NCBI GenBank assembly: GCA_949299505.1
Contig: CASGAS010000004.1
Span: 1-60,287 of the forward strand
Direction of reading: 5' to 3'
Length of the DNA: 60,287 nucleotides
Source of the DNA: an uncultured Eubacteriales bacterium
GTDB taxonomy: Bacteria > Bacillota > Clostridia > Oscillospirales > Acutalibacteraceae
Each line of letters starts with the position of its first letter. Within the stretch, counting starts at the first letter, position 1. Both the position numbers and the translations under genes were made by a program. The notes beneath the pieces are model-generated. The model saw nothing but the letters and a program-made list of their open reading frames with translations, did not search any database and had not been told where the DNA came from. Below, in pieces: positions 1-60,287 of the stretch.

Positions 1-1586
1 ACGCCGGTCTGCTTTTTCACCTGCTCGGCAAAGCGGACCTTGTTTTCCCGCTTGATTTCGCCGAGCGCCGCAAGCACGGTTTTGTCGTCCTTGTAGTCGC
101 GCAGCTTCAAAAGCGCGTCGCCGTGCAGCACATAGTCGTCGCCGATAAGGTCCGAAAGCAGCGCGGAAAGCTTCGGGTTCGCCTGACACAGCCAGCGCCG
201 GTGCGCAATGCCGTTGGTGACGTTTTGGAACTTGTTGGGCGTAAGCAGATAGAAGTCGTGGAACACGGAATCCTTGAGAATTTCGGAATGCAGCGCCGAA
301 ACGCCGTTTACCGAGTGCGAGCCCGCGACGCAGAGGTTCGCCATGCGCACCACGCCGTTGGAAATAATCGCCATGCGCTCAACGCGTTCGGCGTCGCCCG
401 TCGCCTGCCAGACAAAGCTGCGGAAGCGGTTGTCGATTTCCTTTGTAATCTGCCAGATGCGCGGCATCAGCCGGCGGTACAGGTCCTCCGGCCAGCACTC
501 GAGCGCCTCGGCCATGACGGTGTGGTTCGTATAGGCGACGGCGTTCGTCACGATTTTCCACGCGTCGTCCCAGCCGTAGCCGCACTCGTCAAGCAAAATG
601 CGCATGAGCTCCGGTATGGCGAGCGTCGGGTGCGTGTCGTTGATGTGAACGGCGACCTTGTCCGCGAAATTGTCCATGGTGCTGTAGACGCGCAGGTGGC
701 GGTGGACGATGTCCTGCACCGACGCAGAAACCAGGAAATACTGCTGCCGCAGCCGCAGGGACTTGCCCTCCGGGTGGTTGTCGGCGGGGTAGAGGACCTT
801 GGAAATGACCTCCGCCATCGCGTTCTGCTCCATCGCGCGCATATAGTCGCCCTGGTTAAACAGCGACATATCCAAAGCCGGCGCTTTCGCCGCCCACAGG
901 CGCAGGACGGAAATGCCCTTGCCGTCCTTGCCGGAGACGTACATATCGTACGGTACGGCCTGCACCGGGTGGTAGCCGACCTGCTCGACGTGGTGGAAGT
1001 CGCCGTCCCAGGATTCCTGCACGCCGCCCTCAAAGCGGACCTCCAGCGCGCTTTCCTCATGCGGGACAAGCCACACGTCGCCGCCGGGCAGCCAGAAATC
1101 GGGCAGCTCGGTCTGCCAGCCGTCGACAAGCTTCTGCTTGAAAATGCCGGCCTCGTAAAGGATGGAATACCCGCGCGCCGGATAGCCCTGTGTTGCAAGA
1201 CCGTCCAGGTAGCACGCGGCAAGCCGCCCGAGACCGCCGTTGCCAAGCCCCGCGTCCGGCTCGCATTCGTACAGGTTTTCCAGCTTCACGCCGTAGTCCG
1301 CCAGCACGCTTTGGAACACGTCGGTCAGGTTGAGGTTGTACAGGTTGTTCTTTAACGAACGGCCCATCAAAAACTCCATGCACAGGTAATAGACCTTTTT
1401 TGTGCCGGCCTTTGCGGCCTGCGCGGAAAAGTCCGCCCGGCCCGCGCTCATCATGTCGCGCAGAATCAGGGCGATGGCCTTGTAATACTGCTCGTCGGTC
1501 GCCTCCTCGGGCGAAACGCCCATGAAGTGGGAGAGCTTCGCTTCAAGCAGCTCTTTTGCTTTCTTCTTGGACAATGCGTAATTCAT
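1..1586 (-). CDS. glgP: glycogen/maltodextrin phosphorylase, 3' end cut by window
   Basis: Phosphorolyses alpha-1,4-glucan to glucose-1-phosphate in the cytoplasm. About 528 N-terminal residues are present; the PLP-binding C-terminal half lies outside the window. The N-terminal GT35 signatures are clear: MEFLMGRSLKNN, then GNGGLGRLAACYLDGLA, then a VHINDTHP motif and a KFQNVTNGIAHRRW stretch. The start is the ATG at 1584-1586, preceded by a GGAGG site seven bases upstream. A TTGCTA-17-TATTAT promoter lies at 1642-1670. It is transcribed divergently from the small gene at 1804. Family assignment is firm; glycogen versus maltodextrin preference cannot be told from this part. Confidence 0.95.
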   Translation of the reverse strand, partial: MNYALSKKKAKELLEAKLSHFMGVSPEEATDEQYYKAIALILRDMMSAGRADFSAQAAKAGTKKVYYLCMEFLMGRSLKNNLYNLNLTDVFQSVLADYGVKLENLYECEPDAGLGNGGLGRLAACYLDGLATQGYPARGYSILYEAGIFKQKLVDGWQTELPDFWLPGGDVWLVPHEESALEVRFEGGVQESWDGDFHHVEQVGYHPVQAVPYDMYVSGKDGKGISVLRLWAAKAPALDMSLFNQGDYMRAMEQNAMAEVISKVLYPADNHPEGKSLRLRQQYFLVSASVQDIVHRHLRVYSTMDNFADKVAVHINDTHPTLAIPELMRILLDECGYGWDDAWKIVTNAVAYTNHTVMAEALECWPEDLYRRLMPRIWQITKEIDNRFRSFVWQATGDAERVERMAIISNGVVRMANLCVAGSHSVNGVSALHSEILKDSVFHDFYLLTPNKFQNVTNGIAHRRWLCQANPKLSALLSDLIGDDYVLHGDALLKLRDYKDDKTVLAALGEIKRENKVRFAEQVKKQTG

Positions 1587-1641
1587 ACAAATCCTCCAAA
1601 ATATTTTCAAGAAACCAAGTTGGTGGATATTCTATTTGTAT

Positions 1642-1670
1642 ATAATATACTAATTCTCGCAAAATAGCAA
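1642..1670 (-). promoter_or_regulatory. promoter of glgP
   Basis: On the minus strand, -35 TTGCTA (1665-1670) and -10 TATTAT (1642-1647) are separated by 17 bases, about 55 bases upstream of the glgP start codon. Confidence 0.6.
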
Positions 1671-1735
1671 CCATAGGCAAAAGATTTCAGCGTTCTACAC
1701 AAAAACGATGCCGCCGTACCGAAGCGGCAAAAGCG

Positions 1736-1764
1736 TTGACAAGGAAAAAAGGGGGGGGTAAAAT
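1736..1764 (+). promoter_or_regulatory. promoter with G8 tract in the spacer
   Basis: TTGACA (1736-1741) and TAAAAT (1759-1764) are separated by exactly 17 bases. The 3' half of the spacer is a run of eight G (1751-1758) preceded by six A. Slippage in this run would change the spacer length and hence promoter strength. Confidence 0.65.
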
Positions 1765-1803
1765 AAAAGCAAGCGAACGAATCTTTTCAAAATAAGGAGG
1801 ACG

Positions 1804-2025
1804 ATGGGTATGCTCGCAGCGCTTTTGCTGTATCTGGTTTTCATCGTGGTGTGCGCGGTCATAGAAGACGCCCTGGTTTTGTTCGCCGGCATTCCGGCGG
1901 GGGTGGTGCTCATCGGCGGCATGCTGTATGTCTGCTACCGCAAGCTGCGCCGCATCGAAGAAAGGCTGCAAGCCCCGCCGCAGGAAGCGCAGGGAAAACC
2001 CGGGGCCGGGCAAGATTCTCCTTGA
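1804..2025 (+). CDS. small membrane protein of unknown function (73 aa)
   Basis: I do not recognise a family. The protein has two hydrophobic segments, roughly residues 3-22 and 25-46, with a short acidic turn (ED) between them. A basic and then Pro/Gln-rich tail of about 25 residues follows and should be cytoplasmic. A GGAGG site at 1796-1800 sits three bases before the ATG, and a good promoter lies at 1736-1764, so the gene is probably real despite its size. Its stop codon (2023-2025) overlaps the -35 box of the rpsO promoter, so the two units are packed together but separately promoted. Confidence 0.6.
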   Translation: MGMLAALLLYLVFIVVCAVIEDALVLFAGIPAGVVLIGGMLYVCYRKLRRIEERLQAPPQEAQGKPGAGQDSP

Positions 2026-2050
2026 CAAGGCGCAAAAGTCGGTATATAAT
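2022..2050 (+). promoter_or_regulatory. rpsO promoter
   Basis: A perfect TTGACA (2022-2027), 17-base spacer and TATAAT (2045-2050). The -35 box overlaps the stop codon of the preceding small gene. A leader of roughly 110 bases follows before rpsO. Confidence 0.9.
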
Positions 2051-2165
2051 AGCAACGCTGATTCGGCACGCACGGATTTTGGCGCAGACCCCGCAGGTGC
2101 GCGGGGTGTTCACCTAACCTTCTTCTGTGCTGCGCGACAGGCAAATTTCTAAAGAGGTGAAAAAC

Positions 2166-2429
2166 ATGACCAAGGAAGAAAAGCAGGCCATTATGGCCGA
2201 ATACGCCACCCATGAGGGCGACACCGGCTCGCCGGAGGTCCAGGTCGCGGTGCTCACGAAGCGGATTAACGATTTGACCGAGCACTTGAAGACCCACAAA
2301 AAGGACCATCACTCCCGCCGCGGGCTTTTGATGATGGTCGGTCACAGACGCAACCTGCTTGCGTATCTGCAAAAGACCGACATTGAGCGTTACCGTGCGC
2401 TCATCGCGAAACTCGGCATCCGCAAGTAA
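2166..2429 (+). CDS. rpsO: 30S ribosomal protein S15
   Basis: S15 binds 16S rRNA in the central domain of the small subunit. At 87 residues the length is the family norm. The hallmarks are present: [12 protein letters not shown] near residue 20, the [19 protein letters not shown] block, and [24 protein letters not shown] at the end. The start is the ATG at 2166 with an AAAGAGGTGA site upstream; an in-frame ATG at 2127 has no ribosome binding site. The leader of about 110 bases is long enough for the S15 autoregulatory fold known in other bacteria, but I cannot assign a specific structure. It is followed by a hairpin and then pnp, the classical rpsO-pnp order. Confidence 0.97.
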
Positions 2430-2437
2430 GAACCTGC

Positions 2438-2471
2438 AGGCAAGCGGCCTTCCAAAAAGGGCTGCTTGCCT
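2438..2471 (+). terminator. hairpin between rpsO and pnp (attenuator or processing site)
   Basis: AGGCAAGC (2438-2445) pairs with GCTTGCCT (2464-2471), and the stem extends inward by GGCC/GGCT pairing. The following run (CTCTTTGCGTTTG) is only weakly U-rich, so partial termination or RNase cleavage is more likely than a full stop. In well-studied bacteria the rpsO-pnp junction is also structured and processed. Confidence 0.55.
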
Positions 2472-2645
2472 CTCTTTGCGTTTGCCGCAGCAAGGCTGCA
2501 TCCGCCGGAGGCGCTGGGGGTGTTTAGCGGTAAATGGAGCTTTCCGCCAAAACGGGCGGACGGCCGCATTTATTGCTAAAAACCGAAAGCCGCTTCCGAG
2601 GAAATAAATTTTGCAGGAAACTGCATGTAAGGAAGAGGTAAGGCA

Positions 2646-4820
2646 ATGTTTTTCAAGGACTTCAAACGCTTTGAGACCGAGCTTGCCGGCCGTCCGCTCG
2701 TCGTAGAGGTCGGCAAAATGGCGCAGCTCGCAGGCGGCAGCTGCATGGTCCGCTACGGCGAGACCGAGATTCTCTGCACCGCCACCATGTCCGCAAAGCC
2801 CCGCGACGGCATCGACTTTTTCCCGCTGTCCGTGGATTTTGAGGAAAAGCTCTATTCCGTCGGCCGCATCCCCGGTTCGTTTTTGCGCCGGGAGGGCCGC
2901 GCTTCGGAAAAGGCGACGCTTGCCGCCCGGCTTATCGACCGGCCCATTCGTCCGCTGTTCCCGAAGGATATGCGCAACGACGTCGGCGTTGTGGCGACGG
3001 TCATGTCCGTCGACCCCGACTGCGCGCCGGACGTAACCGCGATGATCGGCGTCTCCGTGGCCATCAGCATTTCCGAAATCCCGTGGGACGGCCCGATAAG
3101 CGGCGTTTCCGTCGGCCTTGTGGACGGCGAATACGTCATCAACCCCACCGCCGCGCAGCGTGAAAAATCGCAGATGGCGGTCACCGTCGCGTCGACCGAC
3201 TCCCTTGTCGCCATGATCGAAGCGGGCGCCAACGAAGTGACGAACGACGAAATGTACGACGGCATCATGTTCGGCCACCAGGCGAACCAGAAGATTGTCG
3301 AGTTCATTAAGGGTATCCGCGCCGAGGTCGGCAAGGAAAAGGTCGAATTCCCGTCGAACGACCCGTCGGCCGAGCTTTACGAGGCGGTCAAGGAGTTCGC
3401 CATTGCAGACGTCCGCGCCGCGCTCGACACCGACGACAAGCGCATCCGCGACGAACGGCTCAAGCCCGTGTACGAGGCCGTGCACGAGAAGTTCGACGAG
3501 CAGTTCCCCGAGGAAGCCGACAAAATCGACGACTGCCTGTACAAATTGCAGAAATTCGTGGTGCGCCGCTGGCTTTTGGACGACGGCAAGCGCGTGGACG
3601 GCCGCGGCATTGACGAAATCCGTCCCTTGAACGCCGAGGTCGACCTGCTTTCGCGCGTCCACGGCTCGGGCCTGTTTACCCGCGGGCAGACGCAGTGCCT
3701 GTCCATTACGACCTTAGGGCCCATGAGCAGCGCCCAGCTTTTGGACGGCATCGACAGCCAGACCGAAAAGCGCTATATGCACCACTACAACTTCCCGTCC
3801 TACTCCGTGGGCGAGACCCGTCCCTCCCGCGGCCCCGGCCGGCGCGAAATCGGCCACGGCGCGCTTGCGGAACGCGCGCTGCTGCCCGTTATCCCGTCGG
3901 TGGAGGAGTTCCCCTACGTCATTCGCGTCGTGTCCGAGGTCCTGTCCTCCAACGGCTCGACTTCGCAGGGCTCCATCTGCGGCTCCACGCTGTCTCTGAT
4001 GGCGGCGGGCGTGCCGATTAAGGCGCCCGTGGCGGGTATTTCCTGCGGCCTTGTGACGGAGGGCGACCGCTTCATGACGATGGTCGACATCCAGGGCGTC
4101 GAGGACTTCTTCGGCGACATGGACTTCAAGGTTGCCGGCACGAAAAAGGGCATTACCGCTATTCAGATGGATTTGAAGATTCACGGCCTGACGCCGGCGA
4201 TTATCCGCGAAGCGCTCGACAAGACCTACGCCGCGCGCTGCTATATCCTCGATGAGATTATGCTGCCCGTTATTGCCGAGCCGCGCAAGGAGCTTTCCAA
4301 GTGGGCGCCCAAGATGCTCACGACGCACATCGACCCCGACAAGATCGGCGACGTTATCGGCAAGCAGGGCAAGGTCATCCAGAAGATCTGCGCCGAGTGC
4401 GACTGCAAAATCGACGTCAACGAGGACGGCCAGGTGTTCGTCTCTTCGGTCGATTTGGAGAACGCGAAAAAGGCCGTGTTCATTGTCGACACGATTGCGA
4501 ACGGTCCCGAGACCGGCGCCATCTACAAGGGCGTCGTGACCCGGCTTATGAGCTTCGGCGTGTTCGTGGAAATTGTGCCGGGCGTTGAGGGCATGGTGCA
4601 CATCAGCCATCTCGACGTCAAGCGCACCGAGCGCGTCGAGGACGTCGTCAACGTCGGCGACGAAATCATCGTCAAGGTGCTCCCGCGCGACGAGCAGGGC
4701 CGCCTCAATCTCTCCCGCCGCGAGGCGCTTATCGAGGTCGAGGGCCTGACGCCGGAAAATGAAATCTCCGACCGCCGTCCGCCGCGCCGCGACCACCGCC
4801 GCCCGCGCTACGACAAATAA
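2646..4820 (+). CDS. pnp: polyribonucleotide nucleotidyltransferase (PNPase)
   Basis: A 3'-5' phosphorolytic exoribonuclease, active as a trimer and partner of the RNA degradosome. At 724 residues the length is normal. Two RNase PH-like domains (about 1-220 and 300-540) flank an alpha-helical linker. A KH domain follows (DKIGDVIGKQGKVIQKI near residue 565), then an S1 domain (GVVTRLMSFGVFVEIVPG near 625), and a basic RRPPRRDHRR tail. The catalytic-side motif GRREIGHGALAERAL is intact. The ATG at 2646 follows an AGGAAGAGGTAA site. It lies downstream of rpsO and ends at a strong terminator. The 215-base gap between rpsO and pnp holds only the hairpin at 2438. Confidence 0.97.
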   Translation: MFFKDFKRFETELAGRPLVVEVGKMAQLAGGSCMVRYGETEILCTATMSAKPRDGIDFFPLSVDFEEKLYSVGRIPGSFLRREGRASEKATLAARLIDRPIRPLFPKDMRNDVGVVATVMSVDPDCAPDVTAMIGVSVAISISEIPWDGPISGVSVGLVDGEYVINPTAAQREKSQMAVTVASTDSLVAMIEAGANEVTNDEMYDGIMFGHQANQKIVEFIKGIRAEVGKEKVEFPSNDPSAELYEAVKEFAIADVRAALDTDDKRIRDERLKPVYEAVHEKFDEQFPEEADKIDDCLYKLQKFVVRRWLLDDGKRVDGRGIDEIRPLNAEVDLLSRVHGSGLFTRGQTQCLSITTLGPMSSAQLLDGIDSQTEKRYMHHYNFPSYSVGETRPSRGPGRREIGHGALAERALLPVIPSVEEFPYVIRVVSEVLSSNGSTSQGSICGSTLSLMAAGVPIKAPVAGISCGLVTEGDRFMTMVDIQGVEDFFGDMDFKVAGTKKGITAIQMDLKIHGLTPAIIREALDKTYAARCYILDEIMLPVIAEPRKELSKWAPKMLTTHIDPDKIGDVIGKQGKVIQKICAECDCKIDVNEDGQVFVSSVDLENAKKAVFIVDTIANGPETGAIYKGVVTRLMSFGVFVEIVPGVEGMVHISHLDVKRTERVEDVVNVGDEIIVKVLPRDEQGRLNLSRREALIEVEGLTPENEISDRRPPRRDHRRPRYDK

Positions 4821-4836
4821 CAACGCTGCAAAGCAA

Positions 4837-4872
4837 AGCCCCGGAAGGCCGAAGCCTTCCGGGGCTGTTTTT
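4837..4872 (+). terminator. rho-independent terminator of pnp
   Basis: AGCCCCGGAAGGC (4837-4849), loop CGAA, GCCTTCCGGGGCT (4854-4866), then GTTTTT. A perfect 13-bp stem. Confidence 0.93.
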
Positions 4873-4889
4873 ATGCTTGCGTCCGGGCT

Positions 4890-6260
4890 TTACGCCTGCT
4901 CGATTTTGCGCAGCGCCCGCTTGAATCGAAACGCGAACAGCACGGCGGTAAAGACGATGGCGCAGAAGTCCGCGACGGGCTCCGCAATGTAGACGGCGGT
5001 CGTGCCGTCCGTGGGCAGACAGTGCGGCAGCAGGTAAATAAGCGGCAGCAGCAAAACGAACTTGCGCACAACCGCAACGGCGATGGACTCCTTGGCCCGC
5101 CCGAGCGAGGTGAAGGTCATCTGACACGCCATCTGGACGCCGAACAGCCCCAGCGCGGCGGTGTAGATGCGCAGCGCCGGCGCGGTGAAGTCGAGCAGCG
5201 CGGCGTCGGAGGTGAACATGGCCGCGAACGCCCGCGGGAAAAGCTGAACGCAGAGCCACAGCGCCAGCGAATACGCAAGGCTTGCAGCCAGCAGCAGCCG
5301 GTACGCCTTTTTGACGCGGCCGGCGTCCTTGGCGCCGTAGTTATAGCTGATGATGGGCTGCGCGCCCTGGCCGAGGCCCTGCATGGGCAGCATGGCGAAC
5401 TGCATGACGCTGCTTAAAATGGTCATGGCGCCTACGGCGACGTCGCCGCCGTACCGCAGCAGCGACGCGTTGAAGCAGACGGTGATGACGCTTTCGCTTG
5501 CCTGCATGATAAAGGTCGAAAGGCCTAAGGCAAGGCTCGGGAACAAAAGCTTCGGGGCAAAGCGCATTTGCCGCAGCCGCAGCCGCCAGACTGTTTTGCG
5601 CCCGCAAAGGAAGCACACGACCCAGACGCACGACATTGCCTGCGACAAAATGGTCGCCAGCGCCGCCCCGCGCACGCCCATGCCGAACCCGAAGATGAAC
5701 ACGGGGTCGAGCACAATGTTCGCGACCGCGCCGATGAGTACCGAAAGCATCCCGGTTTTGGTAAAGCCCTGCGCCGTGATAAAGGCGTTTAAGCCCAGCG
5801 TCAGCTGGACGAACACGGTGCCGAGCGCGTAGATATTCATGTAGTCGAGCGCATAGCCGATGGTGTTTTCGCTGGCGCCGAACGCCATAAGCAGCCTGCG
5901 GTTCCAAACAAGCAGCGCCGCCGTGAGCACGGCGGAAATGACAAGCTGCGCCAAAAGGCAGTTGCCCATCGTCTTTTCGGCGGCGTCGTTGTCGCCGCGC
6001 CCCATAAAAATAGAAGCGCGCGGCGCCCCGCCGTTGCCGACGAGCGCCGCGAACGCGGAGACAATCATAATGAGCGGCAGGCAGACCCCGACCCCGGTCA
6101 ACGCCGCGGCGCCGATTTCGGGAATGTGCCCGATGTAAATGCGGTCCACGATGTTGTAAAGCATGTTGATGATTTGCGCGGCCACGGTGGGCAGCGCAAG
6201 ACGCAGCAGCAGCTTGCCGACGGGGGCGGTTCCCAGAAAATTCCTCCTGCCCTCAGCCAT
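4890..6260 (-). CDS. MATE-family multidrug/cation antiporter
   Basis: A 456-residue polytopic inner membrane protein of the MATE family, which exports organic cations or drugs using Na+ or H+ gradients. The MATE/NorM layout is clear: about 12 hydrophobic segments, the N-terminal APVGKLLLRLALPTVAAQIINMLYN entry, then DRIYIGHIP and repeated ALTGVGVCLPL-type segments, with the GAQPIISYNYGAKD motif in the second half. The start is the ATG at 6260 behind CGGAGGAAACGCC. It overlaps the last eight bases of the upstream marR-like gene, so the two are translationally coupled and the pump is probably under MarR control. The substrate is unknown. Confidence 0.93.
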   Translation of the reverse strand: MAEGRRNFLGTAPVGKLLLRLALPTVAAQIINMLYNIVDRIYIGHIPEIGAAALTGVGVCLPLIMIVSAFAALVGNGGAPRASIFMGRGDNDAAEKTMGNCLLAQLVISAVLTAALLVWNRRLLMAFGASENTIGYALDYMNIYALGTVFVQLTLGLNAFITAQGFTKTGMLSVLIGAVANIVLDPVFIFGFGMGVRGAALATILSQAMSCVWVVCFLCGRKTVWRLRLRQMRFAPKLLFPSLALGLSTFIMQASESVITVCFNASLLRYGGDVAVGAMTILSSVMQFAMLPMQGLGQGAQPIISYNYGAKDAGRVKKAYRLLLAASLAYSLALWLCVQLFPRAFAAMFTSDAALLDFTAPALRIYTAALGLFGVQMACQMTFTSLGRAKESIAVAVVRKFVLLLPLIYLLPHCLPTDGTTAVYIAEPVADFCAIVFTAVLFAFRFKRALRKIEQA

Positions 6261-6702
6261 GGCGTTTCCTCCGGCGCATGGCGATATAGGCGTTGTCCTC
6301 CAGCCGCAGCACAAGCGCGTGGAACTGCCGAAGCTCCGCACGGGAAAACCCGTCGGTAAGCTCGGCAAACAGGTCGTCGAAAATCTGCTCCACGTCGCGC
6401 ACAATGCCGTCGGCGGCTTCCGTCAGGCGGAGCCGCAGGCTGCGGCGGTCATAGGCGTCGGTCTGGCGTTCCATCAGGCCCTTTTCCACAAGCCCGTCGA
6501 CCGCGGTCGAAATGTTGCCCTTGGAAAGCATGCGAAGCTGCGAAATCTGGGCGGCGGTGTTTTTGTCCGGGTTGTTGCAAAGGAAGCTGATGACGGCCGC
6601 TTGGGTGTTGCTTAAATCGTAGCGGCGGCAGACCGTTTTGAGCATGGACTCGTGCAGCTTCACAATGCAGCGCATGCAGTTGAGATACTCTGTGGTTTTC
6701 AT
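6253..6702 (-). CDS. MarR-family transcriptional regulator
   Basis: A winged-helix repressor of about 149 residues. The recognition region (TQAAVISFLCNNPDKNTAAQISQLRMLSKGNISTAVDGLVEKGLMER) is followed by the wing motif DAYDRRSLRLRLTEAA, which is typical of MarR. The start ATG at 6702 has a GGAGG site; an earlier in-frame codon at 6765 lacks one. It is the first gene of a two-gene operon with the MATE pump. The promoter at 6768-6795 contains an inverted repeat over the -35 box, consistent with autorepression relieved by a pump substrate. Confidence 0.93.
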   Translation of the reverse strand: MKTTEYLNCMRCIVKLHESMLKTVCRRYDLSNTQAAVISFLCNNPDKNTAAQISQLRMLSKGNISTAVDGLVEKGLMERQTDAYDRRSLRLRLTEAADGIVRDVEQIFDDLFAELTDGFSRAELRQFHALVLRLEDNAYIAMRRRKRHG

Positions 6703-6767
6703 AACATCCTCCATAAAAGAACAAATCCCCCCTAATTTTGGTTCCCAATCGAACAAAACCAACATAT

Positions 6768-6797
6768 ATTATACATTTCGGTTGTATTTTGTCAACC
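6768..6797 (-). promoter_or_regulatory. marR-MATE promoter with overlapping operator
   Basis: On the minus strand, -35 TTGACA (6790-6795), 16-base spacer and -10 TATAAT (6768-6773). An inverted repeat GGTTG (6780-6784) N8 CAACC (6793-6797) covers the -35 box and upstream spacer. This is a plausible MarR dimer site. Confidence 0.7.
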
Positions 6798-6886
6798 ATT
6801 TTTTTGAAATTTTCGACGCGCTTCTCCATTGACTTTATTGGGCGCATTTGTTAGACTGAAAACAGACCACTTCGGGAGGAGATACC

Positions 6887-8977
6887 ATGTCGAAAAAGAA
6901 AATCGTTCTGCTCTGCGTCGCGCTCGCCGTGCTGCTGGCGGTCGGGCTGACGCTGTATTTTACGCTGCGCACCGGCGGGCCGTACACGGGCCGCGTGACG
7001 CTGGCTTCCTCCGGGGAGGGGCTTGCGAACGTAAGCGTCACGGACGGGCGCAACGTCGTCAAGACCGCCGAGGACGGCAGCTTCACCCTGCCCGGCTACC
7101 GCAAAACGCGGTTCATTACCGTGACCGCCCCGGCGGGCTACTGGACGGAGCAATACTATATCCCGGCGTCCGGCGACACGGAAAGCTATGATTTCACGCT
7201 CGAAGAATCCGACATCCCGGCCGGCGCGGCGCACACGTTTTTGCAGATTTCCGACACCGAAATCGGCGAAGGCGGCGTCGGCGAATGGATAGACCATGTC
7301 AAAGGCCTTGCCGACGAGCTGGAGCCCGCGTTTTTGGTGCACACGGGCGACCTGTGCTATGAAGCGGGGATAAAGCGCCATATCGAGGATATGAACACCG
7401 AAAACATGGGCCTGCCCGTTCGCTACCTGCTGGGCAACCACGACTATGTCGACGGCAAATACGGCGAGGAGCTGTTTGAAAGCCTGTACGGCCCGACCTG
7501 GTATTCGTTCGAGGTCGGCAACGTCCACTACGTCGTCACGCCCTTCGGCCCCGGCGGCGATGTAAAATCGGGCTACAGCGCGGACGACCGCTGGCGCTGG
7601 CTTGCAAACGACCTGGAAAATACCGACCCGGACATGAAGGTCGTCATGTTCAACCACACCAAATCCCCGAGCGAGAATTATGTGCTCGAATTTGACCGCA
7701 AGGAACTCGACCTGAAAGCGCACAATCTCATCGCCTGGGTGTACGGGCATTATCATTATAATTATGTGCAGGAAAACGACGGCGTTCTGAACATTTCCAC
7801 CGCCCGCCCGGACTGCGGCGGCATCGACTCGTCGGCGAGCGGCACGCGGCTGATTTCCATCGCCGAGGACGGGACGGTCACGACGCAGATGTATTACTAT
7901 AATCTGCCCGAAACGCCGGCCGCGGTGGAAAACGCCGCCTTTACCGTGCAGCTGGAGGGCAACGTCCTGTTCTGCGACACGGTGCTCGACGGCGGCAAGG
8001 TCTACACCGCCACGGTGGACGACGACTGGCCGCGGCGCTGCGGCGTCTACTGCCTGGACGCTTCGACCGGCGCGGTCGCCTGGTTCTATGAAACCGTCAA
8101 CTCCGTCAAAAACAATATCGTTGTCCGCGACGGGCGCGTCTATGCGCAGGACTGCGAGGGCAACGTCTACTGCCTGGACGCCGGGACCGGCAAGGCGCTT
8201 TGGCAAAGCCGGGTCGAGCTTGGCACCGGCCTTGCCGCCAGCAGCGGCATCGCGCTGGACGACGGCGTGCTTTACGCGGGCTGCGCAGCCGGCGTAGCCG
8301 CCCTTTCGGCCGAAACGGGCGAAACCGTTTGGGAAAATGTCCGCAACCGCGGCGAAGGCTCTCCGGCGGAATTCGTCGTGCTGGGCGACAAGCTGCTGGT
8401 CAGCTCCCACTGGGACGCGCTTGTCGCACTGGACAAGACGACCGGGAAGGAGCTTTGGAAAAACAGCGACGAGGACGTGCGCTTCCGCAGCTCGACGCCG
8501 GTCGCCATAGACGACGCGACCATTTTGGTGGCGGATGACGACGCGGTGGCGCTGCTCGACGCGGCCACGGGCGAAATCAAGCAGAAAACGGTGTTGGAGG
8601 AAAAATCGCTTTCCTCCAGCGCGCAGCCGGTCCTGGCGGACGGCGTGGCGTATATTCCAACGTCCGACAGCGGCCTGCTTGCGGTGTCCCTTGCGGATGG
8701 CAGCGTGCTGTGGCAGGCGGAGGTCAGCGGCGCGATGGTCTTTACCGCGCCCTATACGAACGGCGATGCCGAAACGGTGGAAAGCACGCCGGTCCTTTTG
8801 GACGGGCAGCTCTGGTTCGGTGCTTCGGACGGCAACGTCTATTGTGTGGACGCCGCGGACGGCAGCGTTGTAAAAACCTATGCGGTCGGCGCGCCGGTGT
8901 TCGGCAAGGTCGCCGTAACTGCGGACAGCGTCTATGGCGCGGACTTCTCCGGCCGCGTGTTCCGCATTACCCGGTAA
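6887..8977 (+). CDS. exported metallophosphoesterase fused to a PQQ-type beta-propeller
   Basis: 696 residues. A basic start and one hydrophobic helix (about residues 5-26) anchor or export the protein. A carboxypeptidase-regulatory-like beta-sandwich follows (about 33-105). Next is a calcineurin-like phosphoesterase domain (about 115-345) with GD (154-155), GNHD (183-186), NH (256-257) and GHYH (287-290). The first metal motif reads ISDTEI (121-126), so the usual D-x-H has Glu in place of His. From about 350 to the end there are repeated 'YCLDA..G...W' strands typical of PQQ-like propellers. A TTGACT-17-TAGACT promoter lies at 6829-6857 and GGGAGGAG precedes the ATG. The substrate is unknown; a phosphodiester or phosphorylated polymer at the cell surface is the general expectation. 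Confidence 0.85.
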   Translation: MSKKKIVLLCVALAVLLAVGLTLYFTLRTGGPYTGRVTLASSGEGLANVSVTDGRNVVKTAEDGSFTLPGYRKTRFITVTAPAGYWTEQYYIPASGDTESYDFTLEESDIPAGAAHTFLQISDTEIGEGGVGEWIDHVKGLADELEPAFLVHTGDLCYEAGIKRHIEDMNTENMGLPVRYLLGNHDYVDGKYGEELFESLYGPTWYSFEVGNVHYVVTPFGPGGDVKSGYSADDRWRWLANDLENTDPDMKVVMFNHTKSPSENYVLEFDRKELDLKAHNLIAWVYGHYHYNYVQENDGVLNISTARPDCGGIDSSASGTRLISIAEDGTVTTQMYYYNLPETPAAVENAAFTVQLEGNVLFCDTVLDGGKVYTATVDDDWPRRCGVYCLDASTGAVAWFYETVNSVKNNIVVRDGRVYAQDCEGNVYCLDAGTGKALWQSRVELGTGLAASSGIALDDGVLYAGCAAGVAALSAETGETVWENVRNRGEGSPAEFVVLGDKLLVSSHWDALVALDKTTGKELWKNSDEDVRFRSSTPVAIDDATILVADDDAVALLDAATGEIKQKTVLEEKSLSSSAQPVLADGVAYIPTSDSGLLAVSLADGSVLWQAEVSGAMVFTAPYTNGDAETVESTPVLLDGQLWFGASDGNVYCVDAADGSVVKTYAVGAPVFGKVAVTADSVYGADFSGRVFRITR

Positions 8978-9014
8978 AAGAAAAAGCGGCCCGCGCGGGC
9001 GCTTTGCAACAGGC

Positions 9015-9055
9015 GTTCGGCCCCGTATCCGAAAGGGTACGGGGCCGAACGTTTT
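9015..9055 (+). terminator. rho-independent terminator
   Basis: GTTCGGCCCCGTA and its complement enclose a GAAA loop (9015-9050) and are followed by GTTTT. It lies between the convergent phosphoesterase and SDR genes. Confidence 0.9.
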
Positions 9056-9070
9056 AATCTATGTGGTATG

Positions 9071-9753
<683 letters not shown>

Positions 9754-9897
9754 ACCGCCGGCCTCCCTTTCTTTCGTCTGCCCGTATTGTAGCACAAACG
9801 GGGGGCGGTTGTCATCCGGTTTGTGCGCGCACGCCGGTGATTTTTGGAAAAATCCATGTAAATTCTGTGTAAAATCAAAGAATTTTAGGCAGTTTGC

Positions 9898-9926
9898 TTG
9901 ACACCGGCCGGCCTGCGGACTATACT
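9898..9926 (+). promoter_or_regulatory. promoter of the PHP-transporter-deacetylase operon
   Basis: TTGACA (9898-9903), 17-base spacer, TATACT (9921-9926), about 40 bases upstream of the first start codon. Confidence 0.85.
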
Positions 9927-9965
9927 CTGGGGTAGAGACCGAAGCTGCCTTTCGGGAGGCCTGCG

Positions 9966-11237
9966 ATGGAAAGCTACACGTTCCGGCATTTTGTCCCCAA
10001 GGAAAAAGAGGGGACCTATTATACCGTCGATTTCACCGTGCCGCAAGACGCGGCGCGCATCAAGGTCGCGTACGCATACGCGCAGCCGGTCAAGGGTGTT
10101 TTGCGCGATTTTTTGCCGACCAACGTCATCGATTTCGGGCTCATGGACGGCGGCGGGCGGTTCCTGGGCTGGTCGGGCAGCGCGCACAAGTCGGTGTTTA
10201 TCGGCGAGTTTGAATCGACGCACGGCTACCTTTGCGAGCCGGTGCGGGCGGGAACGTGGAAGATTTTGGTCGGCGCGTACCATGTTCTACCCCCGGGCGT
10301 GGAGGTGACCTATACCGTGACGCTGGAGGCGGCGCACGAGCAGCTGCTGTTCGGCGATTTGCACGTTCATTCCACCGCGTCCGACGGCAAATTCGACGCG
10401 TACACCTTAGGGCAGATGGCCAAAAAGCGCGGGCTTGATTTTTTGGGGCTTGCCAACCACAACAACTTCGCCGAAAACCTCCGGCTGCCCTATATCCCCG
10501 GCGTGACGTTCGTGCCGGCGGTCGAGTGGACGCACTACAAGGGGCATATGAACTTTTTCGGCGTCGCCGCACCGTTTGAAAATTCCTTTGTCGCCAATTC
10601 CGAGGCGGAAATGCGCGCGCTCGTGGACGCGGTCCGCGCACGCGGGGCGGTCGTTTCCGTGAACCACCCGAAATGCCCCGTTTGCCCGTATCTGTGGGAA
10701 AGCGACGACACGTTTGACATGGTCGAAATCTGGAACGGCCCGAGCCGGCCGACCAATTTGCGCGGCCTTGCGTACTGGACCGGTCTTTTGAAAGCCGGGC
10801 GGCGGCTGCCCGCCGTCGGCGGCAGCGATTACCACCGCCCCGGCCCCTTTATCCGGTTCGGCAACCCCGTGACCGCCGTATACGCGCCCTCTGCGCGCAG
10901 CGCGGATATTCTGAAAAGCCTGCGCGACGGCCGCGCCTTTGTCACGTCCGGCAAAAACGGTCCGCGGCTTTTCCTCTCCTATGCCGGGGTGGAAATGGGC
11001 GGCGAGGCGGCGCACATTCCGGACGGACGGCTGCACATAGAAGCGACGCAGCTTCGCGGCGGCCGCGTGTGGCTCGTTACCGACCGCGGCGAGCGGAAGC
11101 TCGGGCGGCCTGCGGGCGGGCGGCTTTCGGCGGACGTCCCGGTCGAGGGCGCGCGCTTCGCCTATATTAAGGTTCAAACCGGCGCCGGGGCGCACGCCTT
11201 TCTGCACGCCGTAAGCAACCCGATTTATTTTCGGTAA
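9966..11237 (+). CDS. CehA/McbA-type PHP-domain metallohydrolase
   Basis: 423 residues. An N-terminal beta-rich domain (about 1-125) precedes a PHP metal-binding domain. The metal ligands are recognisable: GDLHVHST (His133, His135), SD (Asp140), NHN (His165), VEWTH (Glu187), NHPK (His234) and GSDYH (Asp288, His290). A short C-terminal beta domain follows. Members of this group hydrolyse carbamates, phosphoesters or similar bonds; the substrate here is unknown. GGGAGG precedes the ATG. It is the first gene of an operon with a GPH-type symporter (25-base gap) and a ChbG-type deacetylase, which points to a carbohydrate-linked substrate. Confidence 0.85.
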   Translation: MESYTFRHFVPKEKEGTYYTVDFTVPQDAARIKVAYAYAQPVKGVLRDFLPTNVIDFGLMDGGGRFLGWSGSAHKSVFIGEFESTHGYLCEPVRAGTWKILVGAYHVLPPGVEVTYTVTLEAAHEQLLFGDLHVHSTASDGKFDAYTLGQMAKKRGLDFLGLANHNNFAENLRLPYIPGVTFVPAVEWTHYKGHMNFFGVAAPFENSFVANSEAEMRALVDAVRARGAVVSVNHPKCPVCPYLWESDDTFDMVEIWNGPSRPTNLRGLAYWTGLLKAGRRLPAVGGSDYHRPGPFIRFGNPVTAVYAPSARSADILKSLRDGRAFVTSGKNGPRLFLSYAGVEMGGEAAHIPDGRLHIEATQLRGGRVWLVTDRGERKLGRPAGGRLSADVPVEGARFAYIKVQTGAGAHAFLHAVSNPIYFR

Positions 11238-11261
11238 ACCCAGATAAAAGGAGGAACCACC

Positions 11262-12608
11262 ATGCAGCAGTCCCCATCTCCGCTTGTCAAACCGACTTCG
11301 CCGTTCCGCTACGGCGTCGGGATGTTCGGCACGTCCATCCCGGTCAACATGTTCAAATCCTTTGCCGCCATTTTCTATGTGGACACGCTGGGGCTTTCCA
11401 TGGACCATTACTCCCTGGTGCTGTTTATCTACACGTTCCTGGATGCGATTGACAACCCCATCTACGGCTTTTTGTCGGACAACACCCGGACCAAATGGGG
11501 CCGCCGCCGGCCGTGGCTCGTCATCGGCACGCCGCTTCTGGTGCTGTTTTTCATCCTGTTTTACAACGTCCCGGATTTTGTGCAGAGCAACGAGACGCGC
11601 CTGTTCTGGTACATGCTCGTCACCTACCTTTTGACCGGCACGCTCGACTCCGTGATGAACGCGGGCTACGGCGCGCTGTTCCCGGAGCTGTTCAAAAAGG
11701 ACGCGGACCGCGCCAAGGCCAACGCCGTGCGCCAGACCTTCCAGCTGCTCGCCATGGTCATCAGCATTGCGCTGACCCCGATGATTACCGAAGCGATCGG
11801 CTACAGCTTAACCTCCGTCATTTACGGCGTCGTCGCGCTCGCCGTCGTGCTGTACTGCGCGTTCGGCTGCCATGAAAACCCCGAAAACTACACCACCGCC
11901 GAACGTCCCCACCTCATCCGCAGCATCGTCGACCTCCTGCGCAACCCGAAATTCTGGATTTTCGGCGTCTGCGGCGCGTTCTATTCCGCGGCGTTCTCGC
12001 TGATTTCGCAGGCAGTTCCGTTTTACGTCAAATATACCCTCGGCCTCGGCGGCAGCATGACGACGGTTATGCTCGGCATTGTGTTCGTCGCCGCGGTGCT
12101 CGGGATTCTCTGCTGGTCGCGCGTTGTCAAAAAGATTTCCGTTATGAAAATCTGGCGCGCCGGCTTCATCATCATGGCGGTCGCCTTTTTGCCGCTGTAT
12201 TTTGTCAATTCCTTTGCGCTGGCGGTGCCCATTGCCTGCGTGGTGGGCTTCGGCGTCGCGGCGTGCCTGACGACGATGGACTGTATCGGCGCGAAAATCG
12301 TGGACGACGACTACGAAAAGCACGGGATTAAGCGCGAGGGGACCATTTCGAGCCTGATGGGCGTGATGAACCGCTTAAACGGGCTTTATACCTCCCTGGC
12401 CTTTTTTGTGGTGGGCCGCCTGTTTTCGTTTGAAAGCGGCGACGCCCCCGGCCCCAATCCCGGCGAAGCGTCCCGGGTGCTTCTGTGCCTGTTCCCGGCC
12501 GCGGCGATGATTCTTGCGACCGTTTTCTCGTTCTTCCTGCATTTCCGCGAAGAACAGAAGGAAAAGGCCGCAGAGAAAGAACTCCAGCCGCAGCAAAAGG
12601 ACGCGTAA
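11262..12608 (+). CDS. GPH-family (MFS) sugar:cation symporter
   Basis: 448 residues with about 12 transmembrane segments. The N-terminal half has LDAIDNPIYGFLSDNTRTKWGRRRPW, the hallmark loop of the glycoside-pentoside-hexuronide:cation symporters (MelB/XynB relatives). This family takes up glycosides or uronides with Na+ or H+. The ATG follows AAAGGAGGAACC. It sits between the PHP hydrolase and the deacetylase, whose ATG begins one base after this stop codon. The lysine- and glutamine-rich C-terminus is cytoplasmic. Confidence 0.92.
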   Translation: MQQSPSPLVKPTSPFRYGVGMFGTSIPVNMFKSFAAIFYVDTLGLSMDHYSLVLFIYTFLDAIDNPIYGFLSDNTRTKWGRRRPWLVIGTPLLVLFFILFYNVPDFVQSNETRLFWYMLVTYLLTGTLDSVMNAGYGALFPELFKKDADRAKANAVRQTFQLLAMVISIALTPMITEAIGYSLTSVIYGVVALAVVLYCAFGCHENPENYTTAERPHLIRSIVDLLRNPKFWIFGVCGAFYSAAFSLISQAVPFYVKYTLGLGGSMTTVMLGIVFVAAVLGILCWSRVVKKISVMKIWRAGFIIMAVAFLPLYFVNSFALAVPIACVVGFGVAACLTTMDCIGAKIVDDDYEKHGIKREGTISSLMGVMNRLNGLYTSLAFFVVGRLFSFESGDAPGPNPGEASRVLLCLFPAAAMILATVFSFFLHFREEQKEKAAEKELQPQQKDA

Positions 12609-12609
12609 C

Positions 12610-13464
12610 ATGGAAAAATTCCTCATTCTGCACGCCGACGACCTCGGCTACAACGCGCAGCAGAACGCGGCGATTGCCGAGCTTTGGGAAAAAGGCCTGC
12701 TTACCTCCACCTCCCTTTTGCCCGTCGCGCCCGAAGCGGCGGCCGGCGTGCGCTTTTTGCGGGAGACCGGCTGCCCGGCAGGCGTGCACTGGGTTCTCAA
12801 TTCCGACAGCGATGCGGCGCGCTGGCAAAGCCTTACGCGCGCGAAATCCTTGACCGACGGCAGGGGCATGCGGGCAAACGCCCTTGCCGCGGGGCTTCTT
12901 GCGAAGCGGCGCGAGGTCTACGCGGAGCTGGAGGCGCAGGTGCTCTATATGCGCATCCGCGGCGCGGCGCCCGACCACGCCGACAACCATTGCGCGACGC
13001 TGTACGGCGTCAACGGGCGGCGGTTTTTTCTGGATGCGTTCGAGCTGTGCCGCAAATACAGCCTGCCGTTCCGGTTCCCGAAAACGCCGGGCTTTCTGGA
13101 ACGGCAGCTCGGCCGAAAGCTGCCCGGCCCCGTGCTGCGCCTGCAAAGCATGCTTGTCGCGTGCGGGGAAAGGCGCGGGGTGCAAATGCCCGACGACGTC
13201 GTCTCGAACCCGTGGAACATGGCGCGCATCCAAAATTACGAAACGCTGCGTCGGTACTATCTCGACGCGGTGGACGCGGTCGGTCCCGGCGTGACGGAAC
13301 TATTTTTCCATCCGGCGGCGCCGAACCCGGACGCGGGACCCGAGTGGCAGAAGCGCGTTTATGAATACGAGCTTCTGAAAAGCGGCGACCTTTTGGAGCG
13401 CGCGGCGCAAAAAGGCGTACGCGTCGTCTCCTGGGGTATTTTTTCCGAGCTTCCAAAGCCATAA
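12610..13464 (+). CDS. ChbG/YdjC-family carbohydrate deacetylase
   Basis: 284 residues. YdjC-fold proteins are metal-dependent and remove N-acetyl groups from chito-oligosaccharides or related sugars. The conserved HADDLG (His8, Asp10, Asp11) near the start provides base and metal ligands. His60 in GVHW and the D-H-A-D-N-H cluster (122-127) complete the expected site. The ATG at 12610 starts one base after the symporter's stop codon, so the gene is co-translated. With the symporter and PHP hydrolase it forms a probable uptake-and-processing cassette for an acetylated glycoside; the exact sugar is inference. Confidence 0.9.
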   Translation: MEKFLILHADDLGYNAQQNAAIAELWEKGLLTSTSLLPVAPEAAAGVRFLRETGCPAGVHWVLNSDSDAARWQSLTRAKSLTDGRGMRANALAAGLLAKRREVYAELEAQVLYMRIRGAAPDHADNHCATLYGVNGRRFFLDAFELCRKYSLPFRFPKTPGFLERQLGRKLPGPVLRLQSMLVACGERRGVQMPDDVVSNPWNMARIQNYETLRRYYLDAVDAVGPGVTELFFHPAAPNPDAGPEWQKRVYEYELLKSGDLLERAAQKGVRVVSWGIFSELPKP

Positions 13465-13547
13465 GCCGAAAGCAAAAGCACGGCGGGGCGTAAAAGGCGT
13501 CCCGCCGAAAAAGTCTCGGAAAATCTTTGAAAAAGCGAAAAAAGGCA

Positions 13548-13576
13548 TTGACAGACAGCAAAAATTCTGCTATTAT
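13548..13576 (+). promoter_or_regulatory. tRNA-Asn promoter
   Basis: TTGACA (13548-13553), 17-base spacer, TATTAT (13571-13576), 21 bases before the tRNA. Confidence 0.85.
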
Positions 13577-13597
13577 ATTCGAGCGTCAAAGCTATAT

Positions 13598-13673
13598 TCC
13601 TCCATAGCTCAGTCGGTAGAGCACGCGGCTGTTAACCGCGGTGTCGTTGGTTCGAGTCCAACTGGGGGAGCCA
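13598..13673 (+). tRNA. tRNA-Asn (GTT)
   Basis: A 76-base cloverleaf with encoded CCA. The acceptor stem is TCCTCCA paired with TGGGGGA, with a G discriminator base. The D arm AGCTCAGTCGGTAGAGC, anticodon loop CTGTTAA (anticodon GTT) and T arm GTTGG-TTCGAGT-CCAAC are all intact. It has its own promoter and a strong terminator directly after the CCA. Confidence 0.97.
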
Positions 13674-13755
13674 AACAGAAAAGGGATGCCGCGGGCATCC
13701 CTTTTCTGTTTTTCTTTCTATTGCACACAAACCGCCGCCGTGGTTAACGGCCGCA
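13641..13755 (+). repeat. direct repeat, copy 1 (tRNA-Asn 3' part plus terminator)
   Basis: This 115-base segment holds the tRNA from the anticodon 3' stem to CCA, the terminator and about 40 downstream bases. It recurs without gaps 242 bases further on. Confidence 0.9.
13675..13717 (+). terminator. tRNA-Asn terminator
   Basis: ACAGAAAAGGGATGCC and its complement form a stem ending at 13709, followed by TTTTTCTTTC. It starts two bases after the tRNA CCA. Confidence 0.93.
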
Positions 13756-13882
13756 GCGGCTGTTAACTGGCGCACGGGCCTGCGCCGCCGGGGGCGGAAG
13801 CAGCGGGCCCGTGCGCAGGAAGAAACAAGGAGCGCCGCGAAGCGCACCAAGCGAGCGGCGCGACTATGTTTCTGACCGGCAA

Positions 13883-13997
13883 GTGTCGTTGGTTCGAGTC
13901 CAACTGGGGGAGCCAAACAGGAAGGGAATGCCCAAGGCATTCCTTTCCTGTTTTTCTTTCTGCTGTACACAAACCGCCGCCGTGGTTAACAGCCGCA
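13883..13997 (+). repeat. direct repeat, copy 2: tRNA-Asn 3' fragment (13883-13915) and terminator
   Basis: The 33-base tRNA remnant is identical to copy 1. The terminator stem has diverged but stays paired, with two compensatory base-pair changes and one G-U. About 12 of 115 positions differ. The 5' half of a tRNA is missing: the sequence before it (about 13760-13882) is unrelated and cannot form a D arm or anticodon arm. The stem can also end transcription of the leftward ATPase gene. Confidence 0.85.
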
Positions 13998-14012
13998 CGA
14001 GGGAGGCTTTGT

Positions 14013-15440
14013 TTATTCAGACAGGAAGAGAACGGTCTGGTCGCATAGCTCCTGCAGATTTTTGCGTCTGGCGTCCAAAATCAGAACCGCCATTCCGTGC
14101 CCGGAAAGGTCCTGCAGGATTTCCCGAAGCTCTATAAGTCCCTTTTCGTCCAGACCGCGCGCCGGGCGGTCCAGCACCAGCAAAGCGCACTGCATCAGCA
14201 GCGCGCGCCGCGCAAGAACGCGCAGATTCAAAAGCGGTTCCTCGCGCCGTTCCGCCTTTGCGCGTTCCGCCGCCTGGATCAGCTCTGCTTCTTCGCTTTC
14301 CAGCAGCCGCCGGACCTTTTTTTGCAGCCGCGGCGGACGGTGCGCGCCGCCGATGCGCGCGGATGCAAGAAACATATTGTCCAGGATGCTGAAATTGGGC
14401 AGGATCGTCGCGTCGAAAAGCAGGCTGCGCACAACGCAGAGCTTCCGTCGCACCCGCCAGGGCATCTTTTTCTTTGTATAGTCCCGCCCGAGCAGCCGCA
14501 GGGAGGCCGCGGAAAACCGGCCCTCGTCAAAGGCCTGCATCAACTGTTCGACATAGCGCTCTTCCGGGCAGGCGATTCCCAACGTTGCGCCGCTGCGCAC
14601 GGAAAAAGAACACGCGCGGTCCAACACTTTGACCCGCTGCGCCGAAAGAACCGTGCCGCTTGCCTGCCACGCGGCGGGCGGGGGAAACGGCTCTGCCGCA
14701 GGCGGACTGGCTTCGCTGTACACCTTCAGCAGCTCCTCCGAAACCTCGCCGTGCAAAAGCGTTTTGACCCGTGTCCCCTGCCGCATAATCACAAACCGGT
14801 CGGCGAACAGCAGCCGCTTGTCCGCGCGGTTGACCAGCAAAACCACGGTCCGTCCCTGCGCCGTCAAAACACGCAGCAGCCGTTCCAGCTGCACAATGTC
14901 CGTCCGATGCTGGAACGCCGCCATGCAGTCCAGAAAGAAAAATCGCGCGCCGTGCAGCGCGTGGCGCACAAGCTCAAGAAAAACACATTCGACCCGGCTA
15001 AGGCGCTGTACCTTCGCGCCGGCCGGGATGCGCGTTTCCAATCCGTAGGCGGTAAGGATTTGCCTTGCCTGTTCCTCATAATGTCTGCGGCGGATACTCA
15101 GCTTCCAAAGCGGGATTTCGCCGAATACGCAGAGGTTTTCCGCAACCGTGCAGCTGGGCAAAAGCCCGCGCTCCTCCCAGATAAACGCAAACTGCCCAAG
15201 CGCCGGGTTGTGCTTCGGCGTCCAGCCGACGTCCTCCCCGTCTATAAGCAGCCGCATTTGCCATTCGCCGGTGTTCTTTCCGGCGAGCAGCTGCATAAAA
15301 GCCGTTTTCCCGGCGTTGTGCGTGCCGTACAGGCAGCAGATTTCCCCCGCTTCGGCGCTGAAATAGAAATGGTCCAGCACGTCCAGCTTCAAAAACCGTC
15401 CGCAGGCGTTTTCCACACGAAGCGCTTCCCCGTTCGTCAT
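14013..15440 (-). CDS. degenerate RbsA-like tandem ABC ATPase (probable pseudo-ATPase)
   Basis: 475 residues with the layout of RbsA/MglA double-cassette sugar ATPases but with most catalytic motifs lost. Cassette 1 keeps a Walker A-like GTHNAGKT (39-46), but its signature is LSRVE (147-151), its Walker B ends D-C (171-172) with no catalytic Glu, and Asn204 stands at the H-loop. Cassette 2 has no Walker A (GIACPEERY, 288-296), no LSGG motif, and LDRPARGLD where LDEPTRGID is expected. The gene overlaps the histidine kinase gene by four bases (ATGA), not a permease gene. It is transcribed away from a complete RbsA homologue at 19660. I infer a regulatory or sensing role with the kinase, not transport power. 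Confidence 0.8.
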   Translation of the reverse strand: MTNGEALRVENACGRFLKLDVLDHFYFSAEAGEICCLYGTHNAGKTAFMQLLAGKNTGEWQMRLLIDGEDVGWTPKHNPALGQFAFIWEERGLLPSCTVAENLCVFGEIPLWKLSIRRRHYEEQARQILTAYGLETRIPAGAKVQRLSRVECVFLELVRHALHGARFFFLDCMAAFQHRTDIVQLERLLRVLTAQGRTVVLLVNRADKRLLFADRFVIMRQGTRVKTLLHGEVSEELLKVYSEASPPAAEPFPPPAAWQASGTVLSAQRVKVLDRACSFSVRSGATLGIACPEERYVEQLMQAFDEGRFSAASLRLLGRDYTKKKMPWRVRRKLCVVRSLLFDATILPNFSILDNMFLASARIGGAHRPPRLQKKVRRLLESEEAELIQAAERAKAERREEPLLNLRVLARRALLMQCALLVLDRPARGLDEKGLIELREILQDLSGHGMAVLILDARRKNLQELCDQTVLFLSE

Positions 15441-16471
15441 TTCTGCTCCAACTCCTTCGGCGGCGGCCAGGGCAGCGCGATTTCGACCTGTGTGCCGGCA
15501 CCCTGCGTGCTTTCCACGTTTAGGCCGTATTCTTCCCCGTACAAGTACTGGATGCGGCGGTGGATGTTCCGCAGGGCAATGCCCGCGCCGTGCTGCGGCG
15601 CTTCGTCCGCGGAGGACTGCGCCTCGTAAATGGCGCGGTGGATTTTGCGCAAATGCTCCGGGCTCATTCCCACGCCGTCGTCGGCAACATACAAATACAG
15701 CCGCTTGCCCGTGTGGGCGGCCGATACCGTCACACTGCCCTTCCCCGATTTGCGCTCCAGACCGTGGAACACCGCGTTTTCAACCAGCGGCTGCAGCATC
15801 AGCTTCGGAATCGGATAGCTGCGGATGGTCAGCTCCTCGGTCGACGCGTCGACCGAAAGCGTGAATCGGTTGGAAAAGCGATACCCTTGAATCACAAAAT
15901 ATTTTTGGACGTTGTTTAATTCCTTGCCAAGCGAAACGATGTCGTCTCCCTGGCTGATGCTGTACCGAAAGAACGCCGCCAGCGCTTCCGCCATTTCCGC
16001 GGCGCTGTCTGCGCCCTGCGCATAGGCGAGCCCGCGGACGGAATCCAATGTATTGTACAGAAAATGCGGATTGATTTGGTGCTGCAGCATGGAAAACTTG
16101 ATTTGGCTTGCAAGCTCGCGGTTGTTGTATTCCGCCTCCACGCTCCGCTTGAACCGGGCGGCCGCGTCCGCCCAATCGCCGCCCAGCAGCATGTCCAGCG
16201 GCGCCTGCGGCAGCCCCGCGCGCTCGAGCTCTTCCTGCAGCTCGTTTTGCTTGATTTTTTCGGAAACCCTGTGCAAGGGCAAAAGAAAGCAGAACAGAAA
16301 CGCCGCTGCCGCCGCGACGGTGCAGACCAGGCAAACGACACCAAGCCATATTTTCCCGCACAGCAACAAAGCGACTGCGCCCGCACCGGCCGTACAGGCC
16401 AGCAATGCGGCGGCACCGACGGTTACGGGCGCGCGAAAGCCTTTTCGCGCGCTGCTTTTTGTTTCACGCAT
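15437..16471 (-). CDS. LytS/YesM-type sensor histidine kinase without extracytoplasmic sensor domain
   Basis: 344 residues. Two transmembrane helices (about 14-36 and 42-64) are joined by only about five residues, so there is no external ligand domain, unlike typical YesM kinases. A short linker leads to the His_kinase domain (HQINPHFLYN, phospho-acceptor His136) and an HATPase domain (VENAVFHGLE with Asn232, DDGVGM, GIALRN). The ATG at 16471 is preceded by GAGGGG. A TTG at 16486 is in frame but has no proper site. It lies 11 bases after the response regulator and overlaps the degenerate ATPase gene. The architecture resembles intramembrane kinases that sense through a transporter. Confidence 0.9.
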   Translation of the reverse strand: MRETKSSARKGFRAPVTVGAAALLACTAGAGAVALLLCGKIWLGVVCLVCTVAAAAAFLFCFLLPLHRVSEKIKQNELQEELERAGLPQAPLDMLLGGDWADAAARFKRSVEAEYNNRELASQIKFSMLQHQINPHFLYNTLDSVRGLAYAQGADSAAEMAEALAAFFRYSISQGDDIVSLGKELNNVQKYFVIQGYRFSNRFTLSVDASTEELTIRSYPIPKLMLQPLVENAVFHGLERKSGKGSVTVSAAHTGKRLYLYVADDGVGMSPEHLRKIHRAIYEAQSSADEAPQHGAGIALRNIHRRIQYLYGEEYGLNVESTQGAGTQVEIALPWPPPKELEQK

Positions 16472-16482
16472 AAAGCATCCCC

Positions 16483-18096
16483 TCAATACACGCTGTGCAT
16501 TCGCTGATACACCGACGGATTTACGCCTGTATATTGCTTAAACTGGCGAGAAAAATATTTGACGTCGTGGTACCCGACCGCGCCGCAGACGTTTTTGACT
16601 ACGGAACCGGGCTTGGACAGCAGCGCCTTTGCCTGTTCCATCCGGATGTGCAGCAGGTGCTCGGAATACGTCATGTTTGTTTTGCTTTTGATAAGGCCGG
16701 ACAGGTAAGCGGGATTTAGGCCGATTGCCGCCGCGACGTCGTCCAGCTGCAAGTCGTCGGCATAGTGCGCGCGGATGTACTGCAGCGCGCTGCGGACGTG
16801 CCGGTCCTTCCACAGCGTCTGGCTTTCCAGATATTGCGAAAAGATTTCTTTCAAAAGCGGTACAACGCGCGCAAACAGCTGCTTCGGCTTTTTCTCGGTT
16901 TCGCAAAGCCAGAAAATCTGCTGCTGCTTTTCCGGCGCCGCGCCGTTTTCAAAATAGCCCGCTGCGACAGAGAAAAACACCTGCGCAAAGGCGCGCAGCC
17001 GCACGCGGCTTTGTACGCCCGTAAGGCCGACGTCGCCTGCATAAAGCGCTTCCAGCAGCGCCGAAAAGGCCTTGGCGTCCAAATCGACAAACGCCAGGCG
17101 CACCTGTTCCTCCCAAACTGCCGTGTTTTTGGAAGCCTCGGAAACGGTATCCACCAATTTGCCGGGGAGTGCGGCAAAGGCGTACGCCCGTCCCCGTTCG
17201 TCTAGAAAACGTCGTTCCAGGCTGCAAGCGGCCTGCTTGTAGCAGGCGGGCAAGGTCTCGCGGGACTGGCAAAAGCTGAGCCCCACCGTTACACGGCAGC
17301 CGTCAAATCCCTGCATATATTTGTCCGCAAGCGCCACAAGGCCATCCGCCGCCTTTAGGAACCGTTCGCACTCTTTCTGCCGCAGCGCCGCCAAAAAGAA
17401 GATGCGTCCGTCCGCCTGCGCATAGCCGCTGCGGTCCAGGCACCATCCCATGCGCTCGGCCCACAAGGATTCAAAATGCGTCATTTGCTGCCGCTCGTAC
17501 CATTCCCGGTTGTCCCACGGCGACTCCAGCTGCATCAGGCCTACGCAAAGCTGTTCGCCGTGCGTCTCCGGCCAGGGTCGGTTGCCGCAGGCGTCCGGAA
17601 ACTGCGCGGGAACCTCCCCGGCCATGGCTTTTTCAAAAAACAGCCGCCACAACGTACGGTTCTTTGTCTGCAGGTCCGTTTGCAGGGTCTGCAGGTCGTC
17701 CTGCCGCTTCTGCGTTTCTTCAATGGCAAGAACGGCTTTTTTCAAAGCCATGTTCAGCTCGTCGCGATCAATCGGCTTAACCAGATAATCGGAAATGTGA
17801 AACTGCATGGCTTTTTGCGCATAGGCAAACTCCTGATACCCGCTGATGATGATAAAGTGCGGGCGGAGCTTCTCCTGATAGCAGCGCGCAACCAGCTCCA
17901 GCCCGTCCAGGCCGGGCATGCGGATGTCCAGCAGAACAATGTCCGGCTGCAGCTCTCGAATCCGTTGATATCCCTCCAGACCGTCTGTGGAGACGGCAAC
18001 CACCTCTAATTGCAGCTTTTCCCACTCGCCAAGGCGTAAGATCAAGTCGCAGATGATTTTCTCATCATCGATGATCAGCACTTTTCGCACGCCCAT
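16483..18096 (-). CDS. YesN/AraC-type response regulator
   Basis: 537 residues. An N-terminal receiver domain has the phospho-acceptor Asp57 in VLLDIRMPG and the conserved Lys in LVKPID. A middle region of about 300 residues has no motif I recognise. The C-terminal pair of AraC helix-turn-helices (about 430-535) includes DDVAAAIGLNPAYLSGLIKSKTN and the ending GYHDVKYFSRQFKQYTGVNPSVYQR. The ATG at 18096 has AAGGAAG upstream. It is first in the operon with the kinase and pseudo-ATPase and is divergent from the sugar transporter operon, which it probably activates. Confidence 0.93.
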   Translation of the reverse strand: MGVRKVLIIDDEKIICDLILRLGEWEKLQLEVVAVSTDGLEGYQRIRELQPDIVLLDIRMPGLDGLELVARCYQEKLRPHFIIISGYQEFAYAQKAMQFHISDYLVKPIDRDELNMALKKAVLAIEETQKRQDDLQTLQTDLQTKNRTLWRLFFEKAMAGEVPAQFPDACGNRPWPETHGEQLCVGLMQLESPWDNREWYERQQMTHFESLWAERMGWCLDRSGYAQADGRIFFLAALRQKECERFLKAADGLVALADKYMQGFDGCRVTVGLSFCQSRETLPACYKQAACSLERRFLDERGRAYAFAALPGKLVDTVSEASKNTAVWEEQVRLAFVDLDAKAFSALLEALYAGDVGLTGVQSRVRLRAFAQVFFSVAAGYFENGAAPEKQQQIFWLCETEKKPKQLFARVVPLLKEIFSQYLESQTLWKDRHVRSALQYIRAHYADDLQLDDVAAAIGLNPAYLSGLIKSKTNMTYSEHLLHIRMEQAKALLSKPGSVVKNVCGAVGYHDVKYFSRQFKQYTGVNPSVYQRMHSVY

Positions 18097-18345
18097 ATTT
18101 GTTCTTCCTTTCTGCATAAGAGGCTTTGCGTATAGCAAAAGAAAGCGCCTGATTTTGCCGCTTTTTCTAAAACAGGGACCTCCTTTGGTTAGCAGTATAG
18201 CACTCCGAATAAAAAAAGTATAGTGACAAAACAGAACGCTCTCGGCAAAGCCCGCCGCCGGGAAGAAAGCGAAACGGGCCGTGCCGGAAGCGGTTCGGCG
18301 CCGGACTGCTGAAAAGACACCCCCTGCTTCTGAAAATCGTATCCC

Positions 18346-18373
18346 TTGAACGGGCCGTCAACCATGCTAAAAT
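18346..18373 (+). promoter_or_regulatory. candidate promoter of the sugar ABC operon
   Basis: TTGAAC (18346-18351), 16-base spacer, TAAAAT (18368-18373). A purine-rich leader of about 200 bases follows. The divergent interval 18097-18575 is where the YesN-type regulator would be expected to bind; I could not define its operators. Confidence 0.55.
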
Positions 18374-18575
18374 ATACTTGTAACGAGCAAAAAAACTGTT
18401 CGTTTTCAACACAAATGCCAAGCAAAAAAATTATGTACGGAAGGAGGCGGCACGGAAACAATCGTACGAAGCGGGCGCGCAAGAATTCGCGGCGCTTTGA
18501 AAAGCCCGTAAAGCGAAAACGCGGCGGCCCGCGCAATCCAAAGAAAACGCGCAAAAAGAAAGGAAGGCGCAAAAC

Positions 18576-19574
18576 ATGTCAAAAATGAAACGGATTTTAT
18601 GCTGGGTCCTGGCGGCGGCTCTGGTGCTGTCCCTGGCGGCGTGCGGCGCCGCGGACGACGACGGCCAGGAAAAGACGGACGCACCGGTTTTGGGCGTATG
18701 CATTTGGGCGATGGAAACGGAGTACTTCACCAACCTTGCACACTGGCTGGAGGAGGCCGGTAAAGCACACGGCTGGGAGGTCGTCGTGCAGTCGGGAGAC
18801 GCCACGAATCCATCGAGCCAGGTCGAGATTATTGAGAATTTCATTACGATGCAGGTGGACGCCATCTTCATCAACCCAATCAACATTGCCTCGGTCGACG
18901 ATGCGCTGGCAAAGGCGAAAAGCGAGGGCATCTGGATTTTCGGACACAATTACCGCTACGAGGACAGCGAGGTTCCGGACGTCTATTTGTCGGGCGATCC
19001 GGCTGAAGCGGGCGCCATGATTACGGACCTTGCCAAGCAAGAGGCGGACCGTGTAATCGGCGACGGAAAAGTGGTCGTCGCGGCGATGACAAGCCTGGAC
19101 AACGAAAACAACAGCAACCGTTCAGAGGGCATGAAGGCCCGCGCCAAGGAAATTTGGGGCGAGGACGCGCTGGTTGCGGAGAATTCCCCGGGCAATACGG
19201 CGGAGGCCATGTCGGCGGCCGAAAACATCGTGCAGGCGCACCCGGACGTCAACGTCTGGCTTTGCTACAACGATGAATGCGCCATTGGGGTGTATGAGTT
19301 CTACAACGCTTCCGGCCGCGACCAGAGCAAGGCGGTTATTGTAGGTGCGGACGGCAACGTCGATGTGCTGCGGGCGATTGTAAACGACACGGCGGTCCGC
19401 GGGACGCTCAGCCAGACGTTATACGCCAAATGCGAGCAGGTGCTGCAGGCGGCGGACGTCCTCATGGAGAGCGGTGACGTTGCGGCGGCGCAGGAAACGG
19501 CCGGCTATGAGCTGCTTACGCCGATTAACCGCGACAATGCCCAGGCGGAACTGGATGCATCTACCTGGCAGTAA
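18576..19574 (+). CDS. sugar ABC transporter substrate-binding lipoprotein (RbsB family)
   Basis: 332 residues. A lipoprotein signal peptide ends in the lipobox LAAC (Cys about 23). The mature protein is a periplasmic-binding-protein type 1 fold of the RbsB/XylF group: a first lobe starting APVLGVCIWAMETEYF, a DAIFINPINIASVDDAL segment, and CYNDECAIGVYEF in the second lobe. GGAAGGCG precedes the ATG. It leads the operon and is followed by an attenuator hairpin. The ligand is unknown; the downstream enzymes suggest a beta-glucoside or related oligosaccharide. Confidence 0.93.
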   Translation: MSKMKRILCWVLAAALVLSLAACGAADDDGQEKTDAPVLGVCIWAMETEYFTNLAHWLEEAGKAHGWEVVVQSGDATNPSSQVEIIENFITMQVDAIFINPINIASVDDALAKAKSEGIWIFGHNYRYEDSEVPDVYLSGDPAEAGAMITDLAKQEADRVIGDGKVVVAAMTSLDNENNSNRSEGMKARAKEIWGEDALVAENSPGNTAEAMSAAENIVQAHPDVNVWLCYNDECAIGVYEFYNASGRDQSKAVIVGADGNVDVLRAIVNDTAVRGTLSQTLYAKCEQVLQAADVLMESGDVAAAQETAGYELLTPINRDNAQAELDASTWQ

Positions 19575-19588
19575 GCGTATAAGCCCAT

Positions 19589-19635
19589 GGGGGTCAAGGC
19601 GTCCGGCTTACAAGGCGCCTTGATCCCCCTTCTTT
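19589..19635 (+). terminator. intra-operon attenuator after the binding-protein gene
   Basis: GGGGGTCAAGGCG (from 19589) pairs with CGCCTTGATCCCCC (to 19629), followed by TTCTTT. Such hairpins let the binding protein be made in excess over the ATPase and permease. Confidence 0.8.
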
Positions 19636-19659
19636 ATCCAGAGGAAAGGAGGCGGCAGT

Positions 19660-21159
19660 GTGCTGCAGGAAGATGAAATTTTGCGGTTGGAGGGCATTAG
19701 CAAAGCTTATCCGGGCGTGCTGGCGCTGGACCATGTAGATTTTTCCCTGCAAAAGGGGGAGGTCCACGCGCTGGTCGGCGAAAACGGGGCGGGAAAGTCC
19801 ACGCTGATCAAGTGCATTTCCGGCGCAATTCGTCCGGACGCCGGCAAAATCTATCTGGAGGGGCAGGAGTTTGTTTCCATCGGCCCGAAGGACACCATTG
19901 CGCACGGTATCGTCACCGTGTATCAGGAGCTGAATTTGATTCCGTCGCTTTCCGTCGCGGAAAATGTGTTTGTCGGCAAGCGCAGCGGACGCGGCCTGTT
20001 TCAGCGAAAGAAGCAGGAGCAGGCGTGCCGGGAAATCTTAAAGGAGCTGCATATCGACATCGATGCGGCGGCCACGGTCAGCGAGCTGAGCGTGGCGCAC
20101 CGGCAGCTTGTAGAGATTGTCCGGGCCATTTCCGGAAACGCGCGTATTTTGATTTTGGACGAGCCGACTTCGTCGCTGACGGTCCACGAAACACAGTTTT
20201 TGTTTGATACGATTCGCGCGCTGAAGCAAAGGGGCGTCACCATCATCTACATTTCGCACATTTTTGAGGAGACCTTTGCGCTGGCGGACCGGATTACGGT
20301 TATGCGGGACGGTAAGCACATAAAGACGCTGCGCACGGCGCAAACCAACAAAGCGCAGCTAATCAAGCTGATGGTGGGCCGCGAAATCGGGGACTCCTAC
20401 CCGCCGCGGCACAATCCCGTGGGGGAGCCGGTGCTGGAGGTCGAGCACCTGAGCGCACCCGGGGTTTCCGACGTTTCCTTTACCCTGCACAAAGGGGAAA
20501 TTTTGGGCTTTGCGGGGCTTGTGGGCGCGGGCAGAACGGAGCTGATGCATGCCATCTACGGCGCGAACGCCCGGTCTTCCGGCACGGTCCGCATTCACGG
20601 AAAGCCTGTCCGCATCAAAAGCCCAAACGACGGAATCCGGCACGGTCTGGGTATGATTCCGGAGGACCGTAAGCTGGAGGGCGTGTTCCTGCGGGCGAGC
20701 GTGGAGGAGAACATATCCGCATCGAACCTGAGAAACCTGACGCGGTATGGGGTTATGCGGGATAAAAAGGCCAGGCGTGTGGCGGCTGATTTTCAGGAAA
20801 AGCTGCGCATCAAAACGCCGACGCTCGGGCAGCAGGTGCAGAACCTCAGCGGCGGGAACCAGCAAAAGGTCGCCGTGGCCAAGGCGCTGGCGCCAAAGCC
20901 GGAGATATTGATTTTTGACGAGCCTACGCGCGGGATTGACGTAGGCGCAAAGCAGGAAATCTATAAGCTGATGAACGAGCTGGTGGCGCAGGGCCATTCC
21001 ATTTTGATGGTGTCGTCGGAAATGGCGGAGCTGATGGGTATGGCGGACCGAATCCTGGTTATGTCGAACCACCATTTGAGCGGCGAGCTGCAGCGGCCGC
21101 AGTTTAACCAGGAGACGATTTTGCAGCTGGCGTCGGACGAACCGCAGAAGGCCGGATAG
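19660..21159 (+). CDS. sugar ABC transporter ATP-binding protein (RbsA/MglA family)
   Basis: 499 residues, two fused ABC cassettes powering sugar uptake. Cassette 1 has GENGAGKST, the signature LSVAHRQLVEI and LDEPTSSLT. Cassette 2 has the family-typical altered Walker A GLVGAGRTEL, then LSGGNQQKVAVAKAL and FDEPTRGIDVG. The start is a GTG at 19660, seven bases after AAAGGAGG; no in-frame ATG lies nearby. The next gene is the permease, after a 10-base gap. All motifs that are missing in the ATPase at 14013 are intact here. Confidence 0.95.
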   Translation: MLQEDEILRLEGISKAYPGVLALDHVDFSLQKGEVHALVGENGAGKSTLIKCISGAIRPDAGKIYLEGQEFVSIGPKDTIAHGIVTVYQELNLIPSLSVAENVFVGKRSGRGLFQRKKQEQACREILKELHIDIDAAATVSELSVAHRQLVEIVRAISGNARILILDEPTSSLTVHETQFLFDTIRALKQRGVTIIYISHIFEETFALADRITVMRDGKHIKTLRTAQTNKAQLIKLMVGREIGDSYPPRHNPVGEPVLEVEHLSAPGVSDVSFTLHKGEILGFAGLVGAGRTELMHAIYGANARSSGTVRIHGKPVRIKSPNDGIRHGLGMIPEDRKLEGVFLRASVEENISASNLRNLTRYGVMRDKKARRVAADFQEKLRIKTPTLGQQVQNLSGGNQQKVAVAKALAPKPEILIFDEPTRGIDVGAKQEIYKLMNELVAQGHSILMVSSEMAELMGMADRILVMSNHHLSGELQRPQFNQETILQLASDEPQKAG

Positions 21160-21169
21160 GAGGAGCCGT

Positions 21170-22120
21170 ATGAAACTGTTGCGATTGTATAAGAAAGCGG
21201 GAATCATTGTGTTCCTGCTGCTGGAGCTGATCCTGTTTTCGGTGATTACGCCGAACTTTATGTCCATGAGCAATTTTGTCAACCTGCTGCGGCAGGTGGC
21301 AATGCTCGGCATCGCCTCCATCGGGATATCCTTTTTGATGATTGGCGGGGCGTCCGCCGACCTGTCCATCGCCGGGCAGATTCCGGTCCTGTCCATGCTG
21401 TGCGGGATTTTCATGATGTGGCTTGGGCTGCCGGTGCCCCTGGCGATGCTGATGACCGTTCTGTGCGGCATTTTGCTGGGCTATTTTAACGGCATGGTGA
21501 TTCGGCTTTTGAAAATCAACCCGTTCGTGGTCACCTTAAGCACCATGACGATTTTGCAGGGCGTGGCGCTTCTGTTTACCGGGGGCGTGAGCATTTCCGG
21601 GCTGCCGCGGAGCTTTTCGTGGCTTGGCCAGGGCTATGTGCTCGGCATACCGGTTCCCATTGTGGTGCTTGCCGTATGCGTGGCGGGCGCGCAGTTCGTG
21701 CTGTCCAAAACCTATTTCGGCCGCGCGGTGTACGCCATGGGCGGCAACGCGGAGGCGGCGCGCTTGGCGGGCATCAACACACGGCGGCTGCAGCTGTGTA
21801 CGTTTATGCTGTCCGGCTTTTTTGCGGCGATTGCCGCGCTGATGATTTCCTCGCGTACCATGATTGCCTCCCCGACGGCCGGCAACACATATGCGTTCGA
21901 TACCATGACGGCGTGCGTGCTCGGCGGCATATCCTTCGCCGGCGGCGAAGGGAAGCTGTGGGGCGGCTTCGTGGGCGTCCTGATTATCGGCGTGCTGACC
22001 AACGCGCTGACGCTGATGAATGTCGGCAGCTACTGGCAGGATATCATCAAGGGGGTTATCCTGGTTCTGGCTTTGTATATTGACCGCAAGCAAAGAGAGC
22101 TGAACGTTGCGGCGGCATGA
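21170..22120 (+). CDS. sugar ABC transporter permease (RbsC family)
   Basis: 316 residues, about eight to ten hydrophobic segments. RbsC-type landmarks are present: GGASADLSIAG, NPFVVTLSTMTILQG, the cytoplasmic coupling loop AMGGNAEAARLAGIN and LGGISFAGGEGKLWG. TAGGAGGAGCC precedes the ATG. It forms the membrane channel with the ATPase just upstream; its stop codon is 22 bases before the next gene. Confidence 0.95.
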   Translation: MKLLRLYKKAGIIVFLLLELILFSVITPNFMSMSNFVNLLRQVAMLGIASIGISFLMIGGASADLSIAGQIPVLSMLCGIFMMWLGLPVPLAMLMTVLCGILLGYFNGMVIRLLKINPFVVTLSTMTILQGVALLFTGGVSISGLPRSFSWLGQGYVLGIPVPIVVLAVCVAGAQFVLSKTYFGRAVYAMGGNAEAARLAGINTRRLQLCTFMLSGFFAAIAALMISSRTMIASPTAGNTYAFDTMTACVLGGISFAGGEGKLWGGFVGVLIIGVLTNALTLMNVGSYWQDIIKGVILVLALYIDRKQRELNVAAA

Positions 22121-22142
22121 TTTGAAAGAAGGAGAGAGAAAA

Positions 22143-26888
<4,746 letters not shown>

Positions 26889-26906
26889 ATCGGACAAGCG
26901 CTTTGC

Positions 26907-26935
26907 GGCGCGCGGGGAAGCCTGCGCGCCGTTTT
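26907..26935 (+). terminator. terminator of the sugar operon
   Basis: GGCGCGCGGG (26907-26916), loop GAAG, CCTGCGCGCC (26921-26930), then GTTTTG. Ten pairs including one G-U. Confidence 0.8.
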
Positions 26936-27061
26936 GCATGTCAAAAAGCGGGCGCGGAATTTGTGGAGAATTGCGGCTTGCGCGGGCGGCCGGCGGGTGC
27001 TAAGATAGAAAAAAGGCCTGTCGGCTGCGCTTTGCACGCTGCCGCGGCAAGGAGGTTTTTT

Positions 27062-28003
27062 ATGTCCTGGTTTTTACGCTTTTTTGCCGCCATTCTGGCA
27101 TTTTTCATTTTCCGCCCGTCCGACGCGGCGGTGGCGAGCTTTGCACCGGTAAACGAGAATCTGCGCTTTCGGTTTGCGGTCATTTCCGACGCGCATCTGG
27201 AGGGCAACAACGGCGACAAGCACGACTGGATGGGCGAGGCGTTCTGCGATTTGTCGGCGGCGGCCGACCCGGCGTACGAGGCGCTTGTGATGCTCGGCGA
27301 CAACACGATGAACGGGCAGCTGTTTGAGCAGGGGATGCTTTACGGCCTGATGCGCAAATACTGCACGGTCGATACGGTGCTGATGGCGGTGGGCAACCAT
27401 GACATCTGCGGCAGCGACTACAACCTGGCGAATTATGACCGTTTGAAAAAACGCTTTATCCGCTACAACAACGCGTTTACCGGCCAGGAAATCGACGAGC
27501 TGTACCACTATACGGTCGTGGACGGGTGCTATTTTATCGTCCTTGCCTCCGACCGCGACGCGGGTGTGGCGCAGTATCTGTCGGACGCGCAGCTCGAATG
27601 GCTCGACGGGGTGCTGCGGGAGGCGGCGGACGGCGGGAACCCGGTGTTCCTGTTCAGCCACTGGCCGCTCAACGACGTGTTTTCCGACGTTTGGGCGGAG
27701 GGGCACGTCGGCGAACAGAGCGACCGGCTCAAGGCGCTGCTGCAGGCTTACGACAACCGAATCTTCTTTTTCAGCGGCCACCTGCACATGGGGCTTTACG
27801 GCGACGAGCGGGATTACAAGACGGAGGGACAGATTACCTATATCAACGTCCCGTCCTTCGGCTCGGAAAACACGAACGGCGGCACCTTGCAGGATACGGG
27901 CCTTGGCTATTCGGTGGAGGTCTACGAAGACGAGCTTGTGGTGCGCGTGCGCGATTTGGTCGGCCACACGTTTACGGATTACGAATACCGGTTTGCGTAT
28001 TGA
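27062..28003 (+). CDS. calcineurin-like metallophosphoesterase, exported or membrane-anchored
   Basis: 313 residues. A hydrophobic N-terminus (about residues 3-18) is a signal or anchor. The metal motifs are complete: ISDAHLEG (D-x-H), MLGDNT, VGNHD, FSHWP and GHLHMG. GGAGG lies seven bases before the ATG. The likely promoter is TTGCGC-17-TAAGAT at 26978-27006, so it is a separate unit from the sugar operon that ends just upstream. The substrate is unknown; a cell-surface phosphodiester is the general expectation. Confidence 0.87.
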   Translation: MSWFLRFFAAILAFFIFRPSDAAVASFAPVNENLRFRFAVISDAHLEGNNGDKHDWMGEAFCDLSAAADPAYEALVMLGDNTMNGQLFEQGMLYGLMRKYCTVDTVLMAVGNHDICGSDYNLANYDRLKKRFIRYNNAFTGQEIDELYHYTVVDGCYFIVLASDRDAGVAQYLSDAQLEWLDGVLREAADGGNPVFLFSHWPLNDVFSDVWAEGHVGEQSDRLKALLQAYDNRIFFFSGHLHMGLYGDERDYKTEGQITYINVPSFGSENTNGGTLQDTGLGYSVEVYEDELVVRVRDLVGHTFTDYEYRFAY

Positions 28004-28019
28004 TACGCGGACGCAAAAC

Positions 28020-28055
28020 AAAAGCGGGCCTGACTTGCGTCAGGTCCGCTTTTGT
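28020..28055. terminator. bidirectional terminator
   Basis: AAAAGCGGGCCTGAC and its near-complement GTCAGGTCCGCTTTT form a stem around TTGC, with T-runs on both strands. It serves the rightward phosphoesterase and probably the leftward 40-aa ORF. Confidence 0.88.
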
Positions 28056-28137
28056 TAAGAAGGGGATATAAAAGAGAGGAAAACCAGAATATAGGAAACC
28101 CGCGTATGCGGGAGTATTGTCCGTGTCGGGCGGCAGC

Positions 28138-28260
28138 TTAAAGCTGCTCGGTCAGAGCGGTAAGCTGCAGCGCCTTCCACAGGGATTTCCACGAGATCTT
28201 CGTCACAGACAGCTCTCTTACCAGTCTGCGCACCTCGCGTGCCTTTTCGTCGTACAGCAT
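28138..28260 (-). CDS. 40-aa ORF with consensus expression signals, function unknown
   Basis: The peptide is charged and helical in appearance (KAREVRRLVREL near the start, SWKSLWKALQLTAL near the end), with no signal peptide and no family I recognise. It is supported by its signals: AAAGGAGTGA ends seven bases before the ATG at 28260, and a perfect TTGACA-17-TATAAT lies just upstream. A small hairpin (CCCGC-ATAC-GCGGG, then TTT) and the bidirectional terminator follow on the same strand. It could be a small regulatory protein or part of a small RNA. Confidence 0.55.
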   Translation of the reverse strand: MLYDEKAREVRRLVRELSVTKISWKSLWKALQLTALTEQL

Positions 28261-28291
28261 TTGTTTCACTCCTTTCCTGTGAACTGCCTGT

Positions 28292-28320
28292 ATTATAAAC
28301 CGGCCTATCGGATTTGTCAA
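28292..28320 (-). promoter_or_regulatory. consensus promoter of the 40-aa ORF
   Basis: On the minus strand, TTGACA (28315-28320), 17-base spacer, TATAAT (28292-28297): all twelve consensus bases. Confidence 0.88.
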
Positions 28321-28641
28321 GACTTTTTTACCAAAAAAGTAAAATATTTTTTGTGCAACATTTTCTTAATTGTTTCGTAATATTTTCAAAAAGAAAAGAA
28401 AAGCCCGGAAAACCTGCGGTTTTATCCATATATGGCGAATGACGATTCACCAAAATACAAAATTCAATTCGTCGTTTTGACGAAACTCGGCGGCCCGCAA
28501 AACGCATACCCCGAGCCGCACGGGGAACGCTAATGTATCCGCCTGCGCGGGCGGCGGGGGATTCCGGTCGCCTATTGGCAGCTTGTCTAAATCTTTCCGG
28601 GCGCGGCGCCGATATTTCGTCCGGTTTCGGCGCGTTACGAT
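28321..28641. other. non-coding interval upstream of fba, AT-rich then GC-rich
   Basis: About 320 bases without a supported gene. 28321-28480 is sharply AT-rich with A- and T-tracts; 28490-28640 returns to the usual GC content. I see no tRNA-like fold or recognisable riboswitch core. It may hold regulatory sites for the divergent promoters at 28292 (left) and 28642 (right). Confidence 0.4.
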
Positions 28642-28670
28642 TTGACAAGCCGCCGCACAAACAGTATAAT
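28642..28670 (+). promoter_or_regulatory. fba promoter
   Basis: TTGACA (28642-28647), 17-base spacer, TATAAT (28665-28670), about 58 bases before the start codon. Confidence 0.92.
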
Positions 28671-28727
28671 AAGAACATACCGACCCCGCGCGGCAGACCG
28701 CGCACAGATTTGCAAGGAGTGAAGGAA

Positions 28728-29663
28728 ATGCCTTTAGTCACTACAACCGAAATGTTCAAAAAAGCTTATGCGGGCGGCTATGCCGTCGGCGCGTTCAACG
28801 TGAACAACATGGAAATCATCCAGGGCATCACGCGCGCGGCGAAAAAGCACAACGCCCCTGTGATTTTGCAGGTGTCCGCGGGCGCGCGCAAATATGCGTC
28901 GCACGGGTACCTGGTCGCCATGGTCAAGGCCGCCGCGGAGGAAACGGGCCTGCCCATTGCGCTGCACCTGGACCACGGTCCGGATTTTGAGACCTGCAAG
29001 GCCTGCATCGACGGCGGCTTTACGTCGGTGATGATCGACGGCAGCCACCTGCCGTATGAGGAAAACGTGGCGCTGACCAAGCAGGTCGTCGAATATGCCC
29101 ATCCGCGCGGCGTGGTCGTCGAGGGCGAGCTCGGCCAGCTTGCCGGCATTGAGGACGACGTCAATGTCAGCGAGGACGACGCGCATTTCACCGACCCCGA
29201 CCAGGTCTTTGACTTCGTGACCCGCACCGGCGTCGACTCCCTTGCCATTGCGATTGGCACAAGCCACGGCGCGTACAAGTTCAAGCCCGGCCAGAAGCCG
29301 CAGCTGCGCTTCGACATTCTTGAGGAAGTCGCCCAGAAGCTGCCCGGTTTCCCCATCGTGCTGCACGGTGCAAGCTCCGTCAACCAGGACGACGTCAAAA
29401 CCATCAACCAGTACGGCGGCCAGATGCCCGACGCCATTGGCATCCCCGAAGAGATGCTGCGCCAGGCTTCGTCCATGGCGGTCTGCAAAATCAACGTGGA
29501 CTCCGACATCCGCATCGCGATGACGGCCGCGATTCGCAAGCATTTCGCCGAAAACCCGACCCATTTCGACCCGCGCCAGTATCTGACGCCGGCGCGCGAC
29601 GCCATTGAGCGCGTCGTTTCGCACAAGATTGAAACGGTGCTCGGCTGCGAAAACAAGGCGTAA
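28728..29663 (+). CDS. fba: class II fructose-1,6-bisphosphate aldolase
   Basis: Glycolytic cleavage of fructose-1,6-bisphosphate to DHAP and glyceraldehyde-3-phosphate, zinc dependent. 311 residues. The family motifs are in order: VGAFNVNNME, the catalytic Asp and zinc His in LHLDHGPD (82-83), EGELGQLAG, a second zinc His in GTSHGAYKF, and LHGASSV followed by INVDSDIR. The ATG at 28728 follows AAGGAGTGAAGG. It is monocistronic, with its own promoter and terminator. Tagatose-bisphosphate aldolases are close relatives, but the context and sequence fit the glycolytic enzyme. Confidence 0.95.
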   Translation: MPLVTTTEMFKKAYAGGYAVGAFNVNNMEIIQGITRAAKKHNAPVILQVSAGARKYASHGYLVAMVKAAAEETGLPIALHLDHGPDFETCKACIDGGFTSVMIDGSHLPYEENVALTKQVVEYAHPRGVVVEGELGQLAGIEDDVNVSEDDAHFTDPDQVFDFVTRTGVDSLAIAIGTSHGAYKFKPGQKPQLRFDILEEVAQKLPGFPIVLHGASSVNQDDVKTINQYGGQMPDAIGIPEEMLRQASSMAVCKINVDSDIRIAMTAAIRKHFAENPTHFDPRQYLTPARDAIERVVSHKIETVLGCENKA

Positions 29664-29679
29664 ACAACCGCATACCGGC

Positions 29680-29709
29680 GGCGTGCAGGCTCTGCACGCC
29701 GCTTTTTCT
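29680..29709 (+). terminator. fba terminator
   Basis: GGCGTGCAG (29680-29688), GCT or similar loop, CTGCACGCC (29692-29700), then GCTTTTTCTTT. Confidence 0.92.
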
Positions 29710-29960
29710 TTGCGCGGGGGTTGCCGAAACGTCCAAAAAATAGAAAAAAAGAGACTAAAAAATCGACAAAAACGGCGGGCAATTTTCTATGCTTTGGGGC
29801 TTTTAATTTCGGGGCTTCGGTGCTATAATAGTAAAGGTTTTTTACGCGATTTTTCGCGCCCGCCTTTTTGGCAGGGCGGATTTTTTCCCGGCTTCGCGCA
29901 TAACGTACGGCTTTCGGCGCGGGGCCTTACATAGAGATGGATGCAGGGAGTGAGCCGTTT

Positions 29961-31256
29961 TTGGAGAAGTTCGTCGTCACGGGCGGTCATCGCCTGACCG
30001 GCGAGGTTTCGGTCAGCGGAGCAAAAAACGCGGTGGTTGCGATTTTGCCCGCCACCATTTTGGCCGAGGACGTTTGCCGCATTGAAAATATTCCGAACAT
30101 CAGCGACGTTGCCGCCATGGTCAAGATTCTCAAGATCATGGGGGCGCAGATTCGTTCCATCAACAAAACGACGCTGGAAATAGACACGCGCCATGTCCGT
30201 TCGTTTGTGGTGGAGCACGAGCTGACGCGCCAGCTGCGCGCTTCGTATTATTTAATCGGCGCGCTGCTCGGGCGGTTTTCGCGCGCCTGCGTGGCGATGC
30301 CCGGCGGGTGCTATTTGGGGCTGCGGCCCATTGACCAGCATATCAAGGGCTTTGAGGCCCTGGGCGCCGAGGTCACCATGGAGGAAAACGCCATGGTGCA
30401 TGTCGAGGCGCCGGAGCTGATGGGCAATTCCGTGTATCTCGACGTCGTTTCCGTCGGCGCGACCATCAACGTCATGCTGGCGGCGGTCAAGGCGCCGGGG
30501 CTTACCGTGATTGAAAACGCCGCCAAGGAGCCGCACATCGTCGATTTGGCGAACTTTTTGAACACGATGGGCGCGGACGTCCGCGGCGCGGGCACCGACG
30601 TCATTAAGATTCGCGGCGTCCGGCGTCTGCACGGCTGCGAATATTCCATCATCCCCGACCAGATTGAGGCGGGCACCTACATGGTCGCGGCGGCGGCGAC
30701 GCGCGGCGACGTGCTGGTAAAAAACGTGATTCCGAAGCACCTGGAGTCCATCACGGCAAAGCTTGTGGAGGCGGGCGCGACGGTCGAGGAGTATGACGAG
30801 GCGGTGCGCGTCAAGATGGACGGCCGCCCCGGGCACTGCAACATTAAGACAATGCCCCACCCGGGTTTCCCGACCGATATGCAGCCGCAGTTTTCCACGT
30901 TTTTGTGCCTGGCAAAGGGGACAAGCATCGTCTCCGAAAGCGTGTGGGACAACCGCTTCCGGTACGCCGAGCAGCTGCAGCGCATGGGCGCGAACATCCA
31001 CGTCAACGGCAAGACCGCCGTTATTGAGGGCGTGGAGGCGCTCAAGGGCGCGCCGATTCGCGCCGACGACCTGCGCGCGGGCGCCGCAATGCTGATTGCC
31101 GCCATGGCGGCCTCGGGCGTGTCGGAGATTGAGGAAATCCAGCACATTGAGCGCGGCTATGAAAACGTCGTCGAAAAGCTGCGCGCGCTGGGCGCGCAGA
31201 TTGAACGGCGCAATTTCCCCGACGAGGAGGAGCAGACGCAGGCTTCGGCGGGGTGA
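29961..31256 (+). CDS. murA: UDP-N-acetylglucosamine 1-carboxyvinyltransferase (MurA)
   Basis: First committed step of peptidoglycan synthesis: transfers enolpyruvate from PEP to UDP-GlcNAc. About 431 residues from the favoured start. The active-site loop MPGGCYLGLRPIDQH contains the PEP-reactive Cys. SGAKNAVVAILPA near the N-terminus and the GFPTDMQPQFSTF motif are intact. I favour the TTG at 29961 because AGGGAGTGA lies seven bases upstream and MEKFVVTGG matches the usual start. An ATG at 29937 is in frame but has no ribosome binding site. An extended -10 (TGCTATAAT, 29821-29829) is the likely promoter. Confidence 0.95.
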   Translation: MEKFVVTGGHRLTGEVSVSGAKNAVVAILPATILAEDVCRIENIPNISDVAAMVKILKIMGAQIRSINKTTLEIDTRHVRSFVVEHELTRQLRASYYLIGALLGRFSRACVAMPGGCYLGLRPIDQHIKGFEALGAEVTMEENAMVHVEAPELMGNSVYLDVVSVGATINVMLAAVKAPGLTVIENAAKEPHIVDLANFLNTMGADVRGAGTDVIKIRGVRRLHGCEYSIIPDQIEAGTYMVAAAATRGDVLVKNVIPKHLESITAKLVEAGATVEEYDEAVRVKMDGRPGHCNIKTMPHPGFPTDMQPQFSTFLCLAKGTSIVSESVWDNRFRYAEQLQRMGANIHVNGKTAVIEGVEALKGAPIRADDLRAGAAMLIAAMAASGVSEIEEIQHIERGYENVVEKLRALGAQIERRNFPDEEEQTQASAG

Positions 31257-31277
31257 AAAAGCGTTTGAAGAAACAGG

Positions 31278-31327
31278 AAAGGTACAGTTTTATGGTTATA
31301 AAAGCCAAAACCGTACCTTTTCTTTTT
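31278..31327 (+). terminator. murA terminator
   Basis: AAAGGTACAGTTTT (31278-31291) pairs with AAAACCGTACCTTT (31307-31320) with one mismatch, followed by TCTTTTTTT. The ribosome binding site of the next gene begins directly after it. Confidence 0.88.
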
Positions 31328-31341
31328 TTAGAGGTGATGTT

Positions 31342-31773
31342 GTGAAGAAGCTTGGACTTTTGCTGCTGCTTCTTTTGACCGTGCTGACCGGCTGCGCCGG
31401 CGCGGACGTGCCGGCCGTCGAGGACTGCGGCTGGACGCTCTCCTCTGTGCAGGGCGGGGAAAACGGACAGGTCGTGGCGTGCGAGCCCGACCGCAAAACG
31501 GAAAACCCGTCGGCGGCGGTGCTCGAAATGGATTGCATGGCGCAGGACGGAACGATTGCGCTTACGGACCGGACAAATGGGAAAACCTATACGGGCACAT
31601 ACGCGCTGGATGCCGCAGACCCCGAAACGAACACCTATTCCGTGACGCTGGAAGGGGAAGACGGCCTTGCCGTCTGCGGCAATACGACGTTTTACGACGG
31701 CAGCACGGCGCCGACGTTTATTATCAATTTCGGCGACTATGTACTGAATTTTACGGCTGCAGAGGCCGAATAA
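31342..31773 (+). CDS. small lipoprotein of unknown function, META/HslJ-like in appearance
   Basis: 143 residues. A lipoprotein signal (KKLGLLLLLLLTVLTGC) is followed by a small beta-rich domain starting CGWTLSSVQ and containing GKTYTGTYALD and PTFIINFGDYVLNF. The layout resembles small META-type lipoproteins, but the match is weak. The start is a GTG at 31342 behind AGAGGTGA. No own promoter is evident, so it may rely on readthrough of the murA terminator. Confidence 0.7.
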   Translation: MKKLGLLLLLLLTVLTGCAGADVPAVEDCGWTLSSVQGGENGQVVACEPDRKTENPSAAVLEMDCMAQDGTIALTDRTNGKTYTGTYALDAADPETNTYSVTLEGEDGLAVCGNTTFYDGSTAPTFIINFGDYVLNFTAAEAE

Positions 31774-31785
31774 ACCGAAAACAAA

Positions 31786-31816
31786 AGGACGGGGCCGCGT
31801 TGGCCCCGTCCTTTTT
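31786..31816 (+). terminator. terminator of the small lipoprotein gene
   Basis: AGGACGGGGCC (31786-31796), loop GCGTT, GGCCCCGTCCT (31802-31812), then T-run. Confidence 0.9.
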
Positions 31817-31837
31817 CTGTCGCGCCGGTTCAAAAAG

Positions 31838-31868
31838 AAGGACGCGCCCGAAAAACGGGTGCGTCCTT
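31838..31868 (-). terminator. terminator of the leftward lipoprotein/peptidase operon
   Basis: On the minus strand, AAGGACGCACCCG, loop TTTTT, CGGGCGCGTCCTT, then CTTTTT. It lies 22 bases after the lipoprotein stop codon. Confidence 0.85.
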
Positions 31869-31890
31869 TTCTGCGCTCCAAACGGCGGCG

Positions 31891-32964
31891 TTACGCGGTT
31901 GCCCGGTCCGCCCAGCCGAACTGGTAATAGGTGTTCGCGCCGCAGTCGAAGTCGACCGTCTGCGTGCCCAGGGGCGCAAGCGTGCCTTCGCCGGTCACGG
32001 TCGCGGTGATGTGCATCGTGCGGTCGTAGGAGAGCGTCAGCAGCTCGTCGGTCGCGGCGTCGAACGTCGCGGTAATGGTAAGCGACGTAAACTGCATGTC
32101 GTAGCCGTTTATCGTAAAGGAGTTTTCCGGCCGGTTGAGCTTTTCGAGCACGGCGGCCTCGTCGCGGACGTTTATCGCGCGCAGCACGCTTTCCGTTTCG
32201 GGCCGGACCTGCAGTTCTATCGTGCGGGTAAGCTCGGTGGTGACGTCGTTTTCCTGCGAATCCTTTTCGGTCGTCTCGTTCACGGTGGAGTACGCGGCAA
32301 GCAGGTCCGCGTCGGTGAGCGCGGTCAGGTCGTCGGAGCCGTACAGATACAGCAGGTCGGTCAAATCGGTCCCGGCGGCGATGGTTTCATTTTCCGGCAG
32401 CACGGAGGAAATGCCCTGCATCGACATATCCTTGAACAGGCGCGCCGCCTTGGAAATGGGCGAGCCGTCGTCCTGCGTGTTGCCGGCCTCGTCGGTGAAG
32501 GTGATGGTGCCGTCGTCGACCCAGAAGCTTTCCGAACGGATGGTCTCCAGCTTCAGCGCTTTTATCGCGTTGGCAAGCTCGGTGTAATAGGCAAGCACCT
32601 CGGTCCGGTTGCCGTTGAGCGCGGCAAGGTCCTCGTCGGACAAAAGCGCCATGACGGCGTCGAAGGTCGCCTGGTCGCCGCCGAAGCGCGCGCGGATGTC
32701 GTAGTAGCCAAGCTCGACGGTCACGTCGTCGGTCTTGTTTTCGTAATCCTCAAACAGGTTGGAAAGCGTCTCCGCATCGATGATGTCGCGCAGTTCGCCG
32801 TAGGTAAAGGTGAAGCGCGCGTCGTGCAGGTCCGTTTTCAAGGCGACCGCGACGGGCTCGGGGCCCGCGTTTGCGGACAGGTTCAGCTCACAGCCGGTAA
32901 AGGCGGCGGCGCAGACAAGCAGCGCCAAAAGCAGACAGCCGATTTTCCAAACTCTTTTACGCAT
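31891..32964 (-). CDS. lipoprotein of unknown function (357 aa)
   Basis: A lipoprotein signal peptide (VWKIGCLLLALLVCAAAFTGC) leads to a soluble domain of about 335 residues with no motif I can name. The domain is rich in acidic and Thr residues and contains repeated 'LTITATFDAATDEL'-like beta strands, suggesting a cell-surface beta protein. The ATG at 32964 is favoured: AAGGGGA lies six bases upstream. The in-frame ATG at 32970 overlaps the peptidase stop codon and has no spacing from the site. It is co-transcribed with the M28 peptidase. Confidence 0.75.
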   Translation of the reverse strand: MRKRVWKIGCLLLALLVCAAAFTGCELNLSANAGPEPVAVALKTDLHDARFTFTYGELRDIIDAETLSNLFEDYENKTDDVTVELGYYDIRARFGGDQATFDAVMALLSDEDLAALNGNRTEVLAYYTELANAIKALKLETIRSESFWVDDGTITFTDEAGNTQDDGSPISKAARLFKDMSMQGISSVLPENETIAAGTDLTDLLYLYGSDDLTALTDADLLAAYSTVNETTEKDSQENDVTTELTRTIELQVRPETESVLRAINVRDEAAVLEKLNRPENSFTINGYDMQFTSLTITATFDAATDELLTLSYDRTMHITATVTGEGTLAPLGTQTVDFDCGANTYYQFGWADRATA

Positions 32965-32966
32965 AA

Positions 32967-34247
32967 TCATTCCCCTTTATCATTTTTCGCTTCCGCGGCG
33001 CCGTGCGCAAGGCCCTCCGCGTCGTAAAGGAACGCGGTTTCCAAAAGCACGTCGATGCCCGCCTCCAGCGTTTTCAGGTCCAGATTGTCCGCCGTGTCGC
33101 CGCGCGTGTGGTAGTACCGCGCGGGTGTCGGGTCCATGGCCGCGAGCGTGGCGGCCTTTAAGCCGCCCTGGGCGAGCGCCGCCGCGTCCGATGCGCCGAA
33201 AAAGACCTTGGCAAACGGCAGGTCGTGTTCGGCGTTTTTCGCGCCGGCCTTCAGCAGCGCCGCCGCCTGCGCGTCCAGCTGCACAAGGCCGGTCATGTCC
33301 TTGTTGTACACGCCCATATAGTCGTAGTCGCGCAGGGTGTCAATCACAATGTAAACGGTTTCCACGGGGTCGTCGCCGTGCTTTTTGGCAAAGGCTTTCG
33401 CCCCGCGCAGCCCCGCCTCCTCACAGCCCATGGAGACGGCCGCAACCTCGGTGTGCGCAAAACGGATGTTGTTGGCGGCCAAAAACCGCAGCACCGCCAT
33501 CGAGGCGAACACCCCGGTCAGGTTGTCGTTTGCCCCGGGTACGGTGACCTTCCAGTTGACGAAGAACGCGCCGGGCAGCACCAGCAGCGTGGAAAGCACC
33601 GCCAGCACCAGCAGCACGGTGTCGGCCGCGCCGGGCAGCGGCAAAAAGGCCAGTATGTCAAGCACCAGCTGCACAAAGACCGCGCCGAACGCAAGCCCCA
33701 CCACGGCGGCGAACACCTTGCCGCCCGCGCGCAGGTACGTCCATTCGTACGCCGAGTCGATGTGCCCGCAAAACACGATGCGCCGCCGGACCTCCTGCTC
33801 GGGGGCGCGGGTGCACACGACGTTGCACGAACGGCGCTTCGGGAACAGCGGGTCCAAAAGCGGCTTATACAGCAGAAATTCACAGACCAGAAACACAATG
33901 GAGAGCACCGTCAGCGCGGTGGCGACGGCAAGCAGCGCGGTGCGCGCGCCGCCGGCGGCGCCGGAAAGCGAAACGCACAGCAGCACGCCGGAAAGCAGCA
34001 TCAGCACGACGTCCGTAAGCACCCAGCCCAAAAACGCCTTGGGGTGGAGCTCAAAATCCTCTACCTCCACGCGGTCGGCAATCGGCTTCATCGATTCGGC
34101 GATATACGCCTGCGCGCGGCGCTCGGCTTCCTCACCGGAAGCGCGCGGGCCGATCTCCTTGCAGACGCGCTTGATTTCCCGCACGGCAAAGTTGGCCATT
34201 TCGCGCCGGCGGGAGGGGTAATTTGCATTGCTTTCGCGAGCGAGCAT
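32967..34247 (-). CDS. M28-family metallopeptidase with transmembrane insert
   Basis: 426 residues. The zinc peptidase motifs are FCGHIDSAYEW (His, Asp), GANDNLTG (Asp), CEEAGLRG (Glu pair), VIDTLRDYD (Asp) and YYHTRGDTADNLD (His). Hydrophobic segments in the N-terminal third (about 65-125) and between the first two zinc motifs (about 180-235) anchor it in the membrane. The ATG at 34247 is seven bases from GGAGG; the ATG at 34253 is only one base from it. It is the first gene of a two-gene operon with the lipoprotein and is divergent from the VanY-type gene. Confidence 0.88.
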   Translation of the reverse strand: MLARESNANYPSRRREMANFAVREIKRVCKEIGPRASGEEAERRAQAYIAESMKPIADRVEVEDFELHPKAFLGWVLTDVVLMLLSGVLLCVSLSGAAGGARTALLAVATALTVLSIVFLVCEFLLYKPLLDPLFPKRRSCNVVCTRAPEQEVRRRIVFCGHIDSAYEWTYLRAGGKVFAAVVGLAFGAVFVQLVLDILAFLPLPGAADTVLLVLAVLSTLLVLPGAFFVNWKVTVPGANDNLTGVFASMAVLRFLAANNIRFAHTEVAAVSMGCEEAGLRGAKAFAKKHGDDPVETVYIVIDTLRDYDYMGVYNKDMTGLVQLDAQAAALLKAGAKNAEHDLPFAKVFFGASDAAALAQGGLKAATLAAMDPTPARYYHTRGDTADNLDLKTLEAGIDVLLETAFLYDAEGLAHGAAEAKNDKGE

Positions 34248-34418
34248 CCACATACCTCCAAAAAACGGGGCGGTACCCCGGCGCCAGACGGCGCAATTCC
34301 CAAATATACATTGTAATATGGGTATTGTATCATAAACCCTTGGCAAAGTCGATAGAAATTTCCAAATTTTCCGCCGGGAAATATGCGGACGAACGGCGGC
34401 AAAACAGGGGGAAAACGG

Positions 34419-34447
34419 TTGACAAGGCGCGGCAAACCCTCTACAAT
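34419..34447 (+). promoter_or_regulatory. promoter of the VanY-type carboxypeptidase gene
   Basis: TTGACA (34419-34424), 17-base spacer, TACAAT (34442-34447), 45 bases before the ATG. Confidence 0.88.
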
Positions 34448-34492
34448 AAGGAACGGACAGCCTGCCCGTACGCGGGAGAAAGGGGAGTGAGC

Positions 34493-35335
34493 ATGGCAAA
34501 ACCGATGAGCCGGCGCGCAAAACGCGCCAAACTGATTTGCGCTTTGGCGCTTGCCGTGCTTCTGGTCCCGCTATCGGTGGGGTACGCGGTTACGGCGCGC
34601 CGCGCGGCGCAAAATCCGCCGGAGCCCTCCGTGCCGCAAACGACCGTACCGGAAACGACCGTGCCGCAAACGACCGCGCCGCAAACGACTGTTCCGGAAA
34701 CGACCGTGCCGGAAACAACCGTGCCCGCGGGGCTGTTTCCCCGCGCCGGCGCGGACGAGATATTGACCGTCACGCCCGAGGGCGACAACTGGGCGCTGAC
34801 GCCCGTCGGCTACCGCTACCGGCTGCCCGCCGACTATGTCCCCGAGCTTGCCGCCGCGGTGGAGGGCTCTGACGAGCAGCTTGATTCGCGCGTCGCGCCG
34901 GCCTTTGCCGAAATGTATGCGGCGGCGAAAGCCGAGGGCTGCACGCTGACGCCCTATGCGGGCTATGTGGCGCAAACGCGCCAGGCGGAAAGCTACGAAA
35001 GCCGCGTACAGGCGCTTACGGCTTCCGGCATGGCGCAGGAAACCGCCGCGCTCGAGGCAGCCAAGCGCGTCCCGCCCGCCGGGGCAAGCGAGCACAACGC
35101 GGGGCTTGCCATGGACATCGGCTCGGCGTCCGCAGATTTCGTCAACACGGCGGAATACGCGTGGCTTACGGCGCACGCGTGGGAGTACGGCTTCATTTTG
35201 CGGTATCCGGAAAATAAAACGGACAAGACCGGGGTGCAGGCTGAGCCCTGGCACTGGCGGTACGTCGGCGAAGCGGCTGCCCGCGCCATGCACGAAAGCG
35301 GACAGTGCCTGGAGGAATACCTCGGGCTTATATAA
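34493..35335 (+). CDS. D-alanyl-D-alanine carboxypeptidase (VanY/M15B family), exported
   Basis: 280 residues. An N-terminal signal anchor (about 13-33) is followed by a low-complexity VP(Q/E)TT linker (about 47-77) and a peptidase domain. The zinc motifs are ASEHNAGLAMDIG (S-x-H-x-x-G-x-A-x-D) and EPWHWRYVG. It trims D-Ala from peptidoglycan stems outside the membrane. AGGGGAGTGA precedes the ATG at 34493. The Pro-rich linker probably spans part of the wall so that the domain reaches its substrate. Confidence 0.93.
   Translation: MAKPMSRRAKRAKLICALALAVLLVPLSVGYAVTARRAAQNPPEPSVPQTTVPETTVPQTTAPQTTVPETTVPETTVPAGLFPRAGADEILTVTPEGDNWALTPVGYRYRLPADYVPELAAAVEGSDEQLDSRVAPAFAEMYAAAKAEGCTLTPYAGYVAQTRQAESYESRVQALTASGMAQETAALEAAKRVPPAGASEHNAGLAMDIGSASADFVNTAEYAWLTAHAWEYGFILRYPENKTDKTGVQAEPWHWRYVGEAAARAMHESGQCLEEYLGLI
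34631..34720 (+). repeat. six 15-bp tandem repeats encoding VP(Q/E)TT
   Basis: Six in-frame 15-base units, consensus GTGCCGCAAACGACC with a C/G switch giving Gln or Glu. They encode the wall-spanning linker of the carboxypeptidase. Copy number could vary without breaking the frame. Confidence 0.92.
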
Positions 35336-35369
35336 AGCACAAACCTTTCAGAAACAACAGGAGTATTTT

Positions 35370-37160
35370 ATGCTGACCATTGAAAAAGGCCACTTCCAGC
35401 TGGACGGCAAGCCGTTTTCCGTTTACTCGGGCGCCATGCACTATTTCCGCGTCCCGCGCGAGCATTGGCAGGACCGCCTTCAAAAGCTCAAGGCGGCGGG
35501 CTTCAACACCGTGGAAACCTACGTCTGCTGGAACCTGCACGAGCCGAAGGAGGGGCAGTTCGACTTCTCCGGCGGGCTGGACATCGCCGAATACCTGCGC
35601 GAAGCGGCGCGGCAGGGGCTGTACGCCATTGTGCGGCCCGGCCCCTACATTTGCGCGGAATGGGATTTCGGCGGCTTTCCGGCGTGGCTTTTGAAAGATG
35701 AAAACATGCGCCTGCGCTGCAACTACGCGCCGTACCTTGCGGCGGTGCGCCGGTATTACGAAGCGCTGGCCGGCGAGATTCGCCCGCTGCTTGCGAAAAA
35801 CGGCGGGAACGTGCTGATGCTCCAGGTCGAAAACGAGTACGGCTCCTACGGCAACGACCACGCGTATTTGGAGGCCGTGCGGCAGATTATGCTGGACGTC
35901 GGCCTTGACGAGCTGCTGTTCACCTCCGACGGCGACTGCGACTGGATGCTGTCGGGCGGCGGGCTGCCCGACGTGCTCAAGGTGATGAATTTCGGTTCGC
36001 GCACGAAAATGCTTTTGAAAAAGCTGGACCGGCACCAAAAGGACAAGCCGTACATGTGCGGCGAGTTCTGGTGCGGGTGGTTCGACCACTGGGGCGACGC
36101 CCACCATACGCGCCCGTCGCAGCAGGTCGCGGGGGAAATCCAGGATTTCCTCGATATGGACGCGAGCTTCAACATGTACATGTTCCACGGCGGCACGAAT
36201 TTCGGCTTTACCGCCGGCGCGAATTACGGCAAGGGCTACGAGCCGACGGTCACGAGCTACGACTACAGCGCGCTGTTAAACGAGTGGGGCGGATACACCG
36301 CCGCCTATCACAGCGTGCGCAGGCTCCTTTGCGAAAAGCAGGGCATAGAGCTGACGCGCCTGCCCGACGAGCCGAAGCTGCAGGCGGCGGGGACGGTGGC
36401 GCTCACGGAAAGCGCGCCGCTGTTCGACAATCTCGAGGCGCTCGGCGAAACGCATGAAAGCGCAAGCCCGCGCTCCATGGAGGCGTTCGGGCAGAATTTC
36501 GGCTACATCCTGTATTCCGTGACCGTCCGCGGCCGGTACGAAGCGTCCCAGCTTAAGGTGGAGGGCGTGCACGACAACGCGTACCTTTATATAGACGGCG
36601 ACCTTAAGGCGACCTATTACCGCACGGACAATCCGAAGCGGGCGGAAAACGACGGCTTTTCGGTGCGGCTGCCCGGCTTTTCGGGAGAAAAGCGCATCGA
36701 CATCCTGGTCGAGGCGATGGGCCGCGTCAATTACGGCCCGCACCTTTACGACCGCAAGGGGCTGCGCCGCGTTGCGCTCGGCAACCAGGAGCTGTTCGGC
36801 TTCACGGTGCGCACGCTGCCGCTTGATACGCTGGACGGCCTTTCCTTCGATAAGCTGCGGCGTGGGGACTACCCGAAGTTTTTGCGCGGGACGTTTGACG
36901 CGCGAACGGACGCGGACACCTTTGCCGACATGACGGGCTTCAAAAAAGGGTGCGTGTTCGTCAACAGCTTCAATCTCGGCCGCTACTGGGCGCGCGGCCC
37001 GCAGATGACGCTGTATGTGCCCAAGGGCCTGCTGCGCGAGACGGGAAACGAGCTTATCGTCTTTGAGCAGGAGGGAACCGACCGCGACAGCGTGCCGCTT
37101 CTGGACCATCCGATTCTGGACAAGCCGAAAAAACGGTGGTACCAATTCTTCCGAAAGTAA
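35370..37160 (+). CDS. GH35 beta-galactosidase
   Basis: 596 residues, no signal peptide, so cytoplasmic. The barrel starts with the GH35 entry FSVYSGAMHYFRVPREHWQDRL. The acid/base is Glu in LQVENEYGSYG (about 156-166) and the nucleophile is Glu in MCGEFWCGWFDHWG. GGTNFGFTAGANYG is also typical. Two C-terminal jelly-roll domains follow, the last containing VNSFNLGRYWARGPQ. ACAGGAG precedes the ATG at 35370. A TSCPD gene follows after 12 bases. It removes terminal beta-galactose from imported oligosaccharides. Confidence 0.95.
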   Translation: MLTIEKGHFQLDGKPFSVYSGAMHYFRVPREHWQDRLQKLKAAGFNTVETYVCWNLHEPKEGQFDFSGGLDIAEYLREAARQGLYAIVRPGPYICAEWDFGGFPAWLLKDENMRLRCNYAPYLAAVRRYYEALAGEIRPLLAKNGGNVLMLQVENEYGSYGNDHAYLEAVRQIMLDVGLDELLFTSDGDCDWMLSGGGLPDVLKVMNFGSRTKMLLKKLDRHQKDKPYMCGEFWCGWFDHWGDAHHTRPSQQVAGEIQDFLDMDASFNMYMFHGGTNFGFTAGANYGKGYEPTVTSYDYSALLNEWGGYTAAYHSVRRLLCEKQGIELTRLPDEPKLQAAGTVALTESAPLFDNLEALGETHESASPRSMEAFGQNFGYILYSVTVRGRYEASQLKVEGVHDNAYLYIDGDLKATYYRTDNPKRAENDGFSVRLPGFSGEKRIDILVEAMGRVNYGPHLYDRKGLRRVALGNQELFGFTVRTLPLDTLDGLSFDKLRRGDYPKFLRGTFDARTDADTFADMTGFKKGCVFVNSFNLGRYWARGPQMTLYVPKGLLRETGNELIVFEQEGTDRDSVPLLDHPILDKPKKRWYQFFRK

Positions 37161-37172
37161 GGAGTTTTTCCC

Positions 37173-37436
37173 ATGACCTATACCTATCGTACCCGCGGGA
37201 CGTGCTCGCAGCAAATTGAGGTCGAGCTCGACGGCGGCGTAGTAAAGCATGTCAAATTCTACGGCGGCTGCAACGGCAACACGCAGGGCGTCGCAAAGCT
37301 TGTCGAGGGGCGGCGCGCCGAGGACGTTATCGAGACGCTTTCGGGCATTCGCTGCGGGCTGCGCCCGACCTCCTGCCCAGACCAGCTTGCGCACGCGCTG
37401 CAAGAGGCGCTGGCGGCGCAGCAGGCGGAAAAATAA
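37173..37436 (+). CDS. TSCPD-domain protein (TIGR03905 type)
   Basis: 87 residues. The family hallmark TSCPDQLAHALQ is near the C-terminus, after VKFYGGCNGNTQGVAKLVEG and a further Cys in GIRCGLRP. The domain is also found at the C-terminus of some cobalamin-dependent ribonucleotide reductases; the free-standing form is common in Clostridia and its function is unknown. AAGGAG lies ahead of the ATG. It is probably co-transcribed with the GH35 gene. Confidence 0.88.
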   Translation: MTYTYRTRGTCSQQIEVELDGGVVKHVKFYGGCNGNTQGVAKLVEGRRAEDVIETLSGIRCGLRPTSCPDQLAHALQEALAAQQAEK

Positions 37437-37450
37437 AATACAGACAAAAG

Positions 37451-37490
37451 CGGGACGGCTCTGCCAATCGGCAGGACCGTCCCGTTTTTT
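37451..37490 (+). terminator. terminator after the GH35-TSCPD unit
   Basis: CGGGACGG-CT-CTGCC pairs with GGCAG-GA-CCGTCCCG around AATC, followed by six T (37485-37490). The T-run overlaps the end of the convergent glycerate kinase gene. Confidence 0.88.
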
Positions 37491-38643
37491 ATTTCTGCGC
37501 GCGGCCTGCAAGGAACCTCCGGAGAACCTGCGCCGCCGCCTCCCGCAGATAGCGTTCGGCGTTTTGCATGGAATCCTCCAAAGTCCTGGCGCCGGTTTGC
37601 AGGGCCTGGGCGTCGCAAAAACCGAGGGCCGCTGTGTCGGCGTCCGGTGCAATCGCGCCGGAAATCAGCGCGCAGGGCGTGCCTTGCGCTTTTGCGAGCG
37701 CGCACACGCGGGCGGGCAGCTTGCCGTAAGCGGTCTGCCGGTCCGTGCGCCCTTCCCCGGTGAGCACCAGGTCCGCCGCCGCGATTTGCGCGGACAGCCC
37801 GCAGCCTTTTGCCAAAATGGAAAATCCGCTTTCCACTTCGCCGCCGAACGCCGCATACAGCCCGCCGCAAAGCCCGCCCGCCGCGCCCATGGCGGGCGTT
37901 TCCCGAATGTCCTGCCCGAACGCGGCGCGATACGCGTCCGCCAAACGGCGAAGTCCCGCGTCCAGCTGCCGTACCTCGTCTGCCGTCGCGCCCTTTTGCG
38001 GGGCGAACACGAACGCCGCGCCGGTTTCTCCGAAAAACGGGTTCTGCACGTCGCAGGCGTATGTAAGCCGCACGGCGCGCAGGGCGTCGAACGGCGGGGC
38101 GGTTTGTATGGCGTGCACACGCGCCATGCTCGCGCCAATCGGGGCAAGCGGCTCTCCGTTTTCATCCAAAAACACCGCGCCCAAAGCCGAAAGCGCGCCC
38201 ATGCCGCCGTCGGTTGTCGCGCTGCCGCCGAGTCCGAGGACTATCCGCGTGCAGCCGCTTTGCACCGCTTCCAAAAGCAATTCGCCCACGCCAAGGGTGG
38301 TGGCGTTCTTTGTGCGCAGGCGTTTTGCATCGAATCCCTGTATGCCCGCCGCCTGCGCCATTTCAATGTAGGCGGTCGTTTTGTCGGGAGAGACGGCGAA
38401 ACGCGCCGTTTTCTTGTGAAAATACGCGTCGTGTACCGCGCAGGACTGCAGGGTTCCACCCAGGACAGCCGCCGCCGAGTCCGCAAAGCCCTCTCCGCCG
38501 TCCGACAGGGGAACGGACAAAACCGCCGCTCTGCACACGTCTTGCACGCCGCGCGCCAGCGCCGCGCAGACCGCCGCAGCGGGCAGACAGCCCTTGAAAG
38601 CGTCCGGACACAGCAGGACGCGCACGCGCCCGCCGCCGGTCAT
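37489..38643 (-). CDS. glycerate 2-kinase (GarK/GlxK family)
   Basis: 384 residues. It phosphorylates glycerate with ATP, feeding it into glycolysis. Motifs include CPDAFKGCLPA near the start, SDGGEGFAD, GLGGSATTDGGMG and the late GEGRTDRQTAYGK. The family is non-Rossmann type I glycerate kinase. The ATG at 38643 overlaps the mfd stop codon (ATGA), so it is the last gene of the long leftward operon and translationally coupled to mfd, which is an unusual pairing. Confidence 0.93.
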   Translation of the reverse strand: MTGGGRVRVLLCPDAFKGCLPAAAVCAALARGVQDVCRAAVLSVPLSDGGEGFADSAAAVLGGTLQSCAVHDAYFHKKTARFAVSPDKTTAYIEMAQAAGIQGFDAKRLRTKNATTLGVGELLLEAVQSGCTRIVLGLGGSATTDGGMGALSALGAVFLDENGEPLAPIGASMARVHAIQTAPPFDALRAVRLTYACDVQNPFFGETGAAFVFAPQKGATADEVRQLDAGLRRLADAYRAAFGQDIRETPAMGAAGGLCGGLYAAFGGEVESGFSILAKGCGLSAQIAAADLVLTGEGRTDRQTAYGKLPARVCALAKAQGTPCALISGAIAPDADTAALGFCDAQALQTGARTLEDSMQNAERYLREAAAQVLRRFLAGRAQK

Positions 38644-41600
38644 GGAATCAGGTACCCGAAGATTTCGCGCAGGGTGTCGAGCGGCTGCTGGTCACCGGCA
38701 ATTTTAACGGCGATATGCTTTTTGCCGGTATCCGCCACCGAAACGCGCCCGCGCATCTGGCCGGACAGGTTGAGAACCATGGAGGTGTTCAGCTCCTTCA
38801 TGTACAAAATAACCGCCTGCCCCTTTTGCCCGATTTCATAAATGCCGAGGTCCGCCGCGGCGTTGCGCAGCAGCGAGACCTCTATGAGTCCCTCGACCGA
38901 GCGCGGAATTTCGCCGAAGCGGTCGCGCAGCTCGTCGCGCACGTCGGCGGCGTCCTCTTCGGAGCGGATGTCCGCAATGCGCCGGTATATGGCCAGGCGC
39001 TGCGGCAGGCTTTCAATGTAGCGTTCGGGGATGTGCGCGTCGACCTGCATATCCACCAGGCATTCCTTTTGCCGCACAGGGCTTTTTTCTCCCTTTTCGG
39101 CGCTGACCGCTTCGCCCAGAAGCTGCAAATACATGTCGTAGCCGACCGCCTCCATGTGGCCGTGCTGCTGCGCGCCGAGCACGCTGCCCGCCCCGCGGAT
39201 TTCCAGGTCGCGCAGCGCGATTTTGAAGCCGGAGCCGAATTCCGTGTATTCGCGAATCGCCGACAGCCGCCGCGCCGCAATATCGGAAAGCTCCTTGCCG
39301 CGCGTAAAGGTGAAATAGGCGCTTGCCCGCCGCGTGCTGCGCCCCACGCGCCCGCGAATCTGGTGCAGCTGCGCAAGGCCCAGCCGGTCGGCGTCCTCAA
39401 TGATAAGCGTGTTGCAGTTGGGCACGTCCACGCCCGTCTCGATAATCGTGGTGCACACGAGAATGTCAATCTCGCCCTCCAAAAGCCGCCGCCAGATGTC
39501 GCTGAGCTTTTCTTCGGGCATTTTGCCGTGCGCCACCGCCACGCGCGCCCCGGGCAGCAGGGCGGCAATTTCGTTTGCGCGCTTGTCGATGGTTTCCACG
39601 CGGTTGTGCAAAAAGTAGACCTGCCCGCCGCGGCGCAGCTCCTTTTCCATGGCCTGTATGAGCAGCCCCATATCAAATTCGACGACATAGGTCTGTACGG
39701 GAAAGCGGTCCTGCGGGGCTTCTTCGATAACGGACATATCGCGAATGCCCGTCATCGCCATGTTGAGGGTGCGCGGAATGGGCGTCGCCGAAAGCGTGAG
39801 CACGTCCACCGCCGGAAACAGCTCCTTGAGCTTTTCCTTCTGCGCCACGCCGAACCGCTGTTCTTCGTCGACAATCAAAAGACCGAGGTCCTTAAACTGC
39901 ACGTCCTTGGAGACGAGCCGGTGCGTGCCGACCACAAGGTCGATGCTCCCGCGGCGCAGCCCTTTGAGAATCTGCTCCTGCTGGCGCGGCGTGCGGAAGC
40001 GCGAAATCATCTCGATATTGACGGGGAAGCCCTCAAAGCGGTGCAGGATGGTGCGGTAATGCTGCAGGGCGAGGATGGTCGTCGGCACGAGCACGGCGCA
40101 CTGCTTGCCGTCGGCGACGCACTTGAACGCGGCACGCAGCGCGACCTCCGTTTTGCCGAAGCCCACGTCGCCGCACAACAGGCGGTCCATCGGATAGGGC
40201 TTTTCCATGTCGCCCTTGATTTCATCCACGGCGCGCAGCTGGTCGGCCGTCTCCTCATAGGGAAAGCGGCGCTCGAAGTCATTTTGCATATCGATGTCCG
40301 GCGAAAAGGCGTAGCCCTGGATGCTTTGCCGCTTGGCATACAGCGCGACGAGCTGGTCGGCCATATCCTTGACCGCGGTGCGCACGCGCGACCGGGTCTT
40401 TTCCCATTCCGTGCCGCCGATGCGGTTGAGCTTTACCGTGCGGCCGGTCTCCTCATGCGGGCCGATGTATTTGGAAACAAGGTCAAGCTGCGTGACGGGC
40501 ACATACAGCACGTCGCTTTTGGCGTAGCGAATCTTGATATAGTCCTTGGTGATTTTTCCGACCTCCAGCTTCTGGATGCCGTCGAAGATGCCGATGCCGT
40601 GCGCGGCGTGGACAACGTAATCGCCTTTTTTGAGGTCGTCCAGCGAATGGAGGCTCTGCCCCTTCTGAAACCGCGTGTGGCGGCGCTTGCTCGCCTGCAG
40701 GCGCGTGCGGCCGTAGGTGTAAACGTAAAATTTTTCATGCGGCAGGCAGAATCCGCCGGACAGCGCGCCGGGCAGCACCGTTACAAAGCCTTTTGAAAAT
40801 TCGTTCGGACAAAACGGGAAATACGCCGCCGAAAGCCCCTCGGCCGACAGGTCCTCGGCCAGCGTTTTCGCGGATTTTTCCGTCCCGGCGAACACCACGG
40901 CGACCGCGTCCTTTTGCAGAACGGGCGACAGGTCCTCGCACAGCACGTCCAGCTGCCCGTTCCAGACCGGCAGCTGCGTCGCCGTAAAGGTTATAAGCTC
41001 GCGCACCGGCGTGTCAAAGCTCCCGCGCGCGAAATTGTCCAGGTACAGCGCACCTTTCTGCTCGTAAATGCGGAACAGATCGGCTTCGGTTAGATAAAAT
41101 TTGTCTAAGCCCTTGCACAGCGTCCCGTCCTCCAGGTACGCTTTCAAATCCTCGGCAAAGAGCTTGGCGCAGTTTTCGGCGCGTTCGCGCACGCCGGCGC
41201 TTTCCAGCACGAAAAGCAGCCCGCCGTCGGGCAGGTAATCAAAGACCGTCGCAACGGTGTCGTAGACGAGCGGCAGAAATTTGTCGGTGCAGCCCATGTG
41301 CGCGCCGCCGCGCAGCCGGTCGGCGTCCGCATACAGCGTTTCGCGCTGCTTGGCGGCGTGCTTGCCCTTCAGGCTTTCCGCAAGCGTCTCAAGCTTTTCG
41401 GCAAGCGTTTCGCTCTCCGGCAGCAGCGTTTCGGTGCCGGGCATCAGCGAAAAGGTTTCGAGCGATTGCGTGCGGCGCTGGCTTAGCGTGTCAAAGCAGG
41501 CGATGCTCTCCACGGTGTCGCCGAAAAATTCAATGCGGACCGGCAGCGGGTATCCCGGCGAAAAAATATCGACAATCCCGCCGCGGGCCGAAAACTGCCC

Positions 41601-42110
41601 GACGCCCTCAACCGCGTCGCAGCGTTCGTAGCCGCTGGCCGTCAGGGTTTCCAAAAGCGCGGGCATCGGCAGCTCCGCGTTTTTTCGCAGGACCCGCGCG
41701 TGGCGGCGCAGGACCTCCGGCGGAACCGTGCGCTGCAGAGCGGCTTCTATAGAGCACACGACGGCGTCCGCCGTGCCGTCGAGCAGGGCGGTCAGCGCCT
41801 GCAGGCGGCGCTGCTCATATTCGTGCGAACGCCCCTGCGCCTCGCTGTGAAAGGAAAAGTCGCGCGCAGGATACAGAAAGGCGCGAAGGCCCAGGGCTTG
41901 CAAATCCTCGCAAAGCTTGGTCGCGGCGGCTTCTTCGGGCAGCACCAGCAGCGCCTTGCGGGACAGCGCTTCGCAAAGCGCGGCGCCAAGCAGCGCCTTT
42001 TGCGCGCCGGAAAGCCCCAAAACGCCCAGCGGCAGCCGCCGTTTGGTTACGGCCTGCAGCAGCGCGCGGTATTCGGGGGAGGCTTGCAGTGCAGTTTGGA
42101 ATCCGGACAT
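38640..42110 (-). CDS. mfd: transcription-repair coupling factor Mfd
   Basis: 1156 residues. Mfd releases RNA polymerase stalled at DNA lesions and recruits UvrAB. In order: a UvrB-like domain without helicase activity (about 1-330), an RNA-polymerase interaction domain (about 470-540, with DYVVHAAHGIGIFDG), a RecG-like helicase core with Walker A CGDVGFGKTEVA, DEEQRFG (DEEQ box), SATPIPRTL and QIRGRVGRS, and a C-terminal TRCF domain. The ATG at 42110 has GGAGATC upstream; a TTG at 42125 is in frame but overlaps that site. It lies behind pth, a common order. A candidate own promoter and palindromes are in the 144-base gap. Confidence 0.97.
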   Translation of the reverse strand: MSGFQTALQASPEYRALLQAVTKRRLPLGVLGLSGAQKALLGAALCEALSRKALLVLPEEAAATKLCEDLQALGLRAFLYPARDFSFHSEAQGRSHEYEQRRLQALTALLDGTADAVVCSIEAALQRTVPPEVLRRHARVLRKNAELPMPALLETLTASGYERCDAVEGVGQFSARGGIVDIFSPGYPLPVRIEFFGDTVESIACFDTLSQRRTQSLETFSLMPGTETLLPESETLAEKLETLAESLKGKHAAKQRETLYADADRLRGGAHMGCTDKFLPLVYDTVATVFDYLPDGGLLFVLESAGVRERAENCAKLFAEDLKAYLEDGTLCKGLDKFYLTEADLFRIYEQKGALYLDNFARGSFDTPVRELITFTATQLPVWNGQLDVLCEDLSPVLQKDAVAVVFAGTEKSAKTLAEDLSAEGLSAAYFPFCPNEFSKGFVTVLPGALSGGFCLPHEKFYVYTYGRTRLQASKRRHTRFQKGQSLHSLDDLKKGDYVVHAAHGIGIFDGIQKLEVGKITKDYIKIRYAKSDVLYVPVTQLDLVSKYIGPHEETGRTVKLNRIGGTEWEKTRSRVRTAVKDMADQLVALYAKRQSIQGYAFSPDIDMQNDFERRFPYEETADQLRAVDEIKGDMEKPYPMDRLLCGDVGFGKTEVALRAAFKCVADGKQCAVLVPTTILALQHYRTILHRFEGFPVNIEMISRFRTPRQQEQILKGLRRGSIDLVVGTHRLVSKDVQFKDLGLLIVDEEQRFGVAQKEKLKELFPAVDVLTLSATPIPRTLNMAMTGIRDMSVIEEAPQDRFPVQTYVVEFDMGLLIQAMEKELRRGGQVYFLHNRVETIDKRANEIAALLPGARVAVAHGKMPEEKLSDIWRRLLEGEIDILVCTTIIETGVDVPNCNTLIIEDADRLGLAQLHQIRGRVGRSTRRASAYFTFTRGKELSDIAARRLSAIREYTEFGSGFKIALRDLEIRGAGSVLGAQQHGHMEAVGYDMYLQLLGEAVSAEKGEKSPVRQKECLVDMQVDAHIPERYIESLPQRLAIYRRIADIRSEEDAADVRDELRDRFGEIPRSVEGLIEVSLLRNAAADLGIYEIGQKGQAVILYMKELNTSMVLNLSGQMRGRVSVADTGKKHIAVKIAGDQQPLDTLREIFGYLIP

Positions 42111-42134
42111 AAAAGAGATCTCCAATCTACAGGA

Positions 42135-42245
42135 TAGTTAAAAATTAACTACAACAAAGCGCACAAAACACGGCAAATCGGCTGTGCGCCGGGAAACGGC
42201 TTTAATAGTTAGAAATTATCTATGCGGGAAATATGTAGAAACCAA
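42135..42245 (-). promoter_or_regulatory. candidate mfd promoter with two 17-bp palindromes
   Basis: On the minus strand, TTGGTT (42240-42245), 17-base spacer, TAGATA (42217-42222). A 7-3-7 palindrome (imperfect, 42206-42222) overlaps the -10 box. A perfect version, TAGTTAA-AAA-TTAACTA, lies at 42135-42151 between promoter and gene. Confidence 0.5.
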
Positions 42246-42254
42246 AACGGCCGT

Positions 42255-42863
42255 CTATGAGTTAAAGCGATTCATCGCTTCGTCAATCCGGCCGTCTAAA
42301 AGCAGCGGCACGGCTTCGCAGGCATGGTGAAATGCCTCCAAAAGCGGCTGCTTTTCGTCGGGCTTGAAGCTCGAAAGCACCCAGGCGGCCAGGTCGTAGT
42401 CCGGGTGCGGCTTTTTGCCGACGCCGATTTTGACGCGCGGGAACTGGTCGCTGCCCAGGTGGTAGATGATGTTTTTCAGCCCGTTATGGCCGCCGTCGGT
42501 GCCCTTGCGGCGGATGCGCAGCCGCCCGACGTCCAGGGAAACGTCGTCGGAAAGCACCAGAATATGCTCGGGCGGAATCTTGTAAAACGCGGCGGCGTCG
42601 CGCACGGCTTCCCCGGACGCGTTCATAAAGGTCTGCGGCTTTTGCAAAAGGCAGCGGCGGCCGCCGATGACTGCGTCGCCGAGCAGCGAGCGGAATTTGA
42701 GCCGCCGGATGTCCGCGCCGTGCTGTTCGGCAAGCAGGTCCAGGCACAAAAAGCCTGCGTTGTGGCGGGTGTCGGCGTACTTGTCGCCGGGGTTGCCGAG
42801 CCCAACGATGAGAAATTCCGGCGCGCCGGCGGGCGCGGCGGGTTTGCTGCGGCGAAAAAACAT
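42255..42863 (-). CDS. pth: peptidyl-tRNA hydrolase
   Basis: 202 residues. It releases peptides from prematurely dropped peptidyl-tRNA. The motifs are FLIVGLGNPGDKYADTRHNAGF (catalytic His), KPQTFMNASGEAV (Asn), DDVSLDVGRLRIR (catalytic Asp) and GGHNGLKNIIYHLGSDQFPRVKIGVG. An N-terminal extension of about 15 residues (FFRRSKPAAPAG) is unusual but modest. Only a weak AAAGG site precedes the ATG, so translation may depend on the upstream gene. A small hairpin (AACCGC-CAA-GCGGTT, then TTTT) lies between the glmU-like gene and pth. Confidence 0.96.
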   Translation of the reverse strand: MFFRRSKPAAPAGAPEFLIVGLGNPGDKYADTRHNAGFLCLDLLAEQHGADIRRLKFRSLLGDAVIGGRRCLLQKPQTFMNASGEAVRDAAAFYKIPPEHILVLSDDVSLDVGRLRIRRKGTDGGHNGLKNIIYHLGSDQFPRVKIGVGKKPHPDYDLAAWVLSSFKPDEKQPLLEAFHHACEAVPLLLDGRIDEAMNRFNS

Positions 42864-42905
42864 GGTGTCAGCCTTTCTGAATCGATAGTTAAAACCGCTT
42901 GGCGG

Positions 42906-44084
42906 TTATTTTTTCTTGTCGGTAAGGAAGCGGCGGCTCCAGCCCGCTTTGTTGACCTGCCGCGCGCGCGCAATGCCCAGCGCGTCGGCGGGCACGTCGT
43001 CGGTGATGGTCGAGCCCGCGGCGGTGTAAGCGCCGTCGCCGACACAAACGGGGGCGACGAGGTTCGTGTTGCAGCCGATGAACGCGTCGTCGCCGATTTT
43101 GGTGCGGAATTTCGCCTTGCCGGTGTAGTTGACCGTCACGGTCCCGCAGCCGAAGTTGACGCGCTTGCCCACGTCGGAGTCCCCGACATAGGTCAGGTGT
43201 GAGACCTTGGTGCCGGTGTCAATGTTGGAGTTTTTGACCTCGACGAAGTTGCCCAGATGCACGTTTTCCCCGATAACACTGTTCGGGCGGATATGGACGA
43301 ACGGGCCGATGTTCGCGCCGGGAAGGATTTTCGCGCTGTAGCCCTGCGTGCTGTTGAGCCGCGCGTTTTCCCCGACGTCGCAGTCCTCCAGCAGTGTGTT
43401 CGGACCTAAGACCGCGCCCGCGCCGACATGCGTTTTCCCGCGCAAAATGGTGCCGGGCAGCAGCGTCGCGCCCGCCTCCACCGTAACGTCGGGGCCGACA
43501 AGCACGCCGTCGTCGGCGGGAATTTCCACGCCGGCCTCCAAAAGCGCGTCCAGGATTTTTCGCCGCGCGGCATCGGTAAGCCCGCGGCGGGCTTTGGCCG
43601 AGTCGGCGCACAGCGCTTCGTGCCGCTCTGGCGCTTTAAGCCTCTGCGTGCGTCCGCCCGTCTTTTGCAGCCGCGCTTCCAGCGCGGAAAGCGGGAAAAG
43701 CGCTTCCCCGGCCGCAAGCGCTGCGGTGCGCACCCAGGCGGCGGACACGTCGCCCGTGTCCGGGCAGCAGAACGCCGTCAGGTCGTTTTGGTTTGCGTTG
43801 TGCGCGCCGTAAGCTGTGCGGATGCTGTCCGCGCCGATGAGCGCAAGGTCCCCGCGCACGAGCAGGAGCGCCTCTGCGCCGGCCAAAAAGGCGGGCAGCG
43901 CGTCCGCGTCCAAAACGGGCAGACCCGCCCCGGCGGCTTCGGCCGCACAGCGGTCTTCCGACAGGACGGCCGCGTCCAGACCGCAGGCGCGCACGGCGTC
44001 CGCGACCCAGAAAAGCGCCGGCTTCCAAAGAATGGGCCGCAAGGCGTTCCCGCCGCCCTGCAAACAGGCTTTAGCTTGCTGCAT
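42906..44084 (-). CDS. GlmU-like protein: intact acetyltransferase, degenerate uridyltransferase domain
   Basis: 392 residues, shorter than typical GlmU (about 450-460). The C-terminal left-handed beta-helix (about 190-392) carries the GlmU acetyltransferase features: LGNFVEVKNSNIDTGTKVSHLTYVGDSDVG with catalytic His296, GTVTVNYTGKAKFRTKIGDDAFIGCN and AAGSTITDDVP. The N-terminal nucleotidyltransferase region is only about 150 residues and lacks the G-x-G-T-R-M pyrophosphorylase loop; it begins ACLQGGGNALRPILWKPAL. So glucosamine-1-phosphate N-acetylation is likely and UTP transfer unlikely. AGGGGGA precedes the ATG at 44084. Confidence 0.85.
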   Translation of the reverse strand: MQQAKACLQGGGNALRPILWKPALFWVADAVRACGLDAAVLSEDRCAAEAAGAGLPVLDADALPAFLAGAEALLLVRGDLALIGADSIRTAYGAHNANQNDLTAFCCPDTGDVSAAWVRTAALAAGEALFPLSALEARLQKTGGRTQRLKAPERHEALCADSAKARRGLTDAARRKILDALLEAGVEIPADDGVLVGPDVTVEAGATLLPGTILRGKTHVGAGAVLGPNTLLEDCDVGENARLNSTQGYSAKILPGANIGPFVHIRPNSVIGENVHLGNFVEVKNSNIDTGTKVSHLTYVGDSDVGKRVNFGCGTVTVNYTGKAKFRTKIGDDAFIGCNTNLVAPVCVGDGAYTAAGSTITDDVPADALGIARARQVNKAGWSRRFLTDKKK

Positions 44085-44100
44085 GTGGATTCCCCCTGCG

Positions 44101-44301
44101 TTAATTTTGCCGCTCGACCATTTTGTACTCTTCATAAAAGCGGAAATACGGGCAGTTCTGCGTTTGGTAGGACAAAAAGGCCTCCAGTTCATCCTCGTCG
44201 AGATCCAGCGCGCAGACATACTGCTCGGTTTCGTCGTCGTAGTCGTAATACATGCACATATCGCAGCGCGACTGCGGGACGTTCTTTTCGGATGCGCTCA
44301 T
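44101..44301 (-). CDS. DUF6472-family small cysteine protein
   Basis: 66 residues. CDMCMYYDYDDE, VCALDLDEDELEAFL and NCPYFRFYEEYKMVERQN give four Cys in a C-x-x-C...C...C pattern that could bind a metal. This matches the clostridial DUF6472 family, function unknown. GGAGGCG precedes the ATG. The start overlaps the upstream FAD gene stop (ATGA) and the GlmU-like gene follows after 16 bases, so it is embedded in the operon. Confidence 0.82.
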   Translation of the reverse strand: MSASEKNVPQSRCDMCMYYDYDDETEQYVCALDLDEDELEAFLSYQTQNCPYFRFYEEYKMVERQN

Positions 44302-45851
44302 GCTTTCGCCTCCGTCGATTCGTGATAGGCTTTTTCCGTGTTGACGCTCCAGACCGCCGTTTTGTCGGGCGTACCCTTCAAAATGCCGTCGCAGGCGGCA
44401 AAGGCGGTCAGCATGGAGTGGTCCATGTTGTTGTAGCGGTGCTGCCCGTTGCGGCCGATGCAGTACAGGTTGCAAAGCCCGTCCAAAAACGTCCGCACGC
44501 ACGGCAGGTCGCCGTAGCTGTCGAAATAGGCGGGATAGGCCTTTTTAACACGCTCGCAGTGGCTTTCCAAAACGGGCTCGTCTGCGTTGAGAAGCCCGAT
44601 TTTTACAAGCTCCTTTCGGCCGGCCTCTGCAAGCGACGCGTCCGAGGCGGACCAGAAGTCGTCGTTTTCCCGGCAGAAGTATTCCAGCCCGACGAACACG
44701 GTGTTCTGTGCGTCGCGGACCATGTAGGGCGACCAGTTGTTGAAAATCTGCACGCGGCCGAGGCGCACCGCGCGGTCCTGCACATAAATCCAGCAGTCGG
44801 GCACAAGCCGCCCGAGCGTCTTATGCGCCGTTTTGTTCTCCGGCCGAAGCCGGCGCACAAGCAGGCCGATTGTGACAAAATCGCGGTAGGGCAGCCCCGC
44901 CGCCGTCCGGCGCACGGCCTGCGGAATTTCGACGCCGCGCAAAGCCGCGACCAGCTCGCTAAGCGGCATGGAGGAGAGCACAAAATCGGCCGGAAAGGTT
45001 TTTTCAGTTCCGTTTTCAACGGCGCGCACACCGGCAATGCGCCCGTCTTCGACGTCCAGCGCCGTAACGCGGTGGTTTTTCAAAAGCCGGCCGCCGCGCC
45101 GGACAAATTCCGCCGCCGCCTGCTCCCAGAGCTGGCCGGGACCGAGCTTCGGGTAATAAAACCGCTCAATCAGCGACGTTTCCTTGGTTTTGGAAAGGCC
45201 CAGCGCGTTTTGCAGAACCCGCGCGACGGACAGCCCCTTGACGCGCTGCGCGCCCCAGTCCGCGGAAATTTCGGACGGGTGGCGGCCCCAGAGCTTTTCG
45301 GTATAGTCCTCGAAAAACATTTCATAAAGCGGCCGCCCGAAGCGGTTGATATAGAAATTTTCCAGCGACGTTTCCGGCTTTTTATGAAGGCACGCACCAA
45401 AATACCCCAGCCCCGCGCGCACGGTGCGCGAAAGGCCGAGATTGCGAAAGGTCTGCGGTTTCACGGAAATGGGATAGTCGAAAAATTTGCCGCCGTAATA
45501 AATGCGCGAAACCCGGTCGCGCACCAGCATCACGCGGTCGGTCTGTTCCGGGTCGGGGCCTCCGGGGAAAAGCGGCTTTTCCCGCCCGAGCAGCCGGTCG
45601 TCGAAAGCGGGCGCGCCCTGTAAGGGCAGCAGGCTTTCCCAAAACGCGTTGACGCGCGCATCCTTTGTAAAAAAGCGGTGCCCGCCAAGATCCATCCGGT
45701 TGCCGCCGGCGTTTACGGTACGCGAAATGCCGCCGCAGACGCCGTCCGCCTCCAAAACGGTGACGGCGAAGCGGTCGGGGGCGCGCCGCAGCAGCTCCAG
45801 CCCCGCCGTCAGCCCCGCGGGGCCCGCGCCGATGATCACGATGTTCTGCAT
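44298..45851 (-). CDS. FAD-dependent oxidoreductase / UDP-galactopyranose mutase-like
   Basis: 517 residues. The N-terminal dinucleotide motif is IVIIGAGPAGLTAGLELL, followed by EADGVCGGISRTV and DLGGHRFFTKD. This arrangement occurs in NAD(P)-binding amine oxidase and protoporphyrinogen oxidase-like proteins and in mutase relatives that sit in glycan clusters. CIGRNGQHRYNNMDHSMLTA near the end is the second FAD contact. AAGGAGCAAT precedes the ATG at 45851. It lies eight bases after the cyclase gene. The exact reaction is unknown; a role in cell-surface sugar metabolism is inference from context. Confidence 0.8.
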   Translation of the reverse strand: MQNIVIIGAGPAGLTAGLELLRRAPDRFAVTVLEADGVCGGISRTVNAGGNRMDLGGHRFFTKDARVNAFWESLLPLQGAPAFDDRLLGREKPLFPGGPDPEQTDRVMLVRDRVSRIYYGGKFFDYPISVKPQTFRNLGLSRTVRAGLGYFGACLHKKPETSLENFYINRFGRPLYEMFFEDYTEKLWGRHPSEISADWGAQRVKGLSVARVLQNALGLSKTKETSLIERFYYPKLGPGQLWEQAAAEFVRRGGRLLKNHRVTALDVEDGRIAGVRAVENGTEKTFPADFVLSSMPLSELVAALRGVEIPQAVRRTAAGLPYRDFVTIGLLVRRLRPENKTAHKTLGRLVPDCWIYVQDRAVRLGRVQIFNNWSPYMVRDAQNTVFVGLEYFCRENDDFWSASDASLAEAGRKELVKIGLLNADEPVLESHCERVKKAYPAYFDSYGDLPCVRTFLDGLCNLYCIGRNGQHRYNNMDHSMLTAFAACDGILKGTPDKTAVWSVNTEKAYHESTEAKA

Positions 45852-45859
45852 ATTGCTCC

Positions 45860-46477
45860 TTATGCCTGCGGGCCTTTCCCGCTCCAGAAAATGTAGTCTG
45901 CAATCAGGACCGCGCGTACAAACGCGGCCTCCGCTTCGCCGATTTTGACGGGCGGGGCGATGAGGAAATATTCGCCGCCGCGCACCGCGGAGAGATTGAG
46001 CCCCTCTAAAACGGCGACGTTTTCGCGCAAAAACGCTACATGCGCCGCGCCGGTCTGGTCGTAGTCCGGGTCGATGCTCAGCGCGTCGGTCCCCACAAGC
46101 CTGCAGCCGTAGTACGTCATCGCCTGCGCCGCCGTTTCGTGGATGAACGCCCGGCCGCCGGATTTCAGCAGCAGCCGCTCGCACCCGCGCGGGAACGAAT
46201 TTTCAACGACCTCGCCGGTAATGACGCCCGGCGTCACCTCCAAAACGCGGCAGGGTCCGATGCACGCGTCCAAAGGCACCTTCGACACGTCCGCCCCGCC
46301 GGAAAGGAAGTGCAGCGGCGCGTCCATGTGCGTCCCGTTGTGCAGCCCCGCCGCGAGGGCGCTGAGGTTGTAGCGGTCGCCCGCCTCTATCGATTTGACC
46401 GTGTGCAGCTCGGGGACGGGGTCGCCCTCGTACACCTCGGCGGTAAGCAGGTCGTTGGAAATGTCGATGAGCTTCAT
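45860..46477 (-). CDS. cyclase-family metal hydrolase (kynurenine formamidase-like)
   Basis: 205 residues. The metal-binding core HNGTHMDAPLHF (H-x-G-T-H-x-D) and the later DALSID mark the cyclase/KynB-like superfamily, whose members hydrolyse N-formyl or cyclic amides. No kynurenine genes lie nearby, so the substrate is uncertain. AGGGGG precedes the ATG at 46477. It sits between the asparagine-synthase-like gene and the FAD gene in the long operon. Confidence 0.85.
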   Translation of the reverse strand: MKLIDISNDLLTAEVYEGDPVPELHTVKSIEAGDRYNLSALAAGLHNGTHMDAPLHFLSGGADVSKVPLDACIGPCRVLEVTPGVITGEVVENSFPRGCERLLLKSGGRAFIHETAAQAMTYYGCRLVGTDALSIDPDYDQTGAAHVAFLRENVAVLEGLNLSAVRGGEYFLIAPPVKIGEAEAAFVRAVLIADYIFWSGKGPQA

Positions 46478-46499
46478 CGTGCGCCCCCTTTTGTCGCGG

Positions 46500-48344
46500 T
46501 CAGTTGTTTACAAAATAGGCTTCGTACCAGAGCAGGAAGCAGTAGACGGACCAGATTTTCTTCATGTTGTGCGCCGTGCCGGCCTTGTGGTCGTCCAAAA
46601 GCTTCAGGATAAATTCGGTGTTGAAAAAGCGCTTGGCCGTCTCGCTTTCAAACTTCTCCCGGACGCGCGCGTAAAACGCATCGCGCCGCAGCCAGTCGTT
46701 TAACGGCGTCAGAAAGCCCGTTTTGCGCATGCGCGCCGTCTTTTCGGGCAGCTCGCGCCGCGCAGCGCCGCGCAGCGCCAGCTTGGTCGTTTCGCGGTTC
46801 ACGCGGTATTTTGACGGAATTTGCAGCGCCACGCGCAGCATCTCGCGGTCCAAAAAGGGCACGCGCAGCTCCAGGGAATGCGCCATGCTCATGCGGTCGG
46901 CCTTGACCAGAATGTCCTGCACAAGCCAGGTGCGGATGTCCGCGTACTGCATTTTCGTAATGTCGTCCTCGTTTTGCACCTCGTCGAAAAACGGCTTTGT
47001 AAATTCGGACGGGTCGGGCGCGTCCACCGGGTGCGCCAGGACTTTGTTTACCTCGGTGTGGCGGTAGACGTAGTTGTTGCGGATATACCGCTTTTCAATG
47101 GGGAACTGGCCGCGCATCAAAAACCGCTTGCCGTGGAAATTCGGCAGCTTCGCCGCGACGCGGGCAAGCGCCTTGCGCAGCGAAAGCGGCAGGCGCATGT
47201 AGGTTTCAAAGTCGAGCGGCTCGCGGTAGTAGTGGTAGCCGCCGAACAGCTCGTCCGCACCCTCGCCCGAAAGCACAACCTTGACCTGCTCGCTGGCAAG
47301 CTTGGCCAGGAAATAAAGCGAAATGGCCGACGGGTTGGGCAGCGGTTCGTCCATATAGTATTGTACGGCGGGCACCGCGTCGAAATACGCCTCGGCCGTG
47401 ATTTTATGCGTAAAATTCAGCACGCCCTCGGTTTTGGCAAATTCCTCGGCCGCGGCAAGCTCGGAATACTTCTCCTCCGCGTAGCCGACGGAAAAGGTGC
47501 GCACGCGGTTGCGCTTGGCCATTTCATGCACGACGTAGCTCGAATCCACGCCGCTGGACAAAAAGCAGCCGACCTCGACGTCCGCAATGCCGTGCGCCGC
47601 GGTCGAGTCGCGGAAGGTTTTGTCGATAAGCTCCTCCCAGTAGGCAAGCGGCTTTTCGTTGTCAATCTTGAATTCCGGCGTGTAGTAGCGCGCCGTGGAA
47701 AGCTTGCCGTCCTCCCAGGTGAAATAGGAACCCGGCTCCATTTTGTAGACGTTTTTGAACATCGTCTCGTTGTTCGGAATGTACTCGAAGCATAAGTATT
47801 CGGGCAGCCGCGCTTCGTTGAGCTCCTTTTGAAACAGGGGGTTGTCCAAAAACGCCTTGATTTCGGAGGCGAACAGGAACACCCCGTCGCGCAGGTAATA
47901 GAAAAACGGCTTAATGCCGAAAATATCGCGCGCACCGAACAGCCGGCGGGCGGTCTTGTCCCAAATCACAAAGGCGAACATGCCGCGCAGCCGGGAAAGC
48001 AGGTCCTTGCCCCATTCCTCGTAGCCGTGCAGCAGCACCTCGGAGTCGGTCCGCGTCTTAAAAACGTGTCCCTTGGCAAGCAGCTCCTCGCGAAGCGCCT
48101 GGAAATTGTAAATTTCGCCGTTAAAGACCAGCACCTTGGTGCCGTCCTCGTTTTGGATGGGCTGGCTGCCGCCCGCAAGGTCGATGATGCTAAGCCGCCG
48201 AAAGCCCAGCGAAACGCCGTCGTCCACATAGTAGTCCTCGGAATCCGGGCCGCGGTGCACGATGCGCGCCGCCATGGCGCGCACGACCACCTCGTTGGTT
48301 TTCGTGTCGGGCGTATCGTTGACAAAGCCTACAAATCCGCACAT
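46500..48344 (-). CDS. asnB: glutamine-hydrolysing asparagine synthase / AsnH-like amidotransferase
   Basis: 614 residues. Class II glutaminase domain with the nucleophile Cys2 (MCGFVGF), RGPDSEDYY and FNGEIYNF. The synthetase domain has the PP-loop SSGVDSS, then SGEGADELFGGYHYY and LVQDILVKADRMSMAHSLELRVPFLD. GAGGAAAAAACT precedes the ATG at 48344. By sequence alone it is an AsnB. However, the adjacent racemase and D-Asp ligase-like genes raise the alternative that it amidates D-Asp in the peptidoglycan bridge, as AsnH does in lactococci and enterococci. Confidence 0.92.
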   Translation of the reverse strand: MCGFVGFVNDTPDTKTNEVVVRAMAARIVHRGPDSEDYYVDDGVSLGFRRLSIIDLAGGSQPIQNEDGTKVLVFNGEIYNFQALREELLAKGHVFKTRTDSEVLLHGYEEWGKDLLSRLRGMFAFVIWDKTARRLFGARDIFGIKPFFYYLRDGVFLFASEIKAFLDNPLFQKELNEARLPEYLCFEYIPNNETMFKNVYKMEPGSYFTWEDGKLSTARYYTPEFKIDNEKPLAYWEELIDKTFRDSTAAHGIADVEVGCFLSSGVDSSYVVHEMAKRNRVRTFSVGYAEEKYSELAAAEEFAKTEGVLNFTHKITAEAYFDAVPAVQYYMDEPLPNPSAISLYFLAKLASEQVKVVLSGEGADELFGGYHYYREPLDFETYMRLPLSLRKALARVAAKLPNFHGKRFLMRGQFPIEKRYIRNNYVYRHTEVNKVLAHPVDAPDPSEFTKPFFDEVQNEDDITKMQYADIRTWLVQDILVKADRMSMAHSLELRVPFLDREMLRVALQIPSKYRVNRETTKLALRGAARRELPEKTARMRKTGFLTPLNDWLRRDAFYARVREKFESETAKRFFNTEFILKLLDDHKAGTAHNMKKIWSVYCFLLWYEAYFVNN

Positions 48345-48354
48345 AGTTTTTTCC

Positions 48355-49092
48355 TCATTCCAAGCGGGAGCCAGCCGCCGCTGGTTCCCGAATCTTTTTT
48401 CCGCAGAACCGGATGCTTGCGCGCGCCAGACATTCCATCGAATCCACAATGTCCGGCTGCGTTAAGGAAAAGTCCTTGCGGATAATCGAAAGCTCGGTGC
48501 AGCCGAGCACCACCGCGTCGCAGCCCGCTTTTTTCAGCGCGCCGACGATGCGCAGAAATTCACAGATATCCGCCTTTTCCCCGGCCTTGACCTGGTCGTA
48601 GATGATGTGCATAAGCGACGCCTGGTCCTCGGTCGTGGGCAGCCGGTAGTCGAGCCCGTGCTTTTGGATGACGCCCTGGTACGCGCCGGAAGCGACGGTC
48701 CCCTCTGTTGCAAGTATGCCGACGCACCGCAAATTCGGCACGGACTTTTCGGCGTACGCGACGGTCTCCTCTAAAATGTTGAGGATGGGGATGTGCACGC
48801 TCTGCTGCATCGCGTCGAAGAAATAGTGCGCCGTGTTGCAGGGAATCACGATGCAGTCGCACCCGTCGCGCTCCAGCTTTTTGGCGTCCGACACCATGAC
48901 GGGCAGGGGGTCGGGCTTTGTGTGGTCCAGAATATACGCCGTCCGGTCGGGAATGGAGGCGTGGTTCAAAATGACCATCGGGATGTGCTCCTGGTCGGTT
49001 TTCGCGTCGGTCATTTTGATGACCAAATCGGCGAAATACACCGTTGCAAGCGGCCCCACGCCGCCGAGCACGCCCAAAACTTTTTCCTGCAT
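48355..49092 (-). CDS. aspartate/glutamate racemase family protein
   Basis: 245 residues. The two catalytic cysteines are in VIPCNTAHYF and VLGCTELS. The start LGVLGGVGPLATVYFADL is typical of the aspartate racemase/RacX branch, not MurI. The ATG at 49092 is favoured because GGTGA lies seven bases upstream; a GTG at 49101 is also possible. It follows the ATP-grasp ligase gene by 13 bases and precedes asnB by 10. It probably supplies D-aspartate to the ligase. Confidence 0.9.
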   Translation of the reverse strand: MQEKVLGVLGGVGPLATVYFADLVIKMTDAKTDQEHIPMVILNHASIPDRTAYILDHTKPDPLPVMVSDAKKLERDGCDCIVIPCNTAHYFFDAMQQSVHIPILNILEETVAYAEKSVPNLRCVGILATEGTVASGAYQGVIQKHGLDYRLPTTEDQASLMHIIYDQVKAGEKADICEFLRIVGALKKAGCDAVVLGCTELSIIRKDFSLTQPDIVDSMECLARASIRFCGKKIREPAAAGSRLE

Positions 49093-49105
49093 AGCTGTCA
49101 CCGGC

Positions 49106-50317
49106 TCAATAATACTTTTTGAATTTGCGGTACTGGTTTAGAAGGGCCGCCGCCGCGTAAAAACGGTGCTTGAGGTTTTTGTCCGCCTTGTAAAACAGCG
49201 GGGACGAGACCTTACCGGCCTTATAAAGCGCCTTGGCCTGCGCCTTTAACTCCGGGTCGGAGACGTATTTTGTAATGACGCCCTTCGGCACGACCGTGTA
49301 CAGATGCACGTTGTCCGCCACCGTGTAGTCGGGGAGCTTGTGGTAAATGTAATCGTCCACAATCCACTGGACCGCATTAAAGCCGCTGCCCGTGATGTAG
49401 AAGTTGCTGCGCCCGAGGCGGACGTTGATTTCAAAAAACTTGTACTTCCCGTCGCGGCGGTCGTACTTGATGTCGAAATTCGCAAAGCCGACGTACCCGA
49501 TGTGCTCTAAGAACTTCGTCGCCGCCGCCACAATGTCGGGGTTCACCTCGTTGATGATGGCGACGGGGTTGCCAATGGCCGTCGGCGTGTGGTCCTCCAA
49601 AAGCGTGTGCCCGAGCGCCGCGAAGCGGACCTTGGAATTCTGGTCGCAGTAGCAGGTCAGCACATGCATATAGGTGTCGTCGCCGGGGATTTTGTCCTGA
49701 ATCAGGAATTTGTAGTCGTAGCTCGACTGCTCCAGGTTCGCAAGCATTTCGCGTAAGGACGCCTCGTCGTCGAAGCTGAACACCTTGCGCTTGCCGGGGA
49801 ATTTCGCGTAATGATATTTCGCGCTGTTCGCGGGCTTAGCGATAACGGGGTAGTCGAAATCGAACCGCAGGTCGTTTTCCTTTCCGCATTCGTACACATA
49901 CGTTTTCGGGTAGTCAAGCCCCAGCTCCTCGAAAATCTCGTAGAACTTGTCCTTTAAGACAATGCGGTTCAAGAGCGCTTCGTCAATATAGGGGACGATG
50001 TAGTAGGGCTTGAGCACGTCCTTGCTCTCAATGAGCGCGCGGACGTACCAGTCCCCGCAGCCGAGCACAATCAGCTGCTTTTTGCCCTCGAATTCCCGGC
50101 CGACCTCCAAAAGACGCTCTAAGAGCACCTCTTTTTTTTCAAGGCCGGGGAACACGCGGTTCTCAATGATGTCGGAATTCGCAATATAGCCGCCTTTCGC
50201 CATGCTCAGCACCAGCGACTTGACGCCGTACGCCTCATGAAAGCTGCGCGCAAGCGAATAGGCGGTGATGTCCGCGCCCAAAATGACCGGTAAAAATTCC
50301 CGTTCCACACACTGCAT
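49106..50317 (-). CDS. ATP-grasp ligase, D-aspartate ligase (Aslfm)-like
   Basis: 403 residues. It starts with FLPVILGADITAYSLARSF, continues with YPVIAKPANSAKYHYAKFPG and LIQDKIPGDDTYMHVLTCY, and has the metal/ATP site FEINVRLGRSNFYITGSG; it ends in KFKKYY. From memory this pattern closely matches enterococcal D-aspartate ligase, which adds D-Asp to the Lys side chain of the peptidoglycan precursor. It heads the long leftward operon behind a perfect promoter. The start is the ATG at 50317 or the TTG at 50323; AAAGG lies 10 or 4 bases upstream respectively. Confidence 0.82.
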   Translation of the reverse strand: MQCVEREFLPVILGADITAYSLARSFHEAYGVKSLVLSMAKGGYIANSDIIENRVFPGLEKKEVLLERLLEVGREFEGKKQLIVLGCGDWYVRALIESKDVLKPYYIVPYIDEALLNRIVLKDKFYEIFEELGLDYPKTYVYECGKENDLRFDFDYPVIAKPANSAKYHYAKFPGKRKVFSFDDEASLREMLANLEQSSYDYKFLIQDKIPGDDTYMHVLTCYCDQNSKVRFAALGHTLLEDHTPTAIGNPVAIINEVNPDIVAAATKFLEHIGYVGFANFDIKYDRRDGKYKFFEINVRLGRSNFYITGSGFNAVQWIVDDYIYHKLPDYTVADNVHLYTVVPKGVITKYVSDPELKAQAKALYKAGKVSSPLFYKADKNLKHRFYAAAALLNQYRKFKKYY

Positions 50318-50365
50318 ATCCAAAAAGCCTTTCTTTCCGAGTTTTCCACAATATAGTATCTGTTT

Positions 50366-50394
50366 ATTATAAGGTATTACACACCCAATGTCAA
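50366..50394 (-). promoter_or_regulatory. promoter of the asl-rac-asnB...mfd operon
   Basis: On the minus strand, TTGACA (50389-50394), 17-base spacer, TATAAT (50366-50371): full consensus, about 45 bases before the ligase start. Confidence 0.92.
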
Positions 50395-50408
50395 ATGCCG
50401 TTCGCAGA

Positions 50409-50436
50409 AACGGGACGCAGCATGCGTCCCGTTTTC
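50409..50436 (-). terminator. terminator of the nudix-maf-patatin operon
   Basis: AACGGGACGCA pairs with TGCGTCCCGTT around a short loop (50409-50432), followed on the minus strand by TTCTG. It lies directly after the patatin stop codon. Confidence 0.75.
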
Positions 50437-50439
50437 CCG

Positions 50440-51288
50440 TTATTTTGCGACAAGCTGCCGGATTTTATCCAGCGCATGGTTCGTGTCGCGGAAGCCCTCG
50501 TAATAGCAGTGCTCGAGCTTGTCGGTGTCGGTGCTGAATTTGTCGACGACCAGCGGGTACTCGGGCGCAATGACGACCGCCCGGCCCGCCTTTTCCAGCT
50601 CCGCGCACAGCGCAAGCGACGCGTTGTAGCGAAGGTGGCGCGTGTCGAGCGCCTCAATCATTTTCGGGTACTCGCGCAGCACGCGTGTGTAAAGGTGCCG
50701 CAGCTTTTCCGGCCCCTTTTGGAAGTCGCGCGGTCTTGTGCGCACAATCAAAAGCCGGTCGCAGCCGTCGTCCAGCGCGCGCTGCACCGGAATGGAGTCC
50801 GCCGCGCCGCCGTCGAAATATTTGCGGCCGCCAATCTCTATCGGCGGGGAAAACATCGGCAGCGACGCCGAGGCCTTCAGCGGCGAAAAATCGTCGCGGG
50901 AAAGCGTTTCTTTGCCGAAATACGCGGCTTCGCCCGTTTCGGCGTCGGTCGTCACGGCGTAAAATTCCGTCGTGTCGCGGAAAAACGCGTCGTAATCGAA
51001 GGGGTCAAGCTCCTTGGGAATGGTGTCGTAGATGAAATCCAGCCCGAACACGGACTTTTCGTGGAGAATGGGGTCAAGCCCGATATAACGCTTGTCCTTG
51101 ATGTACTTTGTGTTGATGCGGAAATCGCGCCCGCGCTGGTTCGACAGGTACGAGACCGCGTGCCCCGCCCCGGCGGAAACGCCGATGCAGTAGTCAAAGC
51201 GTATTTCAGCGTCCATGAGCGCGTCGAGCACGCCGGAGGTGTAGATGCCGCGCATCCCGCCGCCCTCTAAGACAAGACCGGTTTTCAT
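50440..51288 (-). CDS. patatin-like phospholipase
   Basis: 282 residues. A Ser-Asp lipid acyl hydrolase: oxyanion loop EGGGMRGIY (8-16), nucleophile elbow GVSAGAG (Ser38) and catalytic Asp159 in DGGAADS. No signal peptide, so cytoplasmic or peripheral to the inner membrane. AAAGGA lies about 10 bases before the ATG. It is the last gene of an operon with nudix and maf, starting 20 bases after the maf stop codon. Confidence 0.93.
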   Translation of the reverse strand: MKTGLVLEGGGMRGIYTSGVLDALMDAEIRFDYCIGVSAGAGHAVSYLSNQRGRDFRINTKYIKDKRYIGLDPILHEKSVFGLDFIYDTIPKELDPFDYDAFFRDTTEFYAVTTDAETGEAAYFGKETLSRDDFSPLKASASLPMFSPPIEIGGRKYFDGGAADSIPVQRALDDGCDRLLIVRTRPRDFQKGPEKLRHLYTRVLREYPKMIEALDTRHLRYNASLALCAELEKAGRAVVIAPEYPLVVDKFSTDTDKLEHCYYEGFRDTNHALDKIRQLVAK

Positions 51289-51308
51289 TTTTTGTGCGTA
51301 TCCTTTCT

Positions 51309-51863
51309 TCAGAACCCAAAATTTTGCAGCTCGCGCGCCGTGCGCGCCAGCGGCAGACCGACGATGTTGAGATAATCTCCCGAAACGCGGCGCACAAACA
51401 GCGCCCCGCGCCCTTGAATGGCGTATGCCCCGGCTTTGCCCATCGCTTCGCCCGAACGCACATACGCGTCTATCTCGGCTTCGGAAAGCGGGAAAAAGGT
51501 GACGGCGCTGCGCTCGGAAAACAGGACCTCCCGCGAGCCGTCCGTAATGTACACGCCGGTGTATACGTGGTGCGTGCGCCCGGAAAGCAGCCGGAGCATC
51601 CCGCCGGCATCCGTTTCGTTTTGGGGCTTGCCGAGCCGCTGCCCGGCGCAGACGACCACCGTGTCGGCGGCAAGAACCACCTCGCCCGGGCCGCAGTCGA
51701 CCGCTTCCCCCTTGCGCTTCGCAAGCCGCCGCACCGCCGCCGCGGGGGAAAGGGAGGCGGGCAGCGCTTCATCCGCGCCCGAAACGCGCGTTACAAAGGA
51801 AAACCCGCCCTGCTTTAATATGTCTGCGCGCCGCGGGGACGCGGAAGCGAGCACCAGAATCAT
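51309..51863 (-). CDS. maf: Maf-family nucleoside triphosphate pyrophosphatase
   Basis: 184 residues. It hydrolyses non-canonical or modified NTPs to monophosphates. Motifs: LASASPRRADIL at the start, AADTVV (catalytic Asp), GKPQNETDA and GKAGAYAIQGRG. The ATG overlaps the nudix stop codon by four bases, so the two house-cleaning hydrolases are translationally coupled. Confidence 0.95.
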   Translation of the reverse strand: MILVLASASPRRADILKQGGFSFVTRVSGADEALPASLSPAAAVRRLAKRKGEAVDCGPGEVVLAADTVVVCAGQRLGKPQNETDAGGMLRLLSGRTHHVYTGVYITDGSREVLFSERSAVTFFPLSEAEIDAYVRSGEAMGKAGAYAIQGRGALFVRRVSGDYLNIVGLPLARTARELQNFGF

Positions 51864-52405
51864 AAAAGCCCCTCCTTTACGAGCTGATAGGTCTTCAGAA
51901 TCCCGACTTGCGTTTTCGCGTCGGGAATTTGATTGTCCAGCACCATGCGGTACGCCGTCTCGAGCGGGATGCGCCGCAGCCGGAGAAATTCGTCCTCGTC
52001 GGGCTGCGGGGCGGAAAAGGCAAGGTCCGTGGCAAGATACAGGTGGATGATTTCCCCGCAGTAGCCGGGCGTGGGGTAAAGCGTCCCGAGCGAGCGGTAG
52101 CGCTGCGCGGCGGCGCCGGCCTCCTCGTGCAATTCCCGCTTGCCCGCCTCCAAGGGGTCCTCCCCGTACTCCAGCTTCCCGGCGGGCAGCTCTAAGACGA
52201 CCTGCCCGTACGGGTACCGGAACTGCTCGACGAACAGCAGCTCCCGCGCCTTAGTAAGCGCCGCGATGCACACGCCGCCCGGGTGCTCCACCACCTCGCG
52301 CAGGGCGGGCCTGCCGTTGGGCAGCTCAATGTCGTCCACGCGCAGGTTGAGGATGCGGCCTTTGTACTTGTACGTTTGCCGCAGCGTTTTTTCCGTTAAG
52401 TTCAT
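51860..52405 (-). CDS. Nudix hydrolase, ADP-ribose pyrophosphatase type
   Basis: 181 residues. The Nudix box G-x5-E-x7-REUxEExGU is complete, from GKLEYGEDPLEAG to RELHEEAGA. The flanking segments VRVDDIELPNG-like and EQFRYPYGQVVLELPAG match ADP-sugar (ADP-ribose) pyrophosphatases of the NudF type. AAAGGACGC precedes the ATG at 52405. It is the first gene of the nudix-maf-patatin operon. In the 73-base divergent gap I see a GTGTGGG/CCCACAC hairpin but no clear promoter. Confidence 0.92.
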   Translation of the reverse strand: MNLTEKTLRQTYKYKGRILNLRVDDIELPNGRPALREVVEHPGGVCIAALTKARELLFVEQFRYPYGQVVLELPAGKLEYGEDPLEAGKRELHEEAGAAAQRYRSLGTLYPTPGYCGEIIHLYLATDLAFSAPQPDEDEFLRLRRIPLETAYRMVLDNQIPDAKTQVGILKTYQLVKEGLL

Positions 52406-52478
52406 ACTATCCGCGTCCTTTCGCGCATATAGGTGCAGTGTGGGGCTTGCCCACACGTTTGAACTGGGAGGATGCCGT

Positions 52479-53351
52479 ATGTCGGTTTGGGAAGCGCCGT
52501 TTTCACATGCGCAAAGCAAAAGGCTTTGCGCGCATTTGCTTGCAAAGTATCCGTTCGCCGCCGTTTCGGTGCTGGGCAGCACGGTGGGCGGCCGGGCGAT
52601 TTTCGCGCTGCACGTCGGCGCCGTGACGGGCGCGCCGGTGCTGTATGTATCCGGTTTTTCGGGGCGCGACGCTGCGGGCAGCCTGGCCTTGTACCGGTTT
52701 TTCGACTGCGTCTGCCGTGCCGTTTCGCGCGACACGACGCTTTGCGGAGTCAAGCTGCGCCGGACGCTGCAAAGCAGGCGGCTCGTGGTTGTGCCGTGCT
52801 TAAACCCCGACGGCGTCGAAATCTGCCGCACGGGCGCCTTGGGCGCGGGGGTATACGCGGGGCTTGTCGGGCGCGCGGGCGCAGACGACCTGCGCGCCTG
52901 GCCCTGCAACGCGCGGGGCGTTGCGCTTGCGCACAATTTTGCATACCGCCACACGCCGCACCCGTTTTCCGCGCTCGAAACGGCCGGCGCGCGCGACGCG
53001 TGCTATGCCGGCCCGGCGCCGGAAAGCGAAACGGAAACCGCGGCGCTTGCGCGGCTTTGCCGCCACACGCCGTTCCGGCAGGCGGTGCTTTTGCGCGGCG
53101 GGGACGGCAGGCTCTTTTGGAACGCGCCGAAAGACCTTACCGACGCGCCCCTGATGGCGCGCGTGCTGGCGTCGGCCGGGGATTTTGCGCTGTCGCAAAA
53201 GGGGGAACCGCTGCTTCGCGGCAGCTTTCCCGCCTGGTTTGCCGAAACCCTGCGCGCCCCGGCGTTCGAGCTTGCCGTTTCCGACGCGCAGCCGCCGAAA
53301 ACGCTCTGGCAAACGGCGCAGGAGGCGCTGCTTTTGGCGGCGCTTCTGTAA
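52479..53351 (+). CDS. M14-carboxypeptidase-fold protein lacking zinc ligands (probable pseudoenzyme)
   Basis: 290 residues, no signal peptide. The overall order follows clostridial M14 peptidases: VLGSTVGGRAIFALHVG, LYVSGFSGRDAAGSLALYRF, VVVPCLNPDGVEI, NARGVALAHNF and PESETETAALARLC. The zinc H-x-x-E is replaced by S-G-R-D (61-64). The third ligand region reads VLLRGGD with no His, and the catalytic Glu region near the C-terminus reads FELAVS. It is therefore unlikely to be an active metallopeptidase. GGGAGG lies six bases before the ATG at 52479. It is convergent with the ubiquitin-like gene, with only seven bases between stops. Confidence 0.75.
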   Translation: MSVWEAPFSHAQSKRLCAHLLAKYPFAAVSVLGSTVGGRAIFALHVGAVTGAPVLYVSGFSGRDAAGSLALYRFFDCVCRAVSRDTTLCGVKLRRTLQSRRLVVVPCLNPDGVEICRTGALGAGVYAGLVGRAGADDLRAWPCNARGVALAHNFAYRHTPHPFSALETAGARDACYAGPAPESETETAALARLCRHTPFRQAVLLRGGDGRLFWNAPKDLTDAPLMARVLASAGDFALSQKGEPLLRGSFPAWFAETLRAPAFELAVSDAQPPKTLWQTAQEALLLAALL

Positions 53352-53358
53352 ATTTCGT

Positions 53359-54060
53359 TTATACGACGGCGGCCGTATAGGTCAGCGTCGTGCGGTACTG
53401 CCCGACCGGCGCGGCTTTCCGGGCGTCGGCGGCAATGGAAAAGGTCACGGGCGCGGCGTCCTGCACGCCGTCCGTTACCGCGGGAAAGGTCTGGCTGCTG
53501 TTTTGGAGCGCGGAAAACGCTATTCCGGGAAAGCCGCCGGCGGCCGCCTGTTCGTTTATAAGCAGGTGTTCGCCGTTTTCCGGCGCGACGGTGACAAGCA
53601 GGCTTTTGCCGATAAGCAGCCGCGTCTGGACCGCATAGCCCGCGTCAACGGGGTCGGTCGTGCCCCAGGGGATCGGGATTTCGGCGGGCACCGTTACGGT
53701 GTACGACGTGTCGTTTGTGGAAAAGAGCGTTTTTACCTCAGCGGTGTAGCTTGCCGGGCTCCCGTCGATTTCGATGAAGACGTTGTCCAACAAAACCAAA
53801 TGCAGCGTCGAATCCTTCTGGATGGAATAATCCTGCAGGGTATTTTCGTCCTCCAGCTGCTTGCCCGCAAAAATCAGCCGCTGCTTTTCGGTCGGAACGC
53901 CCTCCTTGTCCCGGATTTTTTCCTTGACCGACGCGACCGTGTCGGTCGACTCGACCTCGAGCACGATGTGCCTGCCGGTAAGCGTTTTGACAAAAATCTG
54001 CATGGCGAAGCACGGAACGGTGCAAACGCACACAAGCAGCGCGGCGAGCAGAGCGGACAA
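53359..54060 (-). CDS. exported ubiquitin-domain protein
   Basis: 233 residues from a TTG at 54060. Residues 1-19 are a signal peptide core ending PCFA; cleavage there would leave Met20, which aligns with Met1 of ubiquitin. Residues 20-90 match eukaryotic ubiquitin at 52 of 71 positions by hand alignment, including [22 protein letters not shown] and STLHLVL. The Leu8/Ile44/Val70 patch, His68 and Lys6, 27, 29, 33, 48 and 63 are kept; Lys11 is Arg. The LRLRGG tail is absent, so ordinary E1 conjugation is not expected. Residues 91-233 form a beta-rich domain ([25 protein letters not shown]) like those on clostridial surface proteins. It follows murD in the same frame. Start codon: see findings. 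Confidence 0.88.
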
Positions 54061-54075
54061 AAGTTTTTTATGGGC

Positions 54076-55371
54076 TTACGCCTCCCCGTATTTTCGGACG
54101 AGCGCTTTGTAGTGCCGCCCTTTTTCCTCGAAATTTTTATAGACGTTGTAGCTCGACGCCGCCGGGGACAGCAGACAGATTTTGCCCGGCGCGGTGCAGC
54201 GGTACGCAAGGCGCACCGCCTCGTCCAAGTCTGCGACGGCGACGGCGTTCTTTTCGGGGGCAAGCGCCCGGATGGCGGCGACGACCGTATGGCCGGTGTC
54301 GGGCAGGCCGAAGATGTTGCGAACGCCGCTTTCCGCGAGTGCCTCCTCAAAGCCCTTGTAGGAAATGCCGCGGTCCATGCCGCCGACCAGCAGCGTGTCG
54401 ACGTTCCCTAACGCCTCCACCGCGCACAGAACGGCGTGCGGAATGGTCGCGATGCAGTCGTTGTAAAACGTAATGCCCTTAAACGTGCCGACCTTTTCCA
54501 TGCGGTGCTCAATGCCCCGGTATTTGTGCACGGCGGCCTGTATCTGCGCGTCCGTCACGCCGAAGCGCGCCGCCGCGGCGCGCGCGAACAGCACGTCCTG
54601 GCGGTTGTGCGCGCCCAAAAGGTGTTCGTTTTGCAGCGGGAACGGCAGCGGGTCGTCTTTTCGGACCGCCTGCTTTTTCGCGGGCGTGTCCGAAAGCCCC
54701 GGGAAAAGCGCCAGCCCCTGGTCGCCGTTGTAGATAAGCAGGTCGTCCGGCCCCTGGTACAGGCCGATGTGCGCTTTCGCCTGCGCATAGCCCGCAAAGC
54801 CGCCGCGGTAGTGCTCCAGGTGCTCCTCAAACAGGTTCGTCAGCACCGCGACCTCGGGCGACGCGTGGGTGAATTCCAGCTGGTGCGACGACATTTCAAT
54901 GACCGCAACGCTGGTTTCGGAAACGGTTTCCAGCGCTTCAAAAACCGGCACGCCAATGTTGCCGATAAGCCGGCTGTCGAAGCCCGCCTCCTGCAGGCAC
55001 AGGTGGATGAGCGTCGAGGTCGTCGTCTTGCCCTTCGAGCCGGTCACGCCCACCTTGCGGCAGGGCGCGAAGCGCAAAAACAGGTCGACCTGGCAGGTGA
55101 TTTCGGCGTCCCCGGTGTTTTCCACGTCCTTAAAGGAAATGCCGGGGCTTTTGAGCACCACGTCGAACTGCGAAAGGGCGGAAAGATAGTCCGCGCCGGA
55201 AAAGACGGTCAGGTGCGGGTCGTCGACGGCTATCTCGTTTTTATCGGCGACGGCAAGCGTCTTTTCCGGAAAAAAGCGGCGCAGATAGCGGTAGGAGGAC
55301 TGCCCCTCGCGGCCGAAGCCGACGAGCAGGACGGTCTTATTTTGCAGATAGGCGGCAATCGGCGGCAACAA
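54076..55371 (-). CDS. murD: UDP-N-acetylmuramoyl-L-alanine:glutamate ligase (MurD family, possibly MurD2)
   Basis: 431 residues. Motifs: [16 protein letters not shown] near the start, Walker-like [35 protein letters not shown] and the C-terminal ligase domain with [13 protein letters not shown] and [19 protein letters not shown]. It adds glutamate to UDP-MurNAc-L-Ala. The start is a TTG at 55371 behind AAAGGAG, overlapping the end of murL by 35 bases. Because murL epimerises a terminal L-Glu, this enzyme may use L-Glu (MurD2 type) instead of D-Glu. Confidence 0.92.
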
Positions 55372-56734
55372 AGCGGTACATCTCCTTTACGGCGGGCAGG
55401 AAAGCCGCCGGAATGTTGTGTTCGTCGTTCCAGTCGAGCAGCGGCCGGTCGCCTGTGCGCACGGCTTTTTCGGTAAACCGCCGCAGCAGGCACGGCAGCG
55501 CACGCCCGGCTTTTTGGAACCGGTCGGCGGTCATCCATAGCGCCGCGCAAAGCTCCGACGGCGTGCCGACGCATTCAAAGGGCTTGACGGGCGAAAACCC
55601 GCACAGTCCGTCAAAATCGGCCGTAAGCGCCGGGTCGTCCAAAAGGTCGCCGCCGAAAATTGAGCACAGCCGGTCGTAGTCGAGAAACGGCGACAGGATG
55701 GAAAAGACAAACAGGCATTTCGAGCATTTGCCGCACCAGACGTTCTGCTTGCTGCCGCGGTTGCAGCTGCGGAAGGTGTCGTGGAACTGTTCGAGCGCGG
55801 CGAAGCGTTTGGCAATCTGCAATTCGTTAAAGGGCCGCAGCAGACTGAAATAATGTATGTCGGGCGTGAGGACGCGCGCGCAGTACGCGGCGAAATCCCG
55901 CTCGAACGCATAGGATTTGGAATACTGGTGGTTGACCTCGGTCCCCGCAATGTTGGCGTCGTTGGCGCTCGATTCGTTGGAGAGCACAATGTCCGTCGCG
56001 CCGACCAGGTACGCGCAGTACGCGGACAAAAACGCGACGATTGCCGAAAACGGCGTATGGCCGTTGAAAAAGCCTCTGGCGTTGAGCGCCAAAAGGCCGG
56101 GGTCAATGGTCCGGTAGGTGCGCACCACCGCGTCGGGCGTATAGCCCGCGGCAAGCACGGTGTCGGTGCGCGCCTTTTGGTCGTTGACGGTAAAAAACAG
56201 GTTCTTTTCCGGCGCGTCCGCAAGCAGCGCGGCCGTTACGCAGCTGTCCTTGCCGCCGCCGACGGGCACAAGCCGAAGCCCCGCGGTGCGAAACGCCGCC
56301 GCGTCGGGCGCGGCGCCGGGCGCCTTGGGGCAGGAAACCAGCTCCATGAAATCCTGTTCGTTCGTCTGGATGCCGTTGCGGTAGAAAAATTCCGACAGCC
56401 CGCGGAAATAAAGCTTTTTCCAGAACCGGACGTCCTCCTCTGTAAGCGCGCCCGCGCGCACCTCGACGCGGCGCGGGCAGGCGGCTTTCCAGTAGCTGAT
56501 AAGCTCGACAAGCCCGAGCGCAAAAACGAACCGCCGCGCAAGCGGGCCCTGCGGGTCGTTTAGGAGCGTCAGGTTTTCGGTTTCGATTTCGGTTGTCGGC
56601 GCAAAGCGGCAAAGCCCCTCTACGGAAAACGAAAAGGTCAGCCGCAGGCGCGTACCGGCGCGTTCAATAGAAAAATCGTCATAGGAAAACACGGGGTACT
56701 GCTTTTGCAGCGCCAGAAAACGGTCGGTGGACAT
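55337..56734 (-). CDS. murL: UDP-MurNAc-L-Ala-L-Glu epimerase family (MurL-like)
   Basis: 465 residues. A PP-loop-like VPVGGGKDS (GGGKDS at 159-164) and a late WCGKCSKCLFVFSILSPFLDY (Cys332, 335, 338) match the MurL family, which in Xanthomonas converts the L-Glu of UDP-MurNAc-L-Ala-L-Glu to D-Glu using ATP. SNESSANDANI and NHQYSKSYAFERDF are further conserved blocks. AAGGAGG precedes the ATG at 56734. It is first in the operon murL-murD-ubiquitin-like. The family assignment is from memory of the conserved blocks. Confidence 0.83.
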   Translation of the reverse strand: MSTDRFLALQKQYPVFSYDDFSIERAGTRLRLTFSFSVEGLCRFAPTTEIETENLTLLNDPQGPLARRFVFALGLVELISYWKAACPRRVEVRAGALTEEDVRFWKKLYFRGLSEFFYRNGIQTNEQDFMELVSCPKAPGAAPDAAAFRTAGLRLVPVGGGKDSCVTAALLADAPEKNLFFTVNDQKARTDTVLAAGYTPDAVVRTYRTIDPGLLALNARGFFNGHTPFSAIVAFLSAYCAYLVGATDIVLSNESSANDANIAGTEVNHQYSKSYAFERDFAAYCARVLTPDIHYFSLLRPFNELQIAKRFAALEQFHDTFRSCNRGSKQNVWCGKCSKCLFVFSILSPFLDYDRLCSIFGGDLLDDPALTADFDGLCGFSPVKPFECVGTPSELCAALWMTADRFQKAGRALPCLLRRFTEKAVRTGDRPLLDWNDEHNIPAAFLPAVKEMYRFVAADCRLSAK

Positions 56735-56755
56735 ACGCAGCCTCCTTATTTTCCT

Positions 56756-56784
56756 ATTATACGAAGAATCGCCCGGGATTGCAA
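56756..56784 (-). promoter_or_regulatory. promoter of murL-murD-ubiquitin-like operon
   Basis: On the minus strand, TTGCAA (56779-56784), 17-base spacer, TATAAT (56756-56761), about 22 bases upstream of the murL ATG. Confidence 0.82.
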
Positions 56785-56839
56785 GGCGGCGCGGCAAATT
56801 CCGCAGAAAAATTTCCTGCGAAATCCCGAAAAAAGCGTA

Positions 56840-56908
56840 TTGCTATTTTTGGGCAGATATGCTACAATTTTCCCATGCTTGTCGAAATTGTTATTGTTTT
56901 TATATAAT
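56840..56908 (+). promoter_or_regulatory. two candidate promoters of the EF-G-like gene
   Basis: P1: TTGCTA (56840-56845), 17 bases, TACAAT (56863-56868) with an extended TGC. P2: TTGTCG (56879-56884), 18 bases, TATAAT (56903-56908). Confidence 0.7.
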
Positions 56909-56942
56909 AAGCGGCAGGGAATTTGAAACAGGAGGCGTTTTT

Positions 56943-59012
56943 ATGAAAGCCTATTCGTCCGAACATATCCGCAACATTGCCGTCGTCGGGCACGGCGGCA
57001 AGGGCAAGACCACGCTTTGCGAAGCGATGCTGTACGTCGCGGGGGCGACCGACCGGCTCGGGCGCGTGGCGGACGGCAACACCGTGCTCGACTTTGACGC
57101 GGAGGAAAAGCGCCGCAAATCCTCCGTTTCCTCTGCGATGGCGGCAATAGAATGGGACAACACGAAGCTCAACCTCATCGACGCCCCCGGCCTGTTCGAC
57201 TTTGAGGGCGGCGCGGCGGAGGCGGTGCGCGCGGCGGAGGCGGTGCTCATTGTTACGTCGGCGGGCTCCGGCGTGGACGTCGGCACCATGAAAGCGTTTA
57301 AGGCGGCCGAAAAGCGCGGTGCGGCAAAGTTTTTCGCCATTACCAAGACCGACTCCGACCACCGCAGCTTCTACAAGACGTTTGAAGCGCTCAAGGAGGT
57401 CTACGGCAACAAGCTCTGCCCGACGATTATTCCCTATATGGAGGGCAATCTTGTCAAATGCTACGTCAACCTGATGACCGGCATGGCTTACGCCTACGAC
57501 GGCGGCAAGGCGACCAAGGTCGAAATGCCGAAAGACCCCGTCATTGACGAAATGACCGCCGCGTTTATGGAGGCGGTCGCCACGACGGACGACGCGCTGA
57601 TGGAAAAATTCTTTGAGGGCGAGGCCTTTACGCCCGAAGAAATCCTCAAGGGGCTTTGCATCGGCATTTTCGACGGCTCCATTTACCCGGTCTACGCGGT
57701 TTCGGGCCTGACGACCGCCGCGGTCGACCAGCTTTTGTACGGCCTTGCGTGGTCTGCGCCCGGCGCGTACGGGTACGCCGGCGAAATGGCGAAGGACGAA
57801 GCGGGCAACGAGGAAATCCTGCCCTGCAACGTCGCGGGTCCCTTAGCCGCCGTGTGCTTTAAGACCGTCGCCGACCCGTTCGTCGGCAAAATGTCGTTCT
57901 TCAAGGTCGTTTCCGGCCGTTTGACCGCCGACAGCACGGCCTTTAACCCGCGCACGGGCGAGCCGGAGAAAATCGGCAAAATCATCACCGTCAAGGGCGC
58001 GAAGCAGGAGGAGGCCAAGGAGATTATCGCCGGCGACATCGGCGTTTTGACAAAGCTTGCCAAGGTCAAGACCGGCGACACGCTGTGCGACGCGAAAAAT
58101 ATCCGCGTGCTCAAGGGCGTCGATTTCCCCGAGCCCTGCCTTTCCATGGCGGTCAAGGTCGCCAAAAAGGGCGAGGAGGAAAAGGTCGCCGCGGGTCTGC
58201 AGCGGCTTATGGAGGAGGACCCGACCATCCGCTACGCGAACAACACCGAAACGCGCGAGCAGGTGCTTTCGGGGCTTGGCGAGCAGCATCTGGACGTGAT
58301 TGTCTCCAAGCTCAAAAACAAATTCGGCGTCGACGTGACGCTTGAGGTCCCGAAGGTCGCGTACCGCGAGACCATCCGAAAAACGGTCGAGGCGCAGGGC
58401 CGGCACAAAAAGCAGTCCGGCGGCCACGGCCAGTACGGCGACGTCTGGGTTAAATTCGAGCCCTGCGACAGCGACGACCTGGTGTTTGAAACCGCGGTCG
58501 TCGGCGGTTCGGTGCCGAAAAACTTCTTCCCCGCCGTCGAAAAGGGCCTGCGCGAGTGTGTCGAAAAGGGCTTTGCCGCGGGGTACCCGATGGTTGGACT
58601 CAAGGCGACGCTCTACGACGGCTCGTACCACCCCGTGGACTCGTCGGAAATGGCGTTTAAGACCGCCGCGTCCCTGGCGTTCAAAAACGCGATGCCCAAA
58701 GCCGACGTCGCCATTTTGGAGCCGATCGGCACGCTGACGGCCGTCATGCCGGACGACAACCTCGGCGATATTATGGGCGACATCACCAAGCGCCGCGGCC
58801 GGGTGCTCGGCATGGGCCCGGCAGAGGAGCCGAAGATGCAGGAGCTTTCGGCGGAGGTGCCGATGGCGGAGATGGGCGATTTCTCGACGGTGCTGCGTTC
58901 TGTGACCGCGGGCCGCGGCAGCTATACGCTGTCGTTTGCGCGGTATGAGCAGGCGCCCAAGGACGTGGCCGACAAGGTCATCGCCGACCGCGCCGCCGAG
59001 CGTGCGGAATAA
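56943..59012 (+). CDS. elongation factor G paralogue (EF-G-like GTPase)
   Basis: 689 residues with the full five-domain EF-G layout. G1 is GHGGKGKT (16-23) and G3 is DAPG; G4 is TKTD (134-137) where canonical EF-G has NKMD. Domain IV has SGGHGQYGDVWVKFEP and domain V contains GDITKRRGRVLGM. This form is common as a second EF-G in Clostridia, whose role (elongation backup, recycling or ribosome protection) is unsettled. CAGGAGG precedes the ATG. It is monocistronic and divergent from murL. Confidence 0.9.
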   Translation: MKAYSSEHIRNIAVVGHGGKGKTTLCEAMLYVAGATDRLGRVADGNTVLDFDAEEKRRKSSVSSAMAAIEWDNTKLNLIDAPGLFDFEGGAAEAVRAAEAVLIVTSAGSGVDVGTMKAFKAAEKRGAAKFFAITKTDSDHRSFYKTFEALKEVYGNKLCPTIIPYMEGNLVKCYVNLMTGMAYAYDGGKATKVEMPKDPVIDEMTAAFMEAVATTDDALMEKFFEGEAFTPEEILKGLCIGIFDGSIYPVYAVSGLTTAAVDQLLYGLAWSAPGAYGYAGEMAKDEAGNEEILPCNVAGPLAAVCFKTVADPFVGKMSFFKVVSGRLTADSTAFNPRTGEPEKIGKIITVKGAKQEEAKEIIAGDIGVLTKLAKVKTGDTLCDAKNIRVLKGVDFPEPCLSMAVKVAKKGEEEKVAAGLQRLMEEDPTIRYANNTETREQVLSGLGEQHLDVIVSKLKNKFGVDVTLEVPKVAYRETIRKTVEAQGRHKKQSGGHGQYGDVWVKFEPCDSDDLVFETAVVGGSVPKNFFPAVEKGLRECVEKGFAAGYPMVGLKATLYDGSYHPVDSSEMAFKTAASLAFKNAMPKADVAILEPIGTLTAVMPDDNLGDIMGDITKRRGRVLGMGPAEEPKMQELSAEVPMAEMGDFSTVLRSVTAGRGSYTLSFARYEQAPKDVADKVIADRAAERAE

Positions 59013-59039
59013 ACGAAGAAACTGGATAGTTTTAACAAG

Positions 59040-59075
59040 ATATGGGGGTCGGCTTTGTGCCGGCTCCCATATTTT
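59040..59075 (+). terminator. terminator of the EF-G-like gene
   Basis: ATATGGG...GTCGGC pairs with GCCGGC...CCCATAT around a short loop, followed by TTTTCT. Confidence 0.85.
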
Positions 59076-59096
59076 CTGCCTTTTCAAGATTTTCTT

Positions 59097-59125
59097 TTGC
59101 CTTTTTCGAGCAAATGTGCTAAACT
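59097..59125 (+). promoter_or_regulatory. candidate promoter of the DUF3048 lipoprotein gene
   Basis: TTGCCT (59097-59102), 17 bases, TAAACT (59120-59125) with an extended TGC before the -10. Confidence 0.6.
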
Positions 59126-59184
59126 ATACGGGATAGTACAGGCAGCGCGTCTGCCGGAAAAGAGGAAAGGGAAACCGAAACGAT

Positions 59185-60264
59185 ATGGGAAAAACATTTG
59201 CATGGAAAGTAACCGCCGGCCTTTTGAGCGCCGTGCTGGCGCTGACCGCCTTTTCCGCCTGCGGCGGTGAGGCGCAGGACACCGACCCGACCACGACCAC
59301 GCCCGTAACCGAGGCTGCGGCGCCGCCCGCGAACCCCCTGACCGGCGAGCCGATTCGGCAGGAGGCCGTAGGTCTGCGTCCCGTGGCGGTCATGGTGGAA
59401 AATTCTCCGAAAGCCCGCCCGCAGTGGGGCTTGAGCACGCCGGACATCGTCGTAGAAGGCGTCGTCGAGGGCGGCATTACGCGCATGATGTGGCTGTACG
59501 CCGACACGGCGGACATCCCCGAAAAGGTCGGCCCGACGCGCAGCGCGCGGCACGACTATGTGGAGCTTGCGGAGGGCTTCGACGCCATCTACGTCCACTT
59601 CGGCGGCAGCACCTATGCGTATGACAAGATTGAAAGTGACAACGTCGACGACATCGACGGCATGACCGACGGCTCGTATTTTGCGCGGGACAAGTCCCGC
59701 AACGTCTCCTCCGAGCACACCGCCTATACGACCGGGACAAAGCTCACCGCCGCCATTGCGGACAAGGGGATTCGCACAACGCTCAAAAGCGGGTACGCCT
59801 CTCCCTTTGCCTTTTCGGCGGAAAAGCGCACCCTGCCCGGGGGCGCGTGCACAAGCGTATACGCGGAATTTTCCGGCAGCTATACGCACACGTTCCGGTA
59901 TAACGCCGACGACGGCCTCTATTACAACTACATGAACAAGTCGGAAATGAAGGACGCGAACGGCGAAACGATGGCGGTTTCCAACGTGCTTATCCTGTAC
60001 ACGAACGTTTCCGCCGTCAGCGGGTCCTCAAGCGGCCATCGCGACTGGGACCTTTCCAGCGGGTCGGGTGTGTACGTCTCGAACGGCACCTACCAGAACA
60101 TCCGCTGGTCCAAGGGGAGCGCCTCGAACGCGTCCGCGCCGCTGAAGCTTACCGATGAAAGCGGCAATGCGCTCGAGCTCAACACCGGCAAATCCTGGAT
60201 CGGCTTTGTCCCGGCGAACAACAGCGGCAAGACCGAAATCACCGGCGCCGCGGCAACGGCGTAA
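59185..60264 (+). CDS. DUF3048-domain lipoprotein (YerB-like)
   Basis: 359 residues. A lipoprotein signal peptide ends in the lipobox FSAC, followed by a Thr/Pro/Ala linker. The DUF3048 domain begins NPLTGEPI and contains RPVAVMVENSPKARPQWGLSTPDIV, EGGITRMMWLY, VGPTRSARHDYVELA and IYVHFGGS; the late part has GVYVSNGTYQNIRWSKGS and GKSWIGFVP. The family is widespread in Bacillota and of unknown function, presumed to act at the cell surface. AGGAAAGGG lies rather far (about 15 bases) from the ATG. The gene is complete; the window ends 23 bases later. Confidence 0.92.
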   Translation: MGKTFAWKVTAGLLSAVLALTAFSACGGEAQDTDPTTTTPVTEAAAPPANPLTGEPIRQEAVGLRPVAVMVENSPKARPQWGLSTPDIVVEGVVEGGITRMMWLYADTADIPEKVGPTRSARHDYVELAEGFDAIYVHFGGSTYAYDKIESDNVDDIDGMTDGSYFARDKSRNVSSEHTAYTTGTKLTAAIADKGIRTTLKSGYASPFAFSAEKRTLPGGACTSVYAEFSGSYTHTFRYNADDGLYYNYMNKSEMKDANGETMAVSNVLILYTNVSAVSGSSSGHRDWDLSSGSGVYVSNGTYQNIRWSKGSASNASAPLKLTDESGNALELNTGKSWIGFVPANNSGKTEITGAAATA

Positions 60265-60287
60265 AAGCGGCTTGCAAAAAGCATGAA

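Follow-up and report, generated by a model that had tools for sequence, protein, structure and literature searches.

A predicted exported ubiquitin domain fused to a tentatively pilin-like tail in an uncultured Acutalibacteraceae bacterium

Why would a clostridial genome carry a gene whose product contains a domain close to human ubiquitin, and what might such a protein do outside the cell? The gene lies in a 60,287-nucleotide stretch (the window, by which we mean the whole stretch that was analyzed) of contig CASGAS010000004.1, assembly GCA_949299505.1, from an uncultured Eubacteriales bacterium of the family Acutalibacteraceae. An original prediction, made from the DNA letters, recognized the ubiquitin domain and its leader and proposed transfer from a eukaryote followed by use as a mimic or decoy, but it missed both the tentatively pilin-like C-terminal half and a problem with the start codon. 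Here, we describe the gene, its place in the genus and its relatives, and weigh what its product might do. The features are listed in Table 1.

Table 1. Features of the ubiquitin locus and its flanks
Feature	Position	Strand	Description
Whole gene	53359..54060	-	Leader, ubiquitin domain and pilin-like domain (tentative); 233-aa ORF
Export-type leader	54004..54060	-	19 aa read from TTG; ends directly before ubiquitin Met1; lacks the Lys-Lys start of its relatives
Ubiquitin domain	53791..54003	-	Ubiquitin residues 1-71; 52/71 identical to human; without RLRGG tail
C-terminal domain, 142 aa	53362..53787	-	Beta-sandwich model, pLDDT 87.5; among solved folds closest to archaic Csu pilus subunits (tentative)
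murD	54076..55371	-	Upstream neighbor; constant flank in the 5 genus members that have the ubiquitin gene
M14 peptidase-like gene	52140..53351	+	Convergent neighbor; other flank in the same 5 genus members; start uncertain

Results

The domain has the ubiquitin fold but lacks the conjugation tail

Residues 20-90 of the ORF can be aligned to solved human ubiquitin with no gaps, and the identity count is exactly the one that the original prediction had reached. Also as predicted, the alignment shows that L8, I44, V70 and H68 are kept, together with six of the seven lysines (K6, K27, K29, K33, K48 and K63), K11 being replaced by Arg; F4 and L71 are likewise retained, while I36 is changed to Val. 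The ORF belongs to the ubiquitin family PF00240, which it matches with an E value of 3.6e-28 and 97.6 bits against a curated cut-off of 25.4, and none of 14 control genomes was matched by this profile. Judged by these comparisons, the ubiquitin match is not a chance one. Structure prediction of residues 20-90, which had been suggested as a check, returned the ubiquitin fold: the model has mean pLDDT values of 75-94 in blocks over residues 21 to 90, and it overlays on solved ubiquitins at 0.5-1.0 Å in most of the 50 rows shown. Kinship with ThiS/MoaD proteins was rejected, in agreement with the earlier reading, as only ubiquitin-type Pfam families were matched at E≤0.001 and the protein has no terminal GG.

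At the positions corresponding to ubiquitin residues 72-76, where RLRGG would be expected, the window protein has LDNVF and therefore lacks GlyGly. It thus carries neither the C-terminal RLRGG nor a GG exposed by processing that would mark a conjugatable modifier. The E2 profile PF00179 had no matches in the same genome, though it likewise matched nowhere in the control.

A leader ends at Met1, but the start region is disturbed

Directly before Met1 of the ubiquitin domain, and after a hydrophobic stretch, lies the sequence C-F-A. Read by eye and by likeness to its relatives, this leader is likely a cleaved signal peptide, which fits the earlier claim of an exported-type protein with Met1 as its likely new N terminus. 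The only in-frame leader start in the window is the TTG at 54060, a few bases past the murD stop, and no good ribosome site was seen by eye just upstream of it. The same leader in three related loci (L003, L004 and L005) is opened by ATG-Lys-Lys, whereas the window has no ATG there; in another genus member, G038 (locus L002), the leader has its ATG, but in a different frame. The start region is therefore disturbed in two of the five genus copies. In both (54050-54076 in the window, and L002) the disturbed start sits beside a short A-tract. The disturbance may reflect on/off slippage, decay or assembly error. Because TTG is its only start, expression of the window copy is uncertain. A promoter scan returned nothing.

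The gene is old in its genus, fixed in place and often missing

A murD search matched all 39 genomes of the genus, and 30 loci were returned and read. In five of these, the ubiquitin gene stands between murD and the convergent M14 gene. In a sixth, from G002, whose murD is 97% identical, it is reduced to the start and the last 40 codons, and in the remaining 24 both ubiquitin and tail are absent from the roughly 1.5 kb past murD that was read. Consistent with this, PF00240 was matched above cut-off in 5 of the 39 genus genomes, the window's own included. In a family sample the figure was 15 of 300 (16 with any match, some being divergent ubiquitin-like proteins), and in a class sample 5 of 341 (7 with any match). 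Counting-based dN/dS values between the window copy and three relatives were 0.12-0.13 for the ubiquitin part and 0.16-0.28 for the tail, rising to 0.18 and 0.51 against the most distant copy (G001); these values are rough, since dS is saturated (1.2-2.3). GC3 is 0.78 for the ubiquitin gene and 0.82 for murD. The constant placement, the dN/dS values and the GC3 close to that of murD together indicate a gene that is old in this lineage and keeps a fixed position, but that most members lack.

These data bear on two explanations that would make the locus less meaningful. The first is that eukaryotic DNA entered the bin through an assembly or binning error, for which the 1.8-Mb genome, assembled in 90 contigs, might give room. 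However, the gene lies mid-contig between murD and the M14 gene, occupies the same place in four other genomes, has a GC3 near that of murD and a bacterial-type leader and tail, and has relatives in isolates that include Ruminococcus albus 8, Cohnella sp. OV330 and Dyella sp. OK004. Contamination is ruled out by the synteny, and we consider an artefact of any kind extremely improbable. The second is that the gene is decaying and no longer made here, its start being lost in the window and the gene deleted in a sister species. The absence of the ATG found in three relatives, the leader without a basic start and the remnant in G002 fit such a course, but the 233-codon frame is open throughout, dN/dS to three relatives is low, though reflecting older divergence, and the same picture would arise from a minor error of assembly or from on/off slippage. 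We consider decay unlikely.

Elsewhere in the window, an Rfam scan found only a tRNA, at 13598, and the repeats were unremarkable. Next to murD, within 54076-56797, an upstream MurL-like gene (NCBIfam NF041275, E 8e-83, below its cut-off) suggests an L-glutamate/epimerase route of cell-wall precursor synthesis.

The C-terminal half tentatively resembles pilus subunits

The tail was modeled separately from the ubiquitin part, from an alignment of 36 rows. The model resembles the pilin domains of CsuE and CsuA/B, the fold match being middling, and we tentatively assign the last 142 residues as a pilin-like domain. An NCBIfam pilin match for the tail was weak (E 0.017, below cut-off) and was set aside. 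Paralogues of the tail occur in the same genome, on contig C50, as a tandem array of small leader-bearing proteins. Taken together, the pilin-like tail and this array point to a ubiquitin head on the tail of a surface subunit, in a layout like that of a two-domain tip adhesin. The usher profile PF00577 found no match in the genome, while an E. coli control was matched.

The array on contig C50 (L171) and three others (L172, L204 and L206) are tandem series of small leader-bearing beta-sandwich proteins, found next to two further proteins, one very large and one with a membrane stretch at its C terminus. These clostridial arrays are possibly an undescribed surface fiber system.

The nearest relatives of the ubiquitin domain are bacterial

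The ubiquitin domain closest to that of the window comes from an alphaproteobacterial metagenome-assembled genome (MAG), with 57 of 71 residues identical, compared with 52 of 71 for human ubiquitin. Five residues, H12, N54, Q57, S60 and D64, are all present in the window copy and in 17 of 80 related loci (see below), and occur in neither human nor yeast ubiquitin. In a tree of 93 ubiquitin domains the window copy falls in a 26-row group, comprising 19 of the 80 loci and seven genus or family copies, with support 87/94 on a branch that is not starred. The group includes Clostridia, Bacilli, alphaproteobacterial MAGs and Parabacteroides sp. An277. Built on 71 columns and with a bootstrap that had not settled, the tree can neither root nor date the transfer; 51 of its 90 inner forks are open, and it splits the genus copies despite their common genomic place. 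As the nearest relatives are bacterial exported ubiquitins, entry by way of bacteria is likelier than directly from a host or protist, and the immediate source of the window copy was likely a transfer between bacteria. The original proposal of transfer from a eukaryote holds for the ultimate origin of the domain, which we infer from its likeness to eukaryotic ubiquitin, but not for the immediate step.

Exported-type ubiquitins are widespread in prokaryotic genomes

Genomes of 84,980 species, one for each, were searched with an alignment of 12 ubiquitin domains. This census gave 515 pattern hits, 466 of which encode a relative, so that BfUbb, the Bacteroides fragilis ubiquitin that had been named as the known parallel, is not the only one. 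The best 80 of the 466 were kept; these are the nearest to the query, and per-phylum rates among them therefore mean little. A hydrophobic stretch lies upstream of the domain in 73 of the 80, by a rule that is simple and loose (in L062 the stretch lies well upstream), and seven loci failed it (L030, L054, L071, L072, L075, L079 and L085). Each of the 73 has one of A, G, S, C and T immediately ahead of Met1 (Ala in 64), and its position -3 is small or aliphatic. By record title, the 73 loci fall into ten named phyla, nine bacterial and one archaeal, with two unplaced. Many of the census loci are MAGs, whose short contigs are perhaps misbinned: leaders are alike in loci titled "cyanobacterium" (L040, 3,300 bases), "Bacteroidota" (L044, 3,341 bases) and "Methylophilaceae" (L065), and the tails of L040 and L065 are alike as well. 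The same plan is, moreover, found in named isolates, among them the three given above, Rhodoferax lacus and Thiohalocapsa marina.

RGG stands at positions 74-76 in seven of the best 80, and only L051 (Dyella) among them ends with it. C-terminal parts were scanned for 69 of the 80 loci and the window; four near-duplicates and seven short parts were left out, and long ones were cut at 500 aa. Among these 70 parts, 18 matched an autotransporter barrel, seven GLUG, five Flg_new_2, four IPTL-CTERM and two each SLH, SpaA and SdrD_B. As read from the sequences, the common plan is a leader, a ubiquitin domain with Met1 free and then often a surface or sorting module. These proteins seem to form a large, apparently little-described group that places ubiquitin outside the cell. 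Exported bacterial ubiquitin is already known from B. fragilis; a full-text search of the open-access literature, which mostly excludes subscription papers, found no report of a wide family beyond it, and such a group appears to be unreported there.

Several loci depart from this plan or extend it. L051 and L108 (an IMG/VR contig) each encode, from position 4001, a leader and a complete ubiquitin ending exactly in LRLRGG; by sequence, these are bacterial ubiquitins of the exported type in which the conjugation tail is retained. The genome G131, from the same family, encodes in tandem three proteins, each about 110 aa long (L018, L024 and L026), in which a ubiquitin-like domain follows a leader ending in ELELVIGG, which we take to be of the bacteriocin-like double-glycine type; two of them end near LRLMG/LRLRG. 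They are perhaps exported by a peptidase-containing ABC transporter. L053, on a 17-kb Methanothrix MAG contig, encodes a leader-ubiquitin protein with a long tail and is archaeal if the bin is clean, and G343, a Clostridia-class genome, has two leader-ubiquitin proteins in tandem (L153/L159). Six IMG/VR contigs (L111-L113 and L115-L117) carry bacterial-style leader-ubiquitin genes filed as viral, three with an IPTL-like tail by eye; phage or prophage carriage and misfiling are both possible.

Across the window's group, the interaction patch is no better kept than the rest of the surface

A domain directed at a host or at protists, whether at their ubiquitin receptors, their E2/E3 enzymes or their receptors for extracellular ubiquitin, would be expected to keep the I44 patch best. 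The window copy has L8, I44, H68, V70 and six lysines in place. In its 26-row group, however, mean conservation is 0.71 for the patch and 0.71 for the other surface, against 0.95 for the core (permutation p 0.52), with buried and patch positions as generally described for ubiquitin. By site, I44 is kept at 0.69, V70 at 0.38 and R42 at 0.31. The other 64 bacterial rows gave 0.93 for the patch and 0.90 for the surface (p 0.42). Within the genus the patch is altered in three of five members: L8 and V70 are changed in G025 and G038, and all four patch residues in G001. Thus, the view that the protein presents a native ubiquitin surface is weakened, and the equality of patch and surface in the group counts against mimicry.

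Other evidence on such a mimic or decoy is divided. Effects of extracellular ubiquitin through CXCR4 have been reported and are contested (PMC10892293). Gut or rumen is the site named in 8 of the 80 record titles, and among the 19 group loci two titles name a site, both caecum (L045 and L052). Prochlorococcus and Rhodoferax lacus, neither of which is known as an animal symbiont, are among the carriers too. Direction at eukaryotes, formerly the leading proposal, no longer leads, and we judge it quite unlikely.

The group has letters of its own. Position 20 is Thr in 96% of its members, 22 is Arg in 73% and 25 is Asp in 85%; the window has Thr20 but neither Arg22 nor Asp25. Only these three are independent of how the group was defined, since positions 12, 54, 57, 60 and 64 were chosen by eye and gave the group its name. 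All of them presumably lie on a face around residue 58, away from I44. A broader reading would be that ubiquitin is a common prokaryotic surface recognition domain, derived from eukaryotes, carried through some ten phyla mostly by exchange among prokaryotes, cleaved at Met1 and set on each host's own surface module, and that in the window's group the interface has moved off the I44 patch to this face, with its largely fixed new letters (12, 20, 22, 25, 54, 57, 60 and 64). We hold this broader reading to be doubtful.

Discussion

The explanation to which we give about an even chance is that a horizontally spread ubiquitin fold has been reused as a non-conjugating binding head on a pilin-like surface subunit. 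It builds on computational observations: the order of the domains, the leader junction (by rule), the paralogous array, the bacterial grouping and the missing GlyGly. The ubiquitin domain, spread horizontally among bacteria, would stand N terminal to a pilin-like surface subunit in an exported protein, and export and cleavage would leave its Met1 as the free N terminus. The pilin-like domain would then anchor it, either on the cell surface or in a fiber of the array proteins. Without GlyGly the usual conjugation is impossible, and the head would act by non-covalent binding, as does the head of a two-domain tip adhesin. Its partner would be extracellular, most likely a protein from neighboring microbes or from eukaryotes in the habitat.

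A different role, that of an inter-bacterial weapon which enters or binds competitors and disables a target protein, is suggested by BfUbb. That protein is described as exported, cleaved at Met1 and lacking the final glycine, and a synthetic 76-aa form inhibits other B. fragilis strains (PMC5705921). Exported ubiquitin can evidently be antibacterial, which keeps this reading a serious rival; the window protein has the same type of leader and a predicted Met1 junction and likewise lacks GlyGly, and its patchy presence in the genus fits. Against it, BfUbb is free whereas the window protein has a tail, and surface modules are attached to the domain in many relatives. Nor did a recurrent partner gene emerge from 84 stretches around ubiquitin genes: apart from the two largest clusters (17 and 6 loci), which are mostly ubiquitin frames and antisense frames, no neighbor family occurs at more than five loci. 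Seven neighbor-cluster members were scanned; five match common families (ABC transporter, TPR-methyltransferase, DUF3048 and GGDEF-EAL), and two members of one cluster (L040 and L065) have no Pfam match. We consider the weapon reading unlikely. Near ubiquitin in four loci lies a frame of about 330 aa (L040:200-1189, L044:426-1436, L065:2774-3772 and L093:5186-6190); it has no Pfam match in the two scanned, and in three of the four it is divergent and about 230 bases from ubiquitin.

If hundreds of bacteria export ubiquitin, many on surface modules, microbial communities would be rich in near-self ubiquitin, which would matter for autoantibody work, for ubiquitin proteomics of gut samples and for bacterial competition. 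What extracellular ubiquitin binds could then be tested in culturable species such as Ruminococcus albus.

Among known systems, the window protein shares with eukaryotic ubiquitin the fold and, in this copy, 52 of 71 residues, the patch and six lysines, but it is of an exported type, is fused and has no RLRGG tail. It resembles the chaperone-usher tip adhesins CsuE, FimH and PapG in joining an N-terminal head to a C-terminal pilin-like domain; it differs from them in that its head is ubiquitin, its genome has no usher match and the fold match is middling. The secreted ubiquitin of Globodera rostochiensis is likewise described as a ubiquitin to which an export signal and a C-terminal extension have been added, but it is a nematode effector whose 12-aa extension is unrelated to the tail described here (PMC5705921). 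BfUbb is, by its published description, an exported eukaryotic-like ubiquitin with a Met1 N terminus made by cleavage, missing C-terminal glycine(s) and a patchy presence (PMC3352274, PMC5705921). The window protein probably shares the export and the cleavage, and it too lacks GlyGly and is patchily present. By the same description, BfUbb consists of ubiquitin alone, as a free protein of 76 aa with 63% identity to human ubiquitin (48/76) (PMC3352274, PMC5705921), whereas the window protein, with its 142-aa pilin-like tail, has no such free mature form and would instead present its ubiquitin as the head of a larger surface protein.
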